DNA from: Rhizobium sp. ICMP 5592 | Lineage (GTDB): Bacteria; Pseudomonadota; Alphaproteobacteria; Rhizobiales; Rhizobiaceae | NCBI RefSeq assembly: GCF_009498525.1 | Contig: NZ_QSNT01000002.1 | Coordinates: forward strand, 1-64,000 | Length of the DNA: 64,000 nt | Direction: 5' to 3' | In this document: piece after piece, positions 1 through 64,000 of the stretch | How the letters are laid out: every line of letters starts with the position of its first letter | Position numbering within the stretch: position 1 is the stretch's first letter | Notes under the pieces: generated by a model | What the model saw: only the letters and a program-made list of their open reading frames with translations | Told to the model about the DNA's origin: nothing | Databases searched by the model: none | Position numbers and translations under genes: made by a program

Positions 1-320
1 TGGAAGCGGCCCGCATGGACGGTGCATCGCTGGCAAAGGAAATCATCTACGTGCTGACGCCGATGGCGATCCCGGGGTTGGCCTCGACGATGCTGCTCAA
101 CATCATTCTGGCCTGGAACGAGGCCTTCTGGACGCTCAATCTCTCGTCCGTCGATGCGGCGCCGCTCAGCACCTTCATCGCCTCCTATTCCAGCCCGGAA
201 GGCCTGTTCTACGCCAAGCTTTCGGCGGCATCGACGATGGCGATCGCTCCGATCCTGATCCTTGGCTGGTTCAGCCAGAAACAACTCGTACGCGGCCTGA
301 CCTTCGGCGCGGTTAAGTAA
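1..320 (+). CDS. smoG: Polyol/carbohydrate ABC transporter inner-membrane permease (3' part only)
   Basis: This is the C-terminal 105 residues of a MalG-type permease; the 5' part lies before the window. The open frame enters at base 3, and the first residues contain the EAA loop (EAARMDG), which contacts the ATPase subunit. Two or three hydrophobic segments follow, and the protein ends RGLTFGAVK, the usual tail of CUT1 MalG/SmoG permeases. The stop lies 11 nt before the ATPase gene, so the two are co-transcribed. The smo assignment (sorbitol/mannitol/arabitol uptake) is inferred from the downstream mannitol dehydrogenase. The family is certain; the substrate is not. Confidence 0.85.
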
Positions 321-331
321 GGAAGACAAAC

Positions 332-1330
<999 letters not shown>

Positions 1331-1452
1331 GCGGGGCGAACGCCATTTAACTCGGCCCGCATCTGTCGACGCAGGCGGGCCGGGGTCATCCCAACCGGAG
1401 CGGCTCTCCCAAGCCATCCGGAGCAAAAAGACCTTTCAGAAGGACTTGAGAC

Positions 1453-2934
1453 ATGACGTGCAAATTATCGCTCGCAACGCTTCAGGAAGCGGCCGCAACC
1501 GCTGCCATTCCGGCCTATGATCCGAAGTCGCTATCGGCGGGTATCGTTCATTTCGGTGTCGGCAATTTCCATCGCGCCCATCAGGCGATCTACCTCGACG
1601 ACCTTTTCAATCTCGGCCAGGACCATGATTGGGCGATCATCGGCGCCGGCGTGCTGCCCTCCGACGCCGCCATGCGCGAAAAACTCGCCGCCCAGAATTT
1701 CCTGACGACGGTGGTCGAGCAAGACAACAACCGCACGGCCGCCCGCGTCACTGCGCCGATGGTCGATATCCTGCCGGTCGGTGACGCCGAGGCGATCATC
1801 GTCAAGCTTGCCGATCCCTCGATCCGCATCGTCTCGATGACGATCACCGAGGGCGGCTATTTCATCGACGCCTCGGGCAAGTTCAATCCGGCTCACCCCG
1901 CCATCGTTACCGACGGCCAGAACCCGGATGCGCCGAAGACGGTGTTCGGTCTGATCGTCGCCGGCCTCAAGGCTCGTCGCGCTGCCGGTCTGCAACCCTT
2001 TACCGTCATGTCCTGCGACAACATTCCCCATAATGGCGGCGTCACCAAAGCCGCCGTCGTCGGCACGGCGAAGCTTTCGGATCCGGCCTTCGCTGACTGG
2101 ATCGCCGCCAATGTCGCCTTCCCGAACGGCATGGTCGACCGCATCACGCCGGCAACCGGCGCCCGCGAAATCGACCTCCTGAAAAGCGCCTTCGATATCG
2201 AGGACAACTGGCCGGTCTATTGCGAAGAGTTCAAGCAGTGGGTGCTGGAAGATAATTTCCCGGCCGGACGGCCGGCGCTGGAAAAGGTCGGCGTCACCTT
2301 CGTTCCGGATGTCACGCCCTACGAGCATATGAAGATCCGCATCCTCAATGGCGGCCATGCGGCCATCGCGTATCCGGCGGCGCTGATGGATGTGCATTTC
2401 GTCCATGAGGCGATGGAGGAGCCACTGATCCGCGCTTATCTCGCCAAGCTCGAGAATGACGAGATCATTCCTGTCATTCCGCCGGTGCCGAACACGGTGC
2501 TTGCCGATTATTTCAAGCTGATCGAGCACCGCTTCTCCAATCCGAAGATCGCCGACACCATTCCGCGCCTGGCGCAGGACGGCTCTAACCGCCAGCCGAA
2601 GTTCATCCTGCCGTCGACGGCCGATCGTCTGGCCCGCAACGAGGATGTCGTCGGTCTCGCTTTGGTCTCGGCGCTCTGGTGCCGCTATTTCGCCGGCAAG
2701 ACCGACAGCGGTCAGGACATCGTCTTCAACGATGCCAGCGCCGACCGGCTGCACGTTGCGGCGCTGAAGGCCAAGGACGATCCCGACGCCTTCCTCGTCT
2801 TCGACGACATCTTCGGCGACGTCGCCAAATCGGATCTTTTCCGCAAGCGCTTTGCGCATGCGCTAAAAACGCTGTGGGAAAAGGGTACCCGCGTCACCCT
2901 GCAGCTATACCTCGACAACAAACTCGCGGATTAA
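1453..2934 (+). CDS. mtlK: Mannitol 2-dehydrogenase (polyol-specific long-chain dehydrogenase)
   Basis: 493-residue NAD-dependent dehydrogenase, the normal length for the family. It would oxidise D-mannitol to D-fructose, possibly also D-arabitol or D-sorbitol. The N-terminal Rossmann motif is GVGNFHRAHQ (35-44). The catalytic triad of the polyol-specific long-chain dehydrogenases is present as Lys294, Asn299 and His302 (KIRILNGGH), one residue off the Pseudomonas fluorescens numbering K295/N300/H303. AAGGACTTGAG precedes the ATG. It lies 122 nt after the transporter ATPase and ends in a strong intrinsic terminator, so the importer and enzyme form the end of one operon. The exact polyol cannot be read from sequence. 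Confidence 0.9.
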   Translation: MTCKLSLATLQEAAATAAIPAYDPKSLSAGIVHFGVGNFHRAHQAIYLDDLFNLGQDHDWAIIGAGVLPSDAAMREKLAAQNFLTTVVEQDNNRTAARVTAPMVDILPVGDAEAIIVKLADPSIRIVSMTITEGGYFIDASGKFNPAHPAIVTDGQNPDAPKTVFGLIVAGLKARRAAGLQPFTVMSCDNIPHNGGVTKAAVVGTAKLSDPAFADWIAANVAFPNGMVDRITPATGAREIDLLKSAFDIEDNWPVYCEEFKQWVLEDNFPAGRPALEKVGVTFVPDVTPYEHMKIRILNGGHAAIAYPAALMDVHFVHEAMEEPLIRAYLAKLENDEIIPVIPPVPNTVLADYFKLIEHRFSNPKIADTIPRLAQDGSNRQPKFILPSTADRLARNEDVVGLALVSALWCRYFAGKTDSGQDIVFNDASADRLHVAALKAKDDPDAFLVFDDIFGDVAKSDLFRKRFAHALKTLWEKGTRVTLQLYLDNKLAD

Positions 2935-2941
2935 TTGTTTG

Positions 2942-2975
2942 TCGGCCGGGGCGCCTAAGTCCCGGCCGAATTTTT
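2942..2975 (+). terminator. Intrinsic terminator after mtlK
   Basis: Perfect 9-bp stem TCGGCCGGG / CCCGGCCGA (2942-2950 and 2961-2969) with a 10-nt loop, followed by a T run at 2971-2975. It lies 8 nt after the mtlK stop codon. The HAD gene downstream would then depend on readthrough or its own promoter. Confidence 0.85.
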
Positions 2976-3034
2976 ATGGCCAGGTCGATACTCGCAAGAG
3001 GCGCGGCCAAAACAGGGTTCGGGTTGGATCTGCT

Positions 3035-3709
3035 ATGACGAATGCGGATAAAGGACTCGTAATCTTCGATTGCGACGGTGTGCTTGTCGATAGCGAGCCG
3101 TTGTCCGTCAGCGTGCTCATCGATGCCATGCGCGATGTCGGCGTGGAGATGAGCGAGGAGGATGTCTACAGCCGCTTCCTCGGCAAGAGCCTCGCCACGC
3201 TTGTCGATACGCTGGAGACCGAGTTCGACGTCTTCATCGACCAGGTCTTTCTCGATCGCATCCGCAACGACCTCTACGATCGCTTCCGCCATGAGCTGAA
3301 GCCGATCGACCGCATTGCTGAGACGCTGGATGCGCTTGCCGTGCCGCGTTGCGTCGCCTCCTCCAGCCAGTTGGAGCGCATCCGGCTTTCGCTTGGCGTC
3401 ACCGGCCTTCTGGAGCAGTTGGAGCCGCATATTTTCAGCGCCAGCATGGTCAAGCGCGGCAAGCCGGCGCCCGATCTCTTCCTCTATGCCGCCGAGCAAA
3501 TGGGGGTCGAGCCGAAGGACTGCATCGTCATCGAAGACAGCCCGGCCGGCATCATGGCGGCGCGGGCGGCGGGCATGACGGTTTTCGCTTTTACCGGCGG
3601 TTCGCATGCCCATTCGCCAAGTTATCGGGCGGAATTGGAGCGGCTTTCGCCCGAAGTGGTGTTTGACGCGATGCCGGATTTGATACACCTTGTCCGTAAC
3701 AAGACATAA
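3035..3709 (+). CDS. HAD-family hydrolase, beta-phosphoglucomutase/sugar-phosphatase-like
   Basis: 224-residue HAD superfamily protein. Motif I is FDCDGVLVDSE, with nucleophile and acid/base aspartates at about 12 and 14. Motif II is the serine stretch VASSSQLE, motif III the lysine in KRGKPAPD, and motif IV VIEDSPAG. A helical cap sits between motifs I and II, as in subfamily IA sugar phosphatases and beta-phosphoglucomutases. The ATG at 3035 places motif I at the expected position; the frame stays open another 96 nt upstream but that would add a basic non-family extension. It lies between mtlK and an FGGY kinase, so a sugar- or polyol-phosphate substrate is likely but unproven. Confidence 0.8.
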   Translation: MTNADKGLVIFDCDGVLVDSEPLSVSVLIDAMRDVGVEMSEEDVYSRFLGKSLATLVDTLETEFDVFIDQVFLDRIRNDLYDRFRHELKPIDRIAETLDALAVPRCVASSSQLERIRLSLGVTGLLEQLEPHIFSASMVKRGKPAPDLFLYAAEQMGVEPKDCIVIEDSPAGIMAARAAGMTVFAFTGGSHAHSPSYRAELERLSPEVVFDAMPDLIHLVRNKT

Positions 3710-3729
3710 GCGGACGGGGCTCCTTCTGT

Positions 3730-5313
3730 ATGCGTGATCATGTGGTTGCGGTCGACATCGGCACTGGCAGCGCGCGCGCTGGCGTGTTCACGTCGAGCGG
3801 CGCCCTGCTTGCAAAGGGCGAACATCCGATCCTCATGAACCGCCCGCGTGAGAACCACGCCGAGCACAGTTCCGAAAATATCTGGGCCGCAGTTTGCGCG
3901 GCGGTGCGCAGCGCCGTTACAGCCTCGGGCGTCAGCTCCTCCGTCATCGGCGCGATCGGCTTCGATGCCACCTGCTCCCTGGTCGTGCGCGACACGGAGG
4001 GCATGCCGCTTACGGTGTCGACCGGTGGCGAGGACCGGTTCGACACCATCGTCTGGCTCGATCATCGGGCGCTTGCCGAAGCAGATTTTTGTACGGCGAC
4101 CGGACATCAGGTTCTTGAGCATTCCGGCCACTTCATGTCGCCGGAGATGGAGATGCCGAAGCTGATGTGGCTGAAGAAAAACCTGCCGCAGAGCTGGGCC
4201 AGGGCCGGTTATTTCTTCGATCTTGCCGATTTCATGACCTGGAAGGCGACCGGTTCGCTAGCGCGCTCGCGCTGTACGCTGACGGCGAAATGGAATTATC
4301 TCGCCCATCGCAGGCCGGGCTGGCAGGCGGATTTCCTCGATGTGATCGGCCTTGGCGATCTGCGGGAACGCGGCAATCTGCCGGAAGAGACCGCGCCCGT
4401 CGGGCAAAGCGTCGGGCAGCTGACGGCGGAGGCGGCCGAAGCCCTGGGGCTTGACCGTGAATGCCATGTCGGTGCGGGAATGGTCGACGCCTATGCCGGT
4501 GCGCTCGGTGCGCTCGGCGGCCATGCCGGCGACCGTGATGCGCTGGAGCGTCAGCTGGCGCTGATCGCCGGCACGTCGAGCTGTATCGTTGCCTTCTCGC
4601 GCGAACGCAAGCGCAGTAGCGGGCTATGGGGGCCATATTACGAAGTCGCATTTGCCGACACATGGCTGGCCGAGGCCGGGCAGTCGGCGACCGGCGCGCT
4701 GCTCGATCATATCGTCAACATGCATGCGTCCGGCGGCGAACCGACGGCGGCGCTGCATGATCGCATCGTCCGGCGGATTGCGGAGCTACGTGTTGCCGAG
4801 GGCGATGCCTTTGCCGAGCGCCTTCATGTGCTGCCGGATTTTCACGGCAACCGATCACCGCTTGCCGATCCGCATGCGGTCGGCGTCATCAGCGGCCTGA
4901 CGCTCGATACCTCCTTCGATGGCCTCTGCCGCCTCTACTGGCGCACCAGCGTCGGCATTGCGCTCGGCATCCGCCATATCCTCGAGAAGATGCAGGATTA
5001 CGGCTACGTGCCCGACACGCTGCATGTCGCCGGCGGCCATGTGAAGAACGCCGTGCTCATGGAGCTTTATTCCGATGTCACCGGCTGCAAGGTTGTGGTG
5101 CCGAAGATGAACGAGGCGGTGCTTCTGGGAACGGCGATGGCGGCTAGCGTTTCCTGCGGACTTTATGAGAACCTTGCTGCTGCCGGTGCCGCGATGTATC
5201 CCGGTGGTCACGAACGCCTGCCGGACCGGCAAAAGAAGGCGCTCTACGATCGCGACTATCGGCGCTTTCTTGCCATGTACCGTCACCGCGCCGAGCTGGA
5301 TTCGATGGAGTAA
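3730..5313 (+). CDS. FGGY-family pentulose kinase (D-ribulokinase-like)
   Basis: 527-residue ATP-dependent sugar kinase of the FGGY family. The N-terminal ATPase fold carries VAVDIGTGSARAGVF. The segment GFDATCSLVV and the later VWLDHRA are typical of the ribulokinase/FGGY pentulose-kinase branch rather than of xylulokinase or glycerol kinase. The C-terminal nucleotide-binding half has AGGHVKN. It begins 20 nt after the HAD gene and probably shares its transcript. In a polyol operon it would phosphorylate a ketopentose produced by polyol oxidation, such as D-ribulose from ribitol. The true xylulokinase of this genome is the separate gene at 52.5 kb. Substrate is inferred. Confidence 0.8.
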   Translation: MRDHVVAVDIGTGSARAGVFTSSGALLAKGEHPILMNRPRENHAEHSSENIWAAVCAAVRSAVTASGVSSSVIGAIGFDATCSLVVRDTEGMPLTVSTGGEDRFDTIVWLDHRALAEADFCTATGHQVLEHSGHFMSPEMEMPKLMWLKKNLPQSWARAGYFFDLADFMTWKATGSLARSRCTLTAKWNYLAHRRPGWQADFLDVIGLGDLRERGNLPEETAPVGQSVGQLTAEAAEALGLDRECHVGAGMVDAYAGALGALGGHAGDRDALERQLALIAGTSSCIVAFSRERKRSSGLWGPYYEVAFADTWLAEAGQSATGALLDHIVNMHASGGEPTAALHDRIVRRIAELRVAEGDAFAERLHVLPDFHGNRSPLADPHAVGVISGLTLDTSFDGLCRLYWRTSVGIALGIRHILEKMQDYGYVPDTLHVAGGHVKNAVLMELYSDVTGCKVVVPKMNEAVLLGTAMAASVSCGLYENLAAAGAAMYPGGHERLPDRQKKALYDRDYRRFLAMYRHRAELDSME

Positions 5314-5336
5314 GTCGGCGTTGATCACTCGCATCC

Positions 5337-6188
5337 CTAACGAAGCGGCGTGTAAGTGAACATGCCTTCCAGTTCCTCGATCTTTCGTATGCGGTTTTCC
5401 GCTTCTTCGCCGGCTGCGTGAATGATGGCGGAGGCCAGGCATTCCAGCAGCGCCGTCATCGCCGACAGATTGTCGCGGCCGCCGACGCGCAGAGGTGGCA
5501 ACGACAACGTGCTGTGGGCGAATTCAGGTGCCCATTCGGTGTACTGGCTGGTGATCAGCAGTACCTTGTAGCCGGCGCGGCGCGCGGAACGCGCGAGCAG
5601 TCGTGACGTGATGAAACGGGGCGAGTCGATGATCACCAGCAGTGCGTTGTTTGCCGGGCGGCCGAGCAGCTCGATATAGCTGCCATTGGCGCCGTCGAGG
5701 AATTGCACATGGTCGCGGGCGAATTCGAGACGATCGCAAAAATGGCGGCCAAGGCCCGCAAGGCTGAGATGGGTGGCGACGAAAACCTCGCTGGAGGACA
5801 GGCTCGCCGCCACGGCATCCAGCCATTGAGACTGGCCGGTGAGATTGTACAGATGCTGCAGCATCTCGACCTGCTCGACGATCTGGCCGGCGATCGGGCG
5901 GCCCTCAACGGCATCCTTCTGCAATTGCTCCAGAACATTCGACAAGTGCAGCGTCACCGGAGCTGCATTTTCCTTCAGGTGGACCTTGATCCCGTCCAGG
6001 CCCTGATAGCCGAGCGAGCGCAGGAAGCGCCCGACGGTCATCGGGCTCAGCTCCAGCCTGTCGGCCACGGAAGAGGCGGTTTCGAATGGCAGCTCGTTCA
6101 AGTGTTCGGAAAAATACTTGGCTATTCGGCGCTCGGCGGGAGTACCGCTTTTGATATATTGTCTAAGCTTGTGACCAAGGTCTTCCAA
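5337..6188 (-). CDS. MurR/RpiR-family transcriptional regulator
   Basis: 283-residue regulator with an N-terminal RpiR helix-turn-helix (about residues 1-75, ASSVADRLELSPMTVGRFLR) and a C-terminal SIS sugar-phosphate-binding domain (about 110-260, including FVATHLSLAGLGRHFCD and LLVIIDSPRF). Such proteins sense phosphosugars and control catabolic operons. It is convergent with the polyol operon, ending 24 nt after the kinase stop, and is the probable regulator of that operon. The most likely start is a TTG at 6188 with GAGG 8 nt upstream; no upstream in-frame ATG fits better. Confidence 0.85.
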   Translation of the reverse strand: MEDLGHKLRQYIKSGTPAERRIAKYFSEHLNELPFETASSVADRLELSPMTVGRFLRSLGYQGLDGIKVHLKENAAPVTLHLSNVLEQLQKDAVEGRPIAGQIVEQVEMLQHLYNLTGQSQWLDAVAASLSSSEVFVATHLSLAGLGRHFCDRLEFARDHVQFLDGANGSYIELLGRPANNALLVIIDSPRFITSRLLARSARRAGYKVLLITSQYTEWAPEFAHSTLSLPPLRVGGRDNLSAMTALLECLASAIIHAAGEEAENRIRKIEELEGMFTYTPLR

Positions 6189-6442
6189 ATGTTGCGCCTC
6201 GCTAACGGTTCATCCGATCTGCCATCGCACCGTTTGCGGAAGCAAACGGGTAGCGTGCAGGTTACCGAAGTCGTCGATCATGCCTAGGTTGTTGTTTTTA
6301 GTATGACACCCACAATATATTAGTAGATACTTTATTACAATAATTCAATTTCCCGCAATTCGCGCCCGCATGGCGGGAAGATATTGATATATTTGCAATC
6401 GTTACCTACCTCTCGGATGACCACCCAGGAGATGTCGAACGA

Positions 6443-7156
6443 ATGATCATCGATGCCGCGCGTCTTTCCCTCGCCAACCTCTTTGCCGCCGAGACGCGCA
6501 GGGTTTTCTGGAAGGTGCTCGGCTTGACATTGCTGGCACTCGCCGTTCTTTGGTTTGCCCTGAACAGCACCTTCGTGGCCGTTGTGTTGCCTTGGCTGCA
6601 GAGCTTCCTGCCATCAGCACCGGATTGGACGAGCTGGCTCACCTTGCTTCTCGGAATTCTGGCGGGCCTTGGTCTGGCGCTTGCATTGGCGCTGCTGATC
6701 GCGCCGGTGACGGCACTGATCGCGGGCCTGTTTCTCGACGATGTCGCCGAGGTGGTGGAGAAGCGGGACTATCCGGCCGATCCGTCGGGAAAGGCACTAC
6801 CCTTCGGGCCGGCGATGAAGGGTTCGCTGAAATTCCTCGGCGTCGTGATCGTCGGCAACATCATCGCGCTATTTCTGCTCTTCATTCCCGGCGTCAATCT
6901 TGTCGCCTTCTTCCTGGTCAACGGCTATCTGCTCGGCCGTGAATTCTTCGAATTCGCGGCCATGCGCTTTCGCTCGCCGGAAGAGGCGCGGCAGTTCCGC
7001 ATCAAACATGCGTTCACCGTCTTCCTCGCGGGTCTGGTGATTGCAGCCTTCCTCGCCATTCCGCTGGTCAATCTGCTGACGCCGCTGTTTGCCGCAGGGA
7101 TGATGGTGCATCTGCACAAGCTGATTTCCAGAAAGGAAGCGGCTCAGCGCAGCTAA
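6443..7156 (+). CDS. EI24 domain (CysZ-like) integral membrane protein
   Basis: 237-residue membrane protein of the EI24/CysZ family with about four hydrophobic helices: residues 25-50, 65-95, 130-165 and 190-220. Family members include the sulfate permease CysZ, but most alphaproteobacterial copies have no established function. No sulfur-assimilation gene is nearby, so a sulfate role should not be assumed. AGGAG lies 12 nt before the ATG. It is monocistronic between RpiR and a VOC protein, both on the other strand. Confidence 0.75.
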   Translation: MIIDAARLSLANLFAAETRRVFWKVLGLTLLALAVLWFALNSTFVAVVLPWLQSFLPSAPDWTSWLTLLLGILAGLGLALALALLIAPVTALIAGLFLDDVAEVVEKRDYPADPSGKALPFGPAMKGSLKFLGVVIVGNIIALFLLFIPGVNLVAFFLVNGYLLGREFFEFAAMRFRSPEEARQFRIKHAFTVFLAGLVIAAFLAIPLVNLLTPLFAAGMMVHLHKLISRKEAAQRS

Positions 7157-7170
7157 GCCTCCAGCTCCCT

Positions 7171-7596
7171 TCAGGCGGGCAGGGCCGTGGCGTCGTACAT
7201 CACGGCATAATCGGCGCTTGGCGGGATCGGCTTGATGACGTCGATCAGCACGCCGTTGGGGTCCGCGGTGATGAAATGCCGCTGGCCAAAATCCTCGTCA
7301 CAAAGGGCTTTGAGGATGGGAAGGCCCGCGGCGCGGCAGGTGTCATATACCGCGTCTGGATCTGCGGCCTCGAAATTGAGGATCAGGCCCGAGACCTTGC
7401 CGCGACCGGCGAGGGGGATCGTCTCATGGCTACCGTCGAGGATCGCCAGTGTTACCTTTTCATCTTCCGTCGATTGCAGATGGACATACCAGTCGCTGGT
7501 GAAGAGGGCGGCAAAGCGAAAATGGGCGCAATAGAATGCCGCCGTGCCGGCAACGTCGTCGGTCATGATGACAGGATAATAGCTCGTCGATTTCAT
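7171..7596 (-). CDS. VOC (glyoxalase/bleomycin-resistance fold) family protein
   Basis: 141-residue single-domain VOC protein with the beta-alpha-beta-beta-beta repeat, beginning [24 protein letters not shown] proteins bind metals or small hydrophobic molecules and act as dioxygenases, isomerases or resistance proteins; nothing here narrows it. The ATG at 7596 has GGAGGA about 5 nt upstream. The longer frame would run into the operator region and was rejected. It is divergent from a TetR gene across two palindromes, so TetR repression in response to a small toxic ligand is the simplest model. Confidence 0.8.
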
Positions 7597-7616
7597 CTTT
7601 TCCTCCGTTCGATTTC

Positions 7617-7635
7617 CACATACAATCTGTATGTG
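7617..7635. promoter_or_regulatory. Inverted repeat, probable TetR operator 1
   Basis: Palindrome CACATACA-atc-TGTATGTG, 8-bp perfect arms, in the 79-nt divergent intergenic region between the VOC and TetR genes. It shares the CATAC/GTATG half-site with the second palindrome 28 bp away (centre to centre). Confidence 0.7.
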
Positions 7636-7643
7636 TTTAATTA

Positions 7644-7664
7644 ACATGCATACTGTATGCATGT
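7644..7664. promoter_or_regulatory. Inverted repeat, probable TetR operator 2
   Basis: Palindrome ACATGCATAC-t-GTATGCATGT, 10-bp perfect arms, ending 11 nt before the TetR start codon. Placement allows autoregulation and repression of the VOC gene. Confidence 0.75.
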
Positions 7665-7675
7665 AAAGAGGTGAT

Positions 7676-8266
7676 ATGAGCCGCAGCAATCGCGAACGAA
7701 CCGAAGCCACCAAACAGGCCCTGATCGATGCCGCCCGCATTCTCTTCGTGAGGGACGGCTATGCGGAGACGGCAACGCCCGACATCGTCCAGACGGCAGG
7801 AGTGACGCGGGGCGCGCTCTATCATCATTTCGAGGACAAGAAGGCATTGTTTCGAGCGGTGGTCGAGCAGGAGGCGGAAGCTGTCGTCCGGGCGATCGAG
7901 GAGAGGTCTTCACCGTCCGGCTCGGCTTACGATCGGCTGCTTGCCGGCGCCGCCGCTTATTTCGATGCCATGGCGGTCGCGGGCCGTACCCGACTTCTCT
8001 TGCTGGATGGTCCCGCCGTGCTTGGCGTACAGGCCATTGGTGCCATCGACGGCGAGTATGCGGAGGCAAGTCTGCGGGAGGGACTGGCTGAATTTCTGGC
8101 GGAAGCGGGCGGGTCGGATGCGCTGCTGCCTCAGCTGACAACATTGCTGTCGGCGGCTTTCGATCGCGCGGCACTGGCGATTGAGGCGGGCGGCAGCCGT
8201 CGGGACTATGAACAGGCCGTCGGGACCCTAATTGCCGGCCTCGGCGGGGATCATCTGCTGCGGTAG
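7676..8266 (+). CDS. TetR/AcrR-family transcriptional regulator
   Basis: 196-residue TetR repressor. The N-terminal helix-turn-helix spans about residues 10-57 ([28 protein letters not shown], then [20 protein letters not shown]). The ligand-binding C-terminal domain is not diagnostic of an inducer. AGAGGTG precedes the ATG. It is divergent from the VOC gene over two palindromes, so it probably represses both. Its 3' end overlaps the 3' end of the convergent nth gene by about 39 nt. Confidence 0.85.
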
Positions 8267-9007
8267 TTCGACCAGCGGTGCCGGTACATCGCAGATCTTT
8301 TCCGGCGAGCGACAGAGGTCGGCGATGACGCAGCGCTCGCATTCCGGCTTGCGCGCCTTGCAGACATAGCGCCCGTGCAGGATCAGCCAGTGATGCGCGT
8401 GGTAGAGATATTGATCGGGGATGACCTTCATCAACCGTTCCTCGACCTCGTCCGGCGTCTTACCGGGGGCGAGCAGCAGGCGGTTGGCGATGCGGAAAAC
8501 ATGGGTGTCGACGGCAAGCGTCGCATGACCGAAGGCCATCGACATCACCACATTGGCGGTCTTGCGGCCGACGCCCGGCAGCGTCATCAGCTCCTCGCGC
8601 GTCTGCGGCACTTCGCCGCCGAAGTCGCGGATCAGCTTTTCCGACAGTGCCACGACGTTCTTCGCCTTGTTGCGGTAGAGGCCGATCGTCTTGATGTAGT
8701 CGCGGATGCGGTCTTCGCCGAGATCGAGCATTTTCTGCGGCGTATCGGCGATGGCGAAGAGGGCGCGGGTCGCCTTGTTGACGCCGACGTCGGTCGCCTG
8801 CGCCGACAGGGCCACGGCGACGACGAGGGTGAAGGGATTGACGTGTTCCAGCTCGCCCTTCGGCTCCGGCCGCTGGATGGAGAAGCGGCGGAAGATTTCC
8901 TCCAGCTCCGCCTTGGAATAGGGACACTTGAAAGCCGGCTTGCGGCTTGCGGTCGCATTTGACTTTTTCATGTTTTGGGCGCTGGATTTGATCTTGGGGT
9001 TTGCCAT
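8228..9007 (-). CDS. nth: Endonuclease III, base-excision DNA glycosylase/AP lyase
   Basis: 259-residue [4Fe-4S] DNA glycosylase that removes oxidised pyrimidines and cleaves abasic sites. The helix-hairpin-helix LPGVGRKTANVV carries the catalytic lysine, VDTHVFRIANR carries the catalytic aspartate, and the cluster cysteines follow C-x6-C-x2-C-x5-C (CKARKPECERCVIADLC) near the C-terminus. The N-terminus has a ~35-residue basic tail (KIKSSAQNMKKSNATASRK) common in rhizobial Nth. I chose the ATG at 9007; the ATG at 8971 is an alternative. The 9007 start codon overlaps the start of the divergent DUF2244 gene. Confidence 0.93.
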   Translation of the reverse strand: MANPKIKSSAQNMKKSNATASRKPAFKCPYSKAELEEIFRRFSIQRPEPKGELEHVNPFTLVVAVALSAQATDVGVNKATRALFAIADTPQKMLDLGEDRIRDYIKTIGLYRNKAKNVVALSEKLIRDFGGEVPQTREELMTLPGVGRKTANVVMSMAFGHATLAVDTHVFRIANRLLLAPGKTPDEVEERLMKVIPDQYLYHAHHWLILHGRYVCKARKPECERCVIADLCRSPEKICDVPAPLVELPQQMIPAEAGN

Positions 9008-9533
9008 GAACGACCTATACTCAAGACCCATGATGGAACGCAACGCCGATCCGGGCGCCGACAGCAGCAGGCCGGTTTTTGCCGCCGAATTGTTTCCTCA
9101 TCGCTCCCTGGGGCGAAAGGGGTTCCGGGTGATGCTGGCGCTGATGGGCACGTTCTGTATGGTCTACGGCATCCTGTTCGTCATCCGTGGTGCGTGGCCG
9201 ATCGGCATCTTCTTCGGTGCGGACTTTTTTCTGCTCTATGGCGCTTTCTGGCTGAATTATCGTTCCGGCCGGGTGCGCGAAGAGGTGACGGTGTCGCGCA
9301 CCGATGTCTCGATCCGCAAGTTCTCGCCGTCGGGCCGCATGGTCGAACACCGTTTCAATCCGTTCTGGACACGCTTCCTCGTTCGCCGCCACAGCGAGAT
9401 CGGCGTGGTGTCGATGCATGTGCGTGACAGAAGCCACGACACCGATGTCGGCTCGTTTCTCAATCCGGAAGACCGCGAGAGTTTCGCCAAGGCTTTCAAG
9501 CGCGCTTTGGCGACCGTGACCCAAAGGATATAG
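9006..9533 (+). CDS. DUF2244 domain membrane protein
   Basis: About 175 residues. It has two adjacent transmembrane helices near the N-terminus (RVMLALMGTFCMVYGILFVI and PIGIFFGADFFLLYGAFWL), followed by a cytoplasmic beta-rich domain with WTRFLVRRH, as in DUF2244 proteins. Function is unknown. The start is either the ATG at 9006, with GGGG ~8 nt upstream, or the ATG at 9030 (167 residues). The first choice makes its start codon overlap the nth start codon head to head, so the two genes must be transcribed from promoters lying inside each other's coding region or leader. The family is clear; the start is not. Confidence 0.8.
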   Translation: MNDLYSRPMMERNADPGADSSRPVFAAELFPHRSLGRKGFRVMLALMGTFCMVYGILFVIRGAWPIGIFFGADFFLLYGAFWLNYRSGRVREEVTVSRTDVSIRKFSPSGRMVEHRFNPFWTRFLVRRHSEIGVVSMHVRDRSHDTDVGSFLNPEDRESFAKAFKRALATVTQRI

Positions 9534-9545
9534 TTCGTTTGTGGG

Positions 9546-9588
9546 CATGATCTTGTCCGAAAACCGCTTCACACTTTTCGGGATCAAG
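9546..9588. repeat. Short palindromic intergenic repeat of the rhizobial REP-like type
   Basis: Imperfect palindrome with arms TGATC and CCGAAAA (9548-9563) opposite TTTTCGG and GATCA (9575-9586). Elements of this form, a CCGAAAA...TTTTCGG core framed by GATCA, recur in intergenic DNA of rhizobia. Only this copy was noticed here, so the repeat call rests on recall rather than on copies in the window. Confidence 0.55.
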
Positions 9589-9656
9589 CCTTTGCGCAAG
9601 AAACGGGTGGTTTTGCCCTTCTCTTCGTGGTGTTCTCCTTTCCAAGGAGAAAGTTC

Positions 9657-10529
9657 ATGAATGCCATCGCACAGTTGAAGAAAGACATCACGCCGGAAGG
9701 GCCGGACTACGATACCGTCCGCCGGGTGATCGAACTCATCACCGAGGATTATCGCGACCAACCGTCGCTGGAGGCGATCGCCGACAGGCTTGGGCAGTCG
9801 CCGACCCAATTGCAGAAGACCTTTACCCGTTGGGCCGGCCTGTCGCCGAAGGCTTTCCTGCAAGCCGTGACGCTGGATCATGCCAAGCGGCTGCTGCGCC
9901 AGGAAAATATGCCGCTCCTCGAAACCTCGTTCGAGGTCGGGCTTTCCGGTCCAAGCCGGCTGCACGATCTCTTCGTCACGCATGAGGCGATGTCGCCCGG
10001 CGAATGGAAGGCGAAGGGCGGCGGACTGACCATCCGCTACGGCTTCCACATCTCGCCGTTCGGGCTTGCCCTGATCATGGTCACCGACCGTGGTCTTGCC
10101 GGTCTTGCCTTCAGCGATACCGGCGACGAGAAGGCTTGCCTGGAGGATATGACCTGCCGCTGGCCGAATGCGCAATATATCGAGGACCTGCAGGCGACCG
10201 TGCCCTATGCCGCGCGGATTTTCGAACCGTCGAAGTGGTCGAGCGACCAGCCGCTGCGCGTGGTGCTGATCGGCACGGATTTCCAGGTGCGGGTATGGGA
10301 AAGCCTGTTGAAGATCCCGATGGGCCGCGCCGTCACCTATTCCGACATCGCCAGGGATATCGGCCAGCCCACAGCGATGCGCGCAGTTGGTGCCGCTGTC
10401 GGCCGCAACCCTCTCTCCTTCGTCGTTCCCTGCCACCGCGCGCTCGGCAAGAACGGCGATCTCACCGGCTATCACTGGGGTCTGACGCGCAAGCGGGCGA
10501 TGCTGGGCTGGGAGGCGGGGCAGGCTTGA
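9657..10529 (+). CDS. Ada-like methylated-DNA--protein-cysteine methyltransferase with AraC-type HTH
   Basis: 290 residues in two domains. An AraC-type helix-turn-helix occupies about 25-118 (PSLEAIADRLGQSPTQLQKTFTRWAG). A C-terminal O6-alkylguanine-DNA alkyltransferase domain (about 125-290) has acceptor Cys259 in the VVPCHRALG motif and the upstream VWESLLKIPMG. It takes methyl groups from O6-methylguanine onto its own cysteine. Unlike E. coli Ada, it lacks the N-terminal zinc/phosphotriester (N-Ada) domain, so methylphosphotriester-triggered activation is not expected. AAGGAGA lies 6 nt before the ATG. Confidence 0.85.
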   Translation: MNAIAQLKKDITPEGPDYDTVRRVIELITEDYRDQPSLEAIADRLGQSPTQLQKTFTRWAGLSPKAFLQAVTLDHAKRLLRQENMPLLETSFEVGLSGPSRLHDLFVTHEAMSPGEWKAKGGGLTIRYGFHISPFGLALIMVTDRGLAGLAFSDTGDEKACLEDMTCRWPNAQYIEDLQATVPYAARIFEPSKWSSDQPLRVVLIGTDFQVRVWESLLKIPMGRAVTYSDIARDIGQPTAMRAVGAAVGRNPLSFVVPCHRALGKNGDLTGYHWGLTRKRAMLGWEAGQA

Positions 10530-10610
10530 GGGTGTGTGCACTTCAGAGATGTTGGTTTGCCGAGCCTCTGAATTCTGACTTTACGCGGGAGTTTTGCGAA
10601 ATCGAATCAC

Positions 10611-11258
10611 CTATTCGGCTTGAGCTATAGCGCTGTCGCCAGCGTCTTCCAGGTACAGGCTGACCAGCCGTATAAGTTCGCTCTGCACTGTGGGGTTCCC
10701 CAACATGCCACGGCGCGCGGCATTGTGTATCACCCCATCAATTGCATCGGAAATGATCAGTGCGGCGGTTTGATCGGTCCTGCCAGGCTGGTGGTTCCGA
10801 TAGATAGCGACGGCCTTTGCATAGTAGCCGAGATATTCGATTTCGAATGCACTGTTGGGATTGCGATAGTCGTCCGAGCTTGGAGCTTCATCAAGCAATA
10901 CCCTGTGAAGTCCGGGGTAGATGCTATGGGCGGCGATCATGGCGTGAACGAGGCTCGTTACGAACTGCACCGGCGGCAGCCCTTTGGCTTTGGATTTCCG
11001 CATGACGGCAAGACAGTCATCGAGATGCCGTTGGCGGATGGCATCGACCAGAGAAAGCTTGTCGGGAAAATACTGGTATAGCGAACCGATGCTCACACCA
11101 GCCAAATCTGCGACCTTGTTGGTCGTGAACCCGGCCCATCCTTCATCGCTCAAAATGCGAGCGCCAGCCTGAAGGATCGTTTCGACCGTAGCCCGGGAAC
11201 GCGCCTGTCGCGGCCTCTTGCGCATTACCGGCTGCTGCTTTGCAATGCGAGTAGACAA
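10611..11258 (-). CDS. TetR/AcrR-family transcriptional regulator
   Basis: 215-residue TetR repressor with the HTH at about residues 22-68 (ETILQAGARILSDEGWAGFTTNKVADLAG, then SIGSLYQYFPDKLSL). The start is a TTG at 11258 with GAGGAGA 6 nt upstream. The alternative ATG at 11225 has no ribosome-binding site. It is divergent from a DinB-family gene across a 66-nt spacer holding a perfect 29-nt palindrome, so it almost certainly controls both. The inducer is unknown. Confidence 0.85.
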   Translation of the reverse strand: MSTRIAKQQPVMRKRPRQARSRATVETILQAGARILSDEGWAGFTTNKVADLAGVSIGSLYQYFPDKLSLVDAIRQRHLDDCLAVMRKSKAKGLPPVQFVTSLVHAMIAAHSIYPGLHRVLLDEAPSSDDYRNPNSAFEIEYLGYYAKAVAIYRNHQPGRTDQTAALIISDAIDGVIHNAARRGMLGNPTVQSELIRLVSLYLEDAGDSAIAQAE

Positions 11259-11273
11259 AGGACTCTCCTCGTA

Positions 11274-11302
11274 CAGAATGTGAGTAATTTACTCACATTC
11301 TG
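11274..11302. promoter_or_regulatory. Perfect 29-nt palindromic operator between TetR and DinB genes
   Basis: Arms CAGAATGTGAGTAA and TTACTCACATTCTG, 14 bp each, around a single central T. It starts 15 nt upstream of the TetR start and ends 22 nt before the DinB start, the position expected for autorepression and repression of the divergent gene. It is among the most symmetric sites in the window. Confidence 0.85.
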
Positions 11303-11324
11303 AAAACTTGGAAGGACCGCCCTC

Positions 11325-11828
11325 ATGAGCACATTCCTGCAAAAACTTTATGCCTATCATGCTTGGGCTAATCATGACCTGTTCGATAAATTGGGGACTT
11401 TGGATCAGGAGCAGTACAAGGCCGAGCTGCACACCGCCTTGCGACTGATCAACCATTACTATGTCGTGGCTCGAATTTTCGCAGCGCATCTAACCGGTGC
11501 ACGGCATGGTTATACTTCCGACAATACGGACGAGACGCCAACCTTAGGCGATTTGCGTGCGGTCGTAGCCTCTTCCGATCAGTGGTATCTTGATTATCTT
11601 AGCGGCGCATCGTCCGAGAAGCTGGCCGAGGCGGTCCCGTTCACCTTCACCGATGGCGACAAGGGCTATATGACCAGAGAGGAAATGCTGACCCACGTTG
11701 CCCTGCATGGAGGCTATCACCGGGGCGAGGTCGGCCGGATACTCTGGCAACTTTCCGTCACATCGCCATGGGATACCTTTGCCGTCTATCTTCACCAGAG
11801 CGAGCCGGCGCGGCGACAGGGTGGCTAG
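11325..11828 (+). CDS. DinB-family metal-binding helical-bundle protein
   Basis: 167-residue DinB/DUF664-type four-helix bundle. It begins MSTFLQKLYAYHAWANHDLF. The metal triad is probably the histidine in LINHYYVVAR together with the two in HVALHGGYHRGEV, which is the usual H...H-x3-H pattern. Family members include damage-inducible proteins and mycothiol- or bacillithiol-dependent transferases. In rhizobia, which use glutathione, the substrate is unknown. GGAAGGA precedes the ATG. The gene is under the adjacent divergent TetR regulator and converges on the SorC gene downstream. Confidence 0.8.
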   Translation: MSTFLQKLYAYHAWANHDLFDKLGTLDQEQYKAELHTALRLINHYYVVARIFAAHLTGARHGYTSDNTDETPTLGDLRAVVASSDQWYLDYLSGASSEKLAEAVPFTFTDGDKGYMTREEMLTHVALHGGYHRGEVGRILWQLSVTSPWDTFAVYLHQSEPARRQGG

Positions 11829-11895
11829 CAATCCATTCCGGCTTTAGAGTCAGAGCCTGTGGGGGCACGCACTTTCAGCGAGCTCGGAGCTGCCC

Positions 11896-12885
11896 TCAAG
11901 CCGCCTTCGCCATCGCCATCTGCAACAAGGCCTTGGCGGCGCTTTCATCCGTGATCAGCGTATTGCAGCCGATGCGCTTGATGGTGGCGCTGATCGCCTG
12001 GGCGCGGTGGGCGCCGCCGGAAGAGATGACGATGTGCTTGGCCCTCTTCAGCGTGTCGAGGTCGACGGACATGACACGCTTGTTGATCGGATGGTCGACG
12101 GAATTGCCCTCGGCGTCGAGGAAGTTGAACATGGTGTCGCAGACGCAGCCGGCTTCGATCAGCTGATCCAGTTCCCGTTTCGAGATGAAGCCTTCGGATA
12201 GCGAGGTCGATTGCGGGCCGATATCGCCGCAGCTGACGATGGCGAGGTCGAGGTTTTCGGCAAGCCGGTAGATTGCTTCCAGCCCGCATTTTTCGATCAG
12301 ATTGCGCTTGGTCTCGATGGAATCGACCAAAAGCGGTGCGAGGAACATATAGCACTCCGCCCCGAGTTGGCTTGCCAGGCGCCAGGTGTAGTCGATCGGA
12401 TTGGTCTGGTGGACGGCGACGATGCCGCCGAGAAGGGAGACCACCTTACAATTGTCTCGGCGGGGCGGGCGGAAGCTCGCGAGCGAGGCCGTCATCGTCC
12501 GGCCCCAGCCGACGCCGATCGTGTAATTGTCGGGGATCGCTTCAGTCAGAAATTGGCCGAGCGCCAGGCCGACGCTTTTCGCCTGGGCATTGACGTCGCC
12601 GCCGGCCGGTGCGGGGACGACGATCGCCTCGTCCAGTCCATAAATACGCTCCAGCTTGATCGCCAGTTCGACACAGTCGTCGATACCTTCGTTGATCCAG
12701 ATCTGCACTTCGCTGCGGCGCATCGCTTCGTCGAGCAGGCGGATGACGGTGGTGCGGCTGATGCCGAGCTGCTCGGCGACATCCTTCTGTGTCAGACCCT
12801 GATTATAGTAAAGCCAGGCGGCGCGCAGCCGCAGAGACGCCGTCTCGGAATAGGCAGTATGTGTCCCGCGTCTGAGTTTGGCCAC
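11896..12885 (-). CDS. SorC/DeoR-type sugar-binding transcriptional regulator
   Basis: 329 residues. The N-terminal helix-turn-helix (about 12-55, YYNQGLTQKDVAEQLGISRTTVIRLL) is followed by a SorC sugar-phosphate-binding domain with an NagB-like fold (about 65-325), including TIGVGWGRTM, VSLLGGIVA and IVISSGGAHR. These regulators respond to phosphorylated sugars or polyols. I chose the GTG at 12885 because GGAGGA lies 3-8 nt upstream; the longer frame adds a non-family leader. It diverges from transaldolase across a 503-nt region. It may control tal or a distant operon; no other catabolic gene is adjacent. Confidence 0.85.
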   Translation of the reverse strand: MAKLRRGTHTAYSETASLRLRAAWLYYNQGLTQKDVAEQLGISRTTVIRLLDEAMRRSEVQIWINEGIDDCVELAIKLERIYGLDEAIVVPAPAGGDVNAQAKSVGLALGQFLTEAIPDNYTIGVGWGRTMTASLASFRPPRRDNCKVVSLLGGIVAVHQTNPIDYTWRLASQLGAECYMFLAPLLVDSIETKRNLIEKCGLEAIYRLAENLDLAIVSCGDIGPQSTSLSEGFISKRELDQLIEAGCVCDTMFNFLDAEGNSVDHPINKRVMSVDLDTLKRAKHIVISSGGAHRAQAISATIKRIGCNTLITDESAAKALLQMAMAKAA

Positions 12886-13388
12886 AGGTCCTCCAGCAAG
12901 ATTTTCGCCCGCCCATTCTGTTATAGTGATCGCAGGCAACCAAGGTTGCCGCAGTGGCACAGGGCAGGGGCGGCGAGATCGGCTCTTCGCCTGGAGATAT
13001 TCTATGGCTTGAAACTTATGTCAATTGAAATGCACAAATGTCGCTTGACTTTTCCCGGCGAGATTGATGATAGTCGGCCTGAGGAATACGGTCTTTGTCC
13101 AGTCGAGGAGGGCAATGTGCAAGTGCTGCGCCGTGGAAATGCTTGGCCGGGCAGGGAGCCATATAGGGCGCTCTCATCCGGCGAAAAGCCTATCCCCGGA
13201 AAGTTGTTTCTTCGCGGCTCTGACCGTTCACCGGAATTGGAACCATCGCGCTGTTTCCGCCGTTACCGAGGCATGGGAGACAGCGCGGCGCGATCCGCTC
13301 GCAGTCTTCGTATCGTCCATCGAACCGGACGGAATCGCCGGTCAACATTTCCCACCCCAATGGGCTCAATTCAACAAGGATAGGTATC
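12886..13388. other. 503-nt intergenic region between the SorC regulator and tal
   Basis: No convincing gene was found: open frames crossing it have no family resemblance and no matching ribosome-binding site. The left part holds the SorC gene's own leader. A possible rightward promoter is TTGACT (13045-13050), a 17-nt spacer and TGATAG (13068-13073), which would give tal a leader of roughly 300 nt. The length is unusual for this gene-dense window, and a small RNA or long leader is possible. Confidence 0.4.
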
Positions 13389-14354
13389 ATGACATCCAAG
13401 CTTGACCAACTTCGCGCCATAACGACGGTTGTGGCCGATACCGGTGATATCGAGGCGGTTGCCCGTCTGAAGCCGGTCGATTGCACGACCAATCCGACCA
13501 TCGTGCTCAAGGCGCTCGGCACGCCGATGTTCGCCGACGCGATCAAGGAAGCCGTCGCCTGGGGCAAGAAGCAGGGCGGTACGCAGGATGCTGTTGCCGC
13601 GGCCGTAGCCGACCGTCTGGCGATTTCCGTCGGCGCCGCGCTCTCCGGCCTCGTTCCCGGTCGTGTTTCGACCGAAGTCGACGCCGATCTGTCCTTCAAT
13701 ACTGAAGCATCGCTCGCCAAGGCCCGCGCCATCATCGCCGCCTACAAGGAGCGCGGCATCGAGCGCGACCGTATCCTGATCAAGCTCGCTTCCACCTGGG
13801 AAGGCATCCGCGCCGCCGAAGTGCTGCAGAAGGAAGGCATCGACTGCAACCTGACGCTGCTCTTCAGCAAGGCCCAGGCCGTCGCCTGCGCCGACGCCAA
13901 GGTCTTCCTGATCTCGCCCTTCGTCGGCCGTATCCTCGACTGGTACAAGAAGTCGACCGGCAAGGACTATACTCCGGAAGAAGATCCGGGCGTTATCTCC
14001 GTTCGCGAGATCTACAACTACTACAAGGCCAACGACATCAAGACGATCGTCATGGGCGCCTCCTTCCGCAGCGCCGCCGAGGTTGAAGCTCTGGCCGGTT
14101 GCGATCGCCTGACGATCAGCCCGAACCTGCTCGATGAACTCGCCAAGGATGAAGGCAAGCTGGAGCGTAAGCTCTCGCCGGAAAACAAGACGGCCGTCGC
14201 CAAGATTGCGGTCGACGAGAAGACCTTCCGCTGGCTGATGAACGAGGATGCCATGGCGACCGAAAAGCTCGCCGAAGGCATCCGCGCTTTCGCCAAGGAT
14301 CTTGGCACGCTTCGTGCCATGGTCAGCAAGGAACTGCAGCTCGCTGCTGCGTAA
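13389..14354 (+). CDS. tal: Transaldolase
   Basis: 321-residue class I transaldolase of the non-oxidative pentose phosphate pathway; it transfers dihydroxyacetone units between sedoheptulose 7-phosphate and glyceraldehyde 3-phosphate. The Schiff-base lysine is Lys132 ([12 protein letters not shown]) and the catalytic aspartate is Asp17 (ADTGD), both numbered as in E. coli TalB. DCTTNPT (31-37) is the classical signature. Length matches the ~317-residue TalB subfamily. It is monocistronic with its own terminator. It would serve pentoses delivered by the polyol and xylose operons elsewhere in the window. Confidence 0.95.
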
Positions 14355-14374
14355 GCAGTTGAACTGAGATGAAC

Positions 14375-14408
14375 AAGGCGCGGTTACCGAAGGGTGGCCG
14401 CGCTTTTT
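14375..14408 (+). terminator. Intrinsic terminator after tal
   Basis: Stem AAGGCGCGG / CCGCGCTTT (14375-14383 and 14398-14406; 9 bp with one G-T pair), followed by a T run. It lies between the convergent tal and CoA-transferase genes. Confidence 0.75.
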
Positions 14409-14420
14409 CTTTGGCTGCGG

Positions 14421-15587
14421 TCAGTCTGCGGTGATTATGAATTCGGCGCGTATCTTCTCGGTGCTGCTGCCGATCGTTGGAGCGGCGAGATCGCTTTTGT
14501 GGCGCTGGCCATCTACTCGAATCGGACTTGCCGTCGTGCGAACGGAAACGCCATCGCTGCGGGTCACGGTTTGCAGCATGTCGAGTTGGCGGAAGGCGGC
14601 GGTTTCGAGCAGTTGCGGCCAATGCAGCACTTCCGTTGCCCAGATATCGACGGGCTCGAGTATTGCGAGCCATTCCTTCACTGTCTTCTGATGCAGGCGG
14701 CTGGCGATCAGGTTCTTGATCTCGTCTCGTAGAGAAAAGGCTTCGTCCGGTGTGTAGTCGACCAGTGCGGGCAGGTCGAGGAGGGGCGCCAGCTTCGGCA
14801 GCGGCGTCATGGCGAGCGCCAGCCAGCCGTCTGCGCAGGGATAGACGCCGTAGGGCGCTGAGAGATAGGCGTGGGCATTCCGTACGGCGGATTTTTGCGG
14901 CAGGCGGCCACCGTCGTTCAGATGTGTGGTCAGCACCTCGAACTGGAAATCGATCATCGCTTCGAGCAAGCTGGTTTCGACATGAACGCCGTGGCCGGTG
15001 ATGCCGCGCCTAACGAGGCCGGCGAGAATGCCCTGGACGATGAGATTACCGGCCAGCATGTCTGCGACCGCAAGGCCGAAGGGCACGGGGCCGTCATCGG
15101 CCTCGCCGTTCAGCCACATGGCGCCGGAGCGGGCCTGTGCGAGCAGGTCTTGTCCTGGAAAATGCCGCCATTCATTGTCCGGACCGTATCCAGTGATGCT
15201 GCCATAGACGATGCGCGGATTGATGGCAGTGACCGAGGCATAGTCGAGGCCGAGGCGTTCGATGACCCCTGGGCGAAAATTCTGGATGATGACGTCGGCC
15301 TTCTCGATCAGCGCCCTGAGGTCCAGCAGATCGTCTTCGTCTTTCATGTTGATGGCGAAGCTTTCCTTGCCGCGATTGATGGCGTGGAACAGGGTCGAGT
15401 CGCCGCCGATCTCGGTATCGCTGAGATAGAGCCGGCGACAGAGATCGCCACCATCGGGCCGCTCGATCTTGATGACGCGCGCGCCAAGATCGCCGAGCCG
15501 TAATGCTGCCATCGGGCCGGCCAGAAACTGGCTCATATCGAGCACTGTTATGCCGGCAAGCAGGCCCTCATTGTTTCCCTCGGTCAT
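14421..15587 (-). CDS. CaiB/BaiF family III CoA-transferase
   Basis: 388-residue class III CoA-transferase, which moves CoA between carboxylic acids through an aspartyl-CoA anhydride. The N-terminal LDMSQFLAGPMAALRLGDLGA and VIKIERPDGGD are typical. Asp176 in GLAVADMLAG corresponds to the catalytic aspartate (Asp169 of formyl-CoA transferase). The length fits a single-subunit member. It begins one nucleotide after the stop of the upstream MaoC gene, so the two are translationally coupled, and it is the last gene of the leftward operon with the amidohydrolase. Substrate is unknown; a carboxylate from the sugar-acid pathway is the contextual inference. Confidence 0.88.
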   Translation of the reverse strand: MTEGNNEGLLAGITVLDMSQFLAGPMAALRLGDLGARVIKIERPDGGDLCRRLYLSDTEIGGDSTLFHAINRGKESFAINMKDEDDLLDLRALIEKADVIIQNFRPGVIERLGLDYASVTAINPRIVYGSITGYGPDNEWRHFPGQDLLAQARSGAMWLNGEADDGPVPFGLAVADMLAGNLIVQGILAGLVRRGITGHGVHVETSLLEAMIDFQFEVLTTHLNDGGRLPQKSAVRNAHAYLSAPYGVYPCADGWLALAMTPLPKLAPLLDLPALVDYTPDEAFSLRDEIKNLIASRLHQKTVKEWLAILEPVDIWATEVLHWPQLLETAAFRQLDMLQTVTRSDGVSVRTTASPIRVDGQRHKSDLAAPTIGSSTEKIRAEFIITAD

Positions 15588-15588
15588 T

Positions 15589-16134
15589 TCAGCCCTTCAA
15601 TTCCGGAGCGTCGGCGGGGCGGCCGTCCCTGTAGCGCACGGTCTGGATATGCTCGCAGTAAAGCACCAGCTCGCCGTCGCCCTTGAAGACCTCGTAGGAC
15701 GAGCGGATCAGGCCGAGATCTTTATATTTCGGCTGCTTATCGAGGTTGGTGCGGATGGTGTAGATCGTGTCGCCGATGAAGGTCGGCTTGATGAAACGCA
15801 GCCTGTCATAGCCATAGGAAAAGGCGTTGATGCAGTTGGTGGCGACGAGACCGAGCCCGGCCGAAAAGACGAAGGCGCCGGCCACCAGCCGCTTGCCAAA
15901 CAGGCCTTCCGTCTCGGCAAAGATCTGGTCGCTGACATAGGGGTGCATGTCGAGCACCAGCGCGTTGAACTGTTGGGATTCACCTTCCGAGATCGTGCGC
16001 CGCAGCGAACGAATCTTGTGGCCGATCTCGAAGTCTTGGTAGAACCAGTTTTCCGAATTCCAGACGGGAATATCGGCGTGGCCGGCCGGCATGGTCTTCG
16101 GATGGGTGCTGGAAATACCGACGGTGGCAGTCAT
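15589..16134 (-). CDS. MaoC-fold (hotdog) dehydratase-like protein, catalytic His not conserved
   Basis: About 181 residues, single hotdog domain of the MaoC family, whose active members hydrate enoyl-CoA. The hydratase motif (GD-x-NP-x-H-x-D in active enzymes) reads LDMHPYVSD: the aspartate is present but the histidine is valine. The following VAHG motif reads VAGA. A paralogue at 25.1 kb keeps the full motif, and both share [11 protein letters not shown] followed by a basic residue and P. This copy may therefore be a non-catalytic partner or catalyse something else. The start is uncertain: the ATG at 16134 or a TTG at 16149, neither with a strong ribosome-binding site. Confidence 0.8.
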
Positions 16135-16157
16135 GGCAGGGGCTTTCAACGGGGCGC

Positions 16158-16994
16158 TTAGAGAGACCAGAGGCGCTTGGCATTCAGCCGATAGAGCCGG
16201 TCGCGTTCGTCGGCGCTTGCCCCTTGCATCAGCGCATGCGTGGCGGCGACCCAGGTGGAGAGGCCGCCGCCGAGCGTGCAGACCGGCCAGTCGCTGCCCC
16301 AGATGACGCGATCCCAGCCGAAGCTTGCGATCGAATGCTCGACGAAGGGCTGCAGCCTGTCGACGGTCCAGCTGTCGGGATCGGCATAGGCGATGATGCC
16401 GGAAATCTTGACGACGACGTTCGGCCGTTTGGCAATCTCAGTTATTCCCGAGGACCAGACCTCGCTGAGCTGTTTCTTGATGGCGGGCACGCCGCAATGG
16501 TCGAGAATAAACCGGACATCGGGATTGAGGTCGACGAGCGCGATTGCCTTGGAAATCTGATGCGGCAGCACGCAGAGATCGAAGGTGAGGCGGGTGCCGG
16601 CAATCCGCTTCAGGTTTTCGCGGAAGAGCACACCTTCGGAGACATCATCCGGCACGACATGCAGCACGCGACGGAAGCCCTTGACGAAGGGATCGGCGAG
16701 CACCCGTTCCAGATAGGCGGGAAAGTCGGCATCCTCTGGACGGCAGGCGGCGATGGCACCACGGATCAGGCTGCCGGGCTTTTGGCTCAAGCCTTTGACA
16801 TAGTCCGTTTCCCGCTCGATATCGCTCCCGGCGACATCGACTTCCATATGCAGCGTGTCGGTGATCCCGCAGCGATGCGCCTCGCGGGCATAGTCTTCGT
16901 AGAGGCTGTCGCGGTTGAGCGCGCCGGCCCCTTCCAGCCAGGGATATGCGAGCTTTTCGCGGTCGACGATGTGCAGGTGGCTATCGAAAAGCAT
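16158..16994 (-). CDS. Amidohydrolase 2-family lactonase-like hydrolase (COG3618 type)
   Basis: 278-residue TIM-barrel metal-dependent hydrolase. Metal and catalytic motifs are FDSHLHI (His6, His8), the histidine in LPHQ, LDHCG, and the C-terminal aspartate in WGSDWPV. This is the family of L-fucono- and L-rhamnono-lactonases and of 4-sulfomuconolactonase. GGGAGG lies about 6 nt before the ATG at 16994. It heads the leftward operon with MaoC and CoA-transferase, next to the IclR regulator. Opposite a sugar importer, mutarotase and acid dehydratase, an aldonolactonase role is the best guess. Confidence 0.82.
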
Positions 16995-17035
16995 GGCGAT
17001 CCTCCCATCATGCTGTTCAACATATACTCACAGAA

Positions 17036-17048
17036 GAATAGTTTATTC
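17036..17048. promoter_or_regulatory. Candidate IclR-type operator upstream of the amidohydrolase operon
   Basis: AT-rich inverted repeat GAATA-gtt-TATTC in the 63-nt gap between the IclR gene and the amidohydrolase start. It shares GAAT/ATTC half-sites with the inverted repeat on the other side of the IclR gene. Short arms make this tentative. Confidence 0.35.
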
Positions 17049-17057
17049 AAATAAAAA

Positions 17058-17852
17058 TTATAGCTCGGCGCTATCCACCGTCCCGACCACGGTTTCGGAG
17101 ATCTGCTTTGCCGCGTCCCGCACATAGTCGATGACCTGATCATAGGTCGGCGCATGGGGATTGACCGGCTGGATATAGGGGCAGGTGAGTGCCGCCAGCG
17201 CATTGCCGTCCATGGCGAGGATCGGCGCGGAGATATTGCGTACGCCATTGGTCTGCAGGCTGTCCATGGTCTCGAAGCCCTTGTCGCGGATCACCCGCAG
17301 CCTTGCATCGAGATCGGCCGGCGGTCGGTCGTCCTCCTGGTCCTGCTGGCGGCGCTGCTCGTTGATCATCATCTGGCGCTGCTTCTCGTCGCGGAAGGCG
17401 AGGAGGATATGGCCGGAGCCGGTGTTGAACAGGTTGATCTGGGCGCCGACACGGATCGAAATGCCCCAATAGGTCGGCGAATCCTGCTGGGCGATGACCA
17501 CGACCGAGCCGCGGTCGAAAATCGCCAGATGACAGGCCTGTTCGGCGCGGTTGGAGAATTCGCGCATCAGAGGCGTGGCGAACGACACGAGCCGGCGCAC
17601 CGGCGCGTGGTAATGCGCCAGGCCGAAGAGCTTCAGCGTCAGGTAGAAGCGGTCGCCATCCTGCCGCTGCACATAGCCGCGCCGCACCAGGCGGTCGAGC
17701 ATGCGATAGAATTCGTTCGGGCTCTTGCCGAGCGCCTTGGCGATTTCCGCCTGCGTCAGCCCGCCGTCGATACGCGCCAGCAGCTCCAGAATATCGAGGC
17801 CCTTGTCCAGCGCCGGTGCGCGATATCGATCGCTGTCGTCTTCAATGGTCAC
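17058..17852 (-). CDS. IclR-family transcriptional regulator
   Basis: 264-residue IclR regulator. A winged helix-turn-helix occupies the N-terminus (about 12-75, LDKGLDILELLARIDGG, AEIAKALGKSPNEFYRMLDR). The C-terminal GAF-like effector domain covers about 90-255. IclR proteins typically sense aromatic acids, keto-acids or sugar acids such as 2-keto-3-deoxygluconate. The GTG at 17852 is preferred because GAGGAGAGG lies 6 nt upstream; the ATG at 17876 has none. It sits between the two arms of the sugar-acid/CoA locus and is their likely shared regulator. Confidence 0.85.
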   Translation of the reverse strand: MTIEDDSDRYRAPALDKGLDILELLARIDGGLTQAEIAKALGKSPNEFYRMLDRLVRRGYVQRQDGDRFYLTLKLFGLAHYHAPVRRLVSFATPLMREFSNRAEQACHLAIFDRGSVVVIAQQDSPTYWGISIRVGAQINLFNTGSGHILLAFRDEKQRQMMINEQRRQQDQEDDRPPADLDARLRVIRDKGFETMDSLQTNGVRNISAPILAMDGNALAALTCPYIQPVNPHAPTYDQVIDYVRDAAKQISETVVGTVDSAEL

Positions 17853-17883
17853 GGCTGGCCTCTCCTCAAAGAACATGATTCAT

Positions 17884-17899
17884 CATTCATATGTGAATG
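17884..17899. promoter_or_regulatory. Candidate IclR operator in the divergent promoter region
   Basis: Inverted repeat CATTCA-tatg-TGAATG, 32 nt upstream of the proposed IclR start, between IclR and the importer operon. Position fits autoregulation and control of the rightward operon. Confidence 0.55.
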
Positions 17900-17930
17900 A
17901 ATGTGATTTGCAAGCGCCGCTGATCCCGGC

Positions 17931-17960
17931 TTGACGGCCAATGAATAAGATGTTTACTTA
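17931..17960 (+). promoter_or_regulatory. Candidate promoter of the importer operon
   Basis: TTGACG (17931-17936), then a 17-18-nt spacer and an AT-rich TTACTTA hexamer region, about 75 nt before the solute-binding-protein gene. The -10 match is weak. Confidence 0.35.
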
Positions 17961-18032
17961 TAAATCAATGATCCATATTTGGGTCGCAAGGGCGATCGGA
18001 CGGGGAGTCCGGTTCTTTAGGGAGGAACGACA

Positions 18033-19349
18033 ATGAGGAATTTGAAGGCCGGTCTTGCCGCCGGCATATTGGCATTGCTTGCGAGTTCCGCGGCTTTTGC
18101 CGCCGACCTGCCCGGCAAGTTCCCGGGCGTGACGATCGATGCCAAGCTGATCGGCGGCCAGCAATATGAGCCGCTCTATGCGCGCATTACCGAGTGGGAG
18201 AAGGAGACCGGCGCCAAGGTCAACATCCTCTCCAAGAAGAACCATTTCGAGCTGGACAAGGAAATCAAGTCGGACATGGCGTCGGGCGATATCTCCTGGT
18301 GCGTCGGTTCCAACCACTCGTCCTTTGCGCCGCAATATCCCGACCTTTACACCGATCTCGGCAAGCTGCTGCCGAAGGAAGAGATCGCCCAGTTCGTCGA
18401 TTCGACGATCGGGGCATCCACCATCGACGGCCGGCTGATCATGCTGCCGCGCGCGCAGTTCGACGTTTCGGCGCTCTACTACCAGAAGAGCCTCTATAGC
18501 GACGAAGCCAAGAAGACGGCGTTCAAGGCCAAGTATGGCTACGATCTGGCGCCGCCGAAGACCTGGAAGGAAGTGTCGGACCAGGCGATCTTCTTTGCCA
18601 ATCCGCCGAACTTCTTCGGTACGCAGTTCCCCGGCAAGGAAGAGGCGATCAACGGTCGCTTCTTTGAAATGCTGGTCGCGGAAGGCGGCGAATATCTCGA
18701 CAAGGACGGCAAGCCAGCCTTCAATTCCGAAGCCGGCGTGCGTGCGCTCGACTGGTTCGTTAACATGTACAAGGCGAAGGCCGTTCCGGCCGGCACGACC
18801 AACTATCTCTGGGACGACCTCGGTGCCGGCTTTGCCTCGGGTACCGTCGCGCTCGACCTCGACTGGCCGGGCTGGGCCACCTATTTCAACGATCCGAAAT
18901 CCTCCAAGGTTGCCGGCAATGTCGGCGTCGTCGTGCAGCCCGTCGGCTCGTCCGGCAAGCACACCGGCTGGTCCGGCCATCACGGTTTCTCGGTGACCGA
19001 AGCCTGCAAGAACAAGGATGCCGCCGCCTCGCTCGTCTGGTTCCTGACCAACGACGATTCGCAGAAGCTCGAAGCCGCCAACGGCACGCTGCCGACCCGC
19101 AAGGCAGTCTGGGAGTGGGATATCCAGCAGGCTGCGTCCGACCCCTACAAGAAGGAAGTGCTGAGCACCTTCCAGGAATCGATGAAATACGCCTTCCCGG
19201 TTCCGCGCACGCCGCAATGGATCGAGATTTCCAATGTCGTCTATCCTGAGCTTCAGGCCGCTATCCTCGGCGACAAGACCTCCAAGGAAGCGCTCGACAC
19301 CGCCGCGCAGAAAGCCACCGACGTTCTGAAGGACGCCGGTTCGCTCTGA
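18033..19349 (+). CDS. Sugar ABC transporter periplasmic substrate-binding protein (family 1)
   Basis: 438-residue solute-binding protein of the CUT1/MalE class. A Sec signal peptide is visible at residues 1-23 (positive MRNLK, hydrophobic core, cleavage near AFA-A). The mature protein has the expected two-lobe pattern, with W/Y-rich segments such as WKEVSDQAIFFA and DLDWPGWATYF lining a sugar site. GGGAGGA precedes the ATG. It opens the rightward operon with two permeases and an ATPase. The ligand is unknown; downstream enzymes suggest a deoxysugar or sugar acid. Confidence 0.88.
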   Translation: MRNLKAGLAAGILALLASSAAFAADLPGKFPGVTIDAKLIGGQQYEPLYARITEWEKETGAKVNILSKKNHFELDKEIKSDMASGDISWCVGSNHSSFAPQYPDLYTDLGKLLPKEEIAQFVDSTIGASTIDGRLIMLPRAQFDVSALYYQKSLYSDEAKKTAFKAKYGYDLAPPKTWKEVSDQAIFFANPPNFFGTQFPGKEEAINGRFFEMLVAEGGEYLDKDGKPAFNSEAGVRALDWFVNMYKAKAVPAGTTNYLWDDLGAGFASGTVALDLDWPGWATYFNDPKSSKVAGNVGVVVQPVGSSGKHTGWSGHHGFSVTEACKNKDAAASLVWFLTNDDSQKLEAANGTLPTRKAVWEWDIQQAASDPYKKEVLSTFQESMKYAFPVPRTPQWIEISNVVYPELQAAILGDKTSKEALDTAAQKATDVLKDAGSL

Positions 19350-19423
19350 TCGATGCAATCACGTCCCGCGCCCGGAAACGGGTGCGGGAAGCCTTTGAAA
19401 AATGCTTACGACCTGCGCCTTTA

Positions 19424-19468
19424 GGGGCCGGTCTGTCCGGCCGGATGTGCCTCCGGCCTCTCGGCCCC
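19424..19468 (+). other. Large stem-loop between the binding-protein and permease genes
   Basis: Nested inverted repeats: outer GGGGCCG/CGGCCCC (19424-19430, 19462-19468) and inner GGCCGGA/TCCGGCC (19439-19445, 19452-19458). There is no T run. Hairpins here commonly protect the 3' end of binding-protein mRNA and lower expression of the permease genes; that role is inferred. Confidence 0.6.
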
Positions 19469-19520
19469 ATGCAATCGCATTCCACGCAGTCCGGGCCACG
19501 CTGCTGAGGAATGCCGACAG

Positions 19521-20423
19521 GTGCAAACCATGTTCAAGAAAATATCCCCACCGGTCCTGCTGCTTCTTCCAGCGATCATCGTGCTTGTGGCGGTGGTGCT
19601 GTTTCCGCTGCTTCTGTCCTTCTATTCCAGCTTCACGCCGTTTCGTCTGACGCGGCCGTCGACGCTCTTCACCTTCATCGGTCTGCGCAATTACATCCGT
19701 ATTCTGACCGATCCCGTTTTCCTGGCGGCGTTCGTGCGAACCGTCGTGCTTTTGACCATCGCGCTCAATCTGGAAATGCTGCTTGGTCTCGGCCTGGCGC
19801 TGCTGGTCAACAAGGCGACCCACGGCAAGCGCATCCTGCGCACGCTGATGATGTTCCCGATGATGTTTTCGCCGGTGCTTGTCGGCTTCCAGTTCAAATT
19901 CATGTTCAACGACAATGTCGGCATCATCAACAATGCCCTGCAATCCCTGGGTATCACCAGCAATGCCATTCCGTGGCTGATCGATGGCAATCTGGCGCTG
20001 TTTTCGATCATCGTTGCGGAAGTTTGGTCGTCGACCGCTGTCTTCGCTATCCTCATTCTCGCAGGCCTTTTCGCCATGCCGCAGGAGCCGGTGGAGGCTG
20101 CGAAAGTCGATGGCTGCACGGGCTGGCAGACCTTCCGCTACGTCACCTGGCCATTCCTGATGCCCTTTGCCTTCATCGCCATGACTATCCGTTCGCTCGA
20201 CGTCGCCCGCGCCTATGACATCGTCAAGATCATGACCGATGGCGGCCCGGCCCGGCGCACGGAGCTGATCTGGACGCTGGTCGGGCGCACGGCCTATGCC
20301 GACGCGCAAATGGGCCTCGCCAACGCCATGGCCTATGTCTCGATCATCCTGTCGATCGCCTTCACAGTGTATTTTTTCCGTAAGCTGGCGCTTGCCCGCA
20401 CCCAGATCGGAGCGGAGTGGTAA
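19521..20423 (+). CDS. Sugar ABC transporter permease (MalF/UgpA type)
   Basis: 300-residue permease with six predicted transmembrane helices. The first is VLLLLPAIIVLVAVVLFPLL. The ABC-contact EAA loop is EPVEAAKVDGCTGWQTF near residue 195. The start is a GTG at 19521 with GAGGA upstream, or the ATG at 19530. It follows the binding protein after a hairpin and overlaps the next permease by a few bases. It forms the channel with the second permease. Confidence 0.88.
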   Translation: MQTMFKKISPPVLLLLPAIIVLVAVVLFPLLLSFYSSFTPFRLTRPSTLFTFIGLRNYIRILTDPVFLAAFVRTVVLLTIALNLEMLLGLGLALLVNKATHGKRILRTLMMFPMMFSPVLVGFQFKFMFNDNVGIINNALQSLGITSNAIPWLIDGNLALFSIIVAEVWSSTAVFAILILAGLFAMPQEPVEAAKVDGCTGWQTFRYVTWPFLMPFAFIAMTIRSLDVARAYDIVKIMTDGGPARRTELIWTLVGRTAYADAQMGLANAMAYVSIILSIAFTVYFFRKLALARTQIGAEW

Positions 20424-20425
20424 TC

Positions 20426-21292
20426 ATGGATCGCAACGCCGAACAACGCCTGCGCCGCCGCATCGGAAAAGTCGCCTATCTCATCGGCCTTTTCATCGCG
20501 ATGCTCATCATCTGCCTGCCGGGCTTCTGGATCATCCTGAGCTCGCTGCGACCGACGGTCGAGATCATGGCGAAGCCGCCGGTCTGGATCCCGCAGGAAC
20601 TTTCGCTGGAAGCCTATCGCGCCATGTTCAGCGGCGCGGGGCAGGGCGGTATTCCCGTCTGGGACTATTTTCGCAATTCGCTGGTGATTTCCATCACCTC
20701 CACCGCCATCGCATTGATCATCGGCATGTCCGGTGGCTATGCCTTTGCCCGCTTCCGCTTCACCGGCAAGTCGATGGTGTTCCTCGGCCTGATGCTGACG
20801 CGCTCCGTGCCGGGTGTCGCGCTCTCGCTGCCGCTGTTCATGGTCTATGCGCGGCTCGGGATCATCGACACGCATTTCGGCCTGATCCTCACCTATGTTG
20901 CGCTCAACGTGCCCTTCACCATCTGGTTGATCGACGGCTTCTTCCGGCAGGTGCCGAAGGATCTGGCCGAGGCCGCGCAGATCGACGGCTGCACGCGCTG
21001 GCAGGCCTTCTGGCAGGTGGAGTTTCCGCTTGCCGGTCCCGGCATCGCATCCGCCGGCATCTTCGCCTTCCTCACCTGCTGGAACGAATATGCGCTGGCC
21101 TCGCAGCTGACGCGCTCGGTCAATTCCAAGACGCTGCCGGTCGGCCTGCTCGATTACACGGCCGAATTCACCATTGACTGGCGCGGCATGTGCGCGCTTG
21201 CCGTGGTGATGATCGTTCCGGCGCTCGCACTCACATTCATCATTCAGAAGCATCTGGTGTCGGGTCTGACATTCGGTGCGGTCAAAGGTTGA
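20426..21292 (+). CDS. Sugar ABC transporter permease (MalG/UgpE type)
   Basis: 288-residue second permease with six helices, EAA loop DLAEAAQIDGCTRWQAF, and C-terminal [10 protein letters not shown] as in MalG homologues. The ATG at 20426 is favoured, with GGAG about 10 nt upstream; a GTG at 20417 inside the previous gene is possible. It is tightly packed between the first permease and the ATPase, whose ATG lies 4 nt downstream of this stop. Confidence 0.88.
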   Translation: MDRNAEQRLRRRIGKVAYLIGLFIAMLIICLPGFWIILSSLRPTVEIMAKPPVWIPQELSLEAYRAMFSGAGQGGIPVWDYFRNSLVISITSTAIALIIGMSGGYAFARFRFTGKSMVFLGLMLTRSVPGVALSLPLFMVYARLGIIDTHFGLILTYVALNVPFTIWLIDGFFRQVPKDLAEAAQIDGCTRWQAFWQVEFPLAGPGIASAGIFAFLTCWNEYALASQLTRSVNSKTLPVGLLDYTAEFTIDWRGMCALAVVMIVPALALTFIIQKHLVSGLTFGAVKG

Positions 21293-21296
21293 TCCC

Positions 21297-22394
21297 ATGG
21301 CTCAGGTCTCGCTCAAAAAACTCGTCAAGCGCTACGGTGCCCTGGAAATCGTCCATGGAATCGATCTCGATATCAAGGACAAGGAGTTTATCGCTCTGGT
21401 CGGGCCGTCCGGCTGCGGCAAGTCGACGACGCTGCGGATGATCGCCGGCCTCGAGAATATCTCCGACGGCACGATCGAGATCGGCGATACCGTCGTCAAC
21501 GACCTGCCGCCGCGCGACCGCAACATCTCCATGGTATTCCAGTCCTATGCGCTCTATCCGCATATGACGGTGCGCGAGAACATGGGTTTCTCGCTGAAGA
21601 TCGCCAAGCAGCCGCAGACGGAGATCGACCAGCGGGTCAATGAAGCCGCCGCCATCCTCGGCCTGGAGACGCTGATGGATCGCCGCCCGGCACAGCTTTC
21701 CGGCGGCCAGCGGCAGCGCGTCGCCATGGGTCGCGCGATCGTCCGCCAGCCGGAAGTCTTCCTCTTCGACGAGCCGCTGTCAAACCTCGATGCCAAGCTC
21801 CGGACGCAGATGCGTACCGAGATCAAGAAGCTGCATGCCAAGGTGCAGTCGACGGTGATCTACGTCACCCACGATCAGGTGGAAGCGATGACGCTGGCTG
21901 ACCGCATCGTCATCATGCGCGACGGCTATATCGAGCAGGTCGGCACGCCGGATGAGGTATTCAAGAAGCCAGCCACCCGCTTCGTCGCCGGCTTCATCGG
22001 CTCGCCGCCGATGAATATTGAGGAGGCGCTGGTGTCTGCCGGCGCGCTGGTGTTCAAGAATGGTGACCGGCTGCCGCTGCCGGGCCAGTTCACGGATCGG
22101 GTCAAGGATGGCGACAAAGTCGCTTTCGGCCTGCGACCGGACGATATTTTTCCCACTGGCCATGGCTTGCATTCCGGTGTTGAAGCGGCGGTGCATGAGG
22201 TGACGCTGCCGGTCGCCATCACCGAGCCGCTTGGTAACGAAACGCTCGTCTTCGTCGAATTCGGCGGCCGCGAATGGGTGTCGCGGATGCTCAATCCGCG
22301 CGGCCTGAAAAGCGGCGAACAGCTGAAGATGAGCTTCGATCTCTCCCAGGCACATCTCTTCTCCATCGAAACCGGCAAGAGCCTGGCGATCTGA
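21297..22394 (+). CDS. Sugar ABC transporter ATP-binding protein (MalK/UgpC type)
   Basis: 365-residue CUT1 ATPase: Walker [10 protein letters not shown] (36-44), signature LSGGQRQR, Walker [13 protein letters not shown], switch histidine in [10 protein letters not shown], then a C-terminal regulatory OB-fold domain (about 240-365). It is roughly 65% similar by eye to the polyol ATPase at 332-1330 and carries the longer regulatory domain. It completes the importer whose other parts lie immediately upstream and leads into the enzyme genes of the same operon. Confidence 0.9.
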   Translation: MAQVSLKKLVKRYGALEIVHGIDLDIKDKEFIALVGPSGCGKSTTLRMIAGLENISDGTIEIGDTVVNDLPPRDRNISMVFQSYALYPHMTVRENMGFSLKIAKQPQTEIDQRVNEAAAILGLETLMDRRPAQLSGGQRQRVAMGRAIVRQPEVFLFDEPLSNLDAKLRTQMRTEIKKLHAKVQSTVIYVTHDQVEAMTLADRIVIMRDGYIEQVGTPDEVFKKPATRFVAGFIGSPPMNIEEALVSAGALVFKNGDRLPLPGQFTDRVKDGDKVAFGLRPDDIFPTGHGLHSGVEAAVHEVTLPVAITEPLGNETLVFVEFGGREWVSRMLNPRGLKSGEQLKMSFDLSQAHLFSIETGKSLAI

Positions 22395-22410
22395 GCGAGG
22401 AAGGCGAGAC

Positions 22411-23523
22411 ATGGCCCGCATCGAGAAAATTGAACTGCGCATGGTCGACCTGCCGCCGAAGGTGAAGCGGACGGATGCGATCCAGAGCTTCGTCAGCCAG
22501 GAAACGCCAATCGTCACCGTCACCGATTCTGATGGTGCGGTTGGTACTGGCTACAGCTACACGATCGGTACCGGCGGTTCGTCGGTGATGCGGCTGTTGT
22601 CCGATCATCTGGCGCCGCTCTTGATCGGCGAGGATGCCGATTGCATCGAGGCGATCTGGCACAAGATGGAATTCGCCACGCACGCGACGACCATCGGCGC
22701 GATCACGGCTCTGGCGCTTGCCGCCGTCGATACGGCGCTGTGGGATCTGCGCGCCAGGAAGCAGAACTTGCCGCTCTGGAAACTCGCAGGCGGTGCCAGG
22801 GGTCGTTGCCCGCTCTACACGACCGAGGGCGGCTGGCTGCACATCGAGAAGGAAGCGCTGGTCGAGGATGCTCTGCAGGCGAAGGCCAAGGGTTTTTCAG
22901 GTTCGAAGGTGAAGATCGGCAAGCCGCATGGCTCGGAGGATTATGATCGGCTCTCGGCCATGCGTCTGGCGCTTGGCGCTGGTTTCGAGATCATGACGGA
23001 CTGCAATCAGGGCTTTACCGTCGACGAGGCGATCCGCCGTGCTGCGCGGCTGAAGGAACTCGATCTCGCCTGGATCGAGGAGCCGCTGCCGGCCGACGAT
23101 CTCGATGGCCATATCCGCCTGACGCGCTCGACACCGACGCCGATTGCAGTCGGGGAATCCATCTATTCGATCCGGCATTTCCGCGAATATATGCAGAAGG
23201 GCGCCTGCTCGATCGTCCAGGTCGATGTTGCCCGCATCGGCGGCATCACGCCCTGGCTGAAGGTGGCGCATGCGGCGGAAGCTTTCGACATTCCTGTCTG
23301 CCCGCATTTCCTGATGGAGCTGCATGTCAGCCTCGTCTGCGCGGTCCCGAACGGAAGATATGTCGAATATATCCCGCAGCTCGACGATCTCACCACCAAG
23401 GGCATGGACATCGTTGACGGCAAGGCACTTGCGCCCTCCGAGCCCGGCATCGGCATTGCCTGGGATTGGGAGGCGGTGAAGGCGCGCTCGATCGGCGACT
23501 TCACCAGAGAGATTCACGGCTGA
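22411..23523 (+). CDS. Mandelate racemase/muconate-lactonizing family (enolase superfamily) sugar-acid dehydratase-like enzyme
   Basis: 370-residue enolase-superfamily enzyme with a capping domain (1-125) and TIM barrel. The complete mandelate-racemase active site is present: bases Lys166 and Lys168 (SKVKIG), metal ligands Asp197, Glu223 and Glu249, and the Asp272-His299 dyad. All are two residues beyond mandelate racemase numbering. Most such proteins in sugar operons dehydrate aldonates (fuconate, rhamnonate, gluconate) to 2-keto-3-deoxy acids. Specificity cannot be read directly. Mutarotase, lactonase-like and SDR neighbours point to a 6-deoxyhexonate. Confidence 0.87.
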   Translation: MARIEKIELRMVDLPPKVKRTDAIQSFVSQETPIVTVTDSDGAVGTGYSYTIGTGGSSVMRLLSDHLAPLLIGEDADCIEAIWHKMEFATHATTIGAITALALAAVDTALWDLRARKQNLPLWKLAGGARGRCPLYTTEGGWLHIEKEALVEDALQAKAKGFSGSKVKIGKPHGSEDYDRLSAMRLALGAGFEIMTDCNQGFTVDEAIRRAARLKELDLAWIEEPLPADDLDGHIRLTRSTPTPIAVGESIYSIRHFREYMQKGACSIVQVDVARIGGITPWLKVAHAAEAFDIPVCPHFLMELHVSLVCAVPNGRYVEYIPQLDDLTTKGMDIVDGKALAPSEPGIGIAWDWEAVKARSIGDFTREIHG

Positions 23524-23537
23524 GAGAGGACGCGGTC

Positions 23538-23867
23538 ATGCAGCGGATGGGGATGGTGATCGGCCTGGAGCCGGCTAAGGTTACGGAATACAAGGCGCTT
23601 CATGCGGCCGTCTGGCCCGAGATCCTGGCGCTGATCTCCGACTGCAACATCACCAACTATTCGATCTTCCTGAAGGAACCGGAAAACCTGCTCTTCGGCT
23701 ATTGGGAATATGTCGGCACAGATTTCGAGGCCGATATGGCCAAGATGGCGGCGAGCCCGAAGAACCAGGAATGGTGGTCTGTGTGCATCCCCTGCCAGAA
23801 GCCGTTCGAGACCCGCAAGCAGGGTGAGTGGTGGGCGATGATGGAGGAGGTGTTTCATCATGAGTGA
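23538..23867 (+). CDS. L-rhamnose mutarotase (RhaM) family protein
   Basis: 109 residues, alpha/beta-barrel dimer family (DUF718/RhaM), which interconverts anomers of L-rhamnose and, in some homologues, L-fucose. The catalytic histidine is His22 (KALHAAVWPEIL), the position known in E. coli RhaM. YSIF, LFGYWEY and the paired WW near residue 76 are family features. GAGAGGA lies 7 nt before the ATG. Its place between a dehydratase and a dehydrogenase is the main hint that the imported substrate is a free 6-deoxyhexose. No rhamnose isomerase or rhamnulose kinase is nearby, so a non-phosphorylating route is implied. Confidence 0.85.
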   Translation: MQRMGMVIGLEPAKVTEYKALHAAVWPEILALISDCNITNYSIFLKEPENLLFGYWEYVGTDFEADMAKMAASPKNQEWWSVCIPCQKPFETRKQGEWWAMMEEVFHHE

Positions 23868-23869
23868 GA

Positions 23870-24016
23870 TGATGGCTCTTACCTTCTCCCCAGCGGGGAG
23901 AAGGACGCGCGGAGCGCAGGTTGAGGGAGCGTTGCACCGTAAGGTTCCACGGAATATGCCGCGCCACCCTCTCATCCGACCCTTCGGGCCACCTTTTCCC
24001 CGAGGGGAGAAGTTAA
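23870..24016. repeat. RIME-like rhizobial intergenic mosaic repeat
   Basis: About 147 nt flanked by two hairpins: CCTTCTCCCC-agc-GGGGAGAAGG (23882-23904) and CTTTTCCCC-ga-GGGGAGAAG (about 23993-24012). The interior is GC-rich and non-coding. A similar element lies at 61.9-62.06 kb. The form matches the Rhizobium-specific intergenic mosaic elements. It sits inside an operon, so it may modulate distal expression. Confidence 0.7.
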
Positions 24017-24044
24017 GTTCGTGGCCGTCTGCGGAGCTGAATTC

Positions 24045-25118
24045 ATGACCTTCGATCCCCAATCCCTCCTTCAATGGTGGCCCAAGCCCAGTACCCCACG
24101 TCCCATCGTGATCTTCGGTGCCGGCAGTATCGTGGCTGATGCCCATTTGCCGGCTTACAAAAAGGGCGGCTTTCCGGTCGTGGGTCTTTACGATCCGAAT
24201 GCTGAAAAGGCGCAGGCCCTCGCGGATCAATGGGGCATCCGCGCCTTCACTACCGAGGCCGAGGCGCTGGCCGTCGAGGGGGCGATCTTCGATCTCGCGA
24301 CGCCACCGGCGGCGCATGCGCCAATCCTGGCGAAGTTGCCGCGCGGCTCCTTCGCACTGATCCAGAAACCGATGGGCAGCGATCTCGCCGGGGCGACGGA
24401 GATTCTGCAGATCTGCCGCGAGCGTGACATCAAGGCGGCAGTCAATTTCCAGCTGCGCTTCGCGCCGATGATGCTGGCGCTCCATGATGCGATCGACAAG
24501 GGCTATCTCGGCGAGGTCGTCGACGTCGATGCCTGGCTGGCACTGGCGACGCCCTGGGGGCTCTGGCCGTTCCTGAAAGGCCTACCACGTATCGAGATCG
24601 CCATGCACTCGATCCACTATCTCGATTTCATTCGCGGGCTGCTCGGCAATCCCGAGGGCGTGCATGCGAAGACCATCGGCCATCCGAACCATGAGATGGC
24701 GCAGACGCGGACCGCGGCGATCCTCGATTATGGCGACAGGGTGCGCTGCGTTCTCTCGGTCAACCACGACCATGATTTCGGCCGCAAGTTCCAGGCTTGC
24801 GAGTTCCGCATCTCGGCCACCAAGGGTGCGGCCTATATCAAGCTCGGCGTCAATCTCGACTATCCGCGTGGCGAGCCGGACGAGCTGTGGATTAAGCCCG
24901 ATGGCGGCAGTGACTGGGTCGAGGTGAAGCTCGAAGGCGCCTGGTTCCCCGATGCTTTTGTCAACCGCATGGCCAATCTGCAGCGTTTCGCATCGGGCGA
25001 GGACAAGGTGCTGGTCGGCTCCGTCGAGGATGCCTGGCAGACCATGGCGCTGGTCGAGGCCGCCTATCAATCGAGTGCCGCACCGGCGACGCCGATTGCC
25101 GAACTTCCGAAGGTGTGA
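24045..25118 (+). CDS. Gfo/Idh/MocA-family oxidoreductase
   Basis: 357-residue NAD(P)-dependent sugar dehydrogenase-like protein. The Rossmann motif is VIFGAGSIVADAHLP (about 24-38). The usual EKP catalytic motif reads QKPMG, keeping the lysine. The C-terminal alpha/beta domain has MHSIHYLD with the likely proton-transfer histidine. GGAG lies 9 nt before the ATG at 24045. In this operon it could oxidise the sugar at C1 to a lactone for the amidohydrolase, but other positions are possible. The glutamate-to-glutamine change in EKP is worth noting. Confidence 0.82.
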   Translation: MTFDPQSLLQWWPKPSTPRPIVIFGAGSIVADAHLPAYKKGGFPVVGLYDPNAEKAQALADQWGIRAFTTEAEALAVEGAIFDLATPPAAHAPILAKLPRGSFALIQKPMGSDLAGATEILQICRERDIKAAVNFQLRFAPMMLALHDAIDKGYLGEVVDVDAWLALATPWGLWPFLKGLPRIEIAMHSIHYLDFIRGLLGNPEGVHAKTIGHPNHEMAQTRTAAILDYGDRVRCVLSVNHDHDFGRKFQACEFRISATKGAAYIKLGVNLDYPRGEPDELWIKPDGGSDWVEVKLEGAWFPDAFVNRMANLQRFASGEDKVLVGSVEDAWQTMALVEAAYQSSAAPATPIAELPKV

Positions 25119-25121
25119 GTG

Positions 25122-25574
25122 ATGGCCGAACGGACGATCCATTTCGAAGACTATGAACTCGGCCATGTCAGGCTGACCACGGGACGGACGATTACCGAGA
25201 CCGACTTCGTCGTCCATGCCGGCCATACCGGCGATTTCTTTCCGCACCATATGGATGCGGAATTTGCCAAGACCCTGCCAGGCGGCCAGCGCATCGCGCA
25301 TGGCACGATGATCTTTGCGATTGGCGTCGGGCTGACGGCCTCGCTGATCAATCCCGTCGCCTTCTCCTATGGCTACGATCGGCTGCGCTTCATCCGCCCG
25401 GTGCATATCGGCGACACGATCCGTACGCGGGTGACGATTTCCGCCAAGGAGGACGATTCGAAGCGCCCGGCATCGGGTCGAGTGGTCGAGCGTTGCGAGG
25501 TGCTGAACCAGCGTGATGAGGTCGTGCTTGCTGCCGACCATATCCTGATCGTCGAACGCAAGGCGGCAGGCTGA
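25122..25574 (+). CDS. MaoC-fold hydratase/dehydratase with intact catalytic motif
   Basis: 150-residue single-hotdog MaoC protein. The hydratase motif is intact, GDFFPHHMD with Asp and His at the correct spacing, followed by RIAHGTMIF. Such enzymes add water to trans-2-enoyl-CoA or dehydrate beta-hydroxyacyl thioesters. It shares [13 protein letters not shown] with the degenerate paralogue at 15.6 kb on the opposite arm. It starts 3 nt after the oxidoreductase stop (ATG 25122 or GTG 25119), and its stop overlaps the next gene, so expression is coupled. Confidence 0.85.
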
Positions 25575-26704
25575 TGGTGAAGCTTAAGGGAATGACCTGG
25601 TCGCATCCACGCGGCTACGATCCGATGATAGCCTGCTCGAAGCTCTGGCTGGAAAAGACCGGTGTGGAGATCGTCTGGGAAAAGCGGTCGCTGCAGGATT
25701 TCGAGACCTTTCCGGTCGAAGAGCTTGCCGCCGCCTATGACCTGATCGTCATCGACCATCCGCATGTCGGCCAGATCACCCGCGAGAATTGCCTGCTGCC
25801 GCTCGACGATGCCGAGCATGCCGAGGAACTTGCCGTCATTGCCGCCGGTACGGTCGGCCGGTCCTATCCGAGCTATCATTGGCAGGGGCGGCAATGGGCA
25901 TTCCCGATCGACGCGGCAACGCAAGTGCAGGCTTACCGACCGGATCGGCTAAGCGGGCCGATTACCGATCTCGCCGAAATCGTCGGGCTGGCCGCGAAGG
26001 GTCGGGCGATCCTGCCGATGCGCTCACCGCATGTGCTGATGACCTTCTTCACGCTGGCCGCTCATCTCGGCACGCCCTGTGGCATCGAAGGGCCGGAGTT
26101 CATTACCGGGGCTGATGGCGAAATCGTGCTCGACTGGATGGCACGGATCGTCGGTGGCATGGATATCAGCTGCTACGACATGGACCCCATCGCCGTTTTC
26201 GATCTGATGGGCGAGATGGATAGCCCCTATGACGTTACGCCCTTCATCTACGGCTATGTCAGCTATTCCTTCGCCGGATTCCGACCAACGCGCATTGCCT
26301 TTGCCGATATGCCTGTGATCGACGGTCGTGCACCGAACGGATCGGCGCTCGGCGGTACGGGCATTGCCGTTTCGGCCGCGACGCGGGCTCCGGAGGAGGC
26401 CAAAGCTTTTGCGCGCTGGATCGCCGGCGGGCCGGTGCAGGCGACAACCTATGCCGCGAGCAACGGCCAAGCGGGCCATTCGCATGCCTGGGTCAGCGAT
26501 GCTGTCAACGCGCCGGCGCTCGATTTCTACCGCAATACGCGGGCCACGCTGGAGGGTTCCTACGTGCGGCCGCGTCATGATGGCTACATGGCGTTTCAAA
26601 GTGAGGCTTCGGAGATGATTACCCATGGACTGCGCACCGCCGAGCGGCATACAGTCCTTATCGACAAACTCAACCGGCGCTTCGCGCAATCGTTTGAAGG
26701 CTAG
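25574..26704 (+). CDS. Solute-binding-protein-like protein without signal peptide
   Basis: 376 residues that resemble family 1 sugar-binding proteins: MTWSHPRGYDPMIACSKLWL, then a TGVEIVWEKRSLQDF strand, YDLIVIDHPHVG, and a C-terminal RAPEEAKAFARWI segment. No signal peptide, lipobox or transmembrane segment is present. The N-terminus [11 protein letters not shown] runs straight into the first beta-strand. The start overlaps the MaoC stop, so translation is coupled to a cytoplasmic enzyme. It is therefore likely cytoplasmic and not the importer's receptor, which is at 18.0 kb. A ligand-sensing or substrate-carrier role is conceivable; nothing is established. Confidence 0.75.
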   Translation: MVKLKGMTWSHPRGYDPMIACSKLWLEKTGVEIVWEKRSLQDFETFPVEELAAAYDLIVIDHPHVGQITRENCLLPLDDAEHAEELAVIAAGTVGRSYPSYHWQGRQWAFPIDAATQVQAYRPDRLSGPITDLAEIVGLAAKGRAILPMRSPHVLMTFFTLAAHLGTPCGIEGPEFITGADGEIVLDWMARIVGGMDISCYDMDPIAVFDLMGEMDSPYDVTPFIYGYVSYSFAGFRPTRIAFADMPVIDGRAPNGSALGGTGIAVSAATRAPEEAKAFARWIAGGPVQATTYAASNGQAGHSHAWVSDAVNAPALDFYRNTRATLEGSYVRPRHDGYMAFQSEASEMITHGLRTAERHTVLIDKLNRRFAQSFEG

Positions 26705-26710
26705 AGTGAA

Positions 26711-26732
26711 ACGGCTCTAGCCGTCTGTTTTT
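26711..26732 (+). terminator. Possible weak terminator/attenuator before the SDR gene
   Basis: Hairpin ACGGC-tcta-GCCGT followed by a CTG and a T5 run (26728-26732), 7 nt after the preceding stop. It could reduce readthrough into the SDR gene. Confidence 0.45.
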
Positions 26733-26804
26733 GCTTGTTCTTATCCGGAGATGGCCGCGGGCCTCTTCAGATCGGAAACAAGCCATGGAGGAAGGATCAG
26801 GATT

Positions 26805-27536
26805 ATGGGTCACGGATTGGAAGGCAAGAAGGTCGTCATCACGGCGGCGGGTCAGGGCATCGGCCGGGCGACGGCGGAGCGCTTCATCTCGCTCGGCGCG
26901 CATGTCTATGCCACCGATATCAACGAGCAGACGCTTTCGACGCTGGAAGGCGCCAGCACGCATGTGCTTGATGTGCTCGATAGTGCCGTGGTCAAGGCTT
27001 ACGCCAGCGAGATCGGCCCGATCGACGTGCTTTTCAACTGCGCCGGTTTCGTGCACGCCGGCACCATCCTCGACTGCGAAGAGAAAGACTGGGACTTTTC
27101 CTTCAACCTCAACGCCAAGGCGATGTACACGACCTGCCGCACTTTTCTGCCGGGTATGCTGGAAAAGGGCAAGGGTTCGATCGTCAACATGGCGTCTGTC
27201 GCCTCCAGCGTGAAGGGCGTGCCGAACCGTTTTGCCTATTGCGCCTCCAAGGCCGCCGTCATCGGGCTTACCAAGTCGATCGCCGCTGATTTCGTCTCCA
27301 AGGGCATCCGCGCCAATGCCATTTGCCCCGGCACGGTCGACAGCCCCTCGCTGCATGATCGCCTGCGCGCCACTGGCGATTACGAAAAGGCAATGGCCGA
27401 CTTCATCGGCCGCCAGCCGATGGGCCGCATCGCCGACGCCAAGGAGATCGCGGCCTTGGTAACCTATCTCGCCGGCGACGAGGCGGGCTTCACCACCGGC
27501 CAGATCCACGTCATCGACGGCGGCTGGACGGCCTGA
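26805..27536 (+). CDS. Short-chain dehydrogenase, BDH2/2-keto-3-deoxy-L-fuconate dehydrogenase-like
   Basis: 243-residue SDR. The cofactor motif is TAAGQGIG (13-20), an alanine variant of TGxxxGIG. NCAG is at 78-81 and the catalytic pair Tyr145/Lys149 is in YCASK. Long stretches (GFVHAGTILDCEEKDWDFSF, VASSVKGVPNR, GTVDSPSLHDR) closely match the BDH2-like subgroup, which includes bacterial 2-keto-3-deoxy-L-fuconate 4-dehydrogenase. With a dehydratase and mutarotase upstream, oxidation of a 2-keto-3-deoxy-6-deoxyhexonate is a reasonable inference. GAGGAAGGA precedes the ATG. It is the last gene of the operon. Confidence 0.85.
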   Translation: MGHGLEGKKVVITAAGQGIGRATAERFISLGAHVYATDINEQTLSTLEGASTHVLDVLDSAVVKAYASEIGPIDVLFNCAGFVHAGTILDCEEKDWDFSFNLNAKAMYTTCRTFLPGMLEKGKGSIVNMASVASSVKGVPNRFAYCASKAAVIGLTKSIAADFVSKGIRANAICPGTVDSPSLHDRLRATGDYEKAMADFIGRQPMGRIADAKEIAALVTYLAGDEAGFTTGQIHVIDGGWTA

Positions 27537-27556
27537 GCGCTATCTTCCTTCGGATT

Positions 27557-27589
27557 GGAAGCTCCGCATTGCGGGGCCTCCTTTTATTT
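27557..27589 (+). terminator. Terminator after the SDR gene
   Basis: Stem GGAAGCTCCGC / GCGGGGCCTCC (27557-27567, 27571-27581; one mismatch, one wobble) with a 3-nt loop and a TTTTATTT tail. Confidence 0.7.
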
Positions 27590-27645
27590 GCCACTCTCAT
27601 CGGCGAATCGATGTCTGAGAGACGATTTGCAATCGGGAGAGCGGC

Positions 27646-28320
27646 ATGGGCGTGAACGGACAGATGCATCGTTCCAGGGGCCTCGTGCTGCTGCGCAAGC
27701 ATCAGGTGATTTTAGTTGCGACCATTGTCGGAATAGCGGTTTTTCTGCTGCTGACATCGCGCGACTTGAATGCGGGCAATTTGCTCATCGCCTGGGATGC
27801 GACCGCCATCATCTATATCGTGTTTAGTCTCTATCGTATGCTGACGGCCGATGCGCGGCTTATCCGCAAGCGCTCCGCCGATCTGGATTTCTCGGATGTC
27901 TTGCTGCTGTTCCTGTCGAGCGCGGCGGCAGTCGCCAGCATTGGCGGCATCGTCCTGGATCTGCTCGGCATCAAGGATGCATCGCCCGAGGTCGCAGCTT
28001 TCCGTGTGGGGATGGCGATCGTGACGATCCTGATCTCCTGGGCATTCCTGCATATTCTTTTCACTATCCACTACGCGCATCGTTTCTACGGTGGCCCGGG
28101 CAAGGGGGAGGGATTGGTGTTCGCTGCGCCGGTGGAGGAGCCGATCTATTGGGATTTCCTCTATTTCTCCTTCACCATCGGTGTCGCCTCCCAGACCGCC
28201 GATATCGGCGTTTCCTCGGTCAGCATGCGCAAGTTGGTGCTGCTACACTCCATCCTGTCGTTTCTGTTCAACACGACGATCCTAGCGCTGGCGATCAATG
28301 TCGGGGCGAGCCTGGTATAA
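27646..28320 (+). CDS. DUF1345 domain integral membrane protein
   Basis: 224 residues with about five hydrophobic helices: 22-37, 48-62, 85-108, 121-141 and 200-220. The family motif WDFLYFSFTIGVASQTADIGV lies near residue 170. DUF1345 proteins are widespread in proteobacteria with no known function. GGGAGAG precedes the ATG. It appears monocistronic and separate from the sugar locus, which ends in a terminator just upstream. Confidence 0.82.
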   Translation: MGVNGQMHRSRGLVLLRKHQVILVATIVGIAVFLLLTSRDLNAGNLLIAWDATAIIYIVFSLYRMLTADARLIRKRSADLDFSDVLLLFLSSAAAVASIGGIVLDLLGIKDASPEVAAFRVGMAIVTILISWAFLHILFTIHYAHRFYGGPGKGEGLVFAAPVEEPIYWDFLYFSFTIGVASQTADIGVSSVSMRKLVLLHSILSFLFNTTILALAINVGASLV

Positions 28321-28347
28321 GGCTCGCCCTTGGATCGCTGCCGGTCG

Positions 28348-28521
28348 TCACAGCACCATGTTGCCGGCCATGACCGCCAGGATCAGAAACACCAGGAAGA
28401 CGATCAGGAATATGGCAAAGAGCACACGGGCAATCTTCGCCGTTGCCGCCGAGACGCCGGAAAAACCGAAAAAGCCGGCGATCAGGGAAATCACGAAGAA
28501 TATAATGGCCCACTTCAGCAT
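28348..28521 (-). CDS. DUF1328 small membrane protein
   Basis: 57-residue protein made of two hydrophobic helices ([20 protein letters not shown] and [20 protein letters not shown]) joined by a short GVSAATAKI linker. This is the DUF1328/YtjA family, often stress-induced, with no molecular function assigned. GAGGAG lies 9 nt before the ATG at 28521. It converges on the DUF1345 gene. Confidence 0.85.
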
Positions 28522-28706
28522 TAGAAAATCTCCTCTGCGTTGCACTCAATGAAGACGCATAAAACGGGAAATTGTTCCGTTGCCGTTTTGATCGAGAGGC
28601 GAAGGTCGTGCCGCTCTACGGGAGCCCATCTCATCCGCTAACGCGAAATGGGATCTGTATATGCCGCACCAGCCGGCTCTTCACATGGCTCAGGGCGTTC
28701 GACGCT

Positions 28707-28746
28707 GCAATCGACCCACTGGGTCGATTGCTTCGGCTGCGCCGAA
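28707..28746. repeat. Two adjacent perfect hairpins 3' of patD
   Basis: GCAATCGACCCA-c-TGGGTCGATTGC (28707-28731, 12-bp arms) followed directly by TTCGGC-tgc-GCCGAA (28732-28746). They begin 8 nt beyond the patD stop on the minus strand. There is no clear T run, so they are better read as a 3' mRNA-stabilising structure or a REP-like element than as a proven terminator. Confidence 0.6.
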
Positions 28747-28753
28747 CCGCAAC

Positions 28754-30181
28754 TCACCCATGATTGATCATCACATGCCGGACGGCGGTGTAGTCCTCCA
28801 GGGCATAGACTGACATATCCTTGCCGTAGCCGGATTGCTTGAGGCCGCCATGCGGCATCTCATTGACCAGCATGAAGTGGGTGTTGATCCAGGTGCAGCC
28901 ATATTGCAGGCGGGCGGCGGTCTGCATGCCGCGGCTGATGTCTTTGGTCCAGACGGAGGAGGCGAGGCCATAGTCGCTGTCGTTGGCCCAGGTGACAGCG
29001 TCGTCGGGATTGGTGAAGCGAGTGACGGAGACGACAGGGCCGAAGACTTCGCGGCGGACGATCTCGTCATCCTGCGTCGCGCCAGCAACCACGGTCGGGG
29101 CGTAGAAGAAGCCGCGTTCGCCGGAGGTCTTGCCGCCGGTGGTGATTTCCATGTGCTTGTGTTCGGCGGCGCGGGTGACGAAGCTTTCCACGCGGTCGCG
29201 CTGGCGCTTGGAGATCAATGGGCCGATTTCGTTTTCGGTGTCGTCGGTGAGATTGAACTTGATGCTGGAGACGGCGGAGGTGAGGTCGGCGACGAAATTA
29301 TCGTAGACCTTGGCGTCGGCATAGATGCGGCAGGCGGCGGTGCAGTCCTGACCGGCATTGTAATAGCCGAAGGTCCGGATGCCGGCGACGACCGCGTCGA
29401 TATCGGCATCATCGAAGATGATGACGGGGGCCTTGCCGCCAAGTTCGAGATGGGTGCGCTTCACCGTCTTGGCAGCGGCCTGCAGCACCTTCTTGCCCGT
29501 CGCGACATCGCCGGTGATCGAGACCATGCTGATCTTCGGATGGTTGATCAGCGCATTACCGACGCTTTCGCCGCGGCCGAGGATGACGTTGACGACGCCT
29601 TCGGGCAGGATGTCTGCCAGCAGCTTCGCCATTTTCAGCGCCGTCAGCGGCGTCTGCTCGGAGGGCTTGAAAACCACGGTGTTGCCGCCGGCAATGGCCG
29701 GCGCCAATTTCCAAGCCATCATCATCAGCGGATAATTCCAGGGTGCGATCGAGCCAACGATGCCGATCGGGTCGCGGCGGATCATTGAGGTGTGGCCGGG
29801 CAGATATTCGCCGGCGACCGGGCCATGCAGGTTGCGCACGGCGCCGGCAAAGAAGCGGTAGCAATCGACGATGGCGGGGATTTCGTCATTGAGCACAGCA
29901 TTGATCGGCTTGCCGCAGTTGAGTGCTTCCAGCGCCGCAAAACCCTCGGCATCCCTCTCGATGGCGTCGGCGATCTTCAGCAGATAGGCGGAGCGTTGGC
30001 CGGGCGTGGTCTGCGACCAGCTCGTGAATGCCTTTTCGGCGGCATCGACGGCGGCGTCGATCTGGCCGAGCGACGCCTCGGGCAGGTTGAGCACGGTCTC
30101 GCCGGTCTTCGGGTTGAGGATATGCTCTTCCGTCTCCGTGCCGGCCTCGAAGCGGGAGCCGATCAGCATTTGGATGTCCAT
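28754..30181 (-). CDS. patD: Gamma-aminobutyraldehyde dehydrogenase
   Basis: 475-residue NAD-dependent aldehyde dehydrogenase that converts 4-aminobutyraldehyde (1-pyrroline) to GABA in putrescine breakdown. Catalytic residues are Asn149 (PWNY), Glu246 (LELGGK) and Cys280 (GQDCTA), the same numbers as in E. coli PatD/YdcW (474 residues). It follows the transporter permease by 12 nt as the last gene of an operon in the same order as E. coli ydcSTUV-patD. A putrescine aminotransferase is not in the window and would have to be elsewhere. Confidence 0.9.
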
Positions 30182-30193
30182 AATAATCTCCCT

Positions 30194-31009
30194 TTATTTG
30201 CCGCCGCCGGCGATCTGGTCGCCGTCGCGGGTAAGATAATAGGCTGCCAGGATCGGCAGGAAGGTGACGAGCACCACGACCATGGCGACGACATTGGTGA
30301 CGGGGCGCTGGCGCGGACGGATCAGCTCCTGCAGCATCCAGATCGGCAAGGTCATCTGCTGGCCGCCAGTGAAGGTGGTGACGATGACTTCATCGAAGGA
30401 CAAGGCGAAGGCGAGCATGCCGCCGGCCAGCAGCGCCGTGCCGATATTCGGCAGGATGACATGGCGGAAAGTTTGGAAACCATCGGCGCCGAGATCCATC
30501 GAGGCCTCAATCAGCGAACCGGAGGTGCGGCGGAAACGAGCGACGGCATTGTTATAGACCACGACGACGCAGAAAGTGGCGTGGCCGAGAACGATGGTCC
30601 AGACCGAGAAGGGAATGTCGAACAGGCTGAAGGCGGAGCGCAGCGCAATGCCGGTGATGATGCCGGGCAGCGCAATCGGCAGGATGACCAGCAGCGAGAT
30701 CGCCTCACGGCCGAAGAATTTCGTCTGGCTGACGGCGGCGGCGCAGAGCGTGCCGAGCACCAGGGCGATGGCGGTGGCGATGGTGGCCACCTGTATCGAG
30801 AGCGCAAGCGACGACCAGACATCCGGCCGGTTCCAGGCAATGCCGAACCACTGCAGCGTGAGGCCCGGCGGCGGCCACTGATAGCTCTTCTCCTCCGTCG
30901 TAAAGGCATAGACGAAGATCAGCAGGATCGGCAGATGGAGGAAAAGCAGGCCGCCTGCAGCCGCTATCTTCAGGGGCAGAGAGGCACGTTGGCCACGATC
31001 AGAGCGCAT
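30194..31009 (-). CDS. ydcV: Putrescine-type ABC transporter permease (PotC/YdcV-like)
   Basis: 271-residue permease with six helices, beginning [24 protein letters not shown]. The EAA-like loop is [20 protein letters not shown]. The ATG at 31009 overlaps the end of the upstream permease gene by 11 nt. A longer frame exists but its N-terminus is low-complexity and out of family. Size fits E. coli YdcV (264). Polyamine import into the cytoplasm is inferred from operon order. Confidence 0.87.
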
Positions 31010-31970
31010 CGAAGGCCCCCTGTTTCTTGGCGATCCAGAGATAGAGGGCCATGATGACGATGGGCACGACCGAGAAGGCGGCGGCAAGTGGCACATTGCC
31101 GGCCGTGCCCTGCTGCGCATAGACGGCCTGGCCGATGAAGAGGCGCGACGAGCCGATGATCTGCGGGATGATGTAATCGCCAAGCGTCAGCGAGAAGGTG
31201 AAGATTGAACCAGCGACGATGCCGGGCAGCGCCAGCGGCAGCAGCACCGTGCGGAAGGTCTGGTTCGGGACTGCGCCGAGATCGGAGGAGGCTTCGAGCA
31301 GATTGGTGGGCACGCGTTCAAGTGCTGCCTGCGTCGGCAGGATCATGTAGGGCAGCCAGATATAGACGAAGACCAGGAAGGTGCCGATATAGCTCACCGA
31401 CAGCGAATTGCCGCCGACAATGGGCAGAGCGAGCACGCCGTCAAGCAGCCAGCCGAGATAGAGCTTGTCGAAGATCCAGGTCAGGATACCTTCCTTGGCA
31501 AGGATCAGCTTCCAGGCGTAGACCTTGACCAAATAGCTCGACCAGAGCGGCAGCATGACGCCGAGATAGAACAGCGCTTTCCATTTTCCCTGTGCATAGC
31601 GCGCCGCATAATAGGCGATCGGGAAGGCGACGAAGGCGGAGGCAGTCGTGACGAGGGCAGCCATGACGACGGTGCGGAGGATGATGTCGAAATTGGCGGA
31701 ATTCAGCAGCTGCGCATAGGTCGAAAGCGTGAATTCGTAGTTCACCATTCCGGAGAAATCGTCGATCGAGAAGAAGCTCTGCAACAGCAGCGCGATCAGT
31801 GAGCCGATATAGATGATGCCGAGCCAGAGCAGCGGCGGTGTCAGCATCAGGAAGAGGAAAAGTTTCGGGCGGCGCCAGAAGAGATCCGAAAGACGGCCAA
31901 AGAACCCGCCGCGGCTTGGCAGGATCGAGGTGGGCGCAGGCGCGGCCGTGGTGATGCTCGCCATCGTCAT
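30999..31970 (-). CDS. ydcU: Putrescine-type ABC transporter permease (PotB/YdcU-like)
   Basis: 323-residue permease. After a ~40-residue cytoplasmic N-terminus come six helices (first [20 protein letters not shown]) and the EAA loop [19 protein letters not shown]. It overlaps the ATPase gene by 4 nt (ATGA) upstream and the second permease by 11 nt downstream, indicating translational coupling. Size fits E. coli YdcU (313). Confidence 0.88.
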
Positions 31971-32953
31971 GCGGCGTCGTCCATATAGTGCACGTCGGCG
32001 GGTGCCCAGGCGAGGCGGATCGAGGCGCCGGTTTCCGGGAGCGGTTGACCGGCTGGAACGGTGACATGCAGCCGCGTGCCGTGTGCTTCGACGGAGAGGC
32101 GGGTGGCGGCGCCGAGGAAGCTGGTTGTCTGCACGGTGGCGGCAAGGCCGGCACTGTCGCCAAGGCGGATAGCCTCAGGCCGCAGGCTCGCCCAGCGGCG
32201 TTCGCCGCCAAGCGACGCCATGGTCTCCGGCGCGATCACATTGGAGGAGCCGACGAAATCGGCGACGAAGCGGGTCTTCGGCCGCTGATAGATATCGTGC
32301 GGCGTGCCTTCCTGTACGATCTTGCCATTGTTGAAGACGGCGACGCGGTCGGCCATGGACAGGGCCTCGCCCTGGTCATGGGTAACGAAGACGAAGGTGA
32401 TGCCGAGTGCGCGCTGCAGGCTTTTCAGCTCCTCCTGCATCTGCTCGCGCAGCTTCAGGTCCAGCGCGCCGAGCGGCTCGTCGAGCAGCAGGACCTTCGG
32501 CTTGTTGACCAGCGCCCGGGCGAGGGCCACGCGCTGGCGCTGGCCGCCGGAGAGCTGGCCGGGGCGGCGGGCGCCATAGCCCGGCAGTTTCACCATTTCC
32601 AGCGCCTGTTCGGCAGCCTTCCACCGCTCGGCCTTGCCGATGCCCTTGACCATCAGCCCGTAGGCGACGTTGTCGAGGATGTTCAGGTGCGGGAAGAGGG
32701 CATAGTCCTGAAACACGGTGTTGACGTTGCGCCGATAGGGCGGCACTCCCTCGGCAGTTTCACCGAAAATCTCGATATGGCCGCCGGTCGGCTGTTCGAA
32801 GCCAGCGACCAATCTCAGGCAGGTGGTCTTGCCAGAGCCGGAGGGGCCGAGCATGGCGAAGAACTCGCCGGGTGCGATCTCCAGATCGACACGATCGACG
32901 GCGCGGACCTGGCCGAAGTGGCGCGACACCTGCTGGAAACGAACGGCGGTCAT
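31967..32953 (-). CDS. ydcT: Polyamine ABC transporter ATP-binding protein (PotA/YdcT-like)
   Basis: 328-residue ATPase: Walker A GPSGSGKTT, signature [15 protein letters not shown], Walker B VLLLDEPLGALD, switch histidine in VTHDQGEAL, and a C-terminal TOBE domain (about 250-328). The Y-x-R-N-V-N-T-V-F-Q region around the Q-loop is typical of PotA-type proteins. GGAG lies 6 nt before the ATG at 32953; a longer in-frame N-terminus was rejected as non-family. Size fits E. coli YdcT (337). Confidence 0.9.
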   Translation of the reverse strand: MTAVRFQQVSRHFGQVRAVDRVDLEIAPGEFFAMLGPSGSGKTTCLRLVAGFEQPTGGHIEIFGETAEGVPPYRRNVNTVFQDYALFPHLNILDNVAYGLMVKGIGKAERWKAAEQALEMVKLPGYGARRPGQLSGGQRQRVALARALVNKPKVLLLDEPLGALDLKLREQMQEELKSLQRALGITFVFVTHDQGEALSMADRVAVFNNGKIVQEGTPHDIYQRPKTRFVADFVGSSNVIAPETMASLGGERRWASLRPEAIRLGDSAGLAATVQTTSFLGAATRLSVEAHGTRLHVTVPAGQPLPETGASIRLAWAPADVHYMDDAA

Positions 32954-33033
32954 GGGGTGCTCCAAGGATATGTAGAGATGACGGGGCATATATTTCGCAT
33001 TGCCTCCTCCTTCGGACGAGGGCTTGGCGAGGC

Positions 33034-33068
33034 GACGAGGGGCTTGGTACGCCGCTCCCCTCATCGTC
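33034..33068 (-). other. Hairpin in the ydcS-ydcT gap
   Basis: GACGAGGGG (33034-33042) can pair with CCCCTCATCGTC (33057-33068) with a small bulge. It lies within the 169-nt gap after the binding-protein gene, in the same position as the hairpin after the binding protein at 19.4 kb, and may protect ydcS mRNA. Confidence 0.4.
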
Positions 33069-33122
33069 CCGACGGGATTGCCACCCTTGCGGTAGAGAGG
33101 CAATCGCCGTGATCGGCGTGAG

Positions 33123-34283
33123 CTATCTGCCCCCAATCACGCCGATATAGTCGGAAACCCAGCGATGATACGGAACGCATTCGCTCTCGCTCGTGCACTT
33201 GGCAACCGGAGTTTTCCAGAACTTGATCTTGTCGAAGTGGTCATAGCCGTTGGTGGCGCAACCGCTGTCGGTGAGCAGTTCGTTGCCCTTGCAGGCGGCG
33301 GGAACCGAGGGCACCGCGCCGAACCAGGCGGCGGCGTCGCCCTGGACCTTGGCCTGAAGAGAATGTTCCATCCACATATAGGCGCAGTTCGGATGCTCGC
33401 TGTCGACATGCAACATGGTGGTGTCGGCCCAACCGGTCGCGCCTTCGTCGGGGAAGGTCGAGGCGATCTTCTGCTTGTCGGCCTGTAGCAGGTTGACCTG
33501 GAACGGCCAGGAACCGGAGGCGACGACGCCTTCGTTCTTGAAATCGTCCGTCTGGATCATGGCGTCATGCCAGTAGCGGCTGACGAGCTTGCGCTGGCCG
33601 CGCAGGAGCTCGAGGGCTGCCTTGTACTGGTCTTCGCTAAGCTCGTAGGGGTCCTTGATGCCAAGTTCCGGCTTGTGGGCCATCAGATAAAGAGCGGCGT
33701 CGGCGATGTAGATCGGGCCGTCATAGGCCTGGACACGGCCCTTGTTGGACTTGCCGTCCGGCAAGGTCATTTCTTCGAAAACGACCTTCCAGCTCTTCGG
33801 CGCCTGATCCTTGAAAGCATCGGTATTGTACATCAGCACGTTCGGCCCCCAGAGATAGGGAACGCCGTAGTGGGCGCCGTTGACTGTATGCCAGGGGGCG
33901 TTCTTCAGCCGCTCGTCGAGGGTCTTCCAGCTCGGGATCAGATCGATATTGATCGGCTGGACGCGCTTGCCGGCGACGAGGCGCAGCGAGGCATCACCCG
34001 AGGCGGTGACGAGGTCAAAGCCACCTTCGTTCATCAGTGCCACCATTTCGTCCGAGGTGGCCGCAGTCTTGACGCTGACCTTGCATCCGGTCTCTTTCTC
34101 GAAGCCGGTGACCCAGTCGTAATGCTTGTCGCTCTCACCTCGCTCGATATAGCCGGCCCAGGCAACGATGCTGACGGCGCCTTCGCCCTTGCCGAGCGTC
34201 TTCAGCGGTTCGGCGGCGATGACCTGGGTGGCGAAGCTTAGGCATGCGAGTGCAGCAGTGCACGATTTCAGCAGATGCTTCAT
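33123..34283 (-). CDS. ydcS: Polyamine-type periplasmic substrate-binding protein (PotD/YdcS-like)
   Basis: 386-residue family 1 binding protein of the spermidine/putrescine type. The signal peptide is residues 1-23 (MKHLLKSCTAALACLSFATQ, cleavage near IAA). Mature features are VAWAGYIERG, FDLVTASGDASLRLV, GVPYLWGPNVLMYN and an aromatic/acidic pocket, as in polyamine binders. The C-terminus has several cysteines (CKGNELLTDSGCATNG, CTSESEC), likely disulfide-bonded in the periplasm. GGGAGACTCC precedes the ATG. First gene of the putrescine operon. Confidence 0.88.
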   Translation of the reverse strand: MKHLLKSCTAALACLSFATQVIAAEPLKTLGKGEGAVSIVAWAGYIERGESDKHYDWVTGFEKETGCKVSVKTAATSDEMVALMNEGGFDLVTASGDASLRLVAGKRVQPINIDLIPSWKTLDERLKNAPWHTVNGAHYGVPYLWGPNVLMYNTDAFKDQAPKSWKVVFEEMTLPDGKSNKGRVQAYDGPIYIADAALYLMAHKPELGIKDPYELSEDQYKAALELLRGQRKLVSRYWHDAMIQTDDFKNEGVVASGSWPFQVNLLQADKQKIASTFPDEGATGWADTTMLHVDSEHPNCAYMWMEHSLQAKVQGDAAAWFGAVPSVPAACKGNELLTDSGCATNGYDHFDKIKFWKTPVAKCTSESECVPYHRWVSDYIGVIGGR

Positions 34284-34677
34284 CGGAGTCTCCCGGTTTT
34301 TGAGCCAGTTGCTATTGGAGCCAGTATCTGGCGTTTTGTTCCCGGAGAAAAAGGTGACGCGATTTTGCCGTATTCGCAAATTCATTTATCAGAAAGGCGA
34401 TATCGGAAATTCCGATTTCAGAAGCTGAGGCCATGTGGCGGGTGCTGCAAGGCATCGAGGGGGCTGATACGTAAGCCGGCGCGATGGTTGGCGACTCGAA
34501 GGCCGTCATGGCGAATGTGTTCGAATGCACCCGTTCTCCATCCATTCGGCATGATTGAAAAAAAATTGAAATAAGTTGTCGACTGACGACAATCCCATTC
34601 GTCCTACTGAACGGAGTTAACCGCAATGCGCCGGCGCGGATCTCTGCCCTGTAGAGCCGGCACGGACGGAGGTACGA
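34284..34677. other. 394-nt divergent intergenic region, putrescine operon / DHFR-like gene
   Basis: No gene seen. The left half must carry the leftward ydcS promoter. AT-rich blocks lie near 34365-34420 and 34555-34575. An inverted repeat TTGTCG-actga-CGACAA lies at 34576-34592, about 85 nt before the rightward gene, and may be an operator for it. Confidence 0.4.
34576..34592. promoter_or_regulatory. Inverted repeat upstream of the DHFR-like gene
   Basis: TTGTCG-actga-CGACAA, 6-bp perfect arms, next to an A/T-rich stretch. No regulator is adjacent except the LysR gene downstream, so assignment is open. Confidence 0.4.
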
Positions 34678-35319
34678 ATGACTAAAGTAAAAGTTGCCGG
34701 GTTGAGTGTCTCGCTTGATGGCTTCGCTGCGGGCATCGATCAGAGTCTAGATCGCCCGCTTGGTTTGCGAGGCGAGGAACTTTTTCAGTGGTTTTTCCCG
34801 ACGCGGGCGTTTCGTCAGATGCTCGGAAAAGACGACGGAGAAACGGGCCTTGATGACCGGTTCGGCCAACGCGCAATGGAAGGGTTCGGCGCCTTCATCC
34901 TCGGCCGTAACATGTTCGGGCCTATTCGTGGGGAATGGCCGGACGATCAATGGAAAGGCTGGTGGGGTGACAATCCACCTTATCACGCACCGACTTTCAT
35001 ACTGACACATTATCCCAGACCATCGATCGAGATGCTCGGGGGAACGACATTTCATTTCGTCACTGATGGTATTGAGGAGGCGTTGCAAAAGGCGCGCGAA
35101 GTGGCAGGCGCAAAGGACATCAAGATTGGCGGCGGTGCCGACACCGTGAGGCAATATATTCAGGCCGGCCACGTCGATGAAATTCACCTCGCTCTTGCTC
35201 CCACCGTACTCGGCCAGGGAGAACCTCTCTTTAGCGGCATTGATCTTCACGCTCTGGGATATCGGACAGTCGAACACGTTCCGACGGAGCGAGCCACGCA
35301 TATTGTTCTCGCCAAGTAG
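34678..35319 (+). CDS. Dihydrofolate reductase-family (RibD C-terminal domain) protein
   Basis: 213 residues with the RibD_C/DHFR-like fold: VAGLSVSLDGFAAG at the start, FILGRNMFGP, PTFILTHYPRP, DIKIGGGADTVRQYI and the late EIHLALAPTVLGQGEPLF. These small reductases are usually annotated as DHFR-like but rarely have known substrates, and true folate activity is unlikely. CGGAGG precedes the ATG. It is monocistronic and converges on a LysR gene 26 nt away. Confidence 0.82.
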   Translation: MTKVKVAGLSVSLDGFAAGIDQSLDRPLGLRGEELFQWFFPTRAFRQMLGKDDGETGLDDRFGQRAMEGFGAFILGRNMFGPIRGEWPDDQWKGWWGDNPPYHAPTFILTHYPRPSIEMLGGTTFHFVTDGIEEALQKAREVAGAKDIKIGGGADTVRQYIQAGHVDEIHLALAPTVLGQGEPLFSGIDLHALGYRTVEHVPTERATHIVLAK

Positions 35320-35344
35320 AGTTGGAGATTGAGAGGCTACGGCG

Positions 35345-36253
35345 CTATCTCTGCCGCCCCGAGCGCATGCTTTCAGCCACGCCGACGAAATCGCGGGCCG
35401 CCTGCGGTAGGCTTGACCCCTTGCGCCAGACCATGCCCACCTGGACGACTGGCAGCGAACCGGAGACGTCGCGGCTTTCGATGCGGTCGCCTTCCAGCGA
35501 CCAGGGGCGGTAGACAAGGTCCGGCAGCAGCGCGACGCCGGCGCCGGTGGCGACCAGGCTGCGCACGGCCTCGACGGAGCGGGTGCGGAAGGCGACGTGC
35601 GGGCGGGCGCCGAGCGCGGTCAGCAGCTTGCCGGTGTTTTCCTCGATTTCGTCGATGGTCAGCATGATCAGCGGTTCGCGGCTGATGTCGGCGACGCTGA
35701 TGATGTCGGCGGAAACGAGGGGATGGCCCATGGGCAGCCAGAGGCGGTAGGGGGACGTCTCGATGATTTCGGCCTGCAATGCCATGCGGTCGCGAAGGTT
35801 GGAAATGACCATGACGGCGACGTCGAGCTCGCCGCCGACCAGAAGATGTTCGAGATAGCCGCCATTGTCCTCGATGGCGCTGACCTCGACGCCGGGGCAG
35901 ACGCGGCGATAGCGAGCCAGCAGGTCGGACAGCACATAGCCGGCGACGAGCGAGGTGACGCCGATGTTCAGCGTGCCGCCGGTCGCATTCTGCTGGCCGG
36001 AAAAACTGGTGCGGGCGTCGGAAACAGTCGCAAGGATCTTTGTCGCGTGGCGCAGGAACTGGTGGCCGTTGTGAGTGATGGAGAGTCCGCGCGGATGGCG
36101 GTCGAACAGCTCGACGCCGAGATCGCTTTCCAGTTCTTTCAGGGCTTCGGTGACCGAGGATTGCGAGATCGACAGGTTCTGCGCGGCGCGGGTGACCGAG
36201 CCCTGTTCCGCCACGGCGACGAAGTATTGAAGCTGTCTCAAGGTAAACGCCAT
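35345..36253 (-). CDS. LysR-family transcriptional regulator
   Basis: 302 residues. The N-terminal winged helix (1-60, TLRQLQYFVAVAEQGSVTRAAQNLSISQSSVTEALKELE) is followed by a two-lobed effector domain (about 90-300). The start at 36253 puts the HTH at its normal position. The neighbours are a DHFR-like gene (convergent) and an unknown anchored protein (divergent); LysR regulators usually control the divergent gene, but the latter is not an obvious metabolic target. The effector is unknown. Confidence 0.87.
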   Translation of the reverse strand: MAFTLRQLQYFVAVAEQGSVTRAAQNLSISQSSVTEALKELESDLGVELFDRHPRGLSITHNGHQFLRHATKILATVSDARTSFSGQQNATGGTLNIGVTSLVAGYVLSDLLARYRRVCPGVEVSAIEDNGGYLEHLLVGGELDVAVMVISNLRDRMALQAEIIETSPYRLWLPMGHPLVSADIISVADISREPLIMLTIDEIEENTGKLLTALGARPHVAFRTRSVEAVRSLVATGAGVALLPDLVYRPWSLEGDRIESRDVSGSLPVVQVGMVWRKGSSLPQAARDFVGVAESMRSGRQR

Positions 36254-36447
36254 GTCCTGGTTAGAGCATGGCCGCGCGGTGCAGGGCAAGAACCGACATC
36301 GGCCTGAAAAATCTGGACCTTTTTTGGTAAAAGCAGCGAGAGTGACATAAGTTTCATCTCTGTTTTAAGCTTTCCGAAACGCCGCATCCCTAACGTGAGG
36401 ATCAATCACCTTGTCGCGTTGGAGTGCTTTATGCTGGAGCAGTTGGC

Positions 36448-37281
36448 GTGAGCGCCTTACTGCATATGTTCCGGTCCCCCCGGAAGCTCGTCGTCCTCAT
36501 CGGCGGAGTGGCCTTGTTGATAGGCTCCTCCGGCGCTTTCGCGCTTTATCTGGGCAAGGACAGGCTCCGGGGTTTTGTCTCGGCCTCTCCGAATGGCCTG
36601 CAATGCAGCGACGTCAGCCTCGTCACCATCCGCAAGGAAAACCGCTTCTGGGTGCGCAAATACATTCGCACCGACCCGACCGATGGCCTGACGCGCGTCA
36701 GAACGGCGCTTCGTGTCGCCAAGGCCGTCTATGAGGAGCAGAAGCCGGATCTGGTCCAGGTGGTGGTTCTCGACAAGAACGGGCCGACATTGCGGTCCGA
36801 TATTCGCGGACGGGCGCTGGGCGCTGATGTCGTCTATGTTCCGCATCCCGATAAGGTGGCCAATGGCACCGTCGAGGCGCCGGTCACAGCGCGTTATTAT
36901 AATGGCGGCGCAAGCGCCCAGGGCCTGTTCTACGGCGAGCAGATCAACATGCTGCCCACAGATATCGACGAGACATTGGCGGAGCTGAAAAATTACAGCG
37001 ATTGCGACAATCCGCTGGCCGCCGAGAACGAAAAGGGCGACGCCAAGACGGATAAGCATAAGGCAGCAATGGCGGCGGAAGAGAAGGCGGCAGCGAAGGA
37101 AGCCGCCCATGCTCCGCCTAGCCCGCGTGAACCGGCAACGACCGGCAACGTGCCGCCCGAAACAGACAAAGGCGACGAATTTATCGGCGTCGATGCCACC
37201 GACCCGAAGGCGGCACCGCCGCTGGGTCTCGATCCGACTATGACGGGCGCCAGCAGCCGGCCGTCGCCGGTGACGAACTGA
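36448..37281 (+). CDS. Uncharacterised membrane-anchored protein with Ala/Lys/Glu-rich tail
   Basis: 277 residues; no family recognised with confidence. One hydrophobic segment (about 12-32, LVVLIGGVALLIGSSGAFAL) probably anchors the protein. A folded domain follows (about 45-195), with CSDVSLVTIRKENRFWVRKY and VVVLDKNGP. The tail (200-277) is charged and low-complexity, KHKAAMAAEEKAAAKEAAHA then proline-rich, likely disordered. The GTG at 36448 with GGAG 9 nt upstream is the preferred start; a GTG at 36424 is the alternative. It is likely exported with the domain in the periplasm. It looks conserved-type rather than random, given its codon use and signals. Confidence 0.65.
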   Translation: MSALLHMFRSPRKLVVLIGGVALLIGSSGAFALYLGKDRLRGFVSASPNGLQCSDVSLVTIRKENRFWVRKYIRTDPTDGLTRVRTALRVAKAVYEEQKPDLVQVVVLDKNGPTLRSDIRGRALGADVVYVPHPDKVANGTVEAPVTARYYNGGASAQGLFYGEQINMLPTDIDETLAELKNYSDCDNPLAAENEKGDAKTDKHKAAMAAEEKAAAKEAAHAPPSPREPATTGNVPPETDKGDEFIGVDATDPKAAPPLGLDPTMTGASSRPSPVTN

Positions 37282-37322
37282 TCCGAGCCAGCTTTACGCC
37301 GCTCGACCGGGGATGGACATCC

Positions 37323-37601
37323 TCAGTCCGCCAGATGCTTCTCGCCGATGGCCTGGTACAGCGCAAACAGCGCCTCGTGAACATTGCTGGCGAGGCGGTA
37401 GAATTCCGGATCGGCGAGGATGGCGGGGTGTTGCAGCAGGTGATCGTCGGTCATGTCGAGCATGAGCGACGTCGTGTGCATCGCCTCGTGGCAACCAAAG
37501 GTCCCCGGTGCGAATTGAGACAGATCGACATCGCCGATCTCGGCAAGATCGGCGAGCCGCTGCTGCTCGTTGTCGGTGTCTGCGGTCGTGTTGTCAGTCA
37601 T
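37323..37601 (-). CDS. Conserved small protein of unknown function
   Basis: 92 residues, acidic and soluble, with no signal peptide. The sequence is helix-rich (FGCHEAMHTTSLMLDMTDDHLLQHPA, then NVHEALFALYQAIGEKH), with four or more histidines that could bind a metal. An AAAGG motif precedes the ATG. It resembles short hypothetical proteins of rhizobia; I do not recognise a named family. It is convergent with the anchored protein. Confidence 0.65.
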   Translation of the reverse strand: MTDNTTADTDNEQQRLADLAEIGDVDLSQFAPGTFGCHEAMHTTSLMLDMTDDHLLQHPAILADPEFYRLASNVHEALFALYQAIGEKHLAD

Positions 37602-37700
37602 GGATTGGCACCTTTGATTTGAGGGCGGCGAAGATGTCGCCGCGGTTGGCGGGACTTATACGCCATCTGGAGGCAATGACCACCCGCAACTGCGATTGGT

Positions 37701-38705
37701 TCAGAGGTTCTCCGAGGTTACGGTGAGAAAGCGCACGGGCTCGGCGTTGACCTCGACATCGATCAGGCCCAACGTCTTCAACGTCAGGTCTATCGATCGG
37801 CGCGCCTGGATCTCCGGCGCCTGATCCAGCACGATCGACAGGATGCCCTGGCGCAGATAGCCGCGCGTCTGTTCGGTCAGTTCATGGCCGACCCAGAAGA
37901 TTCCTCGCTCCCGGTTTTGCTGGAGAACAGATGCGACGGCGACATTGTCGCCGCCGGCGCTGTAGACGCCGATGATGGTCGGGTCGCGGATGAGGGCGGC
38001 GCGCAGCAGCTCCATCGCATTGTGCTCGTCGTCGAGGTCGAACATGACCTCGGTGAAGGCGTGGGTGTTCGAGCCCTGTTCGGCAAGATAGGCGGAGAAC
38101 CCGCGAATGCGTTCCTTGTGGTTCTCGTAGGCGCCGCTGTGGCAGAGCGCGACGAAGGCGCCTGCCTGTCCGGTCAGCATGCGTGACATATAGTAGGCGG
38201 CGGTGCGACCGGCAGCGTAGTTGTCGATCCCGACATAGGGCAGCTCCGGTGCAGGGCGGGTCATGATCTGGACGACGGGAATTCCGAGGCCGCGCGCCTG
38301 TCTGACGCTGGTGACCACGTCCGGATGATCCGGCGCAACGACGATCAGCGCCGATCTGCGTACTTTCGGATTGGCGATGTAGTGGGCGAAATCCGCCGGA
38401 TCGTTTTCCCGGGCAAAGGTGCGGTGAACGACGATGCCATGGTCGAGCGAAGCGGCGATACGTTCGAAGGCCTGGTTCATCCGCGAATAGAAGCTGGTTT
38501 CCGGCCGCACCAGGATCACCTCGATGCGGATCAGGCCGCGATGGGCGTTCGACAGAGCATGCCGATAGTTCAGCCTTTTTGCGGCGAGAAACACCTTTTC
38601 CACGGTCTCGGGCCGGACGCCGCCACGGCCATTGACGACGCGCTCGACCGTGGCCGTGCCGACGCCGGCTTCTCCCGCCACATCCTTCAATGTGACCTTC
38701 GTCAT
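37701..38705 (-). CDS. LacI-family transcriptional regulator
   Basis: 334 residues. The LacI helix-turn-helix and hinge are at 1-60 (VTLKDVAGEAGVGTATVERVVNGRGG), with a periplasmic-binding-protein-like effector domain (about 65-330). GGAGGAGTGGG precedes the ATG at 38705. It is divergent from two TIM-barrel isomerases and an oxidoreductase, with a perfect 16-bp palindrome between, so it most likely represses that operon and is relieved by a sugar or cyclitol. Confidence 0.87.
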   Translation of the reverse strand: MTKVTLKDVAGEAGVGTATVERVVNGRGGVRPETVEKVFLAAKRLNYRHALSNAHRGLIRIEVILVRPETSFYSRMNQAFERIAASLDHGIVVHRTFARENDPADFAHYIANPKVRRSALIVVAPDHPDVVTSVRQARGLGIPVVQIMTRPAPELPYVGIDNYAAGRTAAYYMSRMLTGQAGAFVALCHSGAYENHKERIRGFSAYLAEQGSNTHAFTEVMFDLDDEHNAMELLRAALIRDPTIIGVYSAGGDNVAVASVLQQNRERGIFWVGHELTEQTRGYLRQGILSIVLDQAPEIQARRSIDLTLKTLGLIDVEVNAEPVRFLTVTSENL

Positions 38706-38759
38706 CCCACTCCTCCGGTCGCACCAGTTCAGCCCTGCATCCATGCTGCCCTACGCCAA

Positions 38760-38775
38760 TGATCAAATTTGATCA
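38760..38775. promoter_or_regulatory. Perfect 16-bp palindrome, probable LacI operator
   Basis: TGATCAAATTTGATCA, 54 nt upstream of the LacI start and 136 nt before the isomerase start. Size and symmetry fit a LacI-family operator, though the centre is AT rather than the common CG. Confidence 0.75.
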
Positions 38776-38911
38776 AGGAAGAATTGGAGAGCCGGCACGA
38801 AGCGGGCCTATCCTTCGGGCAATTCGGGAGGAAAACCGAATCCCAAAACGATCCAGACGAAAGATCATCCACTGGCCCGCTCGTGGCCACGCCGGATGAC
38901 GGAGGAGCCCC

Positions 38912-39826
38912 ATGAAGATCGCACTCGACCCGCATATGCACCGGCACCTGCCGCTCGATCAGCTTTGCCGCAAGGCGGCGGAGCTAGGCTATGACCATAT
39001 CGAACTGTCGCCGCGCGACGACTTCCTTCCCTGGTGGGTGCGGCCGCGTGCCCACAAGGAACGCATCGCCGAATTCAAGTCGGCGCTGAAGGACCATGGC
39101 GTCAAGCTCGCATCGCTCCTGCCGATGTATCGCTGGGCAAGCCCGCACGAGGATGAGCGGCAGGCGGCGGTCGGCTACTGGAAGGAAGCGATCCGGATCG
39201 CCGTCGAGATGGATTGCGACACGATGAACTCGGAATTCGGCCGTGGCCCTTCGCCCGACCGGAGCCACCGCTCCAACTGCTGCGGCGGCATGCATACCCA
39301 CGAACACAGTGAAGCCGCCTGGTGGCGCTCGATCGAGGAACTCGTTCCGGTCTTCGAAAAAGAAGGCGTGACCCTTAATATGGAGCCGCATCCGGAGGAT
39401 TGGTGCGAGACGCTGCATCCGGCGGTCGACATGCTGAAAACGATCGGTTCGGACAGAGTGAAGTTCCTCTACTGCGCGCCGCACACCTTCTATTTCGGCG
39501 ACGACATGGCGAGGATGATCCGGGATGCGGGGCCGCTGATCAACCATGTGCATGTGGCCGATACCTATAATCACAAGGCCTCTTCCGGCCTGCGCTACAT
39601 CGTCAATCCGCCGGGCGCGAAGGTGACGATCCACCAGCATATGGACATGTACCAGGGAGAGATCGACTGGGACGTTTTCTTCTCGTCGCTGGCGGCGGTC
39701 GGCTTCGACGGCATCGTCACGGCCTGCGTCTTCGGCTGGGAAGAGCGGGCTGACGCGTCCGGAAAGTTCATGCGCTCGGAAATCCAGAAATACGTCGACA
39801 AATACTGGCCGGCAAAGCGCGCCTGA
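38912..39826 (+). CDS. Sugar phosphate isomerase/epimerase-family TIM-barrel protein
   Basis: 304-residue AP-endonuclease-2-type TIM barrel. It has IALDPHMHRHLPLDQL at the start, LNMEPHPEDW with the usual metal glutamate, the late INHVHVADTYNHK, and an unusual cysteine/histidine-rich loop NCCGGMHTHEHSE near residue 128. Such enzymes epimerise, isomerise or dehydrate free sugars, keto-sugars or inosose. GGAGG precedes the ATG. It is the first gene of a three-gene operon with a second, IolE-like barrel and an oxidoreductase. Substrate not assigned. Confidence 0.8.
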   Translation: MKIALDPHMHRHLPLDQLCRKAAELGYDHIELSPRDDFLPWWVRPRAHKERIAEFKSALKDHGVKLASLLPMYRWASPHEDERQAAVGYWKEAIRIAVEMDCDTMNSEFGRGPSPDRSHRSNCCGGMHTHEHSEAAWWRSIEELVPVFEKEGVTLNMEPHPEDWCETLHPAVDMLKTIGSDRVKFLYCAPHTFYFGDDMARMIRDAGPLINHVHVADTYNHKASSGLRYIVNPPGAKVTIHQHMDMYQGEIDWDVFFSSLAAVGFDGIVTACVFGWEERADASGKFMRSEIQKYVDKYWPAKRA

Positions 39827-39875
39827 GCGCCGGCCCACCGTTCGACCTTACCGATATCAGACAGGGAATGACCCC

Positions 39876-40799
39876 GTGACCATCACGATTACGACCGCTC
39901 CATGCTGCTGGGGTGTGGACGACGTCAAAAATCCGAACCTGCCCGCCTGGGAACGCGTCTTCGACGAAGCCGCCGCTGCCGGCTACGGCGGCCTTGAACT
40001 TGGGCCATACGGCTATGTGCCGCTCAATCACCAGAGGGTCGCCGAGGCTCTCTCAGAGCGCAATCTCTTCATCGTCGCCGGAACGATCTTCGACGATCTC
40101 GTCTCGCCGGACAATCGCCAGAACCTGCTCCGCCAGACGGACGAGATCTGCGCTGTGATCACCCGGCTGCCGCAGCCGGAGCAGGTTGACGGCCAGCGGT
40201 TCAGGACGCCCTATCTCACCGTCATGGACTGGGGTCATGACGAGAGAGATTACGCTGCCGGTCATTCCGACCGCGCGCCGCGGCTCTCTGACAAGGACTG
40301 GGCGGGCATGGTCGCCAACATCAAGGCCATCGTCGAGCTTGCCCGGGACAAATACGGCGTTCGAGCCGTCCTCCACCCGCACGCCGGCGGTTATATCGAA
40401 TTCGCCGACGAGGTCGAGCGGATCGCCAGAGACGTACCGGCGGAGACAGCCGGCTTCTGCCTCGATACCGGCCATACCTATTATGCCGGCATGGATCCCG
40501 TGGAGACGTTGCGCCGGTACGCTGACCGGCTCGACTACGTCCATTTCAAGGATATCGATCAGGCGGTGTTCGAGCGCGTGCTCGGCGAGAGGATCCGTTT
40601 CTTCGAGGCTTGTGCCCAGGGTGTCATGTGCCCGATCGGCCGGGGCATTATCGACTATCCCGAGGTGAAGCGGGCGCTCGACGAGATCGGCTATCACGGC
40701 TTCATCACCGTCGAGCAGGAACGCGATCCGCTAAGCGTGGCGGGAAGCCTCGAGGATGTGAAGGAAAGTCGCGATTATCTGCGGTCGGTCGGCTTCTAG
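39876..40799 (+). CDS. IolE-like sugar isomerase/inosose-dehydratase-family TIM-barrel protein
   Basis: 307-residue TIM barrel related to inosose dehydratase IolE: VLHPHAGGYIEFADEVERI, CLDTGHTYYAGMDPVETL, LDYVHFKDID, CPIGRGIIDYP and TVEQERDP are close to IolE consensus segments, and His/Asp/Glu metal ligands are present. IolE dehydrates 2-keto-myo-inositol. The GTG at 39876 is the likely start, with AGGGA upstream. With the adjacent Gfo/Idh/MocA dehydrogenase it suggests oxidation followed by dehydration or isomerisation of a cyclitol or sugar. No iolD, iolB or iolC is nearby, so it is not the standard inositol operon. Confidence 0.82.
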   Translation: MTITITTAPCCWGVDDVKNPNLPAWERVFDEAAAAGYGGLELGPYGYVPLNHQRVAEALSERNLFIVAGTIFDDLVSPDNRQNLLRQTDEICAVITRLPQPEQVDGQRFRTPYLTVMDWGHDERDYAAGHSDRAPRLSDKDWAGMVANIKAIVELARDKYGVRAVLHPHAGGYIEFADEVERIARDVPAETAGFCLDTGHTYYAGMDPVETLRRYADRLDYVHFKDIDQAVFERVLGERIRFFEACAQGVMCPIGRGIIDYPEVKRALDEIGYHGFITVEQERDPLSVAGSLEDVKESRDYLRSVGF

Positions 40800-40815
40800 G
40801 AACAGGGAATAGACA

Positions 40816-41979
40816 ATGTCAGGAATGAAGAGAAAGCCGATCCGCTGGGGCATGGTCGGAGGCGGGCGTGGCAGCCAGATCGGCTATATTCATCGCTCGG
40901 CCGCACTCAGGGACAGCATATTCGAACTCGTGGCCGGCGCCTTCGATATCGATCCGGAGCGCGGTCGTGCCTTCGGTGTGGAGCTCGGGCTCGATGAGGC
41001 GCGCAGCTATCCGGATTATCTGGCCATGTTTGCCGCGGAGGCCGAGCGACCAGATGGTATTGAAGCCGTCTCGATCGCGACCCCGAACAACACCCATTTC
41101 GCCATCTGCAAGGCGGCGCTGGAGCATGATCTGCATGTCGTCTGCGAGAAGCCGTTGTGCTTCACCGTTGCAGAAGCCGAAGAGCTGAAGGCGCTTTCGC
41201 AGGCGCGGAACCGCATTGTCGGCGTCACCTATGGCTATGCCGGGCACCAGATGATCGAGCAGGCGCGGGCCATGGTGAGGAACGGCGATCTCGGGGAGAT
41301 TCGTATCGTCAACCTGCAGTTCGCCCATGGTTTCCATAGCGCTGCGGTCGAGGAGCTGAACCCGTCCACACGCTGGCGCGTCGATCCAAAATTTGCCGGT
41401 CCCAGCTATGTGCTCGGCGATGTCGGCACGCATCCGCTCTATATCTCGGAAGTCATCCTGCCGCATCTGAAGATCAAGCGCTTGATGTGCACGCGCCAGA
41501 GCTTCGTCAAGAGCCGGGCGCCGCTTGAGGACAATGCCGTGACCCTGATGGAATATGACAACGGCGCGCTCGCGACCGTTTGGTCGAGCGCCGTCAATGC
41601 CGGCTCCATGCATGGGCAGAAGGTCCGCATCGTCGGGTCGAAGGCGAGCGTCGAATGGTGGGACGAGCGTCCCAACCAGCTTTCCTACGAGATCCAGGGC
41701 GAGCCGGTCCGCATCCTTGAACGGGGCATGGACTATCTCTATCCAGAGGCCCGGATCGACGACCGTATCGGCGGCGGTCATCCGGAAGGTCTGTTCGAAG
41801 CCTGGGCCAATCTTTACCGCCGTTTCGGCTTTGCCATCGATGGGCAGCGTGGCCTTGCGCCAGCCGGAATGGAAGAGCTCGGCTTCCCCGATGTCCATGC
41901 CGGCCTTGAGGGCGTGCGATGGGTCGAGAACTGCGTGCGCTCCGCTGATGCCGGTGCCGTCTGGGTAGACTACGAATAA
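40816..41979 (+). CDS. Gfo/Idh/MocA-family oxidoreductase
   Basis: 387 residues. The Rossmann motif is WGMVGGGRGSQIGYIHR (about 10-26), the catalytic motif is CEKPLC (EKP intact), and the C-terminal domain carries LGDVGTHPLYISE with the probable catalytic histidine. The family oxidises sugars and inositols with NAD(P). It is the last gene of the LacI-controlled operon and ends at a strong terminator. Probably supplies the keto substrate for the IolE-like protein upstream. Confidence 0.85.
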   Translation: MSGMKRKPIRWGMVGGGRGSQIGYIHRSAALRDSIFELVAGAFDIDPERGRAFGVELGLDEARSYPDYLAMFAAEAERPDGIEAVSIATPNNTHFAICKAALEHDLHVVCEKPLCFTVAEAEELKALSQARNRIVGVTYGYAGHQMIEQARAMVRNGDLGEIRIVNLQFAHGFHSAAVEELNPSTRWRVDPKFAGPSYVLGDVGTHPLYISEVILPHLKIKRLMCTRQSFVKSRAPLEDNAVTLMEYDNGALATVWSSAVNAGSMHGQKVRIVGSKASVEWWDERPNQLSYEIQGEPVRILERGMDYLYPEARIDDRIGGGHPEGLFEAWANLYRRFGFAIDGQRGLAPAGMEELGFPDVHAGLEGVRWVENCVRSADAGAVWVDYE

Positions 41980-41997
41980 CGCTCAGGAATGAACGAC

Positions 41998-42036
41998 AAA
42001 GGCCGCCATGGTTACCCTGGCGGCCTTTGTTTTTTC
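41998..42036. terminator. Bidirectional intrinsic terminator between the oxidoreductase operon and lysS
   Basis: Perfect 11-bp stem AAAGGCCGCCA / TGGCGGCCTTT (41998-42008, 42018-42028) with a 9-nt loop, then GTTTTTTC. The A run on the left also makes it usable from the minus strand for lysS. Confidence 0.85.
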
Positions 42037-42060
42037 TTATGCTGTCTTGGCGAAGCTGGC

Positions 42061-43557
42061 TCAGTCCGCTTTGGCGCGACGTGCCGGGAAGAGGATGATG
42101 TCGCGGATCGACGGAGAGTTGGTCAAAAGCATGATCAGGCGATCAACGCCGATGCCGAGGCCGCCGGCGGGCGGCATGCCCTGGTCGATGGCGTCGAGAA
42201 ACTCCTCGTCCAGTTCCTTCTGCTTCTCGCCGCGCGCATGCGCCTGCTCGAGCTGCTCGACCATCCGCGCGCGCTGCTCTTCCGGATCGTTGAGTTCCGA
42301 GAAGGCGTTGCCCAATTCCCATGCATTGCAATAGGTCTCGAAACGCTCGACGAGGCGCGGCTCGCCCGGTACTTCCTTGGCGAAGGGCGAGATGTCCTTC
42401 GGGAAATGCGTGACGTGCGACGGCTGGATCAGCGTGCCTTCGACCTTCTCTTCGAAGATGAAGGCGAGGCATTCGCCCCAGGTGGCATCCTTCTCGACGG
42501 CGAAACCGGCGGCCTTGGCGGCGGCGCGGGCTTCCTCATCGGTCTTGATCGCCAGGAAGTCGATGCCGGTTGCTTCCTTGACGGCGTCAGGCATCGGCAC
42601 ACGGCGGAACGGACCCTTGAAGGAGATCTGCTTGTCGCCGAAGGCAAATTCCGTGCTGCCGTGGATCGACAGCGCCAGCGTCGAGAACAGCCGCTCGACG
42701 AGGTCCATGACGTCCTCATAGTCGGCATAGGCCCAGTAGCACTCCATCATGGTGAATTCAGGATTGTGCCTCGTGGAGACGCCTTCGTTGCGGAAGTTGC
42801 GGTTGATTTCGAACACCTTGTCGGCAAGGCCCGAAACCAGCGTGCGCTTCAGGAACAGTTCCGGCGCGATGCGCAGATACATGTCGAGCTTCAGCGTGTT
42901 GTGATGCGTCTTGAACGGCTCGGCAGTGGCGCCGCCATAGACCGAGTGCAGCATAGGCGTCTCGACTTCCATGAAGCCGTCATTTTCCATGAAGCGGCGG
43001 ATGCCGGAAACGATGCGGCTGCGCTGCTGGAAGCGGAGCTTGGATTCTTCGTTGGTCATGATGTCGAGATGGCGCTTGCGGTAGCGCAGCTCGATGTCGG
43101 AGAGGCCGTGCCACTTCTCGGGCATCGGCAGCAGCGACTTGGTCAGCATGGTGATCTGCTGGGCGTTGATCGTCAGCTCGCCGCGCTTGGTGCGGCGGAC
43201 GATGCCGGTGACGCCGATGATGTCGCCGATGTCGATCATCGGCAGCAGGGAGCGGGCCTCTTCGCCGGTGACGTCCTTGTGGCTGAAGATCTGGATCTTG
43301 CCGGAGGCGTCGTGGATATCCATGAACATGCCGGAATTGCGCGACGAGTAGACGCGGCCGGCAACGGTGACGACATCGGTCGTTTCGATGTCCGGTTCCA
43401 GGCCCTCGTATTTTGCCGTCAGTTCGGCGTTGGTCAGCGTCCGGTGAAAATGCGCCGGATAGACGTCACCGATTTTTTCGCGCAGCAGCTTCAGCTTCTG
43501 GGCGCGAACTTCCGTTGCGTCGGAGGAGAGGGCTGATGTTTCGGTCTTGTCGTTCAT
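42061..43557 (-). CDS. lysS: Lysyl-tRNA synthetase, class II
   Basis: 498-residue class II LysRS. An N-terminal OB-fold anticodon-binding domain (about 55-150, VAGRVYSSRNSGMFMDIHDA) is followed by the catalytic domain with motif 2 (FRNEGVSTRHNPEFTMMECY) and motif 3 (GLGIGVDRLIML near the C-terminus). Length agrees with bacterial LysS. It follows gltX on the same strand by 15 nt, so the two synthetases form an operon. The product would charge tRNA-Lys in the cytoplasm. Confidence 0.95.
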   Translation of the reverse strand: MNDKTETSALSSDATEVRAQKLKLLREKIGDVYPAHFHRTLTNAELTAKYEGLEPDIETTDVVTVAGRVYSSRNSGMFMDIHDASGKIQIFSHKDVTGEEARSLLPMIDIGDIIGVTGIVRRTKRGELTINAQQITMLTKSLLPMPEKWHGLSDIELRYRKRHLDIMTNEESKLRFQQRSRIVSGIRRFMENDGFMEVETPMLHSVYGGATAEPFKTHHNTLKLDMYLRIAPELFLKRTLVSGLADKVFEINRNFRNEGVSTRHNPEFTMMECYWAYADYEDVMDLVERLFSTLALSIHGSTEFAFGDKQISFKGPFRRVPMPDAVKEATGIDFLAIKTDEEARAAAKAAGFAVEKDATWGECLAFIFEEKVEGTLIQPSHVTHFPKDISPFAKEVPGEPRLVERFETYCNAWELGNAFSELNDPEEQRARMVEQLEQAHARGEKQKELDEEFLDAIDQGMPPAGGLGIGVDRLIMLLTNSPSIRDIILFPARRAKAD

Positions 43558-43572
43558 GGTTCTACGTCCGGT

Positions 43573-45030
43573 TCAGTTCTTCGGGCCGACGAGGGTCGCA
43601 ACGGTCTGGGCGGCAAGTTTCAGCCGCTGGCGCACGACGGAGCGGCCAAGGATCGCCATGCTATCGAAAAGCGGCAGCGAGCGCGAGGAGCCCGATACTG
43701 CGACGAAGAGCGGCGCGACGATGACCTTCAGCTTCTTGCCCATGCGGTCGGCGATGGCGCGCAGTTCGGCTTCGATCGTCTCGACATTCCATTCGAGGAT
43801 CTTTTCAAGGTCTGGCTGCACCGTGTTGAGGATGTCCAGCAGCTCTTCCGGCGTCGACTTGATCTTGGCGAAAGCCGAGGGGTCGAGATTGAGGTCGGAC
43901 TTGAACAGGAAGCCGGTGAGATCCGGCAGTTCGCCTAGCTTGGAGATGCGCGACTGCGACAGCTTCAGGCCTTCCTGCAGGCGACTGTTTTCCATCGCCC
44001 AGGTCAGCACCCGCTGCTGGAATTCTTCTTCCGAGAGCTTTTCGCGGATCCAGCGGCCATTCAGCCAGTCGAGCTTCTGGATATCGAAGATCGCGCCGGC
44101 CTTGGAGAGGTTTTCCGGATCGAACTTTTCGGCGAGCTCGTCCATGGTCAGCAGCTCGTCGCCTTCGGCGATCTGCACGAAGAACAGGCCGAGGAAGTTC
44201 ATCAGCGCTTCGGGTATATAGCCGAGAGCGGTGTAATAGGAGATCGACGTCGGGTTCTTGCGCTTCGACAGCTTCGACTTGTCGGCATTGCGCATCAGCG
44301 ACAGGTGCATGAAGACCGGCGGCTCGAGGCCGAGATAGCGATAGATCAGGATGTGCTTCGGCACCGAGGCGAGCCATTCCTCGCCGCGCGCCACATGGGT
44401 GATCTTCATCAGGTGGTCGTCGACGACGTTGGCCATGTGATAGGTCGGCATGCCGTCGGCCTTGAGCAGGACCTGCATGTCGACGGCATCCCACGGGATT
44501 TCGACGTCGCCGTAGACGCCGTCATGGAACTTGCAGGAGCCTTCGGTCGGGATCTTCATACGCACGACATGCGGCTCGCCGGCGGCAACGCGCGACGTGA
44601 CTTCCTCGGCCGAAAGGTTCAGACAGTGGCCGTCATATTTCGGCGGCAGGCCGGCGGCACGCTGGGCGGCGCGCATCTGCTCCAGGCGTTCCGGCGTGCA
44701 GAAGCAACGGAAGCCGTGGCCGGCATCGACGATCTTCTCGACGTAGGGCTTGTAGAGGTCCTTGCGGTCACTCTGGCGATAGGGGCCATAGGGGCCGCCG
44801 ATATCGGGACCTTCCGACCATTTGAGGCCGCACCACTTCAGCGCGTCGAGCACCTTGGTCTCGAATTCCGGCGTCGAGCGCGTCGCGTCGGTATCTTCAA
44901 TACGCAGGATGAACTCGCCGCCATGTTTCTTGGCGAAGAGATAATTGAACAGCGCGATATAGGCGGTGCCGACATGCGGCTCGCCGGTCGGGGAGGGTGC
45001 GATGCGGACGCGAACGCCTGAAGTGGTCAT
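43573..45030 (-). CDS. gltX: Glutamyl-tRNA synthetase
   Basis: 485-residue class I synthetase. The HIGH-type motif is PSPTGEPHVGT (12-22) and the KMSKS-type motif is KLSKR (253-257). The Glu-tRNA recognition region and C-terminal helical anticodon-binding domain follow. A CxC-type zinc motif is partly visible (CFCTPE, 109-114). Alphaproteobacteria often use a non-discriminating GluRS together with GatCAB; which type this is was not determined. Upstream of lysS in the same operon; its promoter should lie in the gap to 45379. Confidence 0.94.
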   Translation of the reverse strand: MTTSGVRVRIAPSPTGEPHVGTAYIALFNYLFAKKHGGEFILRIEDTDATRSTPEFETKVLDALKWCGLKWSEGPDIGGPYGPYRQSDRKDLYKPYVEKIVDAGHGFRCFCTPERLEQMRAAQRAAGLPPKYDGHCLNLSAEEVTSRVAAGEPHVVRMKIPTEGSCKFHDGVYGDVEIPWDAVDMQVLLKADGMPTYHMANVVDDHLMKITHVARGEEWLASVPKHILIYRYLGLEPPVFMHLSLMRNADKSKLSKRKNPTSISYYTALGYIPEALMNFLGLFFVQIAEGDELLTMDELAEKFDPENLSKAGAIFDIQKLDWLNGRWIREKLSEEEFQQRVLTWAMENSRLQEGLKLSQSRISKLGELPDLTGFLFKSDLNLDPSAFAKIKSTPEELLDILNTVQPDLEKILEWNVETIEAELRAIADRMGKKLKVIVAPLFVAVSGSSRSLPLFDSMAILGRSVVRQRLKLAAQTVATLVGPKN

Positions 45031-45379
45031 TTTGTTTGCCCGTCAGAAAAAGCCAGGCCGCTGCGTGGGATAGGCGCTGCCCGGCTGGAAATGTTTATCT
45101 GGATCAGGAAACCGGCCGGAAAAGGGCGTCTTGCCGCTTCAATTCCGCGTTTTCCGTTTGGCTGGCCTTAGGCCATATTCAATGGATGGCGTCAAGGGAA
45201 AGTGCGTCGCGACACGGTGCGGACGCGAGCGGGTTCTGTCCCGTGGCTTCGTCCATCCCGATGTCCTCGTCTATTTCCATTCGGAAAAGCCGGAATAGAA
45301 AGGCGGACGTATTATTTTTCATTTGCAATTTCTGCGACAGTGGCAGAATGGGTGCTCAATTCACCACTGGGAGAAAGCG
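45031..45379. other. 349-nt divergent intergenic region between gltX and a secreted protein gene
   Basis: Holds the leader of gltX on the minus strand and the promoter of the rightward secreted-protein gene. No gene, clear palindrome or repeat was found. An AT-rich stretch at about 45300-45325 is the most promoter-like part. Confidence 0.4.
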
Positions 45380-45790
45380 ATGAAGAAATTCATTTTGAGC
45401 CTTTTGTTCGTCGGCACCATGCTCAGTCCTGCCGCTGCCCAATCGACCATCACGCATGATGGTTCGGCCCGTCTTCTCAACAGCTATCGGGCCTATATCG
45501 GCTCCGACGACCTCTATAATTCCAAGGGGGAACGCCTGACGCAACCCTGGCAGATCATCCGGCAGGATCGCGCGAACTACCATGCCTATAGACGCCGAGA
45601 CCGGGGCGACCAGGGCGACAACTTCTTCTCGGACCCCGCCAACCGCCAGCGTCTGGAAGCGATGCTTGCAAGCGGCGCCATCACCGATGCCGCCGCAAAC
45701 GACATCGTTCGCGGCAACGTATGGATCAGGGTCGAGATTTACGGTCGGGGCAGCATCGGCGAATGGGTCGATGTCCACGTCGAGGACTGA
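45380..45790 (+). CDS. Small secreted protein of unknown function
   Basis: 136 residues with a signal peptide at 1-20 (MKKFILSLLFVGTMLSPAAA, cleavage before QSTIT). The mature ~116 residues are polar and charged (YRRRDRGDQGDNFF), with no cysteine, no transmembrane helix and no family I recognise. GGGAGA lies 7 nt before the ATG. It is monocistronic with a strong terminator. Likely periplasmic. Confidence 0.75.
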   Translation: MKKFILSLLFVGTMLSPAAAQSTITHDGSARLLNSYRAYIGSDDLYNSKGERLTQPWQIIRQDRANYHAYRRRDRGDQGDNFFSDPANRQRLEAMLASGAITDAAANDIVRGNVWIRVEIYGRGSIGEWVDVHVED

Positions 45791-45822
45791 GCTCCGCACC
45801 CATATGCGGGTGCGGAGCTTTT
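45790..45822. terminator. Terminator between the secreted-protein and terC genes
   Basis: Perfect 12-bp stem AGCTCCGCACCC / GGGTGCGGAGCT with a 6-nt loop and a TTTTC tail; it can serve both convergent genes. Confidence 0.85.
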
Positions 45823-45824
45823 CC

Positions 45825-46568
45825 TCAATGCCCGCCAGCCGCCTTTTTCCGCCTGTTGCGCACCAGCATGTTCAGCACTTCAACCGCGGCCGAGAAGGCC
45901 ATGGCGGTGTAGACGTAGCCCTTGGGAACGTGGAAGCCCATGCCTTCGGCGATCAGCGTCGTGCCGATCATCAGCAGGAAGGCCAGCGCCAGCATGACGA
46001 TGGTCGGGTTCTTCTCGATGAAATTGGCAAGCGGGTTGGCGGCCACCAACATGACGGTGACGGCGGCGATGACGGCAACGAACATGATCGGCAGATGCGG
46101 CGTCATGCCGACGGCGGTGATGATGCTGTCGACCGAGAAGACGAGGTCCAGTAGCAGGATCTGGCCGATAGCAGCGGCAAAAGTCGATGTCGTCGACTTG
46201 GCGATGAAATCCTCGCCGTGTTCGGCGGGATCGACATTGTGATGGATTTCCTTTGTGGCCTTCCAGACCAGGAACAGGCCGCCGCCGATGAGGATCATGT
46301 CTTTCCAGGAGAAGCCGTGACCGAAGAGCTCGAAGACCGGCTGCGTCAGCTGCACGATCCAGGCGACGGTGCCGAGCAGGGCGAGGCGCATGATGAGCGC
46401 GAGGCCGATACCGATCTTACGCGCTTTCTCGCGGTGTTCGGGCGGCAGCTTGTTGGTCAGGATCGAGATGAAGATGAGGTTGTCGATACCGAGGACCACC
46501 TCCATGACGACAAGCGTGATCAGCGCGACCCATGCGCTCGGATCCTGCATCAAGCCAACAATGTCCAT
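45825..46568 (-). CDS. TerC-family integral membrane protein
   Basis: 247-residue TerC/Alx family membrane protein with about seven helices. The conserved acidic segment [23 protein letters not shown] lies near residue 20, and a second [18 protein letters not shown] near 140. Members export Mn2+ or are linked to tellurite and metal homeostasis. The ATG at 46568 gives the family N-terminus. A strong hairpin lies 16 nt upstream in the leader, suggesting post-transcriptional control. Confidence 0.88.
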
Positions 46569-46583
46569 TAACGATTTCCCTTT

Positions 46584-46608
46584 GGTCAGCGTTTGCCGAA
46601 CGCTGACC
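46584..46608 (-). promoter_or_regulatory. Leader hairpin upstream of the TerC gene
   Basis: Perfect 10-bp stem GGTCAGCGTT / AACGCTGACC with a 5-nt loop, ending 15 nt before the terC ATG. TerC-family genes in many bacteria are preceded by Mn2+-sensing yybP-ykoY riboswitches. I could not match that consensus, so this is only a structured leader. Confidence 0.5.
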
Positions 46609-46702
46609 CCCAGCTCCGGCTCCTCAATAATCGTCGGTAATGTAAGGAGCGAATTCACAGGTGCAAGCGGCGGCGCCGTTTTCGTAGACGCCGCAGCTGC
46701 TT

Positions 46703-47542
46703 CTAGGCCTTCAGGGGTATCCATATCTCCGTCACGCCCATACCGGTCTGAGGGTCGAAACGGTCGTCGTAGCGCTCCATCATGTCGGGCAGGCTGGCGT
46801 GCTGGTGACCGGATTGCGGCAGCCAGTCACCGAAGATCTGGTGCACGGTAGCGGCAATGCCGGAGATGTGGCCGCGATGGGTGAAGACCGCGTAGCGCTG
46901 CTGCGGCAGCTTCAGGGTCGTGAAGCCTTCCGGCAGGTCGTCGGCCGCGCTGATCTCGGCAGCGGACATATAGCGGAGGCTTTCGGTCTCGCCTTCGGCC
47001 TGAGTGCAGACGCCATAGGCGACGTTGCCGACCTGGCCGGGGATGTGGCCGAAATGCTGGTTGAACCGCTGCCAGAGCGAGGGGATCCCTTGCGTGGCCT
47101 CATGGGCATAGGTTTCCGTAAGGCCGGCAAGCAGCATTGCGGGGCGGGTCTCGAAACGCGGCGCGTCGAGCTTGGGGAGGCGGGTATCGTCCATTCTGAT
47201 CGGCTCCAGTAGGGCAAGGTTTCTGGCGTGCCCCTGTTTGCGCAGGCTGTCCGGCGTTATGCCGAACTGCTCACGGAAGGCACGGGTGAAAGCCTCATGC
47301 GAGCCGTAGCCCGCATCGAGGGCAACCTGGAGAATGGTCGACGAACTGTCGATCAACGCGAGAGCCGCCCCGCTAAGGCGCCGGCCCCTGATATAGCCGC
47401 TGATAGAGTGGCCGGTGGTCAGTCCGAAGACGCGCGATAGATGGTAACGCGACAGGCCGGCCGTATCGGCAATCTCGTCGAGCGAGATATCGGAGGAAAA
47501 ATGGCTTTCGATAAACCATATCGCTCTTGCGATCGCACTCAT
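46703..47542 (-). CDS. AraC-family regulator with GyrI-like effector domain
   Basis: 279 residues: AraC-type double helix-turn-helix at 5-105 ([41 protein letters not shown]) joined to a GyrI/Rob-like small-molecule-binding domain (about 125-279, ending in [11 protein letters not shown]). This is the Rob/SoxS-type layout used by multidrug or stress sensors. GGGAG lies 8 nt before the ATG. No obvious target is adjacent; the emrAB efflux pair 1 kb away has its own TetR regulator. Confidence 0.85.
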
Positions 47543-47641
47543 GCTCTACTCCCTGGTTGCCGGCTCATTCCTAGACAACGGCCGGGCGGGAGATTTGATC
47601 GCAATTGCGGGATTGAGGTGGATGTCTCCGGCGACCGGTGA

Positions 47642-48322
47642 TCAGTCCGGACACTTCTGTTCGGTGCCATAGGCTTTCACGAAGACGCGCAGGGCGCCGC
47701 GCACGACATAGTCGATCTCTTCTTTCGAAGGAGGCGTTTCCAGGTCGCCGAACAGCCTCAGCTTGAAATAGCCGCCACCGGCCATCTCAAGGAATTGCCG
47801 TGCGGCCATGTCGAAATCCTCGATCTCGACGCGACCCAGCGCGGCCTGGCGCTGGAGAAAGTCGCGCAACACGGTGCGCAGGTTTTCCGGCCCCTTGAAA
47901 AAGCCCTGACAGAGGGAAGGCATGCGTTCGCGCACACCGATGATGGTACGCATGGCGTTCATGGTTTTGTCGGAGGTGATATGGGTCACGAAGACCATGC
48001 CGCAGTCATAGAGACTGGTCGCCATATCGGCATCATCCGCCAGCACGGTGCGTATGTTCGCAACGAAGTGCGCCCGCTCGCTGTCCATCATCGCGGAGAA
48101 CAGGTCTTCCTTATTGGCGAAGTAAACATAGAGCGTGCCTTTGGAAACGCCCGCTTCGCGCGTGACGTCGTTCATGCTCGCGGCATCGAACCCCATCTTC
48201 ATGAAGACACGCTTGGCGCCCTCGAGAATTTGCTGGCGTTTGACCGGATCCTCACCGGCGGCCCATCGTCCACCGGATGCGGGTGCGTTCAAGACGGCGA
48301 CATTTTGCGGTTCGTGCTTCAT
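47642..48322 (-). CDS. TetR-family repressor of the adjacent efflux pair
   Basis: 226-residue TetR regulator with the HTH at about residues 28-75 (ILEGAKRVFMKMGFDAASMNDVTREAG, SKGTLYVYFANKEDLFSAM). AAGGAGACC immediately precedes the ATG at 48322. It is divergent from emrAB across 163 nt holding two inverted repeats with the same 6-nt spacing, which makes it the evident repressor of the pump and of itself. The arrangement parallels rhizobial rmrR-rmrAB, which responds to plant phenolics; that match is by layout only. Confidence 0.85.
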   Translation of the reverse strand: MKHEPQNVAVLNAPASGGRWAAGEDPVKRQQILEGAKRVFMKMGFDAASMNDVTREAGVSKGTLYVYFANKEDLFSAMMDSERAHFVANIRTVLADDADMATSLYDCGMVFVTHITSDKTMNAMRTIIGVRERMPSLCQGFFKGPENLRTVLRDFLQRQAALGRVEIEDFDMAARQFLEMAGGGYFKLRLFGDLETPPSKEEIDYVVRGALRVFVKAYGTEQKCPD

Positions 48323-48375
48323 GGTCTCCTTCACTCGGTCATCTTTTGAGAACCTTAATCAGATTCGTCAAATAA

Positions 48376-48395
48376 ATCGAACTCAACGGTTCGAT
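48376..48395. promoter_or_regulatory. Inverted repeat, probable TetR operator 1 (emrAB)
   Basis: ATCGAAC-tcaacg-GTTCGAT, 7-bp perfect arms with 6-nt spacer, in the divergent promoter region. Confidence 0.7.
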
Positions 48396-48429
48396 ACCAC
48401 TTGATATGGAGTGGAAAACGATCTATGTC

Positions 48430-48451
48430 AACTGAACCGAACCGTTCAGTT
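48430..48451. promoter_or_regulatory. Inverted repeat, probable TetR operator 2 (emrAB)
   Basis: AACTGAAC-cgaacc-GTTCAGTT, 8-bp perfect arms and the same 6-nt spacer. It also contains overlapping GAACCG/CGGTTC-like half-sites, and lies 35 nt before the emrA start. Confidence 0.72.
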
Positions 48452-48485
48452 CGATTATTTTACCCAGATTTCCGGTGGTAGGGCA

Positions 48486-49706
48486 ATGTCGTCTAGTCAT
48501 GGTAACAACGTAGCGCGCATCGTTAACGATGCCGCCGATACCGAAATGGAAGCAATGGAAGCCGGCGTATCCGCCGAAGCTCCCGCCGCGGAAACGCGCG
48601 GCAATCCAGCCCCCGCCCAGGCTGCGCCAGCATCTCCGGCCGAGGTGGCCCCACCGCCCGCCGAGAAGAAGCGGCGCAGCCTGGTTATGCCGATCATCGT
48701 CGTTCTGGCGCTCGTCGGCGGTGGCTGGTATGGCTATGACTGGTGGACGACGGGCCGCTTCATGGTCTCCACCGACGACGCCTATATAGAAGGCGATATC
48801 GCGACGATCCAGCCGAAGGTCACCGGCTATGTCGCCAAGGTGAATGTCGTTGCCAACCAGCAGGTCAAGACCGGCGACGTCCTCGCCACGCTCGATGATG
48901 GTGACTACAAGCTGGCGCTGGAACAGGCGCAGGCTTCCCTCGTCACCGAACAGCTGTCGCTGCACACGATCGACGCGCAGATTGCAGCCGGTCAGGCGAC
49001 CCTTGCCCAGTCACAGGCCCAGAAGGTGGCGCTTGAGGCAACGGTACGGGGTGCGCAGATCACGCAGACCCGTGCCGCCGAACTTCAGGCGAAGTCGGTC
49101 GGCACCACCGCTTCGCTGGATAGCGCCAACATCGCTCTTGACCAGGCCAAGGCCAATCTCGTCGGCGGCGATGCCGCCATCGCATCGGCCCAGGCCAATA
49201 TCAACCTGCTGCAGGCGCAGCGCACCCAGGCCGAGAGCACCATCAAGGGTCTCGAAGCCGCGCGCGACAAGGCTGCCCGCGACCTCTCCTTCACGGTCCT
49301 GAAGGCGCCCTATGACGGCGTCGTCGGCAATCGTTCTGTCCAGGAAGGCGATCTCGTTTCTCCCGGCCAGAAGCTGATGGCGATCGTTCCGACCCGCCAG
49401 CTCTACATCGACGCCAACTTCAAGGAAACGCAGATCCAGCATCTGGTTCCCGGCTCGAAGGTCAATGTCCATGTCGACGCCTATAGCGATCATCCGATCG
49501 TCGGCACGGTCGAGTCGATTTCGCCGGCCTCCGGCTCGGTCTTCTCGCTGCTACCGCCGGAAAACGCGACGGGCAACTTCACCAAAATCATCCAGCGCGT
49601 GCCGGTTCGCATCGCCCTGCCGCAGGATGCGCTCGATAGCGGTCGTCTGCGTGCCGGCCTGAGTGTCGTCGTTGATGTCGACACCCGCACGGCGCCGGAC
49701 AAGTAA
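48486..49706 (+). CDS. emrA: HlyD/EmrA-family membrane fusion protein
   Basis: 406 residues. A ~65-residue cytoplasmic N-terminus, rich in Ala, Pro and Glu, leads into one transmembrane helix (LVMPIIVVLALVGGGWYGY). Then come a split lipoyl/barrel-sandwich domain (DDAYIEGDIATIQPKVTGYV ... VLKAPYDGVVGNRSV), a long alpha-helical hairpin (about 150-270) and a C-terminal beta-barrel. It links the MFS pump to an outer-membrane channel. A weak GGTAGGG precedes the ATG at 48486. Co-transcribed with emrB 18 nt downstream. Confidence 0.88.
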   Translation: MSSSHGNNVARIVNDAADTEMEAMEAGVSAEAPAAETRGNPAPAQAAPASPAEVAPPPAEKKRRSLVMPIIVVLALVGGGWYGYDWWTTGRFMVSTDDAYIEGDIATIQPKVTGYVAKVNVVANQQVKTGDVLATLDDGDYKLALEQAQASLVTEQLSLHTIDAQIAAGQATLAQSQAQKVALEATVRGAQITQTRAAELQAKSVGTTASLDSANIALDQAKANLVGGDAAIASAQANINLLQAQRTQAESTIKGLEAARDKAARDLSFTVLKAPYDGVVGNRSVQEGDLVSPGQKLMAIVPTRQLYIDANFKETQIQHLVPGSKVNVHVDAYSDHPIVGTVESISPASGSVFSLLPPENATGNFTKIIQRVPVRIALPQDALDSGRLRAGLSVVVDVDTRTAPDK

Positions 49707-49724
49707 GCTCGGGAGAGACATATC

Positions 49725-51332
49725 ATGTCGTCGGCCAGCACTACCGCAGGCGCCCCTCCGCGGGCGCCGGCGCCCGCCGTTTCTCCGGCGGACGAACGCA
49801 TAGATCCGAAAAAGCTCATCGCCTTCCTTGCGATGGTGCTCGGCATGTTCATGTCGATCCTCGACATTCAGATCGTCTCGGCCTCGCTCAGCGAAATCCA
49901 GGCCGGCCTCAGCGCCGGCTCGGATGAGATCGGTTGGGTCCAGACGGCCTATCTGATCGCCGAAGTTATCATGATCCCATTGTCGGGAACGCTGGCGCGT
50001 ATCATCTCGACGCGTTATCTCTTCGCTATCTCCGCGGCTGGTTTCACCATGGCCAGCGCGCTTGCGGCGACCGCCACCAACATCGACCAGATGATCGTCT
50101 ATCGCGCGCTGCAGGGCTTCATCGGCGGCGGCATGATCCCCTCGGTCTTCGCGGCGGCCTTCACGATCTTTCCGCCGTCGAAGCGCAATATCGTGTCGCC
50201 GATCATCGGCTTGATCGCCACGCTGGCGCCGACCATCGGTCCGACCGTCGGCGGCTATCTGTCCAATGCCTTCTCCTGGCACTGGCTGTTCCTGGTCAAC
50301 ATTCCGCCGGGCATCGTCGTTGCCATCGTCACCTGGAACTACATCGATTTCGACAAGCCCGAACTGTCGCTGATGAAGAAGTTCGACTGGTGGGGCCTGT
50401 TCTCGATGGGTGTCTTCCTCGGCGCGCTGGAATATGTGCTGGAAGAAGGCAACACCAACGACTGGTTCAACGACAGCTACATCACCATTGCCGCCATCGC
50501 TTCCGGCATCGGCGCGATCATCTTCTTCTACCGTGCTTTCTCGGTGGATTTCCCGGTGGTGGACCTCAAGGCTTTCGCCAACAAGAACTTCTCCTTCGGC
50601 TCGGTGTTCTCCTTCGTAATGGGCATCGGTCTTTACGGCCTGACCTATATCTACCCGCTCTATCTCGCCCGCATCCGCGGCTACGATTCACTACAGATCG
50701 GCGAGACGATGTTCGTCTCGGGCCTGACGATGTTCTTCACGGCACCGCTCGCAGGCTTCCTGTCGAGCAAGCTCGATCTGCGCATCATGATGGTCATCGG
50801 TTTCACCAGCTTTTCGGCCGGCACCTACATCATGATGCATCTGACGACGGACTGGGATTTCTACGAGCTGCTGATCCCGCAGATTTTGCGCGGCTTCGGG
50901 CTGATGCTCTGCATGGTGCCGATTAACAATATCGCGCTCGGAACCATGCCGCCCGCCCGCATGCGGGGCGCATCCGGCCTGTTCAACCTGACGCGTAACC
51001 TCGGCGGCGCCGTCGGCCTTGCCATCATCAACACGCTTCTGACCAACCGCCAGGATGTGCATTACTTCAATCTGCGCGACAACGTCCAATGGGGCAATCA
51101 GGTTGCCGTCGACCAGTTGAACAACATGGCCACCAGCTTCACCGCCTCGGGCCTGGACGGCCAGCAGGCTGCGCTGAGGCAGATGGTCAACATGACGACG
51201 CAGCAGGCGATGATCATGTCCTTCAGCGATATCTTCCTGATGCTGACAGTCCTGTTCCTAGCGATGATCCTCGGCGTGCTGATGCTGAGCAAGCCGAAGG
51301 CGGCGGGCGGCGGCAGTGGCGGGGGCCATTGA
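49725..51332 (+). CDS. emrB: DHA2-family MFS multidrug efflux transporter
   Basis: 535-residue 14-helix MFS antiporter of the EmrB/QacA family. After a proline-rich cytoplasmic start, helix 1 carries FLAMVLGMFMSILDIQIVSA with the family aspartate. LARIISTRYLF marks the motif A region, and GPTVGGYLSNAFSWHWLFLVN is motif C of drug:H+ antiporters. It exports amphipathic or phenolic compounds with EmrA. It ends in a glycine-rich tail and a terminator. Substrate not determinable. Confidence 0.9.
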   Translation: MSSASTTAGAPPRAPAPAVSPADERIDPKKLIAFLAMVLGMFMSILDIQIVSASLSEIQAGLSAGSDEIGWVQTAYLIAEVIMIPLSGTLARIISTRYLFAISAAGFTMASALAATATNIDQMIVYRALQGFIGGGMIPSVFAAAFTIFPPSKRNIVSPIIGLIATLAPTIGPTVGGYLSNAFSWHWLFLVNIPPGIVVAIVTWNYIDFDKPELSLMKKFDWWGLFSMGVFLGALEYVLEEGNTNDWFNDSYITIAAIASGIGAIIFFYRAFSVDFPVVDLKAFANKNFSFGSVFSFVMGIGLYGLTYIYPLYLARIRGYDSLQIGETMFVSGLTMFFTAPLAGFLSSKLDLRIMMVIGFTSFSAGTYIMMHLTTDWDFYELLIPQILRGFGLMLCMVPINNIALGTMPPARMRGASGLFNLTRNLGGAVGLAIINTLLTNRQDVHYFNLRDNVQWGNQVAVDQLNNMATSFTASGLDGQQAALRQMVNMTTQQAMIMSFSDIFLMLTVLFLAMILGVLMLSKPKAAGGGSGGGH

Positions 51333-51358
51333 TCTCGTTTTGCCTTCTTGCAATGAAT

Positions 51359-51387
51359 GGGCTCCTCACATCGAGGAGCTCTTTTTC
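51359..51387 (+). terminator. Terminator after emrB
   Basis: Stem GGGCTCCTC / GAGGAGCTC (one G-T pair) with loop acatc, followed by TTTTTC. Confidence 0.78.
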
Positions 51388-51428
51388 GTTGTGGCGATCG
51401 ACAGGAAAATATCAGGCGAAAAAATTTC

Positions 51429-51444
51429 TGATTTACGTACATCA
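51429..51444. promoter_or_regulatory. Near-palindrome, possible LacI/XylR operator
   Basis: TGATTTACGTACATCA, 14 of 16 positions symmetric around TACGTA, 35 nt before the LacI start. Suggests autoregulation of the xyl operon. Confidence 0.45.
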
Positions 51445-51478
51445 AAATTGGCGTTAAGCATCTCGTCAGGAGGAGCTG

Positions 51479-52504
51479 ATGAGACCCACTGTGTACGATA
51501 TCGCTGCTGCCGCAGGTGTTAGCCTTGCGACCGTGGACCGGGTGCTGAACCAGCGTCCGGGCGTGCGGATCGTGACGCGCGAGAAGGTGGAGGCGGCCAT
51601 CCGCGACATCGGCTATGTGCGCGATGTGGCGGCGGCCAACCTTGCCAAGGGTCGCGTCTATCCGCTGGTCTTCATCCTGCCAACCGGCGACAATTCCTTT
51701 ATGCACGGGCTTTACGCCGAGGTGCGCCAGGCGATGACACGCTCGTCCCTCGAGCGTACCGAGATCCGCATCGTCCAAGTGCCCGCCTTTGATCCGCCGG
51801 CACTGGTGGCGGCGCTCGATGCGCTGCATGGACAGGATGTTGCCGGCGTGGCGCTGGTGGCGACCGATGCGCCGGAGGTTCGCGCCGCGGTCGACCGGTT
51901 GGTGGATGCGCGCATTCCCGTCGTCACCCTCGTTTCCGATCTCACCGGTTCCGCGCGGCATCACTATGCCGGCGTCGACAATATTGCCGCCGGCCGGACG
52001 GCTGCCCGGTTGCTTGGCCGTTTCCTTGGCGGGCGCAAAGGCGACATCACCGTCCTTGCCGGTTCCATGCTGGTGCGCGACCATCGCGAGCGTCTCGAAG
52101 GATTTGCCGCCCTGATGGCGGCGGAGTTTCCGCAATTGCGGCTGCTGCCGGTGCTCGAGGGCCGCGACGATCCGGAGATCACCAGCGGGCTGGTTTCCGA
52201 GGCGCTTGCCGGCAGTAACGACATCATCGGGGTCTATAGTCTCGGTGCCGGTAATCGCGGCCTGATCAGGGCGCTGAAGGCGACCGGGCAGGGGCGTGGC
52301 CTGACGGTGGTTGTGCATGAACTCACCGAACATACGCGCGCGGCCCTGCAGGACGGCACGATCGATGCCGTGCTTAACCAGGATGCCGGCCATGAGGTGC
52401 GCAGCGCCGTCCGCGTCCTGAAGGCGACGGCGGACGGTCAGGGCTTTATTGCCGGCCAGGAGCGCATACGCCTCGACATTTTCGTGAAGGACAATCTGCC
52501 CTGA
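51479..52504 (+). CDS. LacI-family transcriptional regulator of the xylose operon
   Basis: 341 residues: LacI HTH (TVYDIAAAAGVSLATVDRVLNQRPGVR at 4-30), hinge, and a PBP1-type effector domain (about 62-335). AGGAGGAG precedes the ATG. It lies 39 nt upstream of xylB on the same strand, so it is transcribed ahead of xylB-xylA and likely controls that operon in response to xylose or a related pentose. Confidence 0.85.
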   Translation: MRPTVYDIAAAAGVSLATVDRVLNQRPGVRIVTREKVEAAIRDIGYVRDVAAANLAKGRVYPLVFILPTGDNSFMHGLYAEVRQAMTRSSLERTEIRIVQVPAFDPPALVAALDALHGQDVAGVALVATDAPEVRAAVDRLVDARIPVVTLVSDLTGSARHHYAGVDNIAAGRTAARLLGRFLGGRKGDITVLAGSMLVRDHRERLEGFAALMAAEFPQLRLLPVLEGRDDPEITSGLVSEALAGSNDIIGVYSLGAGNRGLIRALKATGQGRGLTVVVHELTEHTRAALQDGTIDAVLNQDAGHEVRSAVRVLKATADGQGFIAGQERIRLDIFVKDNLP

Positions 52505-52543
52505 TCATCAAGACCAGCGGCGGACTCTAGGGAGTATTATCTG

Positions 52544-54001
52544 ATGTATTTGGGTCTCGATCTTGGAACGTCCGGCGTCAAAGCGATGCTGATCGACGGT
52601 GACCAGAAGATCATCGGCTCGGCCAATGGCGGGCTCGACGTGTCGCGTCCGCATCCGGGCTGGTCGGAACAGGAGCCGTCGCACTGGATCCGCGCGACTG
52701 AAGAAGCGGTCGCCGGCCTGAAGGCGGCGCATCCGAAAGAGCTGGCCGCCGTGCGCGGCATCGGGCTTTCCGGCCAGATGCATGGCGCGACACTGCTCGA
52801 CGCCGACGACAAGGTGCTGCGCCCCTGCATTCTCTGGAACGATACGCGCAGCTATCACGAGGCCGCAGCCCTCGATGCCGATCCGCGCTTCCGGGCGCTG
52901 ACCGGCAATATCGTCTTCCCCGGCTTCACCGCGCCGAAGCTCGCCTGGGTCGCCAAGCATGAGCCGGATGTCTTCGCCAAAGTGCGTTGGGTGCTGCTGC
53001 CGAAGGATTATCTGCGCCTGTGGCTGACCGGCGAGCACATCTCGGAAATGTCGGATTCGGCCGGCACCTCCTGGCTCGACACCGGCAAGCGCAAATGGTC
53101 GTCCGAGCTGCTGGCCGCGACCGGTCTCGATGAAAAGCAGATGCCGACCCTGGTCGAGGGCACGGATGCCGCCGGTAAGCTGCGCGGCGAGCTGGCTTCG
53201 AAATGGGGTATCAGTGGCGACGTCGTCGTTGCTGGCGGGGCAGGGGACAACGCGGCTTCAGCCTGCGGCATGGGCACGGTCAGCCATGGCGCAGCTTTCG
53301 TCTCGCTCGGCACCTCGGGCGTGCTCTTCGCCGCCAACGGTTCCTACCTGCCGAAGCCGGAAAGCGCCGTGCATGCCTTTTGCCATGCGCTACCGAACAC
53401 CTGGCACCAGATGGGCGTCATCCTGTCGGCGACCGATGCGCTGAACTGGCATTCGACCGTCACCGGCAAATCCGCCGCCGACCTCACCGGCGAACTCGGA
53501 GACACGCTGAAGGCGCCGTCGAGCGTCACCTTTCTTCCCTATCTCTCGGGCGAACGCACGCCGCACAATGATGCAACCATCCGCGGCGCCTTCATCGGCC
53601 TTGGTCATGAAAGCGGCCGCGCCGTGTTGACGCAGGCGGTGCTCGAAGGCGTCAGTTTCGCCATCCGCGACAATCTCGAGGCGCTGCGCTCGGCCGGCAC
53701 CGACATTGCCCGCGTCACCGCGATCGGCGGCGGCTCGCGTTCGCGCTACTGGCTGGCATCGATTGCGACAGCACTCAACGTTCCCGTCGACCTGCCGGCC
53801 GACGGCGATTTCGGCGCGGCTTTCGGGGCTGCCCGTCTCGGCCTGATCGCAGCGACAGGTGCCGATCCGGTTGCCGTGTGCTCGGCCCCGGAAACGGCTG
53901 GCACGATCGAGCCGGTTACGACACTGACTGGCGCCTACGAGGATGCCTACAAGCGCTACCGTGCGCTCTATCCGGCGATTAAGCCGCTGAGCGTGCATTG
54001 A
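52544..54001 (+). CDS. xylB: Xylulokinase
   Basis: 485-residue FGGY kinase that phosphorylates D-xylulose to the 5-phosphate. MYLGLDLGTSGVKAMLID, WSEQEPSHW and GIGLSGQMHGATLLD match the E. coli XylB pattern (484 residues). The catalytic aspartate lies in GGAGDNAASACGMG. GGGAG lies upstream of the ATG. It is followed 42 nt later by xylA. Confidence 0.94.
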   Translation: MYLGLDLGTSGVKAMLIDGDQKIIGSANGGLDVSRPHPGWSEQEPSHWIRATEEAVAGLKAAHPKELAAVRGIGLSGQMHGATLLDADDKVLRPCILWNDTRSYHEAAALDADPRFRALTGNIVFPGFTAPKLAWVAKHEPDVFAKVRWVLLPKDYLRLWLTGEHISEMSDSAGTSWLDTGKRKWSSELLAATGLDEKQMPTLVEGTDAAGKLRGELASKWGISGDVVVAGGAGDNAASACGMGTVSHGAAFVSLGTSGVLFAANGSYLPKPESAVHAFCHALPNTWHQMGVILSATDALNWHSTVTGKSAADLTGELGDTLKAPSSVTFLPYLSGERTPHNDATIRGAFIGLGHESGRAVLTQAVLEGVSFAIRDNLEALRSAGTDIARVTAIGGGSRSRYWLASIATALNVPVDLPADGDFGAAFGAARLGLIAATGADPVAVCSAPETAGTIEPVTTLTGAYEDAYKRYRALYPAIKPLSVH

Positions 54002-54043
54002 AATAATCAACCAAGATCAAATTTCATTCCAAGGAGACAGGAC

Positions 54044-55354
54044 ATGAACACCGGATTTTTCGGCGATATCGCCAAGGTTAAATACGAAGGCCCCGACAGC
54101 ACCAATCCGCTGGCCTTCCGCCATTACAACAAGGACGAAGTGGTTCTCGGCAAGCGGATGGAAGACCATCTGCGCTTTGCCGTTGCCTACTGGCACACCT
54201 TCACCTGGCCGGGCGGCGACCCCTTTGGCGGCCAGACCTTCCTGCGCCCCTGGTTCAACGAGACGATGGAAGCTGCCAAGCTGAAGGCTGACGTTGCCTT
54301 CGAATTCTTCACCCTTCTTGGCTCGCCCTATTACTGCTTCCACGATGCCGATGTGCGTCCGGAAGGCAAGAATTTCGCCGAAAACACCAGGAACCTCAAC
54401 GAGATCGTCGACTACTTCGCTCAGAAGCAGGCTGATACCGGCGTCAAGCTGTTGTGGGGCACGGCGAACCTCTTCTCCAACCGCCGCTTCATGTCGGGTG
54501 CCGCGACCAATCCGGATCCGGATGTCTTCGCTTTCTCGGCTGCGACCGTGAAGACCTGCATGGATGCCACCCATAAGCTCGGCGGCGAGAACTACGTGCT
54601 CTGGGGCGGCCGCGAGGGCTATGAAACCCTGCTCAACACCGACCTGAAGCGCGAGCTCGACCAGATGGGCCGCTTCCTCAACCTGGTGGTCGAGTACAAG
54701 CACAAGATCGGCTTCAAGGGCGCGATCCTGATCGAGCCGAAGCCGCAGGAGCCGACCAAGCACCAGTACGACTACGATGTCGCGACCGTTTACGGCTTCC
54801 TGAAGAAGAACGGCCTCGAAAACGAAGTGAAGCTCAACATCGAGCAGGGCCATGCGATCCTTGCCGGCCACTCCTTCGAGCACGAGCTGGCGCTTGCCAA
54901 CGCGCTCGGCATCTTCGGCTCGATCGACATGAACCGCAACGACTACCAGTCCGGCTGGGATACCGACCAGTTCCCGAACAATGTTCCGGAAATGTCGCTC
55001 GCCTATTACCAGGTCCTGGCAGGCGGCGGCTTCACGAGCGGCGGTACCAACTTCGATTCCAAGCTGCGCCGTCAGTCGCTCGACCCGGCAGACCTGCTGA
55101 TCGGCCATATCGGCGGCATGGATTGCTGCGCCCGCGGCCTGAAGGCTGCCGCCAAGATGATCGAGGACAAGGCCCTGTCGCAGCCGCTCGCCGATCGTTA
55201 CGCCGGCTGGGATTCGGCCGAAGGCCAGAAGCTGCTGCGCGGTGAATATTCGCTCGATCAGATCGCGCAGTGGGTCGAGACCAAGGATATCAACCCGCAG
55301 CCGAAGTCCGGCAAGCAGGAACTGCTGGAAAACATCGTCAACCGCTACGTTTGA
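54044..55354 (+). CDS. xylA: Xylose isomerase
   Basis: 436-residue class II xylose isomerase, D-xylose to D-xylulose. The catalytic pair is His100 and Asp103 (YYCFHDAD), next to family motif WPGGDPFGG (55-63). [16 protein letters not shown] is the second signature, including substrate and metal residues. AAGGAGACAGG precedes the ATG. With xylB and transaldolase it feeds xylose into the pentose phosphate pathway. Confidence 0.96.
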
Positions 55355-55368
55355 TCGATCTGTGAATC

Positions 55369-55394
55369 CGGGAGGCGGTGCCCATCGCCTCCCG
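55369..55394. terminator. Hairpin between convergent xylA and VOC genes
   Basis: Perfect 9-bp stem CGGGAGGCG / CGCCTCCCG with an 8-nt loop; no T run on either strand, so terminator activity is uncertain. Confidence 0.5.
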
Positions 55395-55396
55395 AG

Positions 55397-55753
55397 CTAC
55401 CGCCTGAATGCGCGGCTGGAAATAGCGATAGGGTTTCCAGAGGGATCCTTGGCATTGGCGAACACGTAACCGTCAGCCTGATGCAAAGGTCCGAATTCAA
55501 GTCCCTCGGCAGCGCATTTGGCGCGGAAAGCTTCGACATCTTCCACGTCGAAGCCCAGTTTAACCAGCACCTGGCCCATCTTTTGCGCCTTTCCTGCCGG
55601 ATGGATCATCAGATTAGCGCCACCATCCTGCGCCAGCAGCTCGATAATCCGATCGCCTTCGAGCCTGAGTGACTTGAAGCCAAAATGCGTCTCGTAAAAG
55701 CCGATCGTCGCTTCCACATCGCGGACATAAAGGGTGATCCTGCCGAGCGGCAT
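55397..55753 (-). CDS. VOC-family protein
   Basis: 118-residue single-domain glyoxalase/bleomycin-fold protein (ITLYVRDVEATIGFYETHFGF at the start, DPSGNPIAI near the end). No diagnostic metal set was identified. It lies 12 nt downstream of the LacI gene on the same strand, so the two may be co-transcribed. A role in sugar metabolism is not apparent. Confidence 0.8.
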   Translation of the reverse strand: MPLGRITLYVRDVEATIGFYETHFGFKSLRLEGDRIIELLAQDGGANLMIHPAGKAQKMGQVLVKLGFDVEDVEAFRAKCAAEGLEFGPLHQADGYVFANAKDPSGNPIAISSRAFRR

Positions 55754-55765
55754 CGTTCCATCTCC

Positions 55766-56791
55766 CTATCGCCGGGCGCGCGACGGCGCCGAGACAGAGT
55801 TGCGGACAACCAGATCGGGCAACAGCAGGATTTCCGTCTCGGGGGGCTCGCCGTCCGACAGGAGTTCGAGCAGGAGCGCCATGGCCTGCTTGCCGATGGC
55901 GGTGCGCGGTTGCCGGATCGTCGTCAGCGACGGCGACATGAACACCGCCTGCGGCACGTCGTCGAAGCCGGTCACTGAGAAATCGCCGGGGATATCGTAG
56001 CCGCGTGCCTTCAGGCCGATCATCACGCCGATCGCGGTCTGATCGTTGACGCACATGAAGGCTGACGGCAGCGTATCGCGCATGAAAAGCTGTTCAACGG
56101 CCAGCCGCCCGCTCTCGATGGTGCCGTCGCCTTCGAAGACGATGCGGAGACCAGCGCCGATCTCGGCGGCATCCATCCCGGCCTCATAGCCCATGCGCCG
56201 CCGGCTATAGGCGAGGCGGGTGCGGGAGTCGCCGATGAAGGCGATCTTCCGATGACCTTCGGCGATGAGCAAGTCGACCACCTTGCGGGCGCCGGCGATA
56301 TCGTCGACGCCGACATAGGGGATACCGCCATTGAAGACCGGCTCGAAGACGCCGACGCTCGGCGGCAGACGCGCCGTCATCGTCTGGTGTCCGAAGGGCA
56401 GGATACCAGTGAAGAGGATCAGCCCGGCCGCCTGGTTGGAATTCAGGAATTTCAGATATTCCAGACCGCGCTGGGCATCGTTCTGCGTGTGGCCGATCAA
56501 AATGCCGTAGCCGTGCGACCGTGCCTCGTTCTCGAGCCCGATGAGAATATTGGAGAAATTGGGATCGCCGATGTCAGGTGCGACGACCAGAATCATGTTG
56601 GAACGACCGAGCCGCAGGCTGCGCGCCATGGCGTTGGTCGTATAGCCGGTGATCGCAATCGCTTGATTGACCTTCAGTCGCGTCGAATTTGCGACCTTCT
56701 CCGGCATATGGATGGCCCGGGAGACTGTGGCGATCGAAACATTGGCAATTCGGGCGACGTCTTCGATGGTTGCGGGCGTGGAATTCGACAC
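55766..56791 (-). CDS. LacI-family regulator of the CUT2 sugar operon
   Basis: 341 residues: LacI HTH (ATIEDVARIANVSIATVSRAIHMPEKV) and PBP1 effector domain with VVAPDIGDPNFSNILIG and VTGFDDVPQAVF. The GTG at 56791 gives a normal N-terminus, with AAGGCAGAG upstream; the longer frame adds about 20 non-family residues. It diverges from a CUT2 importer across two LacI-type operators. It probably represses that operon and itself. Confidence 0.87.
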   Translation of the reverse strand: MSNSTPATIEDVARIANVSIATVSRAIHMPEKVANSTRLKVNQAIAITGYTTNAMARSLRLGRSNMILVVAPDIGDPNFSNILIGLENEARSHGYGILIGHTQNDAQRGLEYLKFLNSNQAAGLILFTGILPFGHQTMTARLPPSVGVFEPVFNGGIPYVGVDDIAGARKVVDLLIAEGHRKIAFIGDSRTRLAYSRRRMGYEAGMDAAEIGAGLRIVFEGDGTIESGRLAVEQLFMRDTLPSAFMCVNDQTAIGVMIGLKARGYDIPGDFSVTGFDDVPQAVFMSPSLTTIRQPRTAIGKQAMALLLELLSDGEPPETEILLLPDLVVRNSVSAPSRARR

Positions 56792-56886
56792 TGCGCTCTG
56801 CCTTGGGTCTCGTCTCGGACCGGACACTACACAGACTTCGATGGAGGTCAAAGGCGACCCATGAAGATTTGTGCAATATCGATTGA

Positions 56887-56900
56887 TGTAAACCTTTACA
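56887..56900. promoter_or_regulatory. LacI operator 1 (TGTAAA-cc-TTTACA)
   Basis: 14-bp palindromic site with 6-bp arms. Together with the second site it forms one larger 15-bp-arm inverted repeat spanning 56886-56922. Confidence 0.82.
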
Positions 56901-56907
56901 CTCCATA

Positions 56908-56921
56908 TGTAAAGGTTTACA
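56908..56921. promoter_or_regulatory. LacI operator 2 (TGTAAA-gg-TTTACA)
   Basis: Second 14-bp site, centre 21 bp (two helical turns) from the first, so two dimers could bind the same face. It ends 38 nt before the ATPase start. Confidence 0.82.
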
Positions 56922-56958
56922 TAGCATGGAAAGTGGGTGGAGCCACAGGGAGGAAGTG

Positions 56959-58482
56959 ATGGGTTCGGAGGCCGTCGACGGCGCTGTGGTGCTGTCCGCG
57001 AGGCGGATTTGCAAGTCTTTCAGCGGCGTGCAGGTTTTGTTCAGCGTCAGTTTCGATCTGCGGGCCGGCGAAATCCATGCGCTCATGGGTGAGAACGGCG
57101 CCGGCAAGTCGACGCTCGTCAAGGTTCTCTCCGGTTTCGAGCAGCCAAGCTCCGGCGAGATCCTCCTCGACGGCAAGCCGGTGAAGCTGCCGCCGAATGG
57201 CGCCGCCGAAGCGCTCGGCATCGTCATCATTCACCAGGAATTCAATCTCGCCGAACATCTGACCGTCACCGAGAGCCTCTTTCTCGGCCGCGAAGTCACG
57301 CATTTCGGCGTTCTCGACCGCAAGCACATGCGCGCGGAAACGCGGCGCGTTCTCGACCTGCTTGGTTCGCATGTCGATGAGAATGCGATGATCGGCACGC
57401 TTTCCATCGCCGACAAGCAGATGGTGGAAATCGCCAAGGCGATCAGCCGCGACGCGAGGATCGTCTTCATGGACGAACCGACCGCCGTGCTGTCGCGGGA
57501 GGAGACGAACTTCCTGTTCAAGCAGGTGCGCAAGCTGCGCGACCAGGGGACGAGCTTCGTCTTCGTGTCCCACAAGCTCGACGAGGTCATGGAGCTGACG
57601 GACCGGGTCACGGTCCTGCGCGACGGCCAGTGGGTGAAGACATCGCCGACCTCGCTGCTCGACGGCGAATCGATTGCCCAGCTGATGGTCGGGCGCGAGC
57701 TATCCAGCCTCTATCCCGCCAAGCACGAGCCCGACGTTGATGAGAAGGTGGTGCTCGCCGTGAATTCCGTGTCGACGGGCTATGTTCGTGACGCCAGCTT
57801 CGAGCTGCGCAAGGGCGAGATCCTCGGCTTTTCCGGCATGATTGGCTCCGGCCGTACGGAGCTGATGGAAGCCATTGTCGGTTTGCGCTCGCGCGCTGCC
57901 GGGGAGGTTATCGTCAACGGGCAATCCGTGCCGGCGCATGATGTGCATGCGGCAATCAGCGCCGGCCTTGCCTACATGACCAAGGATCGCAAATCCAAGG
58001 GCCTGCTTCTGAATTCGGGCATGACGGCGAACCTCACCCTGCAATCCCTCGATCGGCACGGCAAGTTCGGCTATCTCAGTGCCGCGAGTGAGGCGAATGC
58101 CTTGGCGCGGGCACGCCGGCGTTTCGATATCCGCGTGCGCGACGGCAATATCGTCGCCGGCCGCATGTCTGGCGGCAACCAGCAGAAGCTGTTGCTGGCA
58201 AAAGTCATGGAGACCGAGCCGCAGATCATCATCATCGACGAGCCGACCCGTGGCATCGATGTCGGCACGAAGCAGCAGATCTATCATTTCATTTCGGCGC
58301 TGGCACGCGACGGCCACTCGATCATCGTCGTCTCGTCGGAGATGCCCGAGGTCATCGGGTTGTGCACGCGGGTGGCGGTGATGCGCGAGGGCCGGATTGT
58401 GGGCATGCTCGAGGGCGAGGAGATCTCCGAGCAGGAAATCATGCGCTACGCGGCGGGCTTGAAGAAAAAGACGGCTGCCTGA
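56959..58482 (+). CDS. CUT2 sugar ABC transporter ATP-binding protein (RbsA/XylG type)
   Basis: 507-residue double ATPase. The first half has Walker A GENGAGKST, signature LSIADKQMVEIAKA and Walker B IVFMDEPTAVLS. The second half has the degenerate GMIGSGRTEL Walker A, MSGGNQQK signature and IIIDEPTRGIDV, as in ribose, xylose and galactose importers. AGGGAGGAAG precedes the ATG at 56959. First gene of the LacI-controlled operon. Confidence 0.92.
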   Translation: MGSEAVDGAVVLSARRICKSFSGVQVLFSVSFDLRAGEIHALMGENGAGKSTLVKVLSGFEQPSSGEILLDGKPVKLPPNGAAEALGIVIIHQEFNLAEHLTVTESLFLGREVTHFGVLDRKHMRAETRRVLDLLGSHVDENAMIGTLSIADKQMVEIAKAISRDARIVFMDEPTAVLSREETNFLFKQVRKLRDQGTSFVFVSHKLDEVMELTDRVTVLRDGQWVKTSPTSLLDGESIAQLMVGRELSSLYPAKHEPDVDEKVVLAVNSVSTGYVRDASFELRKGEILGFSGMIGSGRTELMEAIVGLRSRAAGEVIVNGQSVPAHDVHAAISAGLAYMTKDRKSKGLLLNSGMTANLTLQSLDRHGKFGYLSAASEANALARARRRFDIRVRDGNIVAGRMSGGNQQKLLLAKVMETEPQIIIIDEPTRGIDVGTKQQIYHFISALARDGHSIIVVSSEMPEVIGLCTRVAVMREGRIVGMLEGEEISEQEIMRYAAGLKKKTAA

Positions 58483-58533
58483 GGCAGCAGGATACGGGCG
58501 AATTCCCAGGAATAATGGGACGGGAGGTTGGTT

Positions 58534-59553
58534 TTGGATATGAGTGTGGGCGAGGACAGCAGCGAGAAGAGCGGCCGGTGGGGTCGGTCCTGGCGGGATG
58601 TCGATCTGCGGGCTGTGGCACCGTTTGCGGCGCTGTTGCTGCTTCTGATCGTTGGGGCCTTGGTCAATCCGAATTTCATCGGCATGACCAATCTCACCAA
58701 TGTCGCGACGAGATGCGCCTTCATCGCGATCATCGCGGTCGGAGCAACCTTCGTCATCTCTGCGGGTGATCTCGATTTGTCGGTCGGCGCGATGGTCGCT
58801 TTCGTCGCCAGCCTGATGATCCTCTTGATGAACTCGGGCGTCATCGCCGATCCAACCCTGATGCTGGCGACCGCCATGTTGTTCGCGATCGTCGCCGGTG
58901 TCCTGTGTGGTCTCGCCAATGGCCTCATCACGACCATGGGCAAGATCGAGCCGTTCATCGCGACCTTGGGTACCATGGGCGTCTACCGTGGCTTGACGAC
59001 CTGGCTGTCGCAGGGCGGCGCGATCACCCTGCGTTCGACCGAGGTGCAGGCGCTTTACAAGCCCGCCTATTACGGCTCCGTGCTCGGCGTGCCGGTTCCG
59101 ATCGTGATCATCCTTGTCGTCACCTGTATCGCGGCCTTCATTCTCTATCGCACCCGCTACGGGCGGCATGTCATCGCCGTGGGTTCCAATCGCGATGTTG
59201 CGCGCTATTCCGGTGTGGCGGTCAACCGCGTCCGCACCGTCGCCTTCGTCATCCAGGGCCTGTGTGTGGCGATTGCCGTGCTTCTCTATGTGCCGCGGCT
59301 TGGCTCCACATCGGCAACGACGGGTATTCTCTGGGAATTGCAGGCGATCACCGCCGTCGTTGTCGGTGGTACGGCGCTGAAGGGCGGCGCGGGTAGGGTG
59401 TGGGGCACGATTTGCGGCGCCTTCATCCTCGAGCTCGTCGGCAATATCATGCTGCTTTCCAATTTCATCAGCGAGTATCTGCTGAGTGCCATCCAGGGCG
59501 CGATCATCATCATCGCCATGCTGGTCCAGCGCTCGCTGGCGCGCAAATCGTGA
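58534..59553 (+). CDS. CUT2 sugar ABC transporter permease (RbsC type)
   Basis: About 339 residues with 8-10 hydrophobic helices and the RbsC motifs SAGDLDLSVGAMVAF and GGTALKGGAGRVWGT. The start is uncertain: a TTG at 58534 lies 6 nt after GGGAGG, while the ATG at 58540 is 12 nt away. It is the homodimeric membrane channel of the importer, between the ATPase and the binding protein. Confidence 0.88.
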   Translation: MDMSVGEDSSEKSGRWGRSWRDVDLRAVAPFAALLLLLIVGALVNPNFIGMTNLTNVATRCAFIAIIAVGATFVISAGDLDLSVGAMVAFVASLMILLMNSGVIADPTLMLATAMLFAIVAGVLCGLANGLITTMGKIEPFIATLGTMGVYRGLTTWLSQGGAITLRSTEVQALYKPAYYGSVLGVPVPIVIILVVTCIAAFILYRTRYGRHVIAVGSNRDVARYSGVAVNRVRTVAFVIQGLCVAIAVLLYVPRLGSTSATTGILWELQAITAVVVGGTALKGGAGRVWGTICGAFILELVGNIMLLSNFISEYLLSAIQGAIIIIAMLVQRSLARKS

Positions 59554-59618
59554 ATAACCGGGTCAGGGGGCGCCCGGTTCTTGTGGCAAGGCCCTGTCTC
59601 TATCTGGGAGGATAAAAC

Positions 59619-60566
59619 ATGCGTAAAAGACTATTGGGATTGGCTATCGTGATGGCGGCTTTGGCCGGCACGGTGCATGCCGAGGACAAGAAGGTAACCA
59701 TCGGCGTTTCCATTCCGGCGGCGGACCACGGCTGGACCTCGGGCGTCGTCTTTCATGCCGAGCGCGTCGCCAAGCTGTTGATGGCGGAGCATCCGGGGCT
59801 CAACGTCATCGTCAAGACCTCGCCGGATGCGGCAAGCCAGGCCAATGCGGTACAGGATCTCGAAACCCAGGGCATCGACGCTCTCGTGATCCTGCCGTCT
59901 GACCCGGATCCGCTGGTCAACGCCATCAAGGAAGTCAAGGACAAGGGCAAGTTCGTCGCCCTCGTCGACCGTGCACCGAGCAACAACGACAATTCCGTCC
60001 GCGATCTCTACGTTGCCGGCAACAACCCGGCACTCGGCCAGACGGCGGGCGAATATATCAAGGCCACGACGCCGGATGCGCAGGTCGTCGTCATTCGCGG
60101 CCTGCCGATCCCGATCGATCAGCAGCGCCAGGACGGTTTCGACAAGGGTATTGCAGGCTCCAACGTCAAGGTTCTCGACCGCCAATACGGCAACTGGAAC
60201 CGCGACGATGCCTTCAAGGTCATGCAGGATTACCTGACGAAGTTTCCGAAGATCGATGTCGTCTGGTGTCAGGATGACGACATGGCCGTCGGCGTATTGC
60301 AGGCGATCGAGCAGGCAAAGCGCACCGACATCCAGTATGTCATCGCCGGCGCCGGCTCGAAGGATATGATCAAGAAGGTCATGGATGGCGACAAGCTGAT
60401 CCCGGTCGACGTGCTGTATCCGCCGGCGATGGTCGGAACCGCCATGGAACTGACTGCCGCCCACTTCTACGATCAGGTTCCGGTTCGTGGCAATTACATC
60501 CTGGATGCGACCCTGGTCACTAAGGACAACGCCAAGGATTTCTACTTCCCCGATTCGCCGTTCTGA
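59619..60566 (+). CDS. CUT2 periplasmic sugar-binding protein (RbsB-like)
   Basis: 315 residues, signal peptide 1-21 (MRKRLLGLAIVMAALAGTVH, cleavage after HA), then a periplasmic-binding-protein fold of the ribose/xylose class: VTIGVSIPAADHGWTSG, ALVILPSDPDPLV, FVALVDRAPSNND and VWCQDDDMAVGVLQAI. GGGAGGA precedes the ATG. Ligand unknown; the operon's downstream isomerase, oxidoreductase and beta-glucosidase suggest a glucoside, its sugar or a keto-derivative. Confidence 0.9.
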   Translation: MRKRLLGLAIVMAALAGTVHAEDKKVTIGVSIPAADHGWTSGVVFHAERVAKLLMAEHPGLNVIVKTSPDAASQANAVQDLETQGIDALVILPSDPDPLVNAIKEVKDKGKFVALVDRAPSNNDNSVRDLYVAGNNPALGQTAGEYIKATTPDAQVVVIRGLPIPIDQQRQDGFDKGIAGSNVKVLDRQYGNWNRDDAFKVMQDYLTKFPKIDVVWCQDDDMAVGVLQAIEQAKRTDIQYVIAGAGSKDMIKKVMDGDKLIPVDVLYPPAMVGTAMELTAAHFYDQVPVRGNYILDATLVTKDNAKDFYFPDSPF

Positions 60567-60586
60567 TCGGCTGATCTGAACACATG

Positions 60587-60615
60587 CGCCCGCCGGTTCC
60601 GGCGGGCGTTTTTTA
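60587..60615 (+). terminator. Terminator after the CUT2 binding protein
   Basis: Perfect 10-bp stem CGCCCGCCGG / CCGGCGGGCG with a 2-nt loop, followed by TTTTTT. Separates the importer operon from the enzyme genes downstream. Confidence 0.88.
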
Positions 60616-60788
60616 TGCGTTCCGCCAAAGAGTTTAGCACGGCGCGACGATTTTTGCGGCACGTACCTCTTGCCGTCTGCGACGGGCCATGATTAGGTCT
60701 CGATGCATTCGACTTTCGGCCGGACGGCCCTATTGTTTTTCGAGAAAATTGCGCCTTGTTCATCTGGAACTGGGCGTTAAGATGGATC

Positions 60789-60801
60789 GGAAACGTTTAC
60801 A
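60789..60801. promoter_or_regulatory. Candidate third LacI operator upstream of the isomerase gene
   Basis: GGAAACGTTTACA: AAACGTTT is a perfect palindrome (60791-60798) and the right half TTTACA equals the half-site of the two operators at 56.9 kb. It lies 26 nt before the isomerase start, so the same LacI protein may control both units. Confidence 0.55.
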
Positions 60802-60826
60802 GAACGCGATCAGGGAGGAATTACGC

Positions 60827-61879
60827 ATGAAGACGATCAAAGGCCCCGGCCTGTTTCTCGGACAATTTGCAGGCGATGCAGCGCCGTTCAACTCGTGGGA
60901 TTCGATCACGAAATGGGCGGCCGATGCCGGCTATATCGGCGTGCAGGTGCCGACCTGGGCCGGCCAGCTTATCGACCTGAAGAAGGCGGCTTCTTCCAAG
61001 GATTATTGTGACGAATTCGCCGGCGTCGCCCGCGCCAACGGCGTCGAGGTCACCGAGCTTTCGACCCATCTGCAGGGCCAGCTCGTCGCCGTCCATCCGG
61101 CCTATGACGAGGCCTTCGACGGCTTCGCGGCGCCGGAAGTGCGCGGCAATCCGAAGGCGCGGCAGGAATGGGCCGTCGAGCAGGTGAAGATGGCGCTGAC
61201 GGCGTCGAAGCATCTCGGCATCAAGGCGCATGCGACCTTCTCCGGCGCGCTTGCCTGGCCCTTCATCTATCCTTGGCCGCAGCGTCCGGCCGGTCTGGTC
61301 GAAACCGCTTTCGACGAACTTGCCCGCCGCTGGACGCCGATCCTCAATCATGCCGACGAAAACGGCGTCGACGTCTGCTACGAAATCCATCCCGGCGAAG
61401 ACCTGCATGACGGCATCACCTTCGAGATGTTCCTCGAGCGCGTGAAGAACCATCCGCGCGCCAACATGCTCTATGACCCCTCGCACTATGTCCTGCAGTG
61501 CCTCGACTATCTCGACAACATCGACATCTACAAGGACCGGATCAAGATGTTCCACGTCAAGGACGCGGAATTCAATCCGACCGGCCGGCAGGGTGTCTAT
61601 GGCGGTTATCAGGGCTGGGTCGAGCGCGCCGGCCGCTTCCGTTCGCTGGGCGACGGCCAGGTCGATTTCGGCGCGGTCTTCTCGAAGATGACGGCGAACA
61701 ATTTCGATGGCTGGGCCGTGGTCGAATGGGAATGCGCGTTGAAGCATCCCGAAGACGGTGCGCGCGAGGGTGCAGAATTCGTCAAGTCGCACATCATCCG
61801 CGTGACGGAAAAGGCTTTCGACGATTTCGCTGGTAGCGGCACGGATCAGGCGGCCAACCGGCGCATGCTGGGGCTTTGA
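60827..61879 (+). CDS. Sugar phosphate isomerase/epimerase-family TIM-barrel protein
   Basis: 350-residue TIM barrel of the xylose-isomerase-like/AP-endonuclease-2 superfamily. Metal-site motifs are VCYEIHPGEDLHD, MLYDPSHYVLQ, IKMFHVKDAEF and VVEWECALKHPEDG. Close relatives occur beside Gfo/Idh/MocA oxidoreductases in 3-keto-sugar pathways. GGGAGGAA lies 7 nt before the ATG at 60827. It is followed by a repeat element and then the oxidoreductase. A keto-glycoside isomerase or lyase role is inferred from pairing only. Confidence 0.82.
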   Translation: MKTIKGPGLFLGQFAGDAAPFNSWDSITKWAADAGYIGVQVPTWAGQLIDLKKAASSKDYCDEFAGVARANGVEVTELSTHLQGQLVAVHPAYDEAFDGFAAPEVRGNPKARQEWAVEQVKMALTASKHLGIKAHATFSGALAWPFIYPWPQRPAGLVETAFDELARRWTPILNHADENGVDVCYEIHPGEDLHDGITFEMFLERVKNHPRANMLYDPSHYVLQCLDYLDNIDIYKDRIKMFHVKDAEFNPTGRQGVYGGYQGWVERAGRFRSLGDGQVDFGAVFSKMTANNFDGWAVVEWECALKHPEDGAREGAEFVKSHIIRVTEKAFDDFAGSGTDQAANRRMLGL

Positions 61880-62056
61880 TCCCAACCCTTCGCCCCGCAA
61901 GTGCGGGAGAAGGTAGATTTGAACGGGCGAGCGGAGCGACACCGTGAGAGGACGGATGAGGGGCCTTCCCGATATTCATCGCGACGGCAGAGTTTGCCGT
62001 ATCAGCGGCAGCCCCTCGCCCTAGCCCTCTCTCCGCAGGCGGGGAGAGGGGACGAT
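61880..62056. repeat. RIME-like intergenic mosaic repeat, second copy type
   Basis: About 177 nt of non-coding sequence bounded by hairpins: the left one around CCCTTCGCCCCGCAAG / GCGGGAGAAGG, and the right one around CCCTCTCTCCGC-agGCGGGGAGAGGG (62024-62050). Architecture resembles the element at 23.9 kb, though the interior differs. It lies between isomerase and oxidoreductase genes of one probable transcript. Confidence 0.65.
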
Positions 62057-62104
62057 TGCGGCAAGCGATCGCATCCACACAATTCAATTTCCCAGGAGGA
62101 ACCT

Positions 62105-63292
62105 ATGGCAATCGAAGGATCATCGGAACAGACGCGTGAGCCGCGCATTCGGCTTGGCATGGTGGGCGGAGGCGCTGGCGCCTTTATCGGCGCGGTGCAT
62201 CGCATCGCCGCGCGCATTGACGACCAGTTCGATCTCGTCGCCGGTGCGCTGTCGTCCTCGCCGGAAAAAGCGGCGGCCTCGGGCCGCGATCTCGGTCTCG
62301 ATCCGTCCCGCACCTATGCCAGTTACCGCGACATGGCGATCCGTGAAGCCAAGCTCAAGAACGGCATCGAAGCTGTTTCGATCGTCACGCCGAACCATGT
62401 GCACTATGACGCCGCCAAGGAGTTTCTCCGTCGTGGCATCCATGTCATCTGTGACAAGCCGCTGACCTCCAATCTCGCAGACGCCAAGAAGCTGAAGAAG
62501 GTGGCGGACGAGAGCGGTGCGCTGTTTATCCTCACGCATAACTACACCGGCTATCCGATGATCCGCCAGGCGCGCGAGATGATCGCCAATGGCGAGCTTG
62601 GCGATATCCGCATCGTGCAGGCGGAATATCCGCAGGACTGGCTGACGGAGAATATCGAGCAGTCCGGCCAGAAGCAGGCGGCGTGGCGCACCGACCCGTC
62701 GCAATCGGGTGCGGGTGGCTCGACCGGCGATATCGGCACGCATGCCTATAATCTCGCCTCCTTCGTCACGGGCCTCGAACTCGACAGCCTCGCCGCCGAT
62801 CTCGACAGCTTCGTCGAAGGCCGCCGTCTCGACGATAACGCCCATGTGCTGCTGCGCTTCAAGGCCAGGGGTTCGGAAAAGCCGGCCAAGGGCATGCTGT
62901 GGTGCAGCCAGGTGGCGCCGGGTCATGAGAACGGTCTGAAGCTCAGGGTCTACGGCACCAAGGGCGGCATCGAATGGACGCAGGCCGACCCCAACTATCT
63001 CTGGTACACGCCGTTCGGCGAGCAGAAGCGGCTGATCACACGCAATGGCGCTGGTTCGGGCGCGGCTGCTGCCCGCGTCTCACGCATCCCGTCGGGCCAT
63101 CCGGAGGGTTATCTGGAAGCCTTCGCCACGATCTACACCGAGGCCGCGCGCGCCATCAACGCCGCGAAGAAGGGCGTCGCGGTCGATCCGGCCGTGATCT
63201 ATCCAACCGTCGATGACGGCGTGAAGGGTGTTGCTTTCGTCGAGGCCTGCGTTGTCTCCTCGAAGCGCAACGGCGCCTGGGTCAAGGTTTAA
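62105..63292 (+). CDS. Gfo/Idh/MocA-family oxidoreductase
   Basis: 395 residues. The Rossmann motif is LGMVGGGAGAFIGAVHR (about 17-33), with catalytic motif CDKPLTS (EKP variant DKP, lysine kept). GSTGDIGTHAYNLA in the second domain holds the likely catalytic histidine. The family oxidises sugars and glycosides, often at C3. CAGGAGGAA precedes the ATG. Paired with the TIM-barrel protein upstream and with a GH1 glycosidase downstream. Confidence 0.86.
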   Translation: MAIEGSSEQTREPRIRLGMVGGGAGAFIGAVHRIAARIDDQFDLVAGALSSSPEKAAASGRDLGLDPSRTYASYRDMAIREAKLKNGIEAVSIVTPNHVHYDAAKEFLRRGIHVICDKPLTSNLADAKKLKKVADESGALFILTHNYTGYPMIRQAREMIANGELGDIRIVQAEYPQDWLTENIEQSGQKQAAWRTDPSQSGAGGSTGDIGTHAYNLASFVTGLELDSLAADLDSFVEGRRLDDNAHVLLRFKARGSEKPAKGMLWCSQVAPGHENGLKLRVYGTKGGIEWTQADPNYLWYTPFGEQKRLITRNGAGSGAAAARVSRIPSGHPEGYLEAFATIYTEAARAINAAKKGVAVDPAVIYPTVDDGVKGVAFVEACVVSSKRNGAWVKV

Positions 63293-63403
63293 GTCGGAGA
63301 CATATCCGAGGCGGCGCGGGTCGCCGCCTCGGAGCCGGTTTTGCTCGAGCTGTTATCGCTTGCTGCGGTTGCGGAAAGCTTGTAGCCGGCTCAATTTCGA
63401 CGT

Positions 63404-63417
63404 CTGCAACGTTGCAG
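63404..63417. promoter_or_regulatory. Perfect 14-bp palindrome upstream of the beta-glucosidase
   Basis: CTGCAACGTTGCAG, CG-centred like many LacI-family operators, 84 nt before the GH1 start. Half-sites differ from the TGTAAA pair at 56.9 kb, so a different LacI-family protein may bind it. Confidence 0.68.
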
Positions 63418-63500
63418 TTTTTCTTCGGCCGACGCTGTACTTTGCCATTCGGCTTGGCTAAACCGCCGTCAACGAAGCCACAACAGACGGGATTCTCATC

Positions 63501-64000
63501 ATGATCGATCCGAAGCTTCTTGCAGACCGCTTCCCTGGCGATTTCACCTTTGGCGTTGCTACTGCGGCCTTCCAGATCGAAGGCGCCACGAAGGCGGATG
63601 GCCGCAAGCCGTCGATCTGGGATGCCTTCGCCAACATGCCCGGCCGCGTCTATCACCGCGATAATGGCGATGTGGCTTGCGATCATTACAATCGGCTTGA
63701 ACAGGATCTCGACCTTATCAAGGATATGGGCGTCGAGGCCTATCGCTTCTCGATCGCCTGGCCGCGCATCATTCCCGACGGCACTGGCCCGGTGAACGAA
63801 GCCGGCCTCGATTTCTACGATCGCCTCGTCGACGGCTGCAAGGCGCGGGGGATCAAGACCTTTGCGACGCTCTATCACTGGGACCTGCCGCTGACGCTTG
63901 CCGGCGACGGCGGCTGGACGGCGCGCTCGACGGCGCATGCCTTCCAGCGTTATGCCAAGACCGTCATGGGTCGCCTCGGCGACCGTCTCGATTCCGTCGC
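63501..64000 (+). CDS. GH1 beta-glucosidase (5' part, truncated by window end)
   Basis: Open from the ATG at 63501 to the window edge, about 166 residues. Family 1 glycoside hydrolase: the N-terminal GDFTFGVATAAFQIEGA signature, SIWDAF, DHYNRLEQDLDLIKDMGVEAYRFSIAWPRI, and YHWDLPLTLAGDGGW. It hydrolyses beta-glucosides. The acid/base (TFNEP-type) and nucleophile (TENG-type) motifs lie beyond the window. No signal peptide, so it is cytoplasmic. The palindrome upstream suggests its own promoter. Confidence 0.92.
   Translation, partial: MIDPKLLADRFPGDFTFGVATAAFQIEGATKADGRKPSIWDAFANMPGRVYHRDNGDVACDHYNRLEQDLDLIKDMGVEAYRFSIAWPRIIPDGTGPVNEAGLDFYDRLVDGCKARGIKTFATLYHWDLPLTLAGDGGWTARSTAHAFQRYAKTVMGRLGDRLDSV

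Follow-up and report, generated by a model that had tools for sequence, protein, structure and literature searches.

Within the window, by which we mean the whole stretch of 64,000 nucleotides analysed here, lies a gene for a 376-residue protein (cSBP) that, judged by its structural model, is a complete solute-binding-protein (SBP) fold of family 1. The protein belongs to a family that is predicted to be cytoplasmic and whose genes are found mostly beside genes for class III CoA-transferases of the CaiB type. We prefer, tentatively and at rather less than even confidence, to see cSBP as an enzyme of the cytoplasm, or at least as a co-catalytic protein, which would handle a sugar-derived acid at the step of CaiB. 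The fold, the family-wide absence of a signal, the linkage to CaiB, the placement of an Asp in CaiB and the near-invariant residues of cSBP were all computed directly.

The cSBP gene and its locus

The genes of the locus are collected in Table 1. The ATG of cSBP overlaps the stop codon of the preceding MaoC gene (TGATG), as the original prediction had stated. In frame with cSBP, 18 codons extend upstream to a TGA at 25517, and this stretch contains no ATG, GTG or TTG, the sole near-start being a CTG at 25571. An extra start therefore cannot give cSBP a signal peptide, which settles the question of alternative starts that had been raised at the outset.

Table 1. Features of the window around cSBP
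Feature	Position	Strand	Basis and remarks
CaiB, class III CoA-transferase, divergent arm	14421..15587	-	PF02515 E 8e-95; Asp176
MaoC2, second MaoC-type hydratase	15589..16149	-	Pfam; precedes CaiB-cSBP in many relatives
Amidohydrolase 2	16158..16994	-	Weakly L-fuconolactonase-like, 92 bits against a curated cut-off of 400
IclR-type regulator between both arms	17058..17876	-	Pfam
Exported importer SBP with signal peptide	18033..19349	+	Pfam, hydropathy
ABC importer permease	19521..20423	+	ORF, matches annotated sugar permeases of relatives
ABC importer permease	20417..21292	+	ORF, matches annotated permeases of relatives
ABC importer ATPase	21276..22394	+	ORF, UgpC-type in relatives
Enolase-superfamily sugar-acid dehydratase or cycloisomerase	22411..23523	+	Pfam, NCBIfam and solved-structure comparison
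L-rhamnose-mutarotase-like	23466..23867	+	ORF, so annotated in relatives; true start may be further in
Gfo/Idh/MocA oxidoreductase	24021..25118	+	PF01408
MaoC1, MaoC-type hydratase	25119..25574	+	PF01575 E 1e-21; stop overlaps cSBP start
cSBP, cytoplasmic SBP-fold protein, 376 aa	25574..26704	+	Pfam, model, structure alignment, signal test
Short-chain dehydrogenase	26751..27536	+	Pfam

Fold of the protein

Pfam places cSBP in SBP_bac_8 (PF13416; E 4e-11, 43.5 bits against a curated cut-off of 27) and in SBP_bac_1 (PF01547; E 5e-7, 30.5 bits against a curated cut-off of 26), and no NCBIfam family matched it at E <= 0.1. An AlphaFold2 model built from the window protein aligned with 33 relatives (34 rows) has a mean pLDDT of 95.1 and a pTM of 0.92. 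This model aligns with TMBP (1eu8) over 366 residues at Z 37.5 (rmsd 2.7, 17% identity) and with LpqY (7ape) over 366 residues at Z 37.4, and as rows whose Z values lay less than 1 apart were counted as tied, the two are equal matches. Both also appear in a profile search of PDB sequences (E 1e-19 for 1eu8 and 2e-18 for LpqY). The 1eu8 alignment covers residues 1-376 of the model with no leftover part and describes a complete two-lobe SBP fold. A different fold, which the original prediction had named as an outcome that would overturn it, is ruled out by the confidence of the model together with this full-length alignment. The 50 rows listed by Foldseek and by VIA-align consist of sugar-binding proteins and MBP-tagged constructs, and the lack of an enzyme among them excludes nothing.

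Distribution of the family

Matches to cSBP at E <= 0.001 were found in 36 of 100 genomes, the source genome and weak matches included. Of 397 genomes in the order, a profile search matched 68: 53 strongly, with a best E of at most 1e-70, and 15 with weak matches only (E about 1e-10 to 1e-15). Across the phylum 18 of 398 genomes matched, as did 145 plasmid records, which include ones from Azospirillum and Streptomyces. The best 80 loci of a genome scan show that Variovorax and Caballeronia also carry cSBP. From 158 loci with a strong match on stretches of at least 6 kb we took 73 representatives at 70% identity, the majority of them from the window's own order. Annotated records label these relatives as 'extracellular' or as ABC-transporter binding proteins.

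One match (G002:C6:90205-90315, locus L037) is limited to 37 C-terminal residues, 81% identical, and is perhaps a lost copy. The weak matches in genomes G076 and G098 lie in frames of at least 600 aa, that is, in longer proteins with the SBP domain on the C-terminal side, and were set aside as a separate group. Two long proteins (L149:1674-3635 and L150:2003-3823, both on the minus strand; 606-653 aa) have a C-terminal SBP domain recognized by Pfam as SBP_bac_1 and SBP_bac_8. Their N-terminal part resembles a DNA-binding domain by eye, Pfam naming the SBP part only, and they are possible SBP-based regulators; an ORF that looks permease-like by eye adjoins the L150 protein.

Absence of an export signal

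The original prediction of a family 1 binding-protein-like sequence without signal peptide agrees with the open reading frame, with Pfam and with hydropathy. The most hydrophobic 12-residue window near the N-terminus scores 0.53 in cSBP versus 2.32 in the SBP at 18033, the proper binding protein with signal peptide that had likewise been predicted at 18.0 kb. With a threshold of 1.8 or more for the hydrophobic N-terminal window, a crude hydropathy measure rather than a trained predictor, none of the 73 representatives has a signal-like N-terminus, even with all in-frame starts allowed and two Streptomyces rows included. The same test finds one in 84 of the 87 transport-SBP genes of the 158 loci, which were counted with no deduplication. 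A signal peptide gained through an upstream start was ruled out as an explanation, both by the lack of an upstream start codon and by the relatives. The export or lipoprotein signal expected of an ABC-importer substrate-binding protein is thus absent from the whole family by the hydropathy test, and the family is predicted from its sequences to be cytoplasmic. A transport role is contradicted by this predicted location.

Linkage to CaiB

A survey of homologues next to CaiB genes had been suggested together with the original prediction, and it revealed a strong link. In 48 of the 73 representatives a same-strand CaiB lies within 200 bp of cSBP, and 13 others have one within 10 kb; none was seen in the remaining 12. 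In two of these 12, L209 and L201, the contig carries a CaiB-family gene at a distance of 9.9 and 11.6 kb, respectively. Four (L041, L047, L196 and L224) have the window-type gene order, in which CaiB lies 9.8-10.2 kb from cSBP in 16 relatives, and the stretches covered for these four end just short of that distance. Another (L029) is on a contig of 6.8 kb. For L036, L068, L122, L204 and L227 there was no CaiB in the stretch covered, which for L227 reaches only 3.7 kb on one side, and a genome search for L036, L204 and L227 located CaiB-family genes on other contigs or, for L204, about 2.9 Mb away.

CaiB precedes cSBP in 27 representatives and follows it in 21. On the cSBP tree, in which some deep rows are long branches of unsure placement, the CaiB-before label needs 10 changes and the CaiB-after label 7, with the starred branches forcing at least 5 each. 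As CaiB has switched sides several times on the tree, the adjacency has been kept or re-formed. Sinorhizobium meliloti is among the species that carry both genes. The two genes overlap in four annotated records, and no cSBP-CaiB fusion was noticed where cSBP starts were mapped. CaiB-family matches number only 7 in the 6.7 Mb of the source genome, from which we estimate, at about one gene per kb, a chance adjacency of roughly 0.2% per locus.

In the 100-genome set, a window-type cSBP (at least 43% identity) occurs in 26 genomes, and every one of these holds the CaiB at E <= 1e-90; in one of them, a draft, the cSBP gene is divided between two contigs. The other 10 of the 36 genomes, whose cSBP matches are all distant or weak, gave no CaiB at this threshold. 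G003, a genome that is 82% complete, carries a CaiB (65% identical to that of the window) but no cSBP. Physical linkage contributes part of this co-occurrence. Distances between loci correlate with those of cSBP for CaiB (r 0.69, 61 loci), but more strongly for Gfo/Idh (0.80, 29 loci) and IclR (0.78, 40 loci), and we therefore rejected co-phylogeny as proof of a link specific to CaiB.

The other neighbours, named through similarity to a panel of the window's genes and annotated genes, are variable. The carriers may be ABC systems of two types, TRAP, MFS or TctA, and ABC-importer genes are present in most of the 73 loci; the regulators are of the IclR, LacI or GntR type and the hydratase is MaoC or an enoyl-CoA hydratase. 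The steady pairing with cognate permeases that would be expected of an importer component is therefore not seen, as the carriers change and the importer of the window has an SBP of its own.

Two arrangements stand apart. In a Microvirga locus (L122:7940-11173) two mannonate-dehydratase-like genes precede a deep cSBP, which shares 4 bases with the second of them, and no CaiB was seen in the 10 kb on each side; a second role for the family is therefore possible. In L157 and L158 a tandem pair of CaiB genes comes after cSBP, as if two CoA-transferases were needed.

The CaiB of the window aligns with formyl-CoA transferases. At its position 176 all 117 sequences compared, the window's and those of 116 adjacent partners without deduplication, have Asp. 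Going by the alignment with formyl-CoA transferase, whose catalytic Asp presumably corresponds to it, Asp176 would sit at the catalytic position.

Conserved residues and the putative ligand site

An alignment of 74 rows (73 relatives, with a mean identity of 40%, and the window) has 34 columns that are at least 93% conserved. W9, R13, L40, F43, D56, D61, P63, G95, D113, G298, Q299, W306, R332 and P333 are present in all 74 rows, and H11 and H62 in 72. A near-invariant W-x-H-x-R motif occupies the first loop, at most about 15 residues from the start nearest the match.

In the 28 loci that also encode a type 1 transport SBP, cSBP has 38 conserved columns, 16 of them polar or aromatic (D, E, H, K, R, Q, N, W or Y), at 47% mean identity, versus 17 and 2 at 44% for the transport SBP, a control that probably mixes several ligands and so has a lowered count. 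The corresponding numbers of conserved and polar or aromatic columns are 64 and 24 for CaiB (47%), 94 and 33 for the ABC ATPase (54%) and 61 and 21 for Gfo/Idh (54%), and 13 and 3 for IclR (43%), 10 and 2 for the permeases (32%) and 5 and 3 for LacI (30%). The short-chain dehydrogenases, which are enzymes but probably of mixed subfamilies, have 16 and 4 (35%). In this respect cSBP resembles the single-function enzymes of the loci and differs from both the transport SBP and the dehydrogenases. Because the dehydrogenase set has only 4 such columns, the column count alone does not mark an enzyme, and a fixed ligand alone could likewise freeze the conserved residues of cSBP.

In the alignment with 1eu8, D61 and R332 of cSBP fall on an Asp and an Arg of TMBP, which we take to be D70 and R364 of the trehalose site. 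A115 and T262 fall on two other TMBP positions, presumably the sugar contacts D123 and W295. These contacts are supported by structure titles that name the mutants D118A, R356A, R49A and W287A of a trehalose-binding homologue. The conserved residues of cSBP would accordingly line the cleft, and two sugar-contact positions of trehalose-binding proteins appear, from the sequence alignment and these contacts, to have been lost.

Pathway context

By their gene content the clusters look like oxidative sugar routes. They include a mutarotase or aldose 1-epimerase, dehydrogenases, a lactonase-like amidohydrolase or SMP-30 protein, and an enolase-type dehydratase. For the window's gene of this last type (22411-23523) the closest solved structure is 3,6-anhydro-L-galactonate cycloisomerase (E 3e-73), ahead of named dehydratases. 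The clusters of two annotated relatives include an L-fuconate dehydratase gene, and one of the two also has a gene resembling 2,4-didehydro-3-deoxy-L-rhamnonate hydrolase, although its 431.6 bits fall below the cut-off of 500. These genes suggest a pathway that handles 6-deoxyhexoses, the CoA steps being unaccounted for, and because the hint does not explain those steps we claim no substrate. Elsewhere in the source genome, outside the window cluster (L238:8624-11166, contig C12 at about 294.6-297.2 kb), a second CaiB, 65% identical to the window's, immediately precedes an L-fuconate dehydratase gene (E 1e-168 against the solved enzyme), and this CaiB may belong to the same pathway.

Possible roles of cSBP

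We envisage that an SBP of the trehalose type, its two-lobe fold intact, lost its signal peptide and became the cytoplasmic cSBP. The protein would close on a sugar-derived, probably anionic, intermediate and would act at the CaiB step, making or consuming the acid that CaiB converts to a CoA ester, with MaoC or enoyl-CoA hydratases and dehydrogenases working around that step. We place cSBP there because CaiB and the invariant residues are what mostly stays constant. That the ligand is an acid, that cSBP works jointly with CaiB and that it is itself catalytic is what we infer.

The original prediction left the choice between a ligand sensor, a substrate carrier and an enzyme built on this fold; the sensor is now disfavoured, and the enzyme and a substrate-presenting subunit both stand and are not separable here. 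As a non-catalytic subunit, cSBP would capture the acid and dock on CaiB as an SBP docks on its permease, the two forming a two-component CoA-transferase. The adjacency of CaiB in either order, the gene overlaps and the complete SBP fold to which nothing has been added all suit such a partner, yet CaiB is missing from the neighbourhood of some deep cSBPs, an acid that is hydrophilic can do without a carrier, and no characterised class III CoA-transferase is known to have or need an SBP-fold partner or subunit. We consider this reading possible but on the unlikely side; the last two points are why the enzyme is rated above it, which is a matter of judgement. A cytoplasmic sensor that reports the intermediate to a regulator or an enzyme is made plausible by the long L149 and L150 proteins, where an SBP domain follows a DNA-binding-like part, and IclR distances track those of cSBP well. 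However, SgrR-like one-component regulators have a DNA-binding domain joined to the SBP domain whereas cSBP has no output domain, and since the regulators nearby are swapped while CaiB is mostly retained, a free-standing sensor is improbable.

Two other explanations were considered. Pfam groups it with SBPs and ABC-importer genes are common in its loci, as would be the case for an ordinary importer SBP whose start or signal had been misread or which was exported by a non-classical route. Against this, the signal-like N-terminus is missing from every representative, the importer of the window already owns an SBP, and the family also occurs beside TRAP, TctA and MFS carriers, which to our knowledge do not use an SBP of this type, so that we regard this explanation as very improbable. 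A functionless relic retained through operon linkage could be suggested by the match of only 37 residues in G002, but it is scarcely credible: orthologues are under purifying selection, a 93% identical one, for example, giving 76 synonymous versus 28 non-synonymous codon differences, and the residues invariant in all rows at a mean identity of 40% already contradict it.

Relation to known systems and significance

cSBP has its full-length fold in common with TMBP and LpqY, and differs from both in the lack of a signal peptide, in sequence (17-18% identity) and in the W-x-H-x-R motif of its first loop. With respect to TMBP it keeps the Asp and Arg and has Ala and Thr at what are presumably D123 and W295. 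SgrR is a longer protein with a C-terminal SBP domain; proteins of its type, like L149 and L150, have an SBP domain plus an extra N-terminal part, whereas cSBP is a bare SBP fold. With regard to class III CoA-transferases (CaiB/BaiF, formyl-CoA transferase), the gene linked to cSBP is a member with Asp at the catalytic position. SBP-fold proteins that have turned into enzymes are documented, for example cyclohexadienyl dehydratase (PMC7683729). That enzyme is close to amino-acid-binding proteins, whereas cSBP is built on a sugar-binding scaffold, lacks a signal and is a putative enzyme. The literature search, with most subscription journals outside it, returned no recognised paper on a cytoplasmic SBP with CaiB, and no sugar route through sugar-acid CoA esters of this kind was found.

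The annotation of these proteins as 'extracellular' or as ABC-transporter components conflicts with a family that, by sequence, is cytoplasmic and mostly CoA-transferase-linked. With still more reserve than for the role of cSBP itself, we suggest that the family could represent a new class of cytoplasmic enzyme on the sugar-binding (maltose-binding-like) SBP fold, paired with a class III CoA-transferase in oxidative sugar-acid-CoA routes. If catalytic, cSBP would be a natural sugar receptor turned enzyme, with exported relatives in the same clusters for comparison, and it would point to sugar routes through CoA esters, a chemistry that can be tested gene by gene.
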